This document shows, piece after piece, positions 1 to 28,519 of a stretch of 28,519 nucleotides of DNA. Numbering within the stretch: the stretch's first letter is position 1; every line of letters starts with the position of its first letter. The notes under the pieces were generated by a model. The model worked only from the letters and a program-made list of their open reading frames with translations. It did no database searches and was not told the DNA's origin. The stretch lies in IMG/VR virus record IMGVR_UViG_3300034093_002055, positions 1-28,519 of that record; one strand, written 5' to 3'. The DNA comes from a virus. A program made the position numbers and the translations under genes.

Positions 1-1
1 C

Positions 2-709
2 AAACGCGCGATTGAGAAAGCATACGGCACGGAACTTGCACCATTGGCTCCAAAGGCTCCTAAGCAAACTTGGCAACCAGTCAAGACGATGACCAGCAAG
101 TCGAAACCATTTTTGCAGAGAGTCACCGAAGATCATTTGTGGTATGCATCGCCATGGACTTGTGATGACGGTTTGACGCAGGAAATCATATTGCGTGAAC
201 TTTTTCCTGACCCTGACGGATTGATTTGCGTTGGTAAATCCGCATTTGAATTCAAAACTGCAAAACTGGCAGACATCAAAGGACTGGAGCATTGCCAGTT
301 CATCGTTCCATGTTACATGACCAAAATCAAAGGACTGACACAGGACGGCAAAGAATCCGAGCATTGCCTTGATAATTGCGGAGAACGCCGTTTTTGTGTT
401 TGTGATTTCGACGAGCCAAAGAGTGCGGATCATGCAACGATCATCTGGTATTTGGCGAAGTTTTACCACCTCACCATGGCACTAAGCAGCGGCGGCAAAT
501 CATTGCACGCTTGGTTCGAAGTGGCAAAAGATGAGGAAGAATCATTTTGGAAGCTCGCAATCAGTTTGGGTGCCGATCCTGCATTGATGCGCAACAGGTC
601 ATCATTTGTCAGAATACCACTAGGAAAAAGGGACAACGGAAATTTACAGCGCATCATACACTTTAACCCAGACCGCAGCAAACACCCATTTGCGTGTTAT
701 AACCCATGA
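2..709 (+). CDS. Archaeo-eukaryotic-type primase (AEP-like), 5' partial
   Basis: The frame is open from the left edge, so the gene very probably starts outside the window; a TTG at 44 is the first in-window candidate but residues before it read as normal protein. Numbering from that TTG, CDFD (D121, D123) fits the metal-binding hhDhD motif of AEP primases and SGGKSLHAWF (H155) fits the sxH nucleotide-binding motif, with a conserved-looking RIPLGKR segment after. Such proteins make RNA or DNA primers for phage replication. It overlaps the next gene by 4 nt (ATGA), and the initiator and helicase follow, which supports a replication role. I see the motifs directly; the family call is from pattern recognition, without a search. 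Confidence 0.66.
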   Translation, partial: KRAIEKAYGTELAPLAPKAPKQTWQPVKTMTSKSKPFLQRVTEDHLWYASPWTCDDGLTQEIILRELFPDPDGLICVGKSAFEFKTAKLADIKGLEHCQFIVPCYMTKIKGLTQDGKESEHCLDNCGERRFCVCDFDEPKSADHATIIWYLAKFYHLTMALSSGGKSLHAWFEVAKDEEESFWKLAISLGADPALMRNRSSFVRIPLGKRDNGNLQRIIHFNPDRSKHPFACYNP

Positions 710-1356
710 AAAACGTATTCATCCCATCTTGGCTCGATGACCTTAAACTCAACATTTATGAGTTTCGGTTATATTGCCATGCCGTTCGCCGAGGTAAGCT
801 TTACGCATCAGTCGAATCAATTTGCCATGTTTGCGGCTTTGATCGAAAGAAACTATTTCAAACGATTGCTTCATTAGAAGCTAAACAACTGTTTCAAGTC
901 ACGCGAGAAAAAGGAAAAACCAACCGTATCGTGGCATTGCAACCAGTGCCGAAAACGGAACACCTACCTGTTCCACATTCGGAACACCTACCTGTGCCGA
1001 AAACGGAACACGGGGTGTGCCGAATTCGGAACACTAAGGATACTCCCATTAAGGAAACTCCCATTAAGGAGGATTTATTTGTCGGAAGCCATCAGTTTCC
1101 ATTCGACTCCGAAGCATTCAAAAACACATGGCAAATGTGGGAATCAGAAAGAAAGCAAAGAAAAAAGCCGTTGAGCAAATCGGCAATCAAATTGCAAATT
1201 GGCAAAATGAAAGGACATACAGAAAAAGAAGTAATCGAATCCATACAAGCATCAATCGAAAAAGGATGGGCTACCATCTACCCTAAAAAAGAAATCACAA
1301 CCAACGAACCAAGATCAATTTATGAACCATCAAAACCAAGAAGCATTTACGACTAA
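706..1356 (+). CDS. Phage replication initiator (lambda O-like role)
   Basis: 216 aa. The N-terminal ~75 residues look like a winged-helix/HTH domain (IYEFRLYCHAVRRGKLYASV, then GFDRKKLFQTIASLEAKQLF). Next comes a low-complexity linker with repeated PVPKTEH-like units (residues ~81-104) and TPIKETPIKE, then a basic helical C-terminal part that may contact the helicase. This is the layout of phage origin-binding replisome organisers: DNA-binding N terminus, linker, helicase-recruiting C terminus. The linker DNA forms four 18-bp iterons, so the gene probably contains the replication origin. It overlaps the primase by 4 nt and the helicase by 35 nt. The function is inferred from domain plan, iterons and neighbours. 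Confidence 0.66.
   Translation: MKNVFIPSWLDDLKLNIYEFRLYCHAVRRGKLYASVESICHVCGFDRKKLFQTIASLEAKQLFQVTREKGKTNRIVALQPVPKTEHLPVPHSEHLPVPKTEHGVCRIRNTKDTPIKETPIKEDLFVGSHQFPFDSEAFKNTWQMWESERKQRKKPLSKSAIKLQIGKMKGHTEKEVIESIQASIEKGWATIYPKKEITTNEPRSIYEPSKPRSIYD
946..1034 (+). repeat. Four 18-bp iterons, candidate replication origin inside initiator gene
   Basis: Four copies lie at 946-963, 970-987, 994-1011 and 1017-1034, with repeat starts 24, 24 and 23 nt apart. Copies 1 and 3 are identical (GTGCCGAAAACGGAACAC); copy 4 has AATT in the centre; copy 2 differs at several positions. Each copy is an imperfect inverted repeat with CCGAA/TTCGG arms. Two 15-nt direct repeats (aaggatactcccatt type, 1036-1050 and 1051-1065) and A/T-rich coding sequence follow to the right. 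Lambda ori likewise has four ~18-bp iterons inside gene O with an AT-rich flank. Origin function is inferred. Confidence 0.6.
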
Positions 1357-2590
1357 ACAACTGCCAAACGCACCAGACGCTGAGCGATCCATTTTGTGCT
1401 GCATTTTGCACAATCCCGATCGTTTCCTGATCCGAGCAAGTAGCGACAACATCACCCCAGAGTTTTTCTACAACGCAACAAATCAGCGTATTTTTCAAAT
1501 CATTCATGAGCAGCACCAGCAAGGCAAAAACATCGACGTGACCAGCGTCTCGGAAATGATACGCGACCGCAAAGAGGCGAACTTGTCAGTCGCGGATCTT
1601 GGTGACATCATGCTTTCTGAGCATTCTGAAAACTCATGGCAGGATTACGCTGAAATTTTGCGCGACCGATACGCTCGCAGATTAGCCATCGAAGCTGGTC
1701 AACAAGTAGCCAGTCAGAACCTAAGCGGAGAAAGTGCCGTATTCGCGCTCAAACAAGCAGCAGAGGCAGCGATGAACGCTCTAGTGGGTTCTACTGCCAT
1801 TCAACGCGCTGGAGACGCTGTAGGGGCATTTCTGGCAAAATTCAAAGAGAACTACGAAAACGGAAGAATACCTGGTCTTTCTACAGGATTTGCAAAGCTC
1901 GATGAAAAGACTGGAGGAATGCGCAAAGGCGAATTTTGGGTGATTGGAGCAAAAACGAGCGTTGGAAAATCCGTCATGATGCTGCAAATCGCGCAGCACG
2001 CAATCAGAGACGGGAAAAAGGTCGCAATCTTTACGCTTGAAATGGGATCTGACGAAGTTGTCGGCAGGATGATCGCGTGCGGCAACAGCATACCGATTGG
2101 CGAAATTACGCAACCTCGGCACGTTTCAAAAATCAATATCGACAAAATCAGAAATGCGGCAAAATCGCTCGCTGATACTGGTCTCATGATTTGCGACAAC
2201 GCAGATTTGAGCATTGACGCAATATCAGGACATTGCCAGCGCATACAGGAAACAACAGGGCTTGATCTAGTTGTCATTGACTACCTCCAGTTGATCAGCA
2301 CGCCAAAGAATCGAGGGCAAAGCAGAGAACAGGAAGTAGCACAAATCAGCCGAGCTTGCAAACAACTGGCAAAGCGTTTGAAATGTCCGGTGCTGACTGC
2401 TACGCAGTTGAATGAAGCAGGACAAAGCAGAGAAAGCCGAGCCATTGAGCACGATGCCGATTGCGTATTTTTTATCATGCAATCAGAACACGATTGCCAG
2501 CTCAACATTTGGAAAGCGCGGAACAGCAAACGCGGCGAATGTTTGCCGGTAATAATGCGCGGAGAATACCAACGATTTGAAATGCTTTAA
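1322..2590 (+). CDS. Replicative DNA helicase, DnaB family
   Basis: 422 aa, somewhat shorter than cellular DnaB (~450-470 aa). Residues ~14-110 are the DnaB N-terminal helical domain (NAPDAERSILCCILHNPDRF). The RecA-like motor follows: Walker A GAKTSVGKS (residues 209-217, K216), TLEMGSDEV of motif H1a, Walker B VVIDYLQLI (D320), then TATQLNEAGQSRES and a C-terminal WKARNSKRGE segment where DnaB carries its arginine finger. It is a hexameric 5'-3' helicase that unwinds phage DNA at the fork, probably loaded by the preceding initiator. The ATG at 1322 gives a 35-nt overlap with the initiator gene and keeps the full N-terminal domain. Confidence 0.93.
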   Translation: MNHQNQEAFTTKQLPNAPDAERSILCCILHNPDRFLIRASSDNITPEFFYNATNQRIFQIIHEQHQQGKNIDVTSVSEMIRDRKEANLSVADLGDIMLSEHSENSWQDYAEILRDRYARRLAIEAGQQVASQNLSGESAVFALKQAAEAAMNALVGSTAIQRAGDAVGAFLAKFKENYENGRIPGLSTGFAKLDEKTGGMRKGEFWVIGAKTSVGKSVMMLQIAQHAIRDGKKVAIFTLEMGSDEVVGRMIACGNSIPIGEITQPRHVSKINIDKIRNAAKSLADTGLMICDNADLSIDAISGHCQRIQETTGLDLVVIDYLQLISTPKNRGQSREQEVAQISRACKQLAKRLKCPVLTATQLNEAGQSRESRAIEHDADCVFFIMQSEHDCQLNIWKARNSKRGECLPVIMRGEYQRFEML

Positions 2591-2608
2591 CCACAGAACC
2601 AAAACAAA

Positions 2609-2845
2609 ATGAACACAATCAAACTAAACCGAATATTGTACGTTTACGCCCTAAATGGAGTGATAAAATGCCTATCCGCAGATGAAATCCAAGAAACGGA
2701 ATTGTTAGCAGCAGGATGGAAACACACCGCAACCATTGACCCAGCACTGTGGATTGAGGCGATGGCAAACGGGAGGCAAGAACCAAGCGATATGCTGGAT
2801 GAACTGCAATTCTCACCTGCGAACTACAAACCAACAGAACAATGA
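2609..2845 (+). CDS. Small hypothetical phage protein
   Basis: 78 aa. It starts 18 nt after the helicase stop and overlaps the next gene by 4 nt (ATGA), so it belongs to the same transcript. The N-terminal half looks beta-rich (IKLNRILYVYALNGVIKCLS), followed by an acidic helix (SADEIQETELLAAGWKHTAT) and a Pro/Glu-containing tail. There is no membrane segment or catalytic motif. I do not recognise a family; coding status rests on the clean start, operon overlap and soluble composition. Confidence 0.62.
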   Translation: MNTIKLNRILYVYALNGVIKCLSADEIQETELLAAGWKHTATIDPALWIEAMANGRQEPSDMLDELQFSPANYKPTEQ

Positions 2846-3117
2846 ACACAGAATCAGACACCCCGAAGACGGATGCGCTAATGCCAGACCAAGGACACAA
2901 GCGCACAATGTTTGAGCATATCGAAGCCATGGAAGCACACGCTCGCCAACTAGAGCGAGAGCTTGCCGATGCAATGGCAGCACTGCGGAACTTGACGGAT
3001 GAGATCGGCAGGCATGAAAGCGCAAGCATGATGCATCCACGGCTTACCAGAGCGATTGCGGCAGCAAATAGACTAACCAACGAAAAAAAAGAGCAAGAAA
3101 AATCCATTGATACATAA
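2842..3117 (+). CDS. Small coiled-coil protein with SDTPKTDA start
   Basis: 91 aa. It opens with the ESDTPKTDA motif found at the start of many small phage proteins of unknown role, followed by a helical stretch, residues ~27-60, containing ARQLERELADAMAALRN, likely coiled coil. The 20-nt DNA stretch at 2950-2969 encoding LERELAD is nearly identical to two stretches in the gene at 3819, so the two genes share a duplicated or shuffled module. It overlaps the upstream gene by ATGA and is followed by ~40 nt and then a promoter. Function unknown. Confidence 0.68.
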   Translation: MNTESDTPKTDALMPDQGHKRTMFEHIEAMEAHARQLERELADAMAALRNLTDEIGRHESASMMHPRLTRAIAAANRLTNEKKEQEKSIDT

Positions 3118-3156
3118 AGGCTAGAGAACTATTTTCAATTTTATTTCAGAAATCGC

Positions 3157-3186
3157 TTTACAATTTGCAAGGAATCAGTGTATTGT
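3157..3186 (+). promoter_or_regulatory. Sigma70-type promoter, TTTACA-18-TATTGT
   Basis: The gap after the gene ending at 3117 carries TTTACA (3157-3162), an 18-nt spacer and TATTGT (3181-3186), followed by GCGC at 3189. The -35 region and the start of the spacer (CTTTACA-n-TTTGCAAG) are almost identical to those of the promoter at 28351, with the same 18-nt spacing, which argues against chance. It would drive the small-gene operon starting at 3224, leaving a leader of roughly 30 nt. Confidence 0.55.
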
Positions 3187-3223
3187 GAGCGCGCCGCAGG
3201 GCAACAACCGAACACGCAACATT

Positions 3224-3415
3224 ATGAAACTTACACCAGCAACAAAAAACGCAATCGCAAAATACGGAATCGAAATCTGCATTGCAGCATTTGAGCAGCA
3301 CAACACGCACGGCGAAGGAGCAAGCACAGTGGCGCACAGTCACGCAATCCTGAAAGGTAACACTCGCATGGGTGACGCTGCAATCAACGCAGGACGCGAA
3401 CTCGCAAGCAAGTAA
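3224..3415 (+). CDS. Small hypothetical protein
   Basis: 63 aa from the ATG at 3224. A GTG at 3185 would add 13 residues but lies on the -10 box of the upstream promoter, so the ATG is preferred. The sequence looks like a compact helical protein (MKLTPATKNAIAKYGIEICI, later GEGASTVAHSHAILKGNTRMGDAAINAG). No catalytic or membrane signature is visible. It is the first gene after the 3157 promoter and is separated from the next gene by ~50 nt. Function unknown. Confidence 0.6.
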   Translation: MKLTPATKNAIAKYGIEICIAAFEQHNTHGEGASTVAHSHAILKGNTRMGDAAINAGRELASK

Positions 3416-3467
3416 TAACCGCAATCAGGGGCGCGACTGCTACGCGCAAACTCAACAAACTACCACC

Positions 3468-3641
3468 ATGATCGAACACATCCAAAAACTAACCGAAGCC
3501 GAAGCCAAGCTCCTGCTGCTATTCGCAATGCAGGATCTGCGCAAAGCAATATACAACCCATCACCAGCAAGCGACGCGATCACGCTCGGCTGGCTCACGC
3601 AGAAGATCGAAACCCTCAGCAAAGAAAACTCAGAAAAATGA
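3468..3641 (+). CDS. Small hypothetical helical protein
   Basis: 57 aa from the ATG at 3468 (context ACCACCATGATC). The frame stays open back to an upstream start at 3372, but that would overlap the previous gene by 44 nt and add a Gln/Asn-rich stretch, so the shorter form is preferred. The protein is mostly helical (MIEHIQKLTEAEAKLLLLFA). It ends in a 4-nt ATGA overlap with the following membrane protein gene. No family recognised. Confidence 0.57.
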   Translation: MIEHIQKLTEAEAKLLLLFAMQDLRKAIYNPSPASDAITLGWLTQKIETLSKENSEK

Positions 3642-3826
3642 CCACCATCGACCAAATCATCTTAACGATTGCGATCATCGCGATCCTGATTGCCATCTTG
3701 CACATCGTTTTCCTTTGGGCAACGCATCAGCCACAGGACATCAGCTATTGCTTGCCACCGACCGACCTTGACGGCAGGGACGCGCAGGGCAGCGCATTCG
3801 GCAAGAAAGGAGGCTCCCATGAGTGA
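3638..3826 (+). CDS. Small single-pass membrane protein
   Basis: 62 aa. Residues ~5-28 form a very hydrophobic stretch (IDQIILTIAIIAILIAILHI) that predicts one transmembrane helix, followed by a ~35-residue polar tail ending in GKKGGSHE. It starts by ATGA overlap with the upstream gene and overlaps the next gene by 8 nt; its last codons contain the strong ribosome-binding sequence AAAGGAGG used by that gene. It lies far from the lysis genes, so I do not call it a holin. Role unknown. Confidence 0.6.
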   Translation: MTTIDQIILTIAIIAILIAILHIVFLWATHQPQDISYCLPPTDLDGRDAQGSAFGKKGGSHE

Positions 3827-4064
3827 TACACCGAGGACAGACGCAGCCACGCGCATGGCTTTCTCCGGCGAATACATGGTGCCAATTCAGGACGCACAGA
3901 AGCTAGAGCGCGAGCTTGCCGAGGCGAAAGAGGCGGATGCAGGACTCATGCGTGCCTGCGACTACCTAGAGCGCGAGCTTGCCGACATGACAAAGCAGCG
4001 CGATGCGTTGGCGGAGGGATTAGACAAAGCTCTAGCAGCCTTGAAAGGAGAATTACATGAGTGA
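3819..4064 (+). CDS. Small coiled-coil protein with SDTPRTDA start and duplicated LERELA module
   Basis: 81 aa. The ATG at 3819 has a strong ribosome-binding site (AAAGGAGG, 6 nt upstream), which decides the start over the longer open frame. The protein begins SDTPRTDAATRMAF, then carries two copies of LERELA about 21 residues apart inside a predicted coiled coil. The matching DNA is an exact 20-nt repeat (3903-3922 and 3966-3985), and a one-mismatch copy lies in the gene at 2842. It overlaps its neighbours by 8 nt on both sides. Proteins of this kind are common in phages but have no known function. Confidence 0.72.
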   Translation: MSDTPRTDAATRMAFSGEYMVPIQDAQKLERELAEAKEADAGLMRACDYLERELADMTKQRDALAEGLDKALAALKGELHE

Positions 4065-4260
4065 ACGCGCCTTGGAACTAGCCACCGCGCTGGAGGCTGA
4101 GCTGCTGGCGCAATGCGACAAGCTTGAGGCGACAATGCAGCGACCAGAGTATCCATCGTTTCCAATCGACGAACGCAGTCAGATCGAGCGCAAACACGCG
4201 GAGATCAGCGGACTGCTGACTCAAGCGGATTTTATGAAATACCAATTATCGAGATTATGA
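4057..4260 (+). CDS. Small hypothetical coiled-coil protein
   Basis: 67 aa. A good ribosome-binding site (AAAGGAG, 8 nt before the ATG) supports this start. The first ~25 residues are a heptad-like acidic helix (ERALELATALEAELLAQCDK) and the C-terminal half is a second helix after a Pro-containing break. It overlaps the upstream gene by 8 nt and the downstream gene by 4 nt (ATGA), so it is translationally linked to both. No family recognised. Confidence 0.64.
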   Translation: MSERALELATALEAELLAQCDKLEATMQRPEYPSFPIDERSQIERKHAEISGLLTQADFMKYQLSRL

Positions 4261-4877
4261 ATATGACAAAAGAACTATCGGAATCCCTGCTAGCAGCGTG
4301 CAAAGCGGCGGGGATTGAGACGCCCAGGTATATCGCGCAGGATGAAAATGGAACCGTTTGGCATTATGATGGAAAACCCGACACGACATTTACATTGGAT
4401 GTTGGTATTTTTTCGTTTTATCCAAATTTTGGTGAACGCACCATTAACCTTGACCACCCGCCCTACGCCGACGATTGGAAAGAGAGCTTGCTTGAATGGG
4501 TTGATCATGTTGCCGACACCAGCAAAATGACTGATGAACAAATCAACATCGCCATCGCGGAAGCGTGTGGTTGGACGTGCCTTGGGCAAGTAGAAGGGTG
4601 CAAACCACATGGCTACCCGCCTGACGCTCGCAAACCTACAACCAAGGAATTGATCAAAGGATACGGGCCGTCACCGTGGGATGTCCCAGACTACTGCAAC
4701 GACTTCAATGCGATGCATCACGCTATGCTGTTACACCCTCGAAAAGAACTGCTAAGAGACTTTCTCTACCTAGAAGTGCTAGAAGACCCAACAAACACAA
4801 CAAACGAACCAGCGTGGGCAACAGCTAAGCAATGGGCAACTGCTTACCTGCGATCAATCGGAAAATGGATTGAATGA
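4257..4877 (+). CDS. Phage protein with ABA-sandwich-type domain
   Basis: 206 aa. The N-terminal ~85 residues are unrecognised (alpha/beta, with YIAQDENGTVWHYDGKPDTT). From about residue 92 the sequence reads EQINIAIAEACGW, later PDYCNDFNAMHHAMLLHP, then a WATAKQWATAYLRSIGKW end. That spacing of an INxAIAEACGW helix and a PDYxNDxNAMH helix is typical of the widespread phage ABA-sandwich domain, whose biochemical role is unknown. The start at 4257 overlaps upstream by ATGA; an alternative ATG lies two codons later. The ATGA at its end overlaps the next small gene. Confidence 0.72.
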   Translation: MNMTKELSESLLAACKAAGIETPRYIAQDENGTVWHYDGKPDTTFTLDVGIFSFYPNFGERTINLDHPPYADDWKESLLEWVDHVADTSKMTDEQINIAIAEACGWTCLGQVEGCKPHGYPPDARKPTTKELIKGYGPSPWDVPDYCNDFNAMHHAMLLHPRKELLRDFLYLEVLEDPTNTTNEPAWATAKQWATAYLRSIGKWIE

Positions 4878-5029
4878 AAAATAAACAAAAGCAATCGCGA
4901 GTATCTCACGTTTTCCGCAAGCGCAGGAGCTTCTGGTGGGTATTGCTAGCCAATCGCAATCCTGCATGGGAAAGAGCCTACGAAGTATCGTGGGAAGGCA
5001 TGAGGAAGCGACACAAACAAAAACAATGA
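4874..5029 (+). CDS. Small basic protein linked by ATGA overlaps
   Basis: 51 aa, short and easy to miss. It starts at the ATGA overlapping the stop of the ABA-sandwich gene and ends at the ATGA overlapping the DnaA-domain gene, so it exactly fills what would otherwise be a 148-nt gap. The product is strongly basic (MKNKQKQSRVSHVFRKRRSF, then WWVLLANRNPAWERAYEVSW and a basic end). The double coupling, plus an internal NPAWERAYEVSWEGM-like stretch of ordinary protein character, suggests a real gene, possibly nucleic-acid binding. Function unknown. Confidence 0.55.
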   Translation: MKNKQKQSRVSHVFRKRRSFWWVLLANRNPAWERAYEVSWEGMRKRHKQKQ

Positions 5030-5307
5030 AAATCTCAGACATCATCGAAATCGTAGCGGCAGAAATGGACGTTGACCAAGACGAAATCACCAGCAAGAGC
5101 CGAGTGCAAGAAGTTGCAGACGCTCGTGCAGTCGTGCAGGCAATCATGCGCGACCGAGGCTGGATCTTGTCACGCATCGGCACCGTTTTCGGCACGGATC
5201 ACACCACAGTTATGCACAACTGCCGCAAGATCGAACAGGCTCGCGCCATGATAAAAGCTTATGATGCGGCAAAGACCGCGCTAACACTCTCCCAGCCGAG
5301 TGGCTGA
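5026..5307 (+). CDS. Free-standing DnaA domain IV (DnaA-box-binding domain)
   Basis: 93 aa from the ATG at 5026, an ATGA overlap with the preceding small gene. The whole protein resembles the C-terminal DNA-binding domain of DnaA: a helical start (ISDIIEIVAAEMDVDQDEIT), SKSRVQEVADARAVVQAIMR, SRIGTVFG and the DnaA signature TDHTTVMHNCRKIE, which corresponds to GRDHTTVxHAxxKI in cellular DnaA. The AAA+ ATPase and DnaB-loading domains are absent. It probably binds DnaA boxes and could compete with or replace host DnaA, or act as a transcription factor. Whether it works at the phage origin ~4 kb upstream is inference. Confidence 0.8.
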   Translation: MKISDIIEIVAAEMDVDQDEITSKSRVQEVADARAVVQAIMRDRGWILSRIGTVFGTDHTTVMHNCRKIEQARAMIKAYDAAKTALTLSQPSG

Positions 5308-5373
5308 TGGGAACTAATGCCTCCGCTCCCGCAATGTTCAGGCGCGTGGAGTGGGGGCGAACTTAACAAGAAT

Positions 5374-5793
5374 ATGTACATACCAAAGTATTTTTACAAT
5401 CTAAGCAAAGAAGAGCAAGCTGCATGGATGACTGCGAAAAAAGAGAAGAGAAAATATTATTTCGCAAAATGGTGTGCTGAAAACCGCGAAAAAATGGAAG
5501 CTAGCAAAGCGAAATACTATGCTAAAAACCCTGATAAGGTAAAGGCTCGTAGTGCAAAATGGCGCGCTGAAAACCCTGATAAAGAGAAAGCTGCAAAAGT
5601 AAAATACCGCGCTAAAAATTTAGAAAAAATCCATGCTAGAGATGCGAAATACCGCGCTGGGAATCCCGAAAAGATAAAAGAAATGAATAAGAAATCATGG
5701 ATTCGCAAACGATCAGAAAAAACCGCAATGAAATTTTTCCAGATGACGCAAGCGTTGTCTGAAATTGCAAACATCAACACAGAAAAGAAATGA
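5374..5793 (+). CDS. Lysine-rich protein with 15-residue repeats
   Basis: 139 aa from the ATG at 5374; an earlier in-frame ATG at 5317 would add a Pro/Gly-rich stretch with no ribosome-binding site. Residues 32-106 hold five 15-residue units of the form KYRAKNPDKxKARxA, very rich in Lys, Ala and Arg. Similar KYRAxNPEKI repeats occur in phage and plasmid proteins, sometimes beside HNH nuclease domains, but no nuclease motif is visible here. The highly charged helical repeats suggest nucleic-acid binding. It overlaps the next gene by ATGA. Function unknown. Confidence 0.66.
   Translation: MYIPKYFYNLSKEEQAAWMTAKKEKRKYYFAKWCAENREKMEASKAKYYAKNPDKVKARSAKWRAENPDKEKAAKVKYRAKNLEKIHARDAKYRAGNPEKIKEMNKKSWIRKRSEKTAMKFFQMTQALSEIANINTEKK
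5467..5691 (+). repeat. Five 45-bp coding tandem repeats
   Basis: DNA encoding the five 15-residue units of the Lys-rich protein, with a 45-nt period (AAATACCGCGCTAAAAAT-type cores). The copies have diverged at many silent and some replacement positions, so the array is old rather than a recent slip. Confidence 0.6.
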
Positions 5794-6374
5794 ATACACA
5801 AACCGAAATCATAAACCTAGAGCAAGAAGTCGCATCATTTGTTGCAGCGTATCAGCGAGGCATGGATGCATGGGAAGAAGCAGGGCGAATCATCGTTCGC
5901 ATCGTTGACCACGACCCGCACGCTGTGGATGACATTATCAAACAATGCCCCGCGCTAACGCCTACAATCATCGGGGTATTTGAGCGCATCGGCAGAGGGT
6001 TACTGCTGCCGTCATTGGCGATGGATAGCAGCGAAGGGGCGCGTAGGCTCCGAGAGTTGCCCTTGTCACTCCAGAAGCGATACGAGCAAGAGCCGATCCC
6101 GCTGATCGTCAATACCAACAACGGAACGGACGTTTTACTTGTGGACGCTAAGAACATGACACGCGAGCAAATCAAACAAGTGTTTGCCAAGGGTCGAATC
6201 AGAACAGAGGGCGAGCAGAAAGCATTCTTAGCACAGCAAGCGAGCAACAATGCCAAGCCATGCCAGCAAGGCAAGCCAGCGTGGACTGTGAAGAATGGCA
6301 GAGTCATCTTTGAAGCAGGGACAACGCTCACCGCTGGAGAGCTTGCAACAATCTTGGCTCAGATCACGAAGTAA
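5790..6374 (+). CDS. Hypothetical phage protein, last gene of the early operon
   Basis: 194 aa. It starts by ATGA overlap. The N-terminal half is helical (NLEQEVASFVAAYQRGMDAW, then CPALTPTIIGVFERIGRG); the middle reads PLSLQKRYEQEPIPLIV and DVLLVDAKNMTREQIKQVFA; a Gln/Ala linker leads to a small C-terminal domain (WTVKNGRVIFEAGTTLTAGE). The N-terminal part, with an AWEEAGRIIVRIVD helix, recalls phage proteins that sit near DNA-metabolism genes, but I cannot name a family. It is followed directly by a terminator, so it closes the transcription unit. Confidence 0.66.
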   Translation: MNTQTEIINLEQEVASFVAAYQRGMDAWEEAGRIIVRIVDHDPHAVDDIIKQCPALTPTIIGVFERIGRGLLLPSLAMDSSEGARRLRELPLSLQKRYEQEPIPLIVNTNNGTDVLLVDAKNMTREQIKQVFAKGRIRTEGEQKAFLAQQASNNAKPCQQGKPAWTVKNGRVIFEAGTTLTAGELATILAQITK

Positions 6375-6398
6375 AACAAACGCTTAAAACATTACAAG

Positions 6399-6427
6399 GC
6401 ATCGCTCAAACGGGCGGTGCTTTTTTT
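6399..6427 (+). terminator. Rho-independent terminator ending the early operon
   Basis: GCATCGCTC (6399-6407), loop AAAC, GGGCGGTGC (6412-6420): a 9-bp stem with two G-U pairs, followed by seven T. It starts 24 nt after the stop of the last early gene. Confidence 0.85.
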
Positions 6428-6431
6428 GCTA

Positions 6432-6460
6432 TTGACATAACGCAATCAAATTGCAATTGT
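6432..6460 (+). promoter_or_regulatory. Candidate promoter TTGACA-17-AATTGT
   Basis: Directly after the terminator: consensus TTGACA (6432-6437), 17-nt spacer, AATTGT (6455-6460), then AGCGC right before the ATG at 6467. The same ATTGTnAGCGC follows the 3157 promoter. The start codon is only 7 nt past the -10 box, so the transcript would be leaderless or nearly so. It also carries the TTGAC...ATCAA motif seen before three late genes. Confidence 0.5.
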
Positions 6461-6466
6461 CAGCGC

Positions 6467-6670
6467 ATGGCAACCAAGAAACGCAAACCGCTCGGCTGGG
6501 CTAAGGAGAAAGTCGGGCGGCAATTGATCGCTCACGAGTTCATCGGCAGACGCGAGATGCAAGAGGCATTGCGAGCATTTGAGGATCATCGGGGCATCAT
6601 TCGCGTGCCATATGGCAGCACCAAGCCGAGAATCAATGCAGAATCGAAAGGCGTAAACGTAACTAAATAA
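6467..6670 (+). CDS. Small basic hypothetical protein
   Basis: 67 aa. Very basic start (MATKKRKPLGWAKEKVGRQL), then a helix (EFIGRREMQEALRAFEDHRG) and a short beta/Pro segment (IIRVPYGSTKPRIN). No Shine-Dalgarno sequence is visible; the ATG lies just past a TTGACA promoter, so leaderless translation is possible. It stands alone between a terminator and a 259-nt gap that precedes the ParB-like gene. The basic character suggests DNA or RNA binding. No family recognised. Confidence 0.5.
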   Translation: MATKKRKPLGWAKEKVGRQLIAHEFIGRREMQEALRAFEDHRGIIRVPYGSTKPRINAESKGVNVTK

Positions 6671-6729
6671 CAAGTAATGTAATCCAATTGTAACCAAAAC
6701 AAAAAACACGTCAAGACAAAAAAAGAAAA

Positions 6730-6879
6730 ATGATTGCGAGCGAGATAAATCCTTTAGGCTTAGTCGGTAACTGCAAACGCAAGTTGATTGCATTTAAGAG
6801 AATATGCGCAGACACCCCCACTAAGGAATCTTTTACGGTTTTGAAATGCCCCATGCGCTGCGTCTCGCGGTCAATCTAA
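6730..6879 (+). CDS. Possible 49-aa protein in the gap before the ParB-like gene
   Basis: The gap 6671-6929 contains one forward open frame with an ATG at 6730 after an A-rich stretch. The product (MIASEINPLGLVGNCKRKLI..., ending VLKCPMRCVSRSI) has three Cys in its C-terminal half and no recognisable motif. There is no good ribosome-binding site and no overlap with neighbours. The rest of the gap is A/T-rich near 6890-6925 and could hold the promoter of the ParB-like gene, but I see no clear boxes. Treat as tentative. Confidence 0.25.
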   Translation: MIASEINPLGLVGNCKRKLIAFKRICADTPTKESFTVLKCPMRCVSRSI

Positions 6880-6929
6880 ATGCACAAATTTTGCAATAAG
6901 CTCTAAAATAAACCAATGAAAACGACATT

Positions 6930-7727
6930 ATGAAAAACAAACCAAAAATAGAAATACTCAAAACCGACTCACTGATTCCCTACGCTAGAAACAGCCGCAC
7001 GCATAGCGAGGCACAGGTAGCACAGATCGCTGGCAGCATGCGAGAGTTTGGCTTCACGAACCCAGTGCTGATCGACGGAGAGAATGGCATCATCGCCGGT
7101 CACGGTCGCATCATGGCAGCGCAGAAGCTCGGACTCGCCGAAGTGCCGTGCATTAGGCTCGATCACCTCACAGAGACGCAGCGCAAGGCTTACGTCATCG
7201 CTGACAACAAGCTCGCGTTGAACGCCGAGTGGGATGAGGACATGCTCGGGCTGGAGCTGGCAGACCTGCGGGAGTTGGATTTTGATTTAGACCTGACTGG
7301 TTTTGATGGGACTGAAATCGAAGCTGCACTCAATCCTCCTGAGTTGGATCCAAATGAATCGGATGCTGATCTTTACTCGCACAAAGTCGAAACACCGATC
7401 TATGAACCGAAGGGTGATAAGCCTCCGATTGAAGAACTGGCAAACCATGAAAAGGCAAACAAGCTAATTGCAGCAATCAAAAAAGCCAAGCTGCCCGTTG
7501 ATGTCTCATCATTCCTTGAAGCGTCAGCTGCTCGCCACATCATTTTTGATTACGGCAAGATCGCCGAGTTTTACTGCCACGCTGACAAGCCAACTCAAGA
7601 GTTAATGGAAGATTCGGCACTGGTAATCATTGATTTCAAGAAAGCAATCGCTGACGGCTACGTTAACCTGACCAAGCGTCTGCAATCGCAGTTTCAAGAA
7701 GCAACCTCTGACTTTTCGGAAGAATGA
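6930..7727 (+). CDS. ParB/Srx-like protein linked to DNA modification
   Basis: 265 aa. Residues ~7-90 are a ParB N-terminal-like (ParB/Srx fold) domain: IEILKTDSLIPYARNSRTHS, VLIDGENGIIAGHGRIMAAQ, then VPCIRLDHLTETQRKAYVIA. In phages this domain is often fused to a DNA methyltransferase, but there is none here. The C-terminal half (YSHKVETPIYEPKGDKPPIE, DYGKIAEFYCHADKPTQELM, SALVIIDFKKAIADGY) resembles the tail of ParB-like proteins encoded next to TET-associated glycosyltransferases in phage base-modification clusters. The next gene is such a glycosyltransferase, overlapping by ATGA. A role in directing base modification is inferred; chromosome partitioning is unlikely because no ParA is present. 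Confidence 0.8.
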   Translation: MKNKPKIEILKTDSLIPYARNSRTHSEAQVAQIAGSMREFGFTNPVLIDGENGIIAGHGRIMAAQKLGLAEVPCIRLDHLTETQRKAYVIADNKLALNAEWDEDMLGLELADLRELDFDLDLTGFDGTEIEAALNPPELDPNESDADLYSHKVETPIYEPKGDKPPIEELANHEKANKLIAAIKKAKLPVDVSSFLEASAARHIIFDYGKIAEFYCHADKPTQELMEDSALVIIDFKKAIADGYVNLTKRLQSQFQEATSDFSEE

Positions 7728-8575
7728 AATTCGCAGCATTTATTTTATCCCATGGACGGGCTGAATCAGTAATCACCTTTGCCACTCTGCGCAAACAAGG
7801 TTACGATGGATCGATCTTTATCGTGATCGACAACGAAGACAGCCAAGGCGACCAGTATCGCGAAAAATATGGCGATCAAGTCGTGGTATTCGACAAGAAT
7901 AAGTATGCAGAAGCCACTGACAACTACGACAACTTTAAAAACTATCGAAGCACGACCCACGTTAGGAACGCCATATTTGATATTGCAAAAACAAAAGGTG
8001 TTGAGGCATTCGTAATGCTTGACGACGACTATTCGTTTTTCTGCTACAAGTTCAATGGATCACTGAAATACGGTGACTGGCTACACAAGCGAAGTCTCGG
8101 AATATCGTTTCTTGCTGTCGTTGATTTACTGAAATCATGTCCAAAAATATCGTCAATCGCATTTGCTCAGCAGGGCGACTTTATCGGCGGCCCGAATGGT
8201 GGCTTCTCGCAAGCTGTAAAAACAAAGCGAAAGGCCATGAACAGCTTTTTCTGTTTGACGGCACGTCGATTTAATTTTGTGAGCAGATTGAATGAGGACG
8301 TTAACACATACATGACACTTGGAATGCGTGGTGAAATTTTTCTAACGATAAACCAAATTTCGTTGAATCAGCAAACCACTCAGGCAAATGCCGGCGGAAT
8401 GACAGAAGCCTATTTATCCAGCGGCACTTATGTGAAAAGTTTTTACACGGTAATGGCAATGCCATCATCAACAAAAATCATGCCGATGGGATGGACAAAC
8501 CCACGGCTTCACCACCGGATAAGTTGGAACAATTCAGTTCCAAAGATTATTGATGAAACGCACAAAAAATCATGA
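7724..8575 (+). CDS. TET-associated-type glycosyltransferase (TAGT-like)
   Basis: 283 aa GT-A-fold glycosyltransferase. Visible features: FAAFILSHGRAESVITFATL start, FIVIDNEDSQGDQY, THVRNAIFDIAKTKGVEAF, the metal/nucleotide-sugar motif MLDDDYSFF (D100-D102), LNEDVNTY near residue 192, and a C-terminal block GTYVKSFYTVMAMPS followed by LHHRISWNN. This pattern fits the TAGT family, described from phage clusters in which a TET/JBP dioxygenase makes hydroxymethylcytosine and TAGT adds a sugar. The ATGA overlap with a ParB-like gene is typical of those clusters. No TET/JBP, hydroxymethylase or methyltransferase gene is visible in the window, so the substrate base is unproven. Confidence 0.78.
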   Translation: MKFAAFILSHGRAESVITFATLRKQGYDGSIFIVIDNEDSQGDQYREKYGDQVVVFDKNKYAEATDNYDNFKNYRSTTHVRNAIFDIAKTKGVEAFVMLDDDYSFFCYKFNGSLKYGDWLHKRSLGISFLAVVDLLKSCPKISSIAFAQQGDFIGGPNGGFSQAVKTKRKAMNSFFCLTARRFNFVSRLNEDVNTYMTLGMRGEIFLTINQISLNQQTTQANAGGMTEAYLSSGTYVKSFYTVMAMPSSTKIMPMGWTNPRLHHRISWNNSVPKIIDETHKKS

Positions 8576-8649
8576 GTGAGAAACCAAACAAAGGCGGCAG
8601 ACCGAAGCTAGAGATTGACGGCGATCTTGTCAAAAAGCTGGCAATGTAA
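8572..8649 (+). pseudogene. Remnant of a small DNA-binding protein gene
   Basis: The ATG overlaps the glycosyltransferase stop (ATGA) and encodes 25 aa, MSEKPNKGGRPKLEIDGDLV then KKLAM. The GGRPKLEIDGDLVKKLA opening is typical of phage HTH proteins placed just before terminase genes, which normally continue with a full helix-turn-helix. Here a stop follows at once; in another frame the next bases read QCNSTDAL before a stop, like the far end of such an HTH. This fits a gene that has lost its middle by deletion and frameshift. A real 25-aa peptide cannot be excluded. Confidence 0.45.
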
Positions 8650-8679
8650 CTCGACCGATGCGCTCTAATCCAATAACAC

Positions 8680-9342
8680 ATGAGTGAAAAAAACGTCATC
8701 ACGCCAGAAATGGCGCAAAAAATACAAAGCGCAAACATTGACAACATCCTGAAAAAGGTAAAGGCAGGCAAGGTGCTGACAGCTCAGGAGCAAAAAGCGA
8801 TTGCTGAAAATAAGCAAGATGAAGTAGTTGATAAAAAAACTCCATTATTTACTGCTCGTCAAATGACCGAAGCTCTAGACGTAACAGCGGGTAGAATTAC
8901 GCAACTCAAAAACGATTGCGTTCTTGTGCCAGTTGGAAGCAAGTATGATGCCATTGCGTCAATGCGTGCTTATGTTAAAAAATTGCGAGACAAACAAAAG
9001 GACGTTATCACTTTTGAAGGCGTGCCGGACATCGACGAATCTAAAGCTCGCAAGGAGGCAGCGCAGGCGGGACTAGCAGAGTTGAAGCTTGCAGAGGAGA
9101 AAATGGAAGTTGTCAGGATCGCAGAGATCGACACGCGAGATGCTAAGATTGGCGCAGCAGTCAGGGCAGCGACCATGAAGCGCAGATCAGAATTGCCGCC
9201 TATTTTGGAGGGGTTGAGCGCAAATCAGATTGCGGCAATCCTCGATGAGCGAGATCGTGACTTTCTGGAAATGCTTGCTGACCAGCAAAGCGAGTTTTGG
9301 GAGCGCAGGGAAAAACTAAAAGCAGCAATGGAAAATGAGTGA
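8680..9342 (+). CDS. Terminase small subunit, Nu1-like
   Basis: 220 aa. After a helical N terminus (NIDNILKKVKAGKVLTAQEQ) comes an HTH-like segment (FTARQMTEALDVTAGRITQL), then a long acidic/basic helix (KARKEAAQAGLAELKLAEEK, RIAEIDTRDA) and a helical C terminus (AAILDERDRDFLEMLADQQS). The DNA-binding domain followed by the helix that joins the large subunit is the plan of lambda Nu1-type small terminases, which recognise the packaging site. It overlaps the large subunit by 8 nt. Subfamily assignment is by pattern and position. Confidence 0.8.
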   Translation: MSEKNVITPEMAQKIQSANIDNILKKVKAGKVLTAQEQKAIAENKQDEVVDKKTPLFTARQMTEALDVTAGRITQLKNDCVLVPVGSKYDAIASMRAYVKKLRDKQKDVITFEGVPDIDESKARKEAAQAGLAELKLAEEKMEVVRIAEIDTRDAKIGAAVRAATMKRRSELPPILEGLSANQIAAILDERDRDFLEMLADQQSEFWERREKLKAAMENE

Positions 9343-11035
9343 TGCATTTTGCCGAGCGGTCAGACCGCCATCAGATTTACAAGTTGCCGATTGGTGCGCT
9401 CAAAACGTGCATATTGTCGGATCAGAACGCTCATCGAAATTTGACATCGATCAATTCCCCTGGTGGAGATTTCCGATGGAGCAGATCCGCAACCATGACG
9501 TGCAAGAGGTTTACGTTACCATGCCAACAGGCAGCGGAAAATCAACAATGGCAGAAGCGTTATTTTGCTACATTGTAAGCGAGGATGCAGGGAATTTGCT
9601 TTACGCATCGCAGGCAAACGACAAGGCGAAGTTTTGGGCAGAGTCTCGATTGTTGCCAGCATTAAAAAGGTGTAAATCACTTGAAAGTTTATGGCCCGAG
9701 GATCGGCACAGCTCGCGCAAAACGGAGATCATCTGGCCTCACATGGCGATGCAATTCGTGGGCGCGAACCTCACAAACTTCCAAGAGGTGTCAGTTCGCT
9801 ATGTTTTCGGCGACGAGGATTGGCGATGGGATGATGGATTAATAAAAGAAGCATTGGCGCGGCACCATGAGCGATGGAATCGAAAAGCGTTTTTCGTTTC
9901 GCAGGGCGGTTACAAGCACAAAGAAGGATTTAGAAAGCGCGAGATTGCCACGGAATACATTTACAAATGGGCATGTCAGGGCTGCGGGAATTACCACGAT
10001 TGGAGCGATGCAAATCTGAAATATGACATTGTAAAAAAAGACGGGGAAATAGACCGACAATCAACGTGCGATACGGCGCGGATTCAATGCCCGAACTGTG
10101 GACACATTCACAAAGACAGCATTCAGGATCGCCGGGCATTGTGTGATTCCAGCACTTACATTTTAGAGCGCATCGGCAGTAATCCACGAATGGTTTACAT
10201 CCACGGAGTGACACGGCTCACTATGTGGTGGGTTTCATATAGCGAGGTCGTCGGCAGGATTCTCGACGCAAAGGATCAGCTAAACAATGGGCGAATTGAG
10301 CCATGGAAGCAGTTGCGGCAAAAAGACTTTGCAGAGTTTTGGGATGAAAACTTTGTGCCAGACAAAAAGGAAATAGCCATCGGTGACTTTTCAAAAGAGG
10401 AACTAAGCGCAACACCAATCGAAAACGAGCATGGACGCTACATGACTATTGACTGTGGCAAAGGGCATTACTGGCATATTGGCGCGGCATGGACTAAAGA
10501 CGCAAAATGCAAAGTTCTTTCCGAGGGTTACATCGATAGCGAGGCAAAGCTAAAAGCGGTGCAGGACAAAGCTGGAATCGCAGCAAGTAACGTGTTTGTT
10601 GACATTTCATGGGACACGGAAAACCTTGACGTTCTCGCGATGATTGAGCGCAACGGCTGGACGGGCATTAGAGGTAGCGACAAGCTAGAGTTCACGCATC
10701 AAACGCAGGATGGGAAACAAGTTGCCAAGGCGTATTCGAAATACGGACGCATGATGACTAAGAGCAAGCAGATCGTGCGTTACTTTTTCGTATCGTCAAA
10801 ACGATTCAAAGATGACACCGATGGATTGCTCAACGCTGGCAGGATTGAGCTGCCGATTGATGTTAGCGACAACTTCCGCAATCACCTGAAGGCAGAGGTC
10901 AAAGCTGAGACAACAGACGGAAAAGGCAACGTCACGCAGTTCTGGAAAACTCTGAATCGTAACAACCACTTGTGGGACTGTCTTTATTACAATGTTGCAG
11001 TTGCTTACGTTCGCGGCGTTTTCAAGGGTGAATAA
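9335..11035 (+). CDS. Terminase large subunit, lambda gpA family
   Basis: 566 aa (lambda gpA 641). ATPase domain: Walker A-like MPTGSGKS (residues 63-70) and an acidic FGDEDWRW segment (D160-D162) at the Walker B position. A zinc-ribbon-like insert has CQGCG (C214, C217) and CPNCG (C252, C255), typical of the gpA family. The nuclease domain offers TIDCGKGHYW (D373), FVDISWDTEN (D423) and a late WDCLYY (D548) as the probable metal-binding acidic residues. The protein cuts concatemers and drives DNA into the prohead. The start at 9335 overlaps the small subunit by 8 nt. Confidence 0.94.
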   Translation: MSDAFCRAVRPPSDLQVADWCAQNVHIVGSERSSKFDIDQFPWWRFPMEQIRNHDVQEVYVTMPTGSGKSTMAEALFCYIVSEDAGNLLYASQANDKAKFWAESRLLPALKRCKSLESLWPEDRHSSRKTEIIWPHMAMQFVGANLTNFQEVSVRYVFGDEDWRWDDGLIKEALARHHERWNRKAFFVSQGGYKHKEGFRKREIATEYIYKWACQGCGNYHDWSDANLKYDIVKKDGEIDRQSTCDTARIQCPNCGHIHKDSIQDRRALCDSSTYILERIGSNPRMVYIHGVTRLTMWWVSYSEVVGRILDAKDQLNNGRIEPWKQLRQKDFAEFWDENFVPDKKEIAIGDFSKEELSATPIENEHGRYMTIDCGKGHYWHIGAAWTKDAKCKVLSEGYIDSEAKLKAVQDKAGIAASNVFVDISWDTENLDVLAMIERNGWTGIRGSDKLEFTHQTQDGKQVAKAYSKYGRMMTKSKQIVRYFFVSSKRFKDDTDGLLNAGRIELPIDVSDNFRNHLKAEVKAETTDGKGNVTQFWKTLNRNNHLWDCLYYNVAVAYVRGVFKGE

Positions 11036-11053
11036 ATTAGCCGAAAAAAATAC

Positions 11054-11083
11054 TTGACGCAACAAGAATCAATCGCGCAATAC
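11054..11083 (+). promoter_or_regulatory. Promoter-like TTGACG element before the gpW-position gene
   Basis: The 52-nt gap after the large terminase has TTGACG (11054-11059) and, about 18 nt on, CAATAC (11078-11083) followed by GCGC and the ATG at 11088. The -10 match is weak. The sequence TTGACGCAACAAGAATCAATC is closely matched before the scaffold gene (13572) and more loosely at 6432 and 23270. Promoter function is inferred from this recurrence. Confidence 0.33.
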
Positions 11084-11087
11084 GCGC

Positions 11088-11366
11088 ATGAATCTTGCTC
11101 GGCTAGCATTAACGGTCGCAAAGGCTACGCGAACGAACGCGACTGCCATGCAAACCATTCGTGACGAATACGCCGCGATTGCGCTGGAAGTTGCCACATC
11201 AGCCGATGCTGGCAAAGAGTTAACTAGCGCAACGGTCAACGGTCAAACCTTCTCACAGTCAACGACTATTTCCAAAGCTGACCGCTTGGCACTATTGGAG
11301 CGAGTCGTTTGGCATTATGACAACGGCTTCACATCCACAACCCGAACCCGTGTATTTTTCCAATGA
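11088..11366 (+). CDS. gpW-position head completion/neck protein (putative)
   Basis: 92 aa. It lies exactly between the large terminase and the portal, the place held by gpW in lambda. The N-terminal half is helical (TIRDEYAAIALEVATSADAG), followed by beta-like SATVNGQTFSQSTTISKADR and a helix ALLERVVWHYDNGF, similar in plan to gpW-type head-tail joining proteins, which have about 70 residues. I see no sequence signature strong enough to prove homology. It overlaps the portal gene by ATGA. The function is inferred from position and size. Confidence 0.5.
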   Translation: MNLARLALTVAKATRTNATAMQTIRDEYAAIALEVATSADAGKELTSATVNGQTFSQSTTISKADRLALLERVVWHYDNGFTSTTRTRVFFQ

Positions 11367-12832
11367 TCGTTGACCAATACGGACAAACTGTAAAATTTGC
11401 GCACGCTGCTACGCGTGATGTTCGCCGCTCGCCACAATACGAAAATCGAGATGGTGACATTGACAAGTTAATCCCGATGAATGACCGCCGAACCTTGGCG
11501 GCATTGTCACGCAGGCTATACACCAACATGGGCGTGCCGAGGGCAGCAATCAATCAAAAAGCCGATTACAGCGTTGGTGAGGCATGGCTTCCAACTTACA
11601 CAGGCGCGGATCGTGACGCTGGCAACGCTGCCACGCAATACCTGATAAACGTGCTTTATCCTAACAGCGACATCCGCGGCGGGATGTATGATTGGCAAAC
11701 TGACTTGCGTTTGACATCCATCGCCATGGATCGAGACGGCGGGGATTTCACGCTTTTGACCTACGATTCAAGCGGGACATTTCCACAGTTTCAGTCGATC
11801 CCGTATCACCAATGTTGGAGCAAAAACGCAGCGGACGGGCAAGAGCTAAAAGACGGCACCTACAAAGGCGCAGTCATCCGCGATGGCGTTATTTACAACA
11901 AAGCTGGCAGACCGATTGCATTTCGTATCAGCACTGGCACGCAGTCATCGGATTATGAGGATTTCCCAGCATACAAAATCATTCACGGCTTTAACCCTGA
12001 ATGGCAGGAGCAAGGGCGCGGATTGCCGAGCTTTACGCACGCATTGGAAGATTTGAAGCATTGCTTGCAATCAACCGAATACGAACGCATCCGTCAAATG
12101 ATCGTTTCAAGCATTGGGCTTGTTGAACACAACGAAATTGGAGGTGCTGATTTGGACGATCCAGCAAACACTGACATGCTTTGTAACACTGATACTGGAA
12201 TCACTTTTGAGCGAGTTCAGCCAGGAACAAACCGTTACTTTGTAGCTGGCAGCGGCAGCAAAATTGAAACAATCAAACACGAAAACCCCGGTGACGTTTG
12301 GGAATCATTTCATGACCGCATGATCCGAATGAGCTTGATAGGCATTGGCTGGTCATATTCGATGACTTGGAAGCCAGCAGGGCAAGGCACGGCAGAACGG
12401 GCAGAAGTTGAACGCGCACGCAGAGCTATTCTTGCACGTCAAAAAGTGCTGAAATATATTGCCAAGCGCAAGCTTGAATACGCTTATGCAGTTCTGGCAG
12501 CCAACGGGAAAATCACACAAGTTGCCGCGCCGTTTTCTTGGTCATTTACAATGCCGCCACGTTTGACCGTGGATGATGGCAGAGAAGCGCAAATGGCACG
12601 CGAAGGATTCAAACTTGGAACCATCAACATGGGTGACATTCTGGAAGCGCAAGGCACAACGCTAACGGAGCATTACACCGAGCGCGCTGAGGAAATCGCA
12701 ATGCGCAAAGTCATCGCCGCGCAAGTAGCAGAAAAATACAAAGTGATCATCGAAGATCGCGAAATGGTGATGCTCACGCCAAACGAAATGAGCCAACAAC
12801 AATCTACACCGAATGAAGAACCAACTGCATAA
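11363..12832 (+). CDS. Portal protein, lambda gpB family
   Basis: 489 aa (lambda gpB 533). Recognisable family features include GVPRAAINQKADYSVGEAWL near the N terminus, YDWQTDLRLTSIAMDRDGGD, FHDRMIRMSLIGIGWSYSMT and EVERARRAILARQ in the wing and stem region, with a polar C-terminal tail. Portal proteins form the dodecameric ring at one vertex through which DNA enters and leaves. It starts by ATGA overlap with the gpW-position gene and is followed by the head protease, the conserved lambda order. Confidence 0.92.
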   Translation: MIVDQYGQTVKFAHAATRDVRRSPQYENRDGDIDKLIPMNDRRTLAALSRRLYTNMGVPRAAINQKADYSVGEAWLPTYTGADRDAGNAATQYLINVLYPNSDIRGGMYDWQTDLRLTSIAMDRDGGDFTLLTYDSSGTFPQFQSIPYHQCWSKNAADGQELKDGTYKGAVIRDGVIYNKAGRPIAFRISTGTQSSDYEDFPAYKIIHGFNPEWQEQGRGLPSFTHALEDLKHCLQSTEYERIRQMIVSSIGLVEHNEIGGADLDDPANTDMLCNTDTGITFERVQPGTNRYFVAGSGSKIETIKHENPGDVWESFHDRMIRMSLIGIGWSYSMTWKPAGQGTAERAEVERARRAILARQKVLKYIAKRKLEYAYAVLAANGKITQVAAPFSWSFTMPPRLTVDDGREAQMAREGFKLGTINMGDILEAQGTTLTEHYTERAEEIAMRKVIAAQVAEKYKVIIEDREMVMLTPNEMSQQQSTPNEEPTA

Positions 12833-13562
12833 TCACCTTGCAATGCAACGCTTTTACGCTTGCGATGCGTCACAGCTAAACGCTGCAATGAACGCTAGTC
12901 TCGACGATGTTGAGATTGAGGATTTTTACAACCTTCGACCATCGCCATCAATCGAAAATGAAATCGGCACAATCTCGATACAGGGGATGCTGACAAATGG
13001 AGTTCCAGCAATTTACGAAAAGGTCGGAATCGTGACCAGCTACGATACGATCAAAGATGAGATTGATGATTTGATGGAGCAAGGAGCGCAAGCAATCAAC
13101 TTTGTAATCAACAGCGGAGGCGGCAGCGTAAATGGTGCTATTGAGCTTTCGCGCTACATTGCATCACTATCCGTGCCAACTGCCGCAACGGTAATGTCTT
13201 GCGCTTGCTCTGCGGCTTACATGCTGGCAAGTGCTACCAATCGCATTGTGATTTCTGAAACCGCTCAAATCGGCAACATCGGAACAATCATGACTTGGTA
13301 TGATTATACTCAATACGAGCGCAATATCGGAATTGAGGCAAAGGCAATAACCAACGAAGGCGCAACGCTGAAATCAACTTTCCATTTGGAGCCGAATGCA
13401 GAGCAACTAGCATTTTTGCAAGAGTCAGCAAATCAATTTGGCGATGCTTTTAAAGCGTTTGTTTCAGAGCGCAGACCAGACATCGACGAAGAAGTTTTCC
13501 GCGCTGGCTGGTATTCTGGACAACGAGCAATCGACCTAGGCTTGGCAGATGAAATTATCTGA
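12813..13562 (+). CDS. Prohead protease, S49 (SppA/gpC) family
   Basis: 249 aa. SGGGSVNGAIELSRYIASL forms the oxyanion region, S133 in CSAAYMLAS fits the catalytic serine, and K187 in GATLKST fits the SppA-type catalytic lysine; NIGTIMTWYDYTQYERNIGI lies between them. It cleaves the scaffold and possibly other head proteins during prohead maturation. Lambda gpC has a C-terminal extension that also encodes the scaffold Nu3; here that part is missing and a separate scaffold-like gene follows. The ATG at 12813 gives a 20-nt overlap with the portal gene; an ATG at 12843 is an equally possible start. Confidence 0.9.
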   Translation: MKNQLHNHLAMQRFYACDASQLNAAMNASLDDVEIEDFYNLRPSPSIENEIGTISIQGMLTNGVPAIYEKVGIVTSYDTIKDEIDDLMEQGAQAINFVINSGGGSVNGAIELSRYIASLSVPTAATVMSCACSAAYMLASATNRIVISETAQIGNIGTIMTWYDYTQYERNIGIEAKAITNEGATLKSTFHLEPNAEQLAFLQESANQFGDAFKAFVSERRPDIDEEVFRAGWYSGQRAIDLGLADEII

Positions 13563-13571
13563 AAAAAAATC

Positions 13572-13600
13572 TTGACGTAACACAAATCAATCAAAAATCG
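13572..13600 (+). promoter_or_regulatory. Promoter-like TTGACG element before the scaffold gene
   Basis: In the 46-nt gap after the protease, TTGACG (13572-13577) begins a stretch TTGACGTAACACAAATCAATC that matches 18 of 21 positions of the element before 11088. The expected -10 position is only A/T-rich (AAAATC), without a good box or GCGC. It may boost scaffold and coat expression, or be a protein-binding site; both are inference. Confidence 0.33.
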
Positions 13601-13608
13601 AACTCGAA

Positions 13609-14037
13609 ATGAGCTTTAACCCATTCGCAAACAAAGCAGACCTCGAAGCCGCGCAATCGCAAATTGCATCGCTCACCGAGGATCTGACCGCAGCACAAGC
13701 TGAACTATCCGCTGAACGTGAGACAGTCGCAGCTCATGCACAATCAATTTCTGACTTGCAAGCACAAGTTGCAACTCTCACCGCAGAGCGTGATACATCC
13801 GCAGAAAGCTTGACACAAGCACAAGCGCAAATCGTAACTCTCCAAGAAGAAGTGCAAACTGCCGAGGCTAGCGCAGAGCAAAAAGCCATTGTGCTACTTT
13901 CGCAAAACGGACACGAAACACCAGTTGCAATCGAGGAAGAAAGCGCAATCAAAAACAAAACTCTCCAACAGTTCAACACGCTCACGCCTGCCGAGCGCAT
14001 GAACTTCGTCAAAACTGGCGGCAAAATCATCAACTAA
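13609..14037 (+). CDS. Coiled-coil capsid scaffold-like protein
   Basis: 142 aa. Residues ~8-95 form a long heptad-rich, Ala/Glu/Gln-rich coiled coil (ADLEAAQSQIASLTEDLTAA and continuing). After a short linker the C terminus reads LQQFNTLTPAERMNFVKTGG, a helix-turn element that may bind the coat protein. Its position between the protease and the major capsid protein, the extended coiled coil and the short C-terminal domain all fit a scaffolding protein that would be degraded by the S49 protease. Decoration proteins are usually beta-rich, so that alternative fits less well. Confidence 0.65.
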   Translation: MSFNPFANKADLEAAQSQIASLTEDLTAAQAELSAERETVAAHAQSISDLQAQVATLTAERDTSAESLTQAQAQIVTLQEEVQTAEASAEQKAIVLLSQNGHETPVAIEEESAIKNKTLQQFNTLTPAERMNFVKTGGKIIN

Positions 14038-14045
14038 CATAACAC

Positions 14046-15194
14046 ATGTCAAACACACTTACTAACTTAGTGGCTGACGCTTATTCCGCGCTTGACGTGG
14101 TATCGCGTGAGCTTGTCGGATTTATCCCATCCGTAACCCGTGACGCTTCCGCTGATCGCGTTGCCGTTGGTCAAAATCTCCGTTCGTTCAAAACTGCTGC
14201 AAATACAGCAGGCAAGGACATCACCGCTGCCATGGCTTTTCCTGCAATCGCAGATCAAACCGTAGGCAACGAAAACATCACAATCACCAAGGCTCGCGCT
14301 TTTCCATTCTCTTGGAGTGCTGAGGAGCAATACGCGGTCAATCAAGGTGCTGGCACTTTGTCAGTTGCTCAGGATCAAATCGCCCAAGCCATCCGCGCTG
14401 CCGTAAATGAGATCGAAAATGACCTCGCTGACGCTGCCGCACTTGGTGCATCGGGTGCAATCACACCAAACGCAACAACTTTGTTTAGCGCAACATTGAA
14501 AGATGCTGCATTTGCCAAAAAGTTCTTGGATGATCGCGGCGCACCACTTAGCGACCGTCACATGGTTCTCAACACCACGGCTTCCGCTGCCATGCGCGGA
14601 TTGACCCAGCTTAACAGCGTTGATAGTGCTGGAGATAACGGCTTGCTTCGCCAAGGAGTTCTTGGCAACCTTATGGGTTTCGGTGTTCGTGAGTCTGCTC
14701 AAATCGGATTAACCGCCACTGCCACAGGTGCAAACTACCTTGTTGACCTTGTAGCAGGTTATCCAGTCGGCAGCACCACGATCCACGTTGACACAGGCAC
14801 TGGCACAATCCCAACTGGATCGCTTGTGACCATTGGCGGCAACACTTACACCGTAACCAGCGGATTCGCAGGTGACGGAGACGGCGATATCACAATCGCA
14901 GCACCTGGACTTATCAAAGCAATCGCCAACAACGATGCTGTGACGGTTCTCAGCGCGCAAGATGCAAACGCTGCATTCAGCCGCAACGCAATTATCCTTG
15001 CAACACGCTTGCCAGAAGTTCCACTTGGCGGCAACGATCTTGCTTTGATGCGCGAAGTCGTAACTGACCCACGCAGCGGACTTAGCTTTGAGCTTGCTGT
15101 CTATCCCGGCTATCGCATGGTTCACTACGAAATCGGTGTTCTGTGGGGTGCTAAGGTTCTCAAGCCAGAGCATATCTGTTTGCTTGCTGACTAA
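14046..15194 (+). CDS. Major capsid protein, P22 coat-like family
   Basis: 382 aa. The N terminus SNTLTNLVADAYSALDVVSR then ELVGFIPSVTRDAS, and the following QTVGNENITITKARAFPFSW, are typical of the P22-type coat family annotated in many siphoviruses. A helix (AIRAAVNEIENDLADAAALG) fits the spine. Residues ~235-280 look like an inserted beta domain (TTIHVDTGTGTIPTGSLVTI, then GGNTYTVTSG). The C-terminal segment AVYPGYRMVHYEIGVLWGAK closes the fold. It builds the icosahedral shell of HK97 fold. The gene is the last before a terminator, as expected for a highly expressed head gene. Confidence 0.88.
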   Translation: MSNTLTNLVADAYSALDVVSRELVGFIPSVTRDASADRVAVGQNLRSFKTAANTAGKDITAAMAFPAIADQTVGNENITITKARAFPFSWSAEEQYAVNQGAGTLSVAQDQIAQAIRAAVNEIENDLADAAALGASGAITPNATTLFSATLKDAAFAKKFLDDRGAPLSDRHMVLNTTASAAMRGLTQLNSVDSAGDNGLLRQGVLGNLMGFGVRESAQIGLTATATGANYLVDLVAGYPVGSTTIHVDTGTGTIPTGSLVTIGGNTYTVTSGFAGDGDGDITIAAPGLIKAIANNDAVTVLSAQDANAAFSRNAIILATRLPEVPLGGNDLALMREVVTDPRSGLSFELAVYPGYRMVHYEIGVLWGAKVLKPEHICLLAD

Positions 15195-15219
15195 TTTTTC
15201 TTGGTAGTAGTCATAACTT

Positions 15220-15251
15220 CCATCCCGTCAGAAATGGCGGGGTGGTTTTTT
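15220..15251 (+). terminator. Rho-independent terminator after the capsid gene
   Basis: CCATCCCG (15220-15227), 10-nt loop, CGGGGTGG (15238-15245), an 8-bp stem with one G-U pair, then TTTTTT (15246-15251). It sits 26 nt after the coat stop and just before the next ATG at 15256. It probably lowers tail gene transcription relative to coat. Confidence 0.82.
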
Positions 15252-15255
15252 CAAA

Positions 15256-15588
15256 ATGTCCGCGCTAACAGAATTTGCAAAAAAAGCTTTCCTATCCGCT
15301 CGCACAACGATTGGCGGGGAAACCATCACCATTAACGGTGGCGCGTCTGTTAGCGCGGTATTAAATGAAATCGCAGATTCACAAAGCTACGAAGACACAG
15401 GATTTTCACCGATTGCTAGTTTTCAAGCAGTCGTTGAAAGCACTGAATTTACAACTGCTTACACGGCGTCGATTAAGAGTTATATCGGATCATCGGTATC
15501 ATCCCGCAGCAGATCATTTCGACTAACAGACATTGTTTCAGGACGTTCTTTTATCACTCTTAAATTGGAATCAATCACCAGAGCATGA
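15256..15588 (+). CDS. Head-tail connector-region protein (putative)
   Basis: 110 aa. First gene after the capsid terminator. The N-terminal part reads SALTEFAKKAFLSARTTIGG and ETITINGGASVSAVLNEIAD, then beta-rich segments (SFQAVVESTEFTTAYTASIK) and SRSFRLTDIVSGRSFITLKL. The mix of short helix and beta strands, the size and the place between coat and tail-completion genes fit a head-tail joining (FII-like) protein. I cannot identify it by sequence alone. It overlaps the next gene by ATGA. Confidence 0.52.
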   Translation: MSALTEFAKKAFLSARTTIGGETITINGGASVSAVLNEIADSQSYEDTGFSPIASFQAVVESTEFTTAYTASIKSYIGSSVSSRSRSFRLTDIVSGRSFITLKLESITRA

Positions 15589-16280
15589 AGCTAACTATGA
15601 AAACCGACAATCGACAACTAGAGCGCAGCCTTGCTGTGGCTAGTAAGTCGTTTGGCGAGTCATCAGAGCAAGCTTTGTATCGGTGGGGCGTGCAGATCGC
15701 AAGGGAGCTTGCAGGCGCAACACAAGCGTTTGGCAAGGGTAAAAAAACAAAGGACATTCAAAACAAGGCAATCTATCTCGACGCTATGAACGTTTGCCGC
15801 ATGGTTGAATCTCGACCATCGCTAAAAACACCGCAAGCTTGCTATGAATGGATCGAGCAACACAGAACACGCGGACGGCGTAGAACTGTGAAGCTCCCTA
15901 TTGAGCAAAGAAAGACGGTAACGCCAGCAATCTTGCAAGAGGCATTGAAGCCAAAGCGGGACAATGCTGGCATGGCAAAAGGCGCATGGTTTGGATCTGG
16001 CAATCAGCTATCGAGCAAGCAAAGCGGTACGCAAAAGGTCAACATTGGAAAAAACTTTCTGCCACACGCTCAAAAGTTTGCGAACCTTGGAAATGCTACA
16101 ACAAAGCGCAGTATTTTTTCGCCAAAAGCGGAATTAAACAACACAGTGAAACATAGTGCCAGCCCTGAAATTCTACCGCAATCGCGCAAGACTCAGGTGG
16201 TGAAACGCGCATTGTTAAACATTCTCAAGTGGTATGACAAAGCGGCAACGGCTAAATTCAAAAAACAAAAAGCAGCATGA
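15585..16280 (+). CDS. Tail completion / minor tail protein Z-position (putative)
   Basis: 231 aa. The N-terminal MKTDNRQLERSLAVASKSFG and ALYRWGVQIARELAGATQAF resemble the start of HK97 gp10/lambda Z-like tail-completion proteins, which begin with an alpha helix acting on the tail-facing neck. The rest is strongly basic (HRTRGRRRTVKLPIEQRKTV; C terminus AATAKFKKQKAA). The position, second after the coat and before a U-like protein, supports the call. The start is at the ATGA overlap; an ATG four codons later is possible. Identification is moderate. Confidence 0.52.
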   Translation: MKLTMKTDNRQLERSLAVASKSFGESSEQALYRWGVQIARELAGATQAFGKGKKTKDIQNKAIYLDAMNVCRMVESRPSLKTPQACYEWIEQHRTRGRRRTVKLPIEQRKTVTPAILQEALKPKRDNAGMAKGAWFGSGNQLSSKQSGTQKVNIGKNFLPHAQKFANLGNATTKRSIFSPKAELNNTVKHSASPEILPQSRKTQVVKRALLNILKWYDKAATAKFKKQKAA

Positions 16281-16702
16281 CCTCAACGCTCATTCTTGAA
16301 TCACTCAAAAATTACATCGCCGATAACGCAATCGGTGATCTTGCTGATTTGGATGTTTTTATCGACGGGGATCAAAGCTTGATCGAGCCTCCCGCAATCA
16401 AGCTCACAATTACTGGCAGCAAAGAGCATGAAGTTTTGCGCGGCGTTATTGATTTTAGCATCGCGGCACAACTTGGCACAGTGCCGAGGGTGAACGGTGG
16501 CACTACGCTAGCCGACAAGGATGAGCTAGAAGGTCAATTCTATGACTTGCTTGGCGATGTTGTTACATTGCTCGCATGGTCGGAAGCAGACAATACGCTG
16601 ACAAGAATTTTTGATGCAAGAGATTTTGAACTCGAAACATCGGCAGACAACGACACCACAATTTCACAAATATCATTCACCCTCACAGGGTGCAAAATCT
16701 AA
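16277..16702 (+). CDS. Tail terminator-like protein (gpU position)
   Basis: 141 aa. Alpha/beta pattern: helix LILESLKNYIADNA, strand-like PPAIKLTITGSKEHEVLRGV, FSIAAQLGTVPRVNGGTTLA, helix DELEGQFYDLLGDVVTLLAW, and a final strand TTISQISFTLTGCKI. This alternating fold with a terminal strand, and the place just before the tail tube genes, fits tail terminator proteins that stop tail growth and join it to the head. No motif proves it. ATGA overlap with the upstream gene. Confidence 0.55.
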   Translation: MTSTLILESLKNYIADNAIGDLADLDVFIDGDQSLIEPPAIKLTITGSKEHEVLRGVIDFSIAAQLGTVPRVNGGTTLADKDELEGQFYDLLGDVVTLLAWSEADNTLTRIFDARDFELETSADNDTTISQISFTLTGCKI

Positions 16703-16714
16703 TCAACAAAATAT

Positions 16715-17140
16715 ATGAGCGCAACAGTTTTCGGAACGGCAAAATTTGGCATCGCATCAGAATCCGCATCAACGGGTCTTTTTGCTGCAAACATCAGTTA
16801 CAGTGGCAACAGTGAAGTTGCTTACGCTCCTAACCATGTAGGGCAGGATGTAGGCATGAGCATTTACAATGAATCTATCGACGTAACAATTGATGGCGTA
16901 GTTGCGGTCAAAGGCGCAGGTTTAGTAGTCGGCATCGCTGACACGGTAACGCTTGCCAACACATCAGCGGACTCGCTAACGGTTACCACTGACTTGCTCA
17001 AAATCACACCCGTAGCAAATGCCAGCGTTATCGTTTTGCAAGCATCGCTCAAGCGCAGCAATACAGGATTTGAGATGGGCGATCTTACATGCGTATTTAA
17101 ACCAAGCATTGATTCATCCGCAGTATCGACAGCAAGCTAA
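16715..17140 (+). CDS. Beta-rich virion protein, tail region
   Basis: 141 aa. Almost entirely beta-rich and rich in Thr, Ser, Val and Ala (SATVFGTAKFGIASESASTG, NESIDVTIDGVVAVKGAGLV, VIVLQASLKRSNTGFEMGDL). It begins in a way I recognise from small phage structural proteins of unknown role placed next to the tail tube gene. It could be a tube, tube-associated or neck protein. It starts 12 nt after the U-like gene and is followed 11 nt later by another beta-rich protein. Function not assigned beyond virion. Confidence 0.6.
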   Translation: MSATVFGTAKFGIASESASTGLFAANISYSGNSEVAYAPNHVGQDVGMSIYNESIDVTIDGVVAVKGAGLVVGIADTVTLANTSADSLTVTTDLLKITPVANASVIVLQASLKRSNTGFEMGDLTCVFKPSIDSSAVSTAS

Positions 17141-17151
17141 TAAAAAAAATT

Positions 17152-18006
17152 ATGATCATTTCCTCAGCACTAACAAACAATGGCACGAGCTTTACCGCTA
17201 GTCCCGCATCATCGCTCACAACTGGCAGAGTTACAGTCGGAACTTCTGCCGCGCAGCAATCATTTGCAACTGCCGACATTGGCTATGCAATCAGCGCAAG
17301 ACTTACCACATCTAGCACCACGGCAACGCTAGACGTTCAAACAGGTGTATGCACTGGCAGCGCGGCATTTGTCGCAGGAGTTGCACAAGTCGAAACTGCC
17401 ACAGTAATTGCTGCTGCTGGGGCAACATCGAGCGGCAATTGCATTGTCACCGTAACGGGATCAACTTTAACGGGATCGCCGCTTGCTGTAACAATCCCGT
17501 TGACGACATCAGCGAACACCGCCATACTAGTTGCAAGCGCACTTGCATCGGGGCTAAATGCAAATGCTGCAATCGCCGCTAAATACTCGGTGGCAAGCTC
17601 AGGTGCCGATATTGTGCTGACAGTTAAAGCAGATGCAAATGGCAACTTTCTTGCCAACGATGGCACGTTGAACATAGCGATACCTAGCGGATTAGGAATC
17701 ACAGCGGCATCCACAAGCACTGATACAACGGCAGGGGTTGCCAGTTCTGGAGTGCAAGTTTTAGACGGAGACGGCAAAGACTTTGAAGGCGTTACACTGA
17801 CATCTATGGCGCGGATTTACGCGCTAGAAATCAACGTCACAAGCGGCAGTGCATCGGCAACGAACGGCACTCAGGTTTTGACGCTACCTTGCAAAATCTG
17901 GAATACAAGCGGCATTACTGGCAGCATGTTGACCGCTGATCTAGTTATCACTGCTACATCAGCAGGAACAAACCTTACGATCACCGCTTTGGGCAAATCA
18001 TCGTAA
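17152..18006 (+). CDS. Major tail (tube) protein candidate with inserted domain
   Basis: 284 aa, beta-rich. The N-terminal part (SLTTGRVTVGTSAAQQSFAT) and C-terminal part (GKDFEGVTLTSMARIYALEI, CKIWNTSGITGSML) frame an insert at about residues 75-185 (VETATVIAAAGATSSGNCIV, ...GSPLAVTIPLTTSANTAILV, ...GADIVLTVKADANGN). That insert resembles a Thr/Ala-rich repeat domain found in many phage tail and surface proteins, often exposed on the particle. Position before the chaperone/tape-measure genes fits the tube protein (gpV role). I am moderately sure of the structural class, less of the exact role. Confidence 0.52.
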   Translation: MIISSALTNNGTSFTASPASSLTTGRVTVGTSAAQQSFATADIGYAISARLTTSSTTATLDVQTGVCTGSAAFVAGVAQVETATVIAAAGATSSGNCIVTVTGSTLTGSPLAVTIPLTTSANTAILVASALASGLNANAAIAAKYSVASSGADIVLTVKADANGNFLANDGTLNIAIPSGLGITAASTSTDTTAGVASSGVQVLDGDGKDFEGVTLTSMARIYALEINVTSGSASATNGTQVLTLPCKIWNTSGITGSMLTADLVITATSAGTNLTITALGKSS

Positions 18007-18021
18007 CAACTCAAAAAGAAA

Positions 18022-18555
18022 ATGGAGAAATTTGGAACAGGTGACATCAACCTTGCAACGTCACTCATGAGCATCGGAATCCCGAACGCTCAAGACGTGC
18101 CTTGCAAAATTATTTCCCACGAAAACGGCAGCGTTTATTCGCGCTATTATTTTGAGTCTCACAGCATTGATGGCAAACACGATTCGATTGCGATGTCCCG
18201 GGCATGGTCGCGCATGGAGACATTGCCAGCAGCTCATCCGCTGCATCATTTGTCTGCATTCGTCAAGACATCACAAAAAGGATTTACGCCGCAAGATTGG
18301 CTTGCTCATGCAATTGAGACTTACGATCTAAAGCACGTTGCAACATTTGAGGATGCAGGACGGCACATTGCAAAATTCCCGAACAATGCCGAAAGCTATT
18401 GCTTGGCGTTTGCGATGAACCGCAAGGAGTTGCTGCATTTGCACAGAATCGCCGTCCAGAGTATTTACATGACCAATGGCAAGGCAAGTGCAATGATCGA
18501 CGCGAAGCTGCCGCAGAATCAAAAGCGTGAGCTTGTAAGCAGACTTAACGGTTAA
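18022..18555 (+). CDS. Hypothetical protein of the tail assembly region
   Basis: 177 aa. Soluble and mixed alpha/beta: FGTGDINLATSLMSIGIPNA, CKIISHENGSVYSRYYFESH, a His-rich helical stretch (HPLHHLSAFVKTSQKGFTPQ), and DWLAHAIETYDLKHVATFED. No catalytic motif is obvious. It sits between the tube candidate and the tail chaperone pair, 15 nt after the upstream gene, and may be a tail chaperone or minor structural protein. Not recognised. Confidence 0.58.
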   Translation: MEKFGTGDINLATSLMSIGIPNAQDVPCKIISHENGSVYSRYYFESHSIDGKHDSIAMSRAWSRMETLPAAHPLHHLSAFVKTSQKGFTPQDWLAHAIETYDLKHVATFEDAGRHIAKFPNNAESYCLAFAMNRKELLHLHRIAVQSIYMTNGKASAMIDAKLPQNQKRELVSRLNG

Positions 18556-18560
18556 AAGAT

Positions 18561-18938
18561 ATGAGCGAAAGAGAAAACAAACTATCAGGAGCATGGCTGG
18601 GTGAAATCACACTGGCAGGAAAGCCATTGCATCAGCTATCATTTGGCAGGATTCAGAAACTTAAAATGATTGGAAACGATTGTTTTAACGAGTCGGAAAA
18701 ACCAGACGAATTGAGCGCAATCACTGAGGTGGTTTTCGCCATGTCGTTAAGCAAGGATGAGTTCAAGGAATACGCACGCAAAGACAAAAACGAGCGTGAT
18801 TTGATCTTGTCAGACTTTGCGATTGATAATGAGGATGAACTTGAAAGCGTTATTGCTCAGGTCATGGAAGCAGTGGCACGCATCGGAATTGCCCGTATGG
18901 AAAGTGGGGCATCGGGAAAGGAGATTCGCCATGCTTAG
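18561..18938 (+). CDS. Tail assembly chaperone, short form (gpG-like)
   Basis: 125 aa. Helical, acidic protein (SGAWLGEITLAGKPLHQLSF, GRIQKLKMIGNDCF, then SLSKDEFKEYARKDKN and EDELESVIAQVMEAVARIGI). It lies immediately before the tape measure gene, where tailed phages encode a tail assembly chaperone. Near its end the zero frame reads TCG GGA AAG, which contains the lambda-identical slippery site GGGAAAG, so a fraction of ribosomes would shift -1 into the extended form listed separately. Chaperone role is inferred from position and frameshift. Confidence 0.72.
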   Translation: MSERENKLSGAWLGEITLAGKPLHQLSFGRIQKLKMIGNDCFNESEKPDELSAITEVVFAMSLSKDEFKEYARKDKNERDLILSDFAIDNEDELESVIAQVMEAVARIGIARMESGASGKEIRHA

Positions 18939-19156
18939 ACGCGCAGCTAGAATACTTCGCGTTACGGCATGGCATCCCGATGGCGGTTATTTTATGGGAG
19001 ATGGATTGCGCTCGGGTGCTGCAATTGCTTTATTGCGAGAGCATCAAAAACGGTCACACTTTGAGGTATTCGGTAACGGTTGAAGATAAAAAAACCAATG
19101 ACAAACTAGAACAACTTGAAAGGAACTTAGAACAATGGCTATCGGCACAACAGTAA
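18561..19156 (+). CDS. Tail assembly chaperone, -1 frameshift form (gpGT-like)
   Basis: Joined as 18561-18920 plus 18920-19156: 120 residues of the short form, then 78 residues in the -1 frame, 198 aa in all. The extension has no start codon of its own and reads as ordinary protein (DAQLEYFALRHGIPMAVILW, YCESIKNGHTLRYSVTVEDK, then a helix DKLEQLERNLEQWLSAQQ), ending at a TAA inside the tape measure start. It fills the 196-nt gap between the short form and the tape measure. In lambda the GT fusion, made at the same heptamer at a few percent, recruits tube protein onto the tape measure. Frameshifting is inferred, not shown. Confidence 0.75.
18914..18920 (+). promoter_or_regulatory. Slippery heptamer GGGAAAG for -1 ribosomal frameshifting
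   Basis: G GGA AAG in the zero frame of the chaperone gene, the X XXY YYZ arrangement for tandem -1 slippage and the same heptamer used by lambda G-T. The zero frame stops 16 nt later (18936-18938) and the -1 frame stays open for 78 codons. Confidence 0.75.
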
Positions 19157-20187
19157 AAGTAGGATTTGACGGTGAGGAAGTAAAACGTGGTTTTGCTGGT
19201 CTTAAAAATGGATTTTCTGCAATTGGTAGAACCATGGGAAAAGGCGCGGCATTGGTCGGCGGCATGATGGCAGCGCAGACGCTGGAAAGCATCATCATCA
19301 AGGCGGCAACCGGCACGAATGAACTTGCCGACTTTGCAGGGGCTGCGGAGGATGTTGCATTGCAAACTGGCAGCACCGTTTCGGAAATCATACGCTTAAA
19401 TAGAGCATTGGAACTTGCAGGAGCGCAAGTTGACGCAGGTCGAATGCTCTCAACGCTTGCTGACAACATGTATGATGCGACACACGGAGGGACAGAGCTG
19501 CAAGATACCTTTTTCAAGATTGGATTGAGCGCGGCAGAGTTGGCAAAAATGAAGCCAATTGACCAATTCAAAACCGTAATGCAATCACTCTCCCAATATC
19601 AAGGCAGCATCGGGGAACTTAGTGACATTACCGAAAAGATTTTTGGGGCAAAGATGGGAATGCAAGCAATCCGACTTTTCAAAAATGCTGACGTCATGGC
19701 TACCGAGATGGGAGCAGATGTTGCGCTTTTTGCTGAGAAGGTAGAAAAATCTGCTGGCAATCTTGGATCATTTTCAGATCAAATCGGGAGATTGAAATAC
19801 TTGTGGCGCGGAATCAACCTTGCAGGATTTGAAATACTTGGCGGCAATGGTGCATATCTTAAAAAACTATTTGACGGATTAGAAAGCGCAATCAATGCGG
19901 GTGACTTCTCAAAACTTGGCTACATGCTGAAATCAGAGTTTGCCAAAGCATTGGAGGTTTTCAACGATAGCGCATTTATGGACACGATCCGCAACGCCAT
20001 GAAATCACTTGGTGAATCATTTGGTGAAGGTGTCAAAGGATCAATCAAAGACTTGATTCCAGGCATCGGCTTTCCTAATCTTTTCGGCGGCAGCAAAGAC
20101 ACATCGACATCACAACTTTTGCAAGAGGCACAGAAAACAAACACTTACCTCGCAAGCATCGAACGCACTAACGGAACATACGCATGA
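19135..20187 (+). CDS. Tape measure protein (short)
   Basis: 350 aa, much shorter than lambda gpH (853 aa). The start has the usual FDGEEVKRGFAGLKNGFSAI pattern, followed by a hydrophobic segment (GAALVGGMMAAQTLESIIIK) and long helical stretches (SEIIRLNRALELAGAQVDAG, DQFKTVMQSLSQYQG, FAEKVEKSAGNL). It follows the chaperone pair and overlaps the end of the frameshift extension by 22 nt; an AAAGGAA ribosome-binding site precedes the ATG. Tape measures set tail length at ~0.15 nm per residue, which here predicts a tail near 50 nm. It overlaps the next gene by ATGA. Confidence 0.78.
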   Translation: MAIGTTVKVGFDGEEVKRGFAGLKNGFSAIGRTMGKGAALVGGMMAAQTLESIIIKAATGTNELADFAGAAEDVALQTGSTVSEIIRLNRALELAGAQVDAGRMLSTLADNMYDATHGGTELQDTFFKIGLSAAELAKMKPIDQFKTVMQSLSQYQGSIGELSDITEKIFGAKMGMQAIRLFKNADVMATEMGADVALFAEKVEKSAGNLGSFSDQIGRLKYLWRGINLAGFEILGGNGAYLKKLFDGLESAINAGDFSKLGYMLKSEFAKALEVFNDSAFMDTIRNAMKSLGESFGEGVKGSIKDLIPGIGFPNLFGGSKDTSTSQLLQEAQKTNTYLASIERTNGTYA

Positions 20188-20990
20188 GCGCAACAATCAT
20201 CGGAATCGCAAACACTCAAATCATCGCCAATCCAAACTTTCGCGCAAAGAAAGACGGGACTGGCAAATGGACAGCAACGCAGAGTTACCAAATCAAACGC
20301 GGTGACTACGCAAGCGTTGCCGAGTATTTCCAAAAAGGCGTAACGATACCTAATATCTACCCCGAAGTTCAGGATTACTTTGCGCCGCTGATTATTGAGG
20401 ATCACGAATACCAAGAGCAGCCTGGAGGCATGGATTCGATTACTGTTTCCTTTGTCGGCTGGCAGGAAGGCACTGAAGGACAAACAGAGCGTGAGACGGT
20501 TTATGAGTATTCGGTGGATATTGCAGAGCGTCCTATTGTTGAGCATCCAAAGTTTATTGAAATGTCGTTGTCAACACCTGATGACGCAGCCGCAATCGTT
20601 CGTTGCTTTAATGAAACCGCAAGATGTGAAAACTTAGAAGCTCAAAACCCTCGAATCATTGACAACTTTTCGGGTGATGAAATTACAATCATTACCGATC
20701 CGAATCCAATTAAATGGTTTGATATGATTTTCCGCAGGGGCGTTAAAACATACCTTGAACCGATACCAGAATACACTGAGACAAAAACCGATCAAGGCGG
20801 ATTATCAAATTCCAAAGTTGCAGACCTTGGCAAGATTGATTCGCCTCCGAATTCTCCACCGACACCAAGCGGGAAAGTTTGGATTTTATCAGGTGCAAGC
20901 GAAACGCGAAGCAGTGATAACCCAGTTACTTATACTCGCAAGTGGACGGTGATTGACGATACCGAGGATAACAATATACTTTACGATTGA
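20184..20990 (+). CDS. Tail tip/baseplate protein (putative)
   Basis: 268 aa. The N-terminal half is beta-rich (FRAKKDGTGKWTATQSYQIK, RGDYASVAEYFQKG, YPEVQDYFAPLIIEDHEYQE), which could be a tail hub or distal-tail-like fold; the C-terminal part has a Pro-rich stretch (DSPPNSPPTPSGKVW) and further beta strands. It is directly downstream of the tape measure (ATGA overlap), where distal tail and hub proteins are encoded. No catalytic motif. The specific role cannot be told from sequence. Confidence 0.6.
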   Translation: MSATIIGIANTQIIANPNFRAKKDGTGKWTATQSYQIKRGDYASVAEYFQKGVTIPNIYPEVQDYFAPLIIEDHEYQEQPGGMDSITVSFVGWQEGTEGQTERETVYEYSVDIAERPIVEHPKFIEMSLSTPDDAAAIVRCFNETARCENLEAQNPRIIDNFSGDEITIITDPNPIKWFDMIFRRGVKTYLEPIPEYTETKTDQGGLSNSKVADLGKIDSPPNSPPTPSGKVWILSGASETRSSDNPVTYTRKWTVIDDTEDNNILYD

Positions 20991-20991
20991 T

Positions 20992-21939
20992 ATGGGAAAC
21001 AAGACAAACTTACCAACAAACCCTCAAGCACCAAAGCGCGGCGATAGAGTCAAAGCTAAAGACATTCAGCAGTTGGCAGCGCAAGTGAAACGGCTTTCTC
21101 GCCAAGGACGGGACACGCATATAGGAGCATTTTACCGCGCTCCCGATTCGCCATTTATGCCAAAGCTACGAGGCAAAAAAGATGACCCGCAAGCTTATGA
21201 AATTGCATTGGCTAAAGGCTATGTAATTGAACGCAGAATTCCAGATGGCAATGCTTTGATTTATCATTTTCCGACAGGCTTAGTCGATGAGGATGACAAC
21301 CCGATTTATCACGACATTACAGACGGGCAGGCGATTTACGTCAAAGTATTAGTCAAAAAAGACGGCACCATTGAAGAAGAACCAAGCGTTTTAGTTGGTG
21401 AGGACGAGCTAGCGGGTGCGCATTATAAACCGAAGATTTTCGACTTCGATGGCGCGGACGGTGAACACAATTACAAGATCGCCGTATTTGAAATCGTGGA
21501 CAGCAAGCCAAGGCTTAAACTTTACGGCGCAGGTGACAACATCGACCATTACGATGAGCGGGTCACGATGGAAAACCTAGAAGCTGAAGGCGATTGCTAC
21601 GAAGTTGGCAAGACTTACAATGAGGCATCGGACAAGGTAGAATTTCGCAAGCTTAAGCAGCTATCAGGTGAAGGATCACCAGTCATTAAGGATCAAACTG
21701 ATGAGACTATAAATTTCAAGCGCATTAAGGCGCGAACATCCCCGACTCAGATAAATGTAACCGATGATGGAGACGCGATTAAAGTTCATGGCAATGGCGT
21801 TCAAGGAGTATTAAAACATATTTCATGTACTGGAGTTGAAACAGATATACTTACATGGGATGATGGTTTGATCACGTCGGCAAGCACATCGTTTACCGCA
21901 GGATGCTCAGGAAGTGGTAGTGGGAGGGAAATACCATGA
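20992..21939 (+). CDS. Tail-associated structural protein
   Basis: 315 aa from the ATG at 20992, one nt after the previous stop; an in-frame TTG at 20953 would only add residues overlapping that gene. A basic, helical start (RGDRVKAKDIQQLAAQVKRL) is followed by beta-rich segments (IERRIPDGNALIYHFPTGLV, YKIAVFEIVDSKPRLKLYGA) and a Gly/Ser-rich end (GCSGSGSGREIP). Such proteins are common after the tail hub in phages and often attach fibres. It overlaps the glycosyltransferase gene by ATGA, whose ribosome-binding site GGGAGG lies in its last codons. Function unassigned. Confidence 0.62.
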   Translation: MGNKTNLPTNPQAPKRGDRVKAKDIQQLAAQVKRLSRQGRDTHIGAFYRAPDSPFMPKLRGKKDDPQAYEIALAKGYVIERRIPDGNALIYHFPTGLVDEDDNPIYHDITDGQAIYVKVLVKKDGTIEEEPSVLVGEDELAGAHYKPKIFDFDGADGEHNYKIAVFEIVDSKPRLKLYGAGDNIDHYDERVTMENLEAEGDCYEVGKTYNEASDKVEFRKLKQLSGEGSPVIKDQTDETINFKRIKARTSPTQINVTDDGDAIKVHGNGVQGVLKHISCTGVETDILTWDDGLITSASTSFTAGCSGSGSGREIP

Positions 21940-23258
21940 TCAAAAAAGCAATCGTTTGTTGCCACGAAGCAGATCAAGAAATGCTGCCAATTTTTATCGA
22001 GCGGTGGCGTGATTTATATCCCGATGTTGAGCTATGGCTAGGCAACGACAACGTGAAGCCAGTTACGATTGACCATGATTTGCCAAGCGTGAAAATCACA
22101 TGGGGAAACGGAGTTGCCAGAAGCATCGTCAACGCCATGCTTGAAACGGGCGGCGATATTGTGGCAAAGCTGGATGTTGATGCCTGGCACTTGAAAAATA
22201 ACCTATTTGATCCTTTTTCTCAATCGTGGGTCATGGCAAGCGGTCATCAATGGCAAAACCAAGCTGGCAGGTTTTTGGGCATTGCTTACGCAATCAAACG
22301 CGAGGCATTGCTTAAGATCACCATATCGCAATCATGCGATTCGATGCGCGGCAATCAAGAGGATACAGCAATGAGTCAGGCGGTGCGCAGGAGCTACCCT
22401 AATGGCGTTTATTTGTTCCCGTTTATGCAATGCCGCAGAGCTGATACATGGAACGGCGAGGACGCATCATTGATCCATTGTGGGCTTTACGGACACGATG
22501 AAAAAGGAAGAAGCAATGCGCTCATAGAATTGCAGCGATTGGCAAGCGGCGAACACGTCACAAGCAGCGAAAGCGCATGGGTGGGGATGTCGGTTATGCC
22601 ATCACGTTTGCATGGCGTTGGCGCAATCATCGACCATATGACAAGCGGGAACACAAAACCAAAAGGAGTAATACTCTCGATCCCGAATCACGCATTTAGA
22701 ACCGATGAGGATTATGACGAATCCGAGGTCGAAAGGCTAAGTGAAAAACACATTGTCAGACGGACAAAAGATTATGGCGCGATTACAAAATACATCGGTA
22801 TTTGCGAGCAAGTGCAGGATGAAGATTTGTGCATCATTCTTGATGACGATTGCCAATACTCACCACAGCTTGTGGCACGCATGGCAAGCGAATACAAGGA
22901 AGGTCACGCCATGGCGAATAGCGTATTTCGCATTTACAACACCGACTTGCCAGAGGGTTATGGCGCGGTGATTTTCCGACGATCACTGATTGACTTAGAA
23001 AAGCTCAAACGATTGATTTATTTTTTGAATGAGAATTTTACTGAGGCTTTATTGGCTGATGACGCAATCATGGGCTGGTATTTCCGCAACAACGGCGTGC
23101 CAGTCACGAAGCCAGACAAGCCAGTTCACACCAATCCAGCGGAATCGAATTACGACGATTGTGCATTGCACAAGATCGCGGGTGGGCATTTTGATCGCTA
23201 TCAGCGCACGCTAAAATTTCTCTACGAAAATGCCGATGCGATAAATAAATTGACATGA
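21936..23258 (+). CDS. Two-domain glycosyltransferase inside the tail operon
   Basis: 440 aa with two GT-A-like halves. Half 1: AIVCCHEADQEMLPIFIERW, VAKLDVDAWHL with a DxD motif (D80, D82), and FLGIAYAIKREALLKI. Half 2, from about residue 242: KGVILSIPNHAFRTDEDYDE, ITKYIGICEQVQDEDLCIIL, a DDD motif (D303-D305) and YGAVIFRRSLIDLEKLKRLI, later ADDAIMGWYFRNNG. Both motifs bind metal and nucleotide sugar in this fold. No signal peptide or membrane anchor. It is translated from a good ribosome-binding site with ATGA overlap to a tail protein and is followed by fibre genes. It may glycosylate a tail or fibre protein, or host surface sugars; the target is unknown. It is unlike the TAGT-type enzyme. 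Confidence 0.72.
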   Translation: MIKKAIVCCHEADQEMLPIFIERWRDLYPDVELWLGNDNVKPVTIDHDLPSVKITWGNGVARSIVNAMLETGGDIVAKLDVDAWHLKNNLFDPFSQSWVMASGHQWQNQAGRFLGIAYAIKREALLKITISQSCDSMRGNQEDTAMSQAVRRSYPNGVYLFPFMQCRRADTWNGEDASLIHCGLYGHDEKGRSNALIELQRLASGEHVTSSESAWVGMSVMPSRLHGVGAIIDHMTSGNTKPKGVILSIPNHAFRTDEDYDESEVERLSEKHIVRRTKDYGAITKYIGICEQVQDEDLCIILDDDCQYSPQLVARMASEYKEGHAMANSVFRIYNTDLPEGYGAVIFRRSLIDLEKLKRLIYFLNENFTEALLADDAIMGWYFRNNGVPVTKPDKPVHTNPAESNYDDCALHKIAGGHFDRYQRTLKFLYENADAINKLT

Positions 23259-23269
23259 CAAAAATTATG

Positions 23270-23298
23270 TTGACACAAGGCGTATCAACTACACAAAA
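23270..23298 (+). promoter_or_regulatory. Promoter-like TTGACA element before the fibre genes
   Basis: In the 51-nt gap after the glycosyltransferase: TTGACA (23270-23275), then ATCAA at the same offset as in the elements at 11054 and 13572, a weak ACAAAA at the -10 position and GCGC at 23299. The ATG is at 23310. A promoter for the fibre/lysis genes is plausible. Confidence 0.33.
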
Positions 23299-23309
23299 GC
23301 GCAAAGAAC

Positions 23310-23666
23310 ATGGCTACCACCGCAATCTATAACTTGCCAGACATTATGCAGGGTGACACGCTAAGAGCGCAGTCATTCCGCGTCACGATCAACGATGCCG
23401 CACCTAGCAGCACGCTTGCTAGCGTCGAAATCGACTTTCGCGCCAATCAGCCAGCGAACTGCCAAACGGCGTTGCAACTGACAAACGGCAACGGGATCAC
23501 AATTACAAACGCGGCACTGTGGGAGTTCCGAATCGACCGCATCGCAGAGCTTGATCTTGATCCTGCATATTACGTTTTCTCAATCCGAACCATCGCCACG
23601 GATGGCACTCGCCGCAACTACATTAAGGGCGGGATGAACGTGACACTACCAACAACCAGAGATTGA
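23310..23666 (+). CDS. BppU-N-like/fibre-base protein
   Basis: 118 aa. TTAIYNLPDIMQGDTLRAQS, FRVTINDAAPSS, ASVEIDFRANQP, FRIDRIAELDLDPAYYVFSI then YIKGGMNVTLPTT. This LPDIxxGDTxxAxxFxI opening with a compact beta domain is typical of small phage proteins placed just before the tail fibre, similar to the N-terminal domain of baseplate upper proteins, which attach fibres. It ends 3 nt before the fibre gene. The exact role is inferred. Confidence 0.66.
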   Translation: MATTAIYNLPDIMQGDTLRAQSFRVTINDAAPSSTLASVEIDFRANQPANCQTALQLTNGNGITITNAALWEFRIDRIAELDLDPAYYVFSIRTIATDGTRRNYIKGGMNVTLPTTRD

Positions 23667-23669
23667 TCT

Positions 23670-25139
23670 ATGCCCGACGAAGTAATTTTAGACGTAACAA
23701 CGATTGAGGAAAATGTCACAGTTGAAACAACGGCGGGTGACGTGGTGGAAATACAAGTCGTTGCACCCGCTGGCCCTGCTGGAGCAACAGGCCCCGCTGG
23801 CCCGAACAGCGTAACAAGCGCAACGACATCGGACGGCACGGCAAATTTATCAATTGCCGACTTGGAAGTAGTAGGCGGCGAGATTTACACAGACGGTGAT
23901 TATTCACAAATTTACACGCAGGGGACAGATGCGCATATTTTTACGCTTGGATCGGGAGCTGAAATTTTTACCGAAGGCGAACTAGCTCAAATTTACACTA
24001 CTGGAGCATCAGCGCAAATTTACACAGCAGGAGCAGGAGCGACAATCGGCACGCAAGGAGCAAATGCAACGATCTACACTACAGGCACAAACGCTACAAT
24101 TTCAACCGCAGGTTCAGCGGCACATATCCAGACATCGCACGCAAACGCAGCGGTGAAAAGCACCAACTTTGCAGCAGTCGAAAGCGGAGGCGCATCGCTT
24201 GTCGATGGCAGCTTTCAACCTTGCCTCACTTGGAGCGCGGGAGGGCGCAACCTGACTATTCCAAGCGGAACGGCAACCACCTTTAACACCACATCCTACA
24301 CCTACGGAACAGGGGCAGCGGCAGCACACAGAGACTCGCTAGGGCTTACAACGCTCGCAACGACGACACCAGCGGCAAACGTAGCAACATTTCTTGCCAC
24401 GCCAACCAGCACGAATCTTGCCGCAGCGGTCACAGACGAGACTGGAACAGGCTCATTGGTTTTTGGCACATCGCCATCGCTGACCAGTCCGACGATTGGC
24501 ACCTCGGCAACATTCAACGCGACAACTTATACTTACGGTGCAGGCGCAGCGGCAGCGCATCGCACGGCTTTAGAGCTTGATACATTACTTGCTTTAAAAG
24601 CCAACTTAGCTGGTGGCAACACATTTACGGGTGCACAAACGATTACGGGGGCAAGTCTAACGTTACAAAATGCAGGAGCGGTCACTCTCGCTCTAAACGA
24701 CACATCAAACGCAAACATACCTGCTTTCAATTTGCAACAGCTTGGCACGACTAGAGGAAGGATTGAGGGTGGAGTTGGTCTAACTTCAAGGCTTGATTTT
24801 AGTGTGGGAATCCCGCTTAGTAGGTCGATGAGCCTCAACCAAGGAGGCACTCAAAACTACGGCGTGACAATCGGGAGAAGCTCTATAGCAGGAAATGTAG
24901 CACCTCCGACTGACGGTCTTCACGTTCAAGGAACTGTTGCAATTGGAACAACAACGCCAAGCGCAAAGGCAATTCTCGACCTTACAAGCACCACTAAAGG
25001 TTTCTTGCCACCGCGCATGACAACGACAGAACGAAACGCGATTACTAGCGTTCCCGCTGGGCTAATGATCTATAATACCTCACTAAACAAACTTAATGTT
25101 TATAACGGAACAACTTGGGAAACCGTAACATCACTATAA
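23670..25139 (+). CDS. Tail fibre / receptor-binding protein
   Basis: 489 aa. A short N-terminal beta part (residues 1-31) is followed by four collagen-like Gly-X-Y triplets (PAGPAGATGPAGP, ~33-45), ten 9-residue repeats (72-161), then two related blocks containing TFNTTSYTYGTGAAAAHR and TFNATTYTYGAGAAAAHR, a helix/Thr-rich shaft (LANLAGGNTFTGAQTITG type) and the C-terminal TTKGFLPPRMTTTERNAITS and KLNVYNGTTWE segment. That ending is widespread in phage fibres and often acts as a trimeric tip. It probably binds the host surface. The gene closes the tail module. Confidence 0.86.
   Translation: MPDEVILDVTTIEENVTVETTAGDVVEIQVVAPAGPAGATGPAGPNSVTSATTSDGTANLSIADLEVVGGEIYTDGDYSQIYTQGTDAHIFTLGSGAEIFTEGELAQIYTTGASAQIYTAGAGATIGTQGANATIYTTGTNATISTAGSAAHIQTSHANAAVKSTNFAAVESGGASLVDGSFQPCLTWSAGGRNLTIPSGTATTFNTTSYTYGTGAAAAHRDSLGLTTLATTTPAANVATFLATPTSTNLAAAVTDETGTGSLVFGTSPSLTSPTIGTSATFNATTYTYGAGAAAAHRTALELDTLLALKANLAGGNTFTGAQTITGASLTLQNAGAVTLALNDTSNANIPAFNLQQLGTTRGRIEGGVGLTSRLDFSVGIPLSRSMSLNQGGTQNYGVTIGRSSIAGNVAPPTDGLHVQGTVAIGTTTPSAKAILDLTSTTKGFLPPRMTTTERNAITSVPAGLMIYNTSLNKLNVYNGTTWETVTSL
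23883..24152 (+). repeat. Ten 27-bp repeats encoding a nonapeptide array
   Basis: Residues 72-161 of the fibre protein fall into ten 9-residue units of form IxTxGxxAx (IYTQGTDAH, IFTLGSGAE, IYTTGASAQ and others). The strict 9-residue period with Ile at position 1, Gly at 5 and Ala at 8 predicts a beta-solenoid or triple-stranded fibre shaft. The DNA copies are diverged, so it is an old expansion. Confidence 0.72.
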
Positions 25140-25143
25140 TTTT

Positions 25144-25482
25144 ATGATCGAAAAATTAACACCCGCAGAATATAATCGCGAGCTTGCATTGCGAGTTGTG
25201 AAAGCCGTAAATCATTTAGCAGTCACCATGAACGAGTGTTATCATTTGTTCTGGAATCGCGACAAGCAGGAGATTCTAGACAGCCTCAACGCAAATATTG
25301 AACTTACGATGCAGCGATTCGTGGCGAATTCGGAGCTTGGCGCGGCTGTGAATTTGCAGTTGGAAAAAACAGACGTTTTAACTCGCGTTATTGTCAACAT
25401 GCCAGAGGGCTACGTTTTCGAAAACGGAGCATTTGCATACGCTGAGCCACAGCCCGAGCCACAGCCAGAGCCTGAATTATGA
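25144..25482 (+). CDS. Hypothetical protein with Pro-Glu-Gln tail
   Basis: 112 aa. Helical N-terminal region (LTPAEYNRELALRVVKAVNH), a middle helix (DSLNANIELTMQRFVANSEL) and a C terminus of PQPEPQPEPEL repeats. It follows the fibre gene by 5 nt and overlaps the holin-like gene by ATGA. Proteins like this are common between the fibre and lysis genes and may be fibre-associated or chaperone-like. Function not recognised. Confidence 0.56.
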   Translation: MIEKLTPAEYNRELALRVVKAVNHLAVTMNECYHLFWNRDKQEILDSLNANIELTMQRFVANSELGAAVNLQLEKTDVLTRVIVNMPEGYVFENGAFAYAEPQPEPQPEPEL

Positions 25483-25685
25483 ATGAAGCAAATTTCACGA
25501 TTCCAATCGGATGGGCATTGACGGGTTTCCTCTCACTTTGCGGCATCGTTGGCGCATTAGGAAAGCTGATTTACTCACTGCTCATGTATCGCATACAAGC
25601 ACTTGAAAAAGACGTTACACGGCTGAGTGGTGGATGCGGAGCGCATGGGTGCTTTTGGAGAAAAATTCAATCACCTGACAAATGA
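25479..25685 (+). CDS. Small membrane protein, holin-like
   Basis: 68 aa. Residues ~9-36 form a hydrophobic stretch (IGWALTGFLSLCGIVGALGK, continuing LIYSLLMY) long enough for one membrane span, followed by a short charged helix (RIQALEKDVTRL) and a Cys-containing tail (GGCGAHGCFW). Position shortly before the endolysin gene suggests a holin or antiholin, although one span is shorter than in most class I or II holins. No experimental signature is visible. ATGA overlaps on both sides. Confidence 0.48.
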   Translation: MNEANFTIPIGWALTGFLSLCGIVGALGKLIYSLLMYRIQALEKDVTRLSGGCGAHGCFWRKIQSPDK

Positions 25686-26140
25686 TCCATCTTGGCACAG
25701 ACTACGCTCGCACCACTGACAGCAATGTCTATCGCTTTGTGACGCGCAGGATCATCGCCACACCGATCCCGTTCTTCCATCGCAATGCGGCGTTCTGCGA
25801 TGGCTCTGGTCGAGTCTGGGCAACGATTGAAGAAGGAATACTCTACGTCTCACAAGGCTACGCTTGGAACGGGTGCAGTCCTAAGCGCAAAATGCTAGGT
25901 GTGTGGCTCGGCACTCCAGACACGGCGACCAACGTCCACGCATCGCTAGTGCATGACGTGTTGTTTCAATTCTCGGCGACTAAGCATTTCAAACTAACGT
26001 TTGAGCAGGTCAACGGGCTTTTCCGCTCGATCATGCGCAAAGATCGCTTTCCGCTTTCTGAAATGTATTACCAAGCGGTCATGGGTTTCGGCTTGGACTT
26101 TTGGCAGAAGGACAAAACCGTGCATTCAAAAACATTATGA
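25682..26140 (+). CDS. DUF1353-like phage protein
   Basis: 152 aa. WATIEEGILYVSQGYAWNGC then SPKRKMLGVWLGTPDTATNV and HASLVHDVLFQF match the DUF1353 pattern of phage proteins (G-x-WxGxS, GTPD, A-x-VHDxLyq), followed by FEQVNGLFRSIMRKDRFPLS. The conserved His-Asp suggests a possible enzymatic or metal-binding site, but the family function is unknown. It is encoded between the holin-like gene and the endolysin, overlapping both flanking genes by ATGA. Confidence 0.65.
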   Translation: MIHLGTDYARTTDSNVYRFVTRRIIATPIPFFHRNAAFCDGSGRVWATIEEGILYVSQGYAWNGCSPKRKMLGVWLGTPDTATNVHASLVHDVLFQFSATKHFKLTFEQVNGLFRSIMRKDRFPLSEMYYQAVMGFGLDFWQKDKTVHSKTL

Positions 26141-26283
26141 GCAAAGAAGAAATCAATGCGTTGATTGCAAAACTAAAAACGGCAGTTGCTCACATGCCAT
26201 CACATCAGCGCGAGCGAGAGCAGGGAAAATTACTGATTGAATCATTGCAAGCATTGATTGAACTAACAGAAACGAAACCATGA
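26137..26283 (+). CDS. Small hypothetical helical protein of the lysis region
   Basis: 48 aa from the ATG at 26137 (ATGA overlap with the DUF1353-like gene); it ends with ATGA overlap to the endolysin. A single amphipathic helix is likely (SKEEINALIAKLKTAVAHMP, then LLIESLQALIELTET). No membrane span or lipobox, so it is not an obvious spanin. Linked translation with the endolysin suggests a lysis-region role. Unrecognised. Confidence 0.55.
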   Translation: MSKEEINALIAKLKTAVAHMPSHQREREQGKLLIESLQALIELTETKP

Positions 26284-26777
26284 AAACACTCAGCGAACAC
26301 ATCCGCGAAGTTGCCACCGAGGAAATCGGCACCAAGGAAGTCGGCTATACAAACACAGGGGAGAGAGTCGGGCAATACCAAGCGGCAACATCACTAGGCG
26401 GCACAGGCTGGGCATGGTGCGCGGCGTTCATTTGCTGGGTCGTTCGCGAGGCGATGGCACGATGGGAAAAGGAGCATGGAAGCAAGCTCACATTTGCGCG
26501 TCCAAAGACCGCGGCGGCTTACGGCTTCGATGAGTGGTCACTTGCTCAGGATCGAAGCACAAAGACGCGCAGGAGCCACACAGGCGAAGCAATCGGCATT
26601 TTCTCACTACACTCCACGAGCCATTGCGGCATCGCTATTTCAGCACCGACAAAGGCAGGTAATTTTCAGAGCATAGAAGGCAACACAAACGCCAAAGGCT
26701 CACGCGATGGCGGATGCGTCATGATAAGAACTAGGAACGTGAAAGACGTTCGGGATTGGATCACATTTACAATATAA
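26280..26777 (+). CDS. Endolysin, CHAP-type peptidoglycan hydrolase
   Basis: 165 aa. A CHAP-like core is visible: GWAWCAAFICWVVREA gives the catalytic Cys (C47), HSTSHCGIAIS the His (H115), and FQSIEGNTN the polar residue (E133/N135). The domain covers nearly the whole protein, with no separate wall-binding domain and no signal peptide, so release probably depends on the holin. It cuts peptide or amide bonds of peptidoglycan at the end of infection. ATGA overlap upstream; the metallophosphoesterase ATG overlaps its stop by one base. Confidence 0.78.
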   Translation: MKTLSEHIREVATEEIGTKEVGYTNTGERVGQYQAATSLGGTGWAWCAAFICWVVREAMARWEKEHGSKLTFARPKTAAAYGFDEWSLAQDRSTKTRRSHTGEAIGIFSLHSTSHCGIAISAPTKAGNFQSIEGNTNAKGSRDGGCVMIRTRNVKDVRDWITFTI

Positions 26778-27508
26778 TGAGCCACAAACGTTTCATCGTA
26801 GCAGCAGACAACCACGGAGGCTTAGTGTCTCATTCGGCAAAAAAGGTTTTGCTAGCGTTCTGCGAAACGTGGAAACCAAGTTACCGCATTCATTTGGGCG
26901 ATCTCTGGGACTTTTCACCGCTTCGCCGCGGCGCCAGCCAAGAGGAAAAAGCGTTTGGCATCGCTGACGACTATGTGGAAGGCTTAAACTTTCTCGACGA
27001 ATACAAACCCAATTTCCTAACGCTTGGGAACCATGATGATCGGATTTACCAATACGCTACGCATTGTGCCGACGGCATGTTGCGCGAGCGATGTGAGGAG
27101 CTTGTGGTAGCATCGGAAAAAGAATTCAAACGCCGAAAAATTACCTATTGCGAATACAAAGTGACCAAGTTTTTGAGACTGCCCGAAGGCGGTCCAAAGC
27201 TGATTCACGGCTTCCGCTCGACGGTCAGCCCAGCTAAAGCTCATTTCGACAACTGGGGAGAATGTTTGCACGGTCACTGCCACACTAAAGACGAGCATAC
27301 AGCTCGGCACGTTGAAGGCGGCAAAGCGTTCTCGGTGGCTTGCATGGCAGACCTTGACAAGCTCACTTACAGCGACAGACAGCCAGCAAAACTAGGGCAT
27401 CGCAACGGCTTTTTGTATGGCATAATAAACACCAAGACAGGAGATTGGACAGCATGGCAAGTTACAAAGGAAAACGGAATTTGGATCAGTCCACAAGGGA
27501 TTCTCTGA
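26777..27508 (+). CDS. Calcineurin-like metallophosphoesterase
   Basis: 243 aa. The two-metal phosphoesterase motifs are all present in order: ADNHGG (D11, H13), HLGDLWDF (D42, D45), LGNHDDR (N85, H86, D87), LIHGF (H144) and HGHCHT (H167, H169). Such enzymes hydrolyse phosphomono- or diesters of nucleic acids or nucleotides. The start at 26777 is preferred because TAATG couples it to the endolysin; an upstream TTG would only add 7 residues. Its place after the endolysin is unusual for a DNA-metabolism enzyme. The substrate is unknown. Confidence 0.88.
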   Translation: MSHKRFIVAADNHGGLVSHSAKKVLLAFCETWKPSYRIHLGDLWDFSPLRRGASQEEKAFGIADDYVEGLNFLDEYKPNFLTLGNHDDRIYQYATHCADGMLRERCEELVVASEKEFKRRKITYCEYKVTKFLRLPEGGPKLIHGFRSTVSPAKAHFDNWGECLHGHCHTKDEHTARHVEGGKAFSVACMADLDKLTYSDRQPAKLGHRNGFLYGIINTKTGDWTAWQVTKENGIWISPQGIL

Positions 27509-27738
27509 GCGCACTTGAAAAGGCTCTGGAGATGGCAACCGCATCGCCGTTGCGTGCCGACGAATTCACCGTTGAGCAATATATCGAAAAATCGAAAAAG
27601 CTTGGGCTATATACCACCTATGACTCCAGCCGGTGGGAGCTGAAAAAGCTGGTCAAAAATGGCGAGCTAAAAATACGCAAAATCAAGATCAACGGTAAGC
27701 AGTGCAATGCCTACTCGGACGCTACTGGCAAAGCGTGA
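27454..27738 (+). CDS. Small winged-helix-like DNA-binding protein (putative)
   Basis: 94 aa from the ATG at 27454, overlapping the phosphoesterase by 55 nt, with AGGAG about 10 nt upstream. A basic start (ASYKGKRNLDQSTRDSLSAL) is followed by EFTVEQYIEKSKKLGLYTTY, SSRWELKKLVKNGELKIRKI and NGKQCNAYSDA, which reads as a helix-turn-helix with a beta wing. Similar small proteins occur in phages as possible regulators. It is the last gene before the terminator at 27833. The DNA-binding call is by pattern only. Confidence 0.6.
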   Translation: MASYKGKRNLDQSTRDSLSALEKALEMATASPLRADEFTVEQYIEKSKKLGLYTTYDSSRWELKKLVKNGELKIRKIKINGKQCNAYSDATGKA

Positions 27739-27832
27739 TTATGCCTTGACTCCGCGCCGGATTGCGCTAGGTTTTCCCGTGACAGTGCTAGTTGCGCGAC
27801 TCTTGCGAAGCGAACCAGACTTAGCCATTCAG

Positions 27833-27863
27833 CCCCGCTAGCACCCACTGGCGGGGTTTTTTT
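27833..27863 (+). terminator. Strong rho-independent terminator ending the late operon
   Basis: CCCCGCTAG (27833-27841), 6-nt loop, CTGGCGGGG (27848-27856): a 9-bp stem with one G-U pair, followed by seven T (27857-27863). It closes the rightward gene block. Confidence 0.9.
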
Positions 27864-27884
27864 CTATCAGTTTTGTGAAAAAAT

Positions 27885-28086
27885 ATCCCCCAAGTGTGCA
27901 TCGTCGAGAGGCCTGGGGGATCTGCTCACCTGCTAGGCGGCATACACCGTTTGACAAGTTCCAGCAAAAGATACCAATACCCGAAACGTTGTCAAATAAA
28001 AAGACCGCATCACCTCCGCTGAGTCCTCCCAACGCATTAAGTGATGCGGCCAGTGTGATGTTACCAAGCTGGAGCTTGTCACCATC
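27885..28086. other. Non-coding stretch with stacked inverted repeats
   Basis: No credible gene lies here. Four inverted repeats follow one another: ATCCCCCA/TGGGGGAT (27885-27892, 27914-27921), TTTGACAA/TTGTCAAA (27950-27957, 27989-27996), CCGCATCAC/GTGATGCGG (28005-28013, 28041-28049) and a GATG...CAAGCT-GG-AGCTTG...CATC hairpin (28057-28086). The first three have perfect arms of 8-9 bp. This could be a structured RNA, a regulator-binding region or an attachment/packaging site. I cannot decide from sequence. Confidence 0.42.
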
Positions 28087-28177
28087 GAAATGCTAGACCC
28101 GCAGAGCGAATCCGTATCCTTTTCTGCATCGTGGCAGATAGGCGAGCAAAAGATACCAGTCAGCGAGCGATTGTCAA
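27963..28177 (+). repeat. Pair of 33-nt spaced direct repeats
   Basis: Copies at 27963-27995 and 28145-28177 share AGCAAAAGATACCA, then 12 poorly matching bases, then TTGTCAA at identical spacing. They are 182 nt apart. The first overlaps the TTTGACAA/TTGTCAAA dyad. Conserved ends with a variable middle are typical of a protein-binding pair rather than a simple duplication. Confidence 0.5.
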
Positions 28178-28190
28178 CTCACGCTTTACC

Positions 28191-28238
28191 GGTATCATCG
28201 GACGTAAAAGCGGTGTCATCGGACGTAAATCGGACGTA
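28191..28238 (+). repeat. Tandem ATCGGACGTA repeats
   Basis: GGTATCATCGGACGTAAA (28191-28208), GGTGTCATCGGACGTAAA (28212-28229) and a partial TCGGACGTA (28230-28238). Spacing of the full copies is 21 nt, two helical turns. They may be binding sites for a regulator of the promoter at 28351. Confidence 0.5.
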
Positions 28239-28247
28239 TGGTTGACA

Positions 28248-28289
28248 CGGGAATTCCAGATTTCCCGTTCGGGAAGCGCAGATTTCCCG
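28248..28289. promoter_or_regulatory. Two tandem 20-bp operator-like dyads
   Basis: CGGGAA-8 nt-TTCCCG occurs twice, 28248-28267 and 28270-28289, separated by TT, so the centres are 22 nt apart. Both 8-nt centres end in CAGAT. The perfect 6-bp arms, equal spacers and two-turn pitch are what repeated repressor operators look like. They lie ~60 nt upstream of the -35 of the promoter at 28351, and a TTGACA (28242-28247) touches the first dyad. Confidence 0.6.
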
Positions 28290-28350
28290 CGCTGCAACCC
28301 TTGTAAAATAAGGGAAAATGAAAAATCTGAAAAATAATTGCGATTTATGC

Positions 28351-28380
28351 TTTACACTTTGCAAGTTTTTCGTCTATTCT
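28351..28380 (+). promoter_or_regulatory. Sigma70-type promoter, TTTACA-18-TATTCT
   Basis: TTTACA (28351-28356), 18-nt spacer, TATTCT (28375-28380), GCGC at 28383. The stretch CTTTACAC-TTTGCAAG and the box spacing match the promoter at 3157. It leads 22 nt later to the ATG at 28403. Confidence 0.62.
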
Positions 28381-28402
28381 TTGCGCGTCACCCGACACCG
28401 CT

Positions 28403-28519
28403 ATGAAACTACCACTTCCTAAAGGCAAGCTCACCATTCGCTACATCAAAAGCCGTTGCGTCGATCAAATCTACGTTGCCGGTAAATACCTAGATGGAGC
28501 AAACGGAGAAAGCTGGAGC
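28403..28519 (+). CDS. Hypothetical protein, 3' partial
   Basis: The open frame runs from the ATG at 28403 off the right edge; 39 residues are visible (MKLPLPKGKLTIRYIKSRCV, continuing DQIYVAGKYLDGANGESW). The start is basic and looks like a beta strand pair (KLTIRYIKSRCVDQIYVAGK). The gene follows the 28351 promoter and the operator-like dyads, so it is probably an early or regulated gene at the start of a new transcription unit. Too little is visible to name a family. Confidence 0.6.
   Translation, partial: MKLPLPKGKLTIRYIKSRCVDQIYVAGKYLDGANGESWS

Follow-up and report, generated by a model that had tools for sequence, protein, structure and literature searches.

The window analysed here spans positions 1-28,519 of viral record IMGVR_UViG_3300034093_002055 (28,519 nucleotides). 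It encodes a ParB-like protein and a TAGT glycosyltransferase in overlapping genes, with no recognisable enzyme to prepare a base for the sugar, and the question raised by this locus is what such a transferase acts on. TAGT enzymes are reportedly found in TET/JBP-TAGT hypermodification clusters, described by Iyer et al. in 2013, and are said to stand next to a ParB-like gene in phages. The questions below are whether the pair recurs beyond one contig, whether a hydroxylase accompanies it, and which acceptor fits.

Organization of the cassette

Both open reading frames are present, at 6930-7727 (265 aa) and 7724-8575 (283 aa), and their four-base overlap is ATGA, as the original prediction had it. 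The product of the gene that separates the cassette from the large terminase gene has no Pfam match above the cut-off. Around the cassette, promoters and terminators show no excess above chance level, and no convincing repeats or ParB-site-like palindrome flank it.

Table 1. Features of the ParB-TAGT cassette and its downstream neighbours
Feature	Position	Strand	Basis
ParB/Srx N-domain, residues 1-135; CTP-pocket-like N21, G57, R60, N93	6930..7334	+	PHROG 620 1.1e-66; ParB/Noc/Spo0J fold
Linker, residues 136-147, poorly conserved	7335..7370	+	Low pLDDT, alignment
CTD: all-helical C-terminal domain, dedicated partner of the window's TAGT clade; separate gene in some phages	7371..7727	+	Co-occurrence, helices in model
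TAGT glycosyltransferase, GT-A fold	7724..8575	+	PF20691 1.5e-31, model, fold match
DDD, residues 100-102, likely DXD metal/NDP-sugar motif	8021..8029	+	Conservation
GTYVKSFYT block, residues 234-242, just past the Pfam-matched stretch (5-224)	8423..8449	+	Conservation
RLHHRISWNN block, residues 261-270	8504..8533	+	Conservation
Gene between TAGT and large terminase; probably small terminase subunit	8680..9342	+	Position only
Large terminase subunit, usual downstream neighbour of the cassette	9335..11035	+	PHROG 15 8.2e-34; GpA_ATPase

The TAGT protein

The 7724-8575 product is a TAGT glycosyltransferase with a GT-A fold and an intact DDD motif. The Pfam check proposed in the original prediction returned TAGT (PF20691) over residues 5-224 at 110.4 bits (E 1.5e-31; cut-off 27.5), and PHROG 842 is also matched. 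Its structure model (pLDDT 92.9) resembles GalNAc-T2, a GT-A enzyme (Z 13.9, rmsd 4.7, 224 aligned), and GnT-I (Z 13.8, rmsd 3.6, 198 aligned). The closest solved folds are thus protein and polysaccharide glycosyltransferases, which says little about the acceptor because enzymes with many different acceptors share similar GT-A folds. The Aeromonas T4-like TAGTs have only 23-24% identity with the window protein.

DXD is a metal/NDP-sugar motif, and within the 95 aligned TAGT sequences D101 and D102 are invariant and D100 is kept in 92; these 95 sequences, like the 79 of the ParB alignment below, are a subset of those listed. The GTYVKSFYT block holds G234, T235, K238, and F240, each in 91/95 sequences, while the RLHHRISWNN block holds R261 (91/95), H263 (90/95), H264 (91/95, with a gap at that column in three rows), and W268 (92/95). 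The pattern on which the TAGT call had been based, namely DDD at 100-102, GTYVKSFYT, and LHHRISWNN, is therefore present in full. TAGT occurs in tandem copies in six loci, which fits addition of further sugars.

The ParB protein and its C-terminal domain

The 6930-7727 product is a ParB/Srx superfamily protein. As a single sequence it scores 23 bits against Pfam ParB_N, slightly under the 26.3-bit cut-off; PHROG 620 matches it at 1.1e-66, its ParB profile matches Noc at 4.4e-13, and the N-domain shares the fold of bacterial ParB/Noc/Spo0J (Z 15.5, rmsd 2.7, 135 aligned), so the earlier ParB/Srx assignment stands. Residues N21 (78/79 sequences), G57 (79/79), R60 (70/79), and N93 (76/79), which we take to be tied to the CTP pocket, are CTP-pocket-like. 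The lowest conservation measured falls at residues 116-147, and the model drops below pLDDT 50 at residues 143-153.

The CTD is more conserved than the N-domain across the 79 ParB sequences. Because R202, Y215, and D235 are invariant in all 79, the CTD may have an enzymatic role. In the fold search, residues 158-265 are covered by weak rows only (Z <3), a result compatible with either a known or a novel fold. The CTD was considered as the missing oxygenase and rejected: its model is all-helical, as opposed to the double-stranded beta-helix of 2OG oxygenases. The original prediction described this extension as one seen in base-modification clusters. It is not general to ParB proteins of that kind but goes with the window's TAGT clade, and the TET-, Mom-, and methylase-linked ParB proteins examined have other tails. 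Presence of the CTD marks one class of ParB-linked modifier.

Pairing of CTD and TAGT across relatives

Far from reflecting a gap in a single contig, the ParB-TAGT pair is a widespread cassette. TAGT is preceded within 1 kb by a CTD-bearing gene, either ParB-CTD or stand-alone CTD, in 117 of 120 sources. This and the other neighbour counts are not independent, because the contigs are the query's closest relatives and many of them are near copies. Two of the three exceptions have no room upstream. Of 102 measured pairs, 97 have ParB and TAGT separated by -23 to +14 bases (matches over fewer than 200 profile positions and the reference-list loci L001-L009 were omitted), and four of the five outlying gaps belong to second copies of tandem TAGTs. 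With the CTD alone as query, TAGT adjoins it in 31 of 32 contigs and lies about 0.8 kb downstream in the remaining one (32 of 33 CTD loci scored; L029 omitted).

Among phage records, all 28 CTD carriers are also TAGT records, and the CTD is present in 28 of 39 phage TAGT records; it was undetected in the other 11 (Aeromonas, Porphyromonas, Ld17, LL-Ku). Over the 16.8 kb viewed, Vibrio phage pv27 has CTD and TAGT, with no ParB domain and no annotated terminase. Mantel correlations across 67 loci with a single TAGT each are 0.578 for CTD and TAGT, 0.235 for ParB N-domain and TAGT, and 0.283 for CTD and ParB N-domain. The CTD and the ParB N-domain form one polypeptide, yet CTD distances follow TAGT more closely.

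The cassette usually precedes the terminase, according to a tally of 92 of the 105 downstream genes. Seven phage records, two of them partial (a 16.8-kb piece of an E. coli phage and the first 50 kb of HHTV-2), have only the ParB-CTD and TAGT families in common. Hosts of the cassette or of TAGT include lactobacilli, Nocardia, Porphyromonas, enterobacteria, and a haloarchaeon, with one archaeal virus among the relatives.

Other modifiers behind the same ParB domain

The ParB N-domain alone, used as query, retrieved 80 contigs at 66-93% identity. The gene after ParB, scanned in 44 cases, encodes Mom (24), a C5-methylase (12), an ABC ATPase (3), TET (2), TAGT (1), or an N6/N4 methylase (1); next-gene tallies exclude the window's near twin (L155) and a cut contig with no next gene (L227). 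Nearly all long ParB proteins (33/34) are fused N6/N4 methylases. A Mom, methylase, or TET gene is found in 72 of the 78 non-TAGT contigs; of the remaining six, three have an ABC ATPase, two show no more than a methylase-like motif, and one is unassigned. Mycobacteriophage Nigel has the order ParB-TET-terminase, the same pre-terminase position as in the window. A TET query from contig L157 matched its own contig only.

Other base modifiers thus lie behind the same ParB N-domain, and TAGT therefore occupies a base modifier's place. For the window cassette and its closest ParB relatives, the N-domain either immediately precedes an enzyme of DNA-modifying type or is fused to one. ParB-Mom, ParB-C5-methylase, ParB-TET, and the N6/N4 fusions share this N-domain with the window and carry their enzyme downstream or fused; the window cassette differs in having a glycosyltransferase as its enzyme and a helical CTD as its ParB tail. 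Mom, methylases, and TET act on canonical bases or on T/5mC.

Search for a base-preparing enzyme

The original prediction reported no TET/JBP, hydroxymethylase, or DNA methyltransferase in the window, and profile searches agree. TET/JBP (PF12851) is above the cut-off in 0 of 35 records of the window's TAGT clade, and in the window itself one 10.5-bit antisense hit at 2378-2476 (cut-off 34.9 bits) is taken as noise. As controls, the TET of contig L157 is over the cut-off, and that of Nigel is found at 4.2e-8 but stays under it. A very divergent oxygenase could escape this search because PF12851 is weak on phage TETs. Thymidylate-synthase homologues, for which the profile matched 9 of 14 control genomes, are limited to one of the 35 records; the gene, from a Vibrio phage, carries the annotation thymidylate synthase and sits beside dihydrofolate reductase, and there is none in the window or in its 34-kb relative. 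A C5-methylase match occurs in one record of 35, and the window has neither a C5- nor an N6/N4-methylase match. All three of TET, thymidylate synthase, and C5-methylase are missing at the tested thresholds in 33/35 records. Among 45 window open reading frames, a Pfam scan lists no oxygenase or methylase in the best 25 of 29 families.

N6/N4 methylases occur in just 5/35 records and are therefore not obligatory. Radical-SAM genes, Pfam-confirmed, follow TAGT immediately in 8 of 120 sources and could prepare the base in those loci; as a general hydroxylase the family was rejected, being absent from the window and above the cut-off in only 3/35 records, but it is kept as an accessory lead. T4-type alpha- and beta-glucosyltransferases (PF11440, PF09198) were found in 0/35 records each, a weak result, as control genomes gave no match either.

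That the enzyme is encoded outside the window, one of the explanations originally offered, has become unlikely. A 34-kb relative, IMG/VR contig 3300042385_000712, matches window positions 4561-28519 identically, or 84% of the window, and runs about 10 kb beyond the window end, with about 2.1 kb of that returning to window 2593-4718. It encodes an N6/N4 methylase, RecT, YqaJ, and other genes; TET, thymidylate-synthase, and C5-methylase matches are absent from it, as they are from the 33 records noted above. The Lactobacillus phages c5 and jlb1 have complete genomes that carry the cassette but no recognised hydroxylase. Phage c5 (31.8 kb, 50 annotated CDS) lists no oxygenase, methylase, or thymidylate synthase among its 25 best Pfam families (48 of 50 genes scanned; 29 weaker families fall outside these 25).

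A second TAGT clade, comprising 80 loci from query L214, was expected to be TET-linked. In the 42 loci searched, TET was over the cut-off in none (one 13-bit match lies below), and neither was C5-methylase. Among the loci listed, this clade carries a small partner of its own, about 85 aa long. With no TET over the cut-off in the loci searched, the contrast does not set the window's clade apart. The expected pairing of TAGT with TET, which TET/JBP-TAGT clusters have, accordingly fails in both clades (0/35 and 0/42 over the cut-off).

Relation to known TAGT and DNA glycosylation systems

Phage T6 beta-glucosyl-HMC-alpha-glucosyltransferase (PF20691) resembles the window TAGT in Pfam family, GT-A fold, and phage origin. 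According to the available text of PMC13216743, it adds glucose, as a second sugar, to already glucosylated hydroxymethylcytosine, whereas the 35 records here lack a thymidylate-synthase-like hydroxymethylase, bar the one annotated thymidylate synthase. The window's clade carries a CTD partner, unlike the T-even TAGT. In the literature searched, the T6 enzyme is the only biochemically known TAGT, and PMC13216743 is the only source that names PF20691.

TAGT without alpha- or beta-GT is present in 288 of 753 phage genomes, and its function is described as still to be established (Nucleic Acids Res. 2026 gkag531, PMC13216743); that account of solitary homologues nowhere uses the word ParB, and its available part covers no partner domain, terminase position, or missing hydroxylase. 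Shewanella phage Thanatos has a deoxypentose linked O-glycosidically to cytosine, without a hydroxymethyl group, and the accessible text names two candidates, one thymidylate-synthase-like and the other a different transferase of 561 aa, with TAGT unmentioned there (PMC12838424). Literature matches listed for the ParB-TAGT pair contained nothing on it, and a prior description is possible. Co-mentions of TAGT and ParB concern Bacillus subtilis and are, by title, apparently unrelated.

Proposed mechanism and alternatives

On balance, the two genes probably form a self-contained unit for DNA modification: ParB would bring in the CTD-TAGT pair, and this pair would glycosylate phage DNA with no help from a known hydroxylase of the phage. 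The ParB N-domain, probably acting as an NTP-gated clamp, would bind phage DNA, and the CTD would dock the TAGT enzyme. TAGT would then move a sugar from a nucleotide-sugar onto DNA, where it may protect against restriction or similar defences, perhaps around packaging time. We infer DNA as the substrate, as well as the docking, the recruitment, the timing, and the purpose. No known phage hydroxylase makes the acceptor; most likely, therefore, TAGT works on DNA left unprepared by any recognised phage enzyme. This would be a change of acceptor, because T6 TAGT uses glucosylated hydroxymethylcytosine.

How the sugar is attached admits two accounts. TAGT and CTD may attach it directly to an unmodified base, in one step, at an exocyclic amine or other canonical position; this tentative and rather unlikely chemistry would liken TAGT to Mom and the DNA methylases, which use canonical bases. 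The sugar may otherwise sit on a hydroxylated base from an unrecognised enzyme, either of a divergent or unknown phage family, varying by phage, or of the host. That origin is doubtful, given that the seven phage records have no third common family, that radical SAM is sparse and missing from the window, that phage c5 shows none of the enzymes sought among its best families, and that the hosts are diverse and none of these groups is known to hydroxylate its own DNA. It gains from the eight loci with a radical-SAM gene after TAGT, from the weakness of PF12851 on phage TETs, and from the T-even and RB69-type pathways, which begin at a hydroxymethyl or hydroxy base in the available text of PMC13390438 and PMC13216743.

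An improbable alternative is that TAGT targets a protein or other molecule, such as ParB/CTD or a protein of packaging or host defence, with ParB serving only to bring TAGT to DNA. The nearest solved folds, GalNAc-T2 and GnT-I, are consistent with such a target, the constant small partner beside TAGT could be its substrate, and the cassette adjoins packaging genes; however, the fold match is uninformative for the reason given above, Mom, methylase, or TET genes accompany the same ParB domain in most non-TAGT contigs, and T6 TAGT is reported, in the available text, to act on DNA (PMC13216743). It is scarcely credible that the pair is inactive, left over from the decay of an earlier TET-TAGT pathway. 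The absence of TET would suit decay if TET was ancestral, but catalytic and C-terminal residues are conserved over 95 diverse sequences, the pair is intact in phages with no other gene family in common, and the CTD is conserved above the ParB domain.

Significance

A common cassette that works without a known base-preparing enzyme would point to either new DNA-modification chemistry or a hidden hydroxylase. Direct attachment, if true, would amount to DNA glycosylation that needs no hydroxylation and is guided by a ParB clamp, in bacterial phages and an archaeal virus. The ParB N-domain joined to a new tail is a search handle for further DNA-modifying enzymes, and a ParB module that pairs with Mom, TET, methylases, or a glycosyltransferase would help explain how phages exchange anti-restriction chemistries.

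The TAGT glycosyltransferase and its ParB partner

TAGT is a glycosyltransferase family that was reportedly named in a 2013 survey. The identity predicted for the window's member is confirmed by a Pfam search, in which it scores 110.4 bits (cut-off 27.5), and by its match to PHROG 842. Its AlphaFold model (pLDDT 92.9) adopts a GT-A fold, with GalNAc-T2 (Z 13.9, rmsd 4.7, 224 aligned) and GnT-I (Z 13.8, rmsd 3.6, 198 aligned) tied as best fold matches, and its four top matches in a viral library carry the name TET-associated glycosyltransferases. The DDD motif (residues 100-102) and late HH..W block singled out in the original prediction are both conserved across 95 sequences: D101 and D102 are invariant, D100 is present in 92, H264 in 91, and W268 in 92. 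The gene overlaps the upstream ParB gene by ATGA, as predicted. The N-domain of the ParB protein has a ParB/Noc fold (Z 15.5, rmsd 2.7, 135 aligned) and is followed by a linker of low conservation and then by a compact C-terminal domain made of helices (CTD).

Glycosyltransferase and ParB features of the window
Feature	Position	Description
ParB/Srx-CTD gene	6930-7727 (+)	ORF; ParB/Noc N-domain, linker, CTD
TAGT glycosyltransferase gene	7724-8575 (+)	ORF; PF20691, PHROG 842
Second glycosyltransferase-like gene	21936-23258	Among late genes; Glycos_transf_2 2.8e-9, no TAGT match

Distribution and genomic position

The pair of ParB-CTD and TAGT is a widespread, mobile cassette. A tblastn search found TAGT in 39 phage records, some of them copies of one phage, from Lactobacillus, Escherichia, Vibrio, Aeromonas, Haloarcula, Porphyromonas, Salmonella, Nocardia, and one further source. 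Two profile scans added 80 viral contigs (the best 80 of 454) and 31 contigs from assembled bacterial genomes, which together with the window and eight phage loci make 120 sources; counts throughout are of related contigs. A CTD-bearing gene lies at most 1 kb upstream of TAGT in 117 of these sources: in 99 the gene has both ParB domain and CTD, in 16 the match covers no more than the CTD, and 2 are truncated at the contig end. With 900 bases or more of upstream sequence, eleven of those 16 show the CTD as a gene of its own (128-153 aa); in the other five, the upstream room is too short to tell stand-alone from fused. Among the three remaining sources, two have no room upstream and one (L094) has the ParB part only. 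Of the 102 ParB-TAGT pairs measured, 97 have a gap between -23 and +14 bases.

The reverse query, with the CTD only, matches 28 phage records, each of which belongs to the 39 that carry TAGT; the CTD was not found in the other 11 (Aeromonas, Porphyromonas, Ld17, and LL-Ku phages). TAGT adjoins 31 of 32 CTD loci in viral contigs and lies about 0.8 kb downstream of the remaining one. Distance correlations over 67 loci are highest for CTD and TAGT (r 0.578), followed by ParB N-domain and CTD (0.283) and ParB N-domain and TAGT (0.235; each P 0.001 by permutation), and only this order is used because related sequences are non-independent. Since CTD and TAGT adjoin in both query directions and the correlations agree, the CTD-TAGT pair looks like the functional unit, with the ParB domain as an optional front end.

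In most cases the first large gene downstream of the cassette encodes a terminase. A tally of 92 out of 105 such genes gives matches, which may overlap, to Terminase_6N (38), Terminase_3 (25), GpA_ATPase (17), and TerL_ATPase (3). In Lactobacillus phage c5 the cassette comes after the annotated cos site, and Nocardia phage NTR1 has the order ParB-CTD-TAGT-terminase. Exceptions include Vibrio phage pv27, as well as L105, in which the next large gene encodes a protein like the DNA polymerase beta-clamp. Porphyromonas phage PP754928 carries an annotated ADP-ribosylglycohydrolase (24049-24831) a few genes beyond the cassette, on its downstream side.

Other enzymes behind the same ParB domain

With the window's ParB N-domain as the sole query against viral contigs (best 80 of 379 kept), many of the contigs retained are near copies, above all in the Mom group. 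Setting aside the window's near twin, IMG/VR 3300042385_000712, N-domain identity to the window is 66-93%. Among 44 short ParB proteins scanned, the twin again aside, the gene behind encodes Mom in 24, a C5-methylase in 12, an ABC ATPase in 3 (an acetyltransferase domain is present in two), TET in 2, TAGT in 1, and an N6/N4 methylase in 1. Thirty-three of 34 long ParB proteins in this set are fused N6/N4 methylases. No enzyme class was assigned at L178, and L218 and L227 show a methylase-like DPPY motif only. Read by eye, ParB tails differ by enzyme: tails resembling zinc ribbons accompany C5-methylases and some of the Mom genes, different tails accompany TET and Mom, and the helical CTD accompanies TAGT.

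Mycobacteriophage Nigel has the order ParB-TET-terminase. Its gp2 (776-1744) is annotated as a queuine tRNA-ribosyltransferase and is probably misnamed, its sole Pfam match being Tet_JBP (4.3e-6, below cut-off). L157 (4001-6133) and L220 (1966-4107) encode ParB, TET/JBP, and an FkbM-type methyltransferase (PF05050, 2.5e-8 and 2.4e-8), an arrangement that suggests O-methylation of a hydroxylated base. Further along, L157 has a 449-aa gene that resembles a terminase and has no Pfam match.

Because the same ParB N-domain precedes or is fused to Mom, methylases, and TET, and the Nigel and NTR1 gene orders are parallel, TAGT fills, by gene context, the slot of a DNA base modifier. DNA would thus be its likeliest substrate.

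Search for a hydroxylase or other third enzyme

The original prediction saw no base-hydroxylating enzyme, and wider searches agree: TET/JBP exceeds the cut-off in none of 35 records, by a model that detects phage TETs (Nigel at E 4.2e-8, under cut-off; L157 over cut-off). Many viral contigs are fragments; the records of c5, jlb1, HHTV-2, NTR1, and the Porphyromonas phage were submitted as complete. One record has a C5-methylase, and one, from a Vibrio phage, has a thymidylate synthase family gene, annotated as such, beside dihydrofolate reductase. T4-type alpha- and beta-glucosyltransferases are matched in 0 of 35 each, a weak negative since the controls gave no match either. Pfam tallies cover 25 of 54 families for c5 and 25 of 29 for the window.

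The 34-kb near twin is identical to window 4561-28519 and extends about 10 kb past the window's end, where its additional genes include N6/N4 methylase, RecT, and YqaJ. This extension passes through about 6.5 kb of other genes before a 99.7% match to window 2593-4718. The return suggests a circular or permuted map; with window 1-4560 compared, the replication region looks, from the alignment, like a mosaic swap.

ORFs of at least 60 aa were compared all against all in seven phage records (window, c5, jlb1, NTR1, Porphyromonas phage, first 50 kb of HHTV-2, and 16.8 kb of an E. coli phage). Only TAGT and ParB-CTD are common to all seven or present in more than three, and one other family reaches three; a third enzyme conserved like TAGT should have appeared.

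A radical-SAM gene (311-357 aa) starts -22 to +5 bases from the TAGT stop in 8 of the 120 sources (L007, L022, L087, L103, L107, L111, L113, L116), Pfam-confirmed in all eight (for L007 and L022, on the basis of position). In the phages that carry it, this gene could serve to prepare the base or to alter the sugar; with none in the window and 3 of 35 records above cut-off, it has no explanatory value for the majority.

Proposed mechanism and published systems

Mom and methylases act without a preceding hydroxylation step, and by this analogy we lean toward one-step glycosylation of DNA. The ParB N-domain would load on phage DNA with NTP, and TAGT, held by the CTD, would glycosylate the DNA via a metal ion and NDP-sugar bound at DDD. 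Tandem TAGT copies, found at six loci, may extend the sugar; the first copy in L066 and L095 lacks the HH..W block, which fits a copy not meeting the base itself. In this scheme the families, the fold, the gene linkage and the absences are observed, and all of the chemistry is inferred.

Published work describes related chemistries. Phage T6 uses its TAGT to place a glucose on hydroxymethylcytosine that is glucosylated beforehand, and among 753 phage genomes 288 carry TAGT but neither alpha- nor beta-GT (PMC13216743). RB69-type phages attach arabinose to 5-hydroxycytosine that is produced at the nucleotide level (PMC13390438), phage Thanatos carries a cytosine-bound deoxypentose with no hydroxymethyl group (PMC12838424), and a jumbo-phage survey inferred that 5hmC in those phages is made at the nucleotide level (PMC7824862). 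Within the literature searched, co-mentions of TAGT and ParB concern Bacillus subtilis only, and PF20691 is mentioned in PMC13216743 alone.

A second TAGT clade (L214, L267-L345) has TAGTs that start MNPKYPIYIISKGR. In the loci read, a small domain (MPEF...IWFP) of roughly 85 aa precedes TAGT, free or as a ParB tail, and Pfam identifies the gene that follows in L278 and L304 as an NAD-dependent epimerase/dehydratase. Since this clade also has neither TET over cut-off nor C5-methylase (0 of 42 each), TET-free TAGT may be the usual state, not one special to the ParB-CTD cassette.
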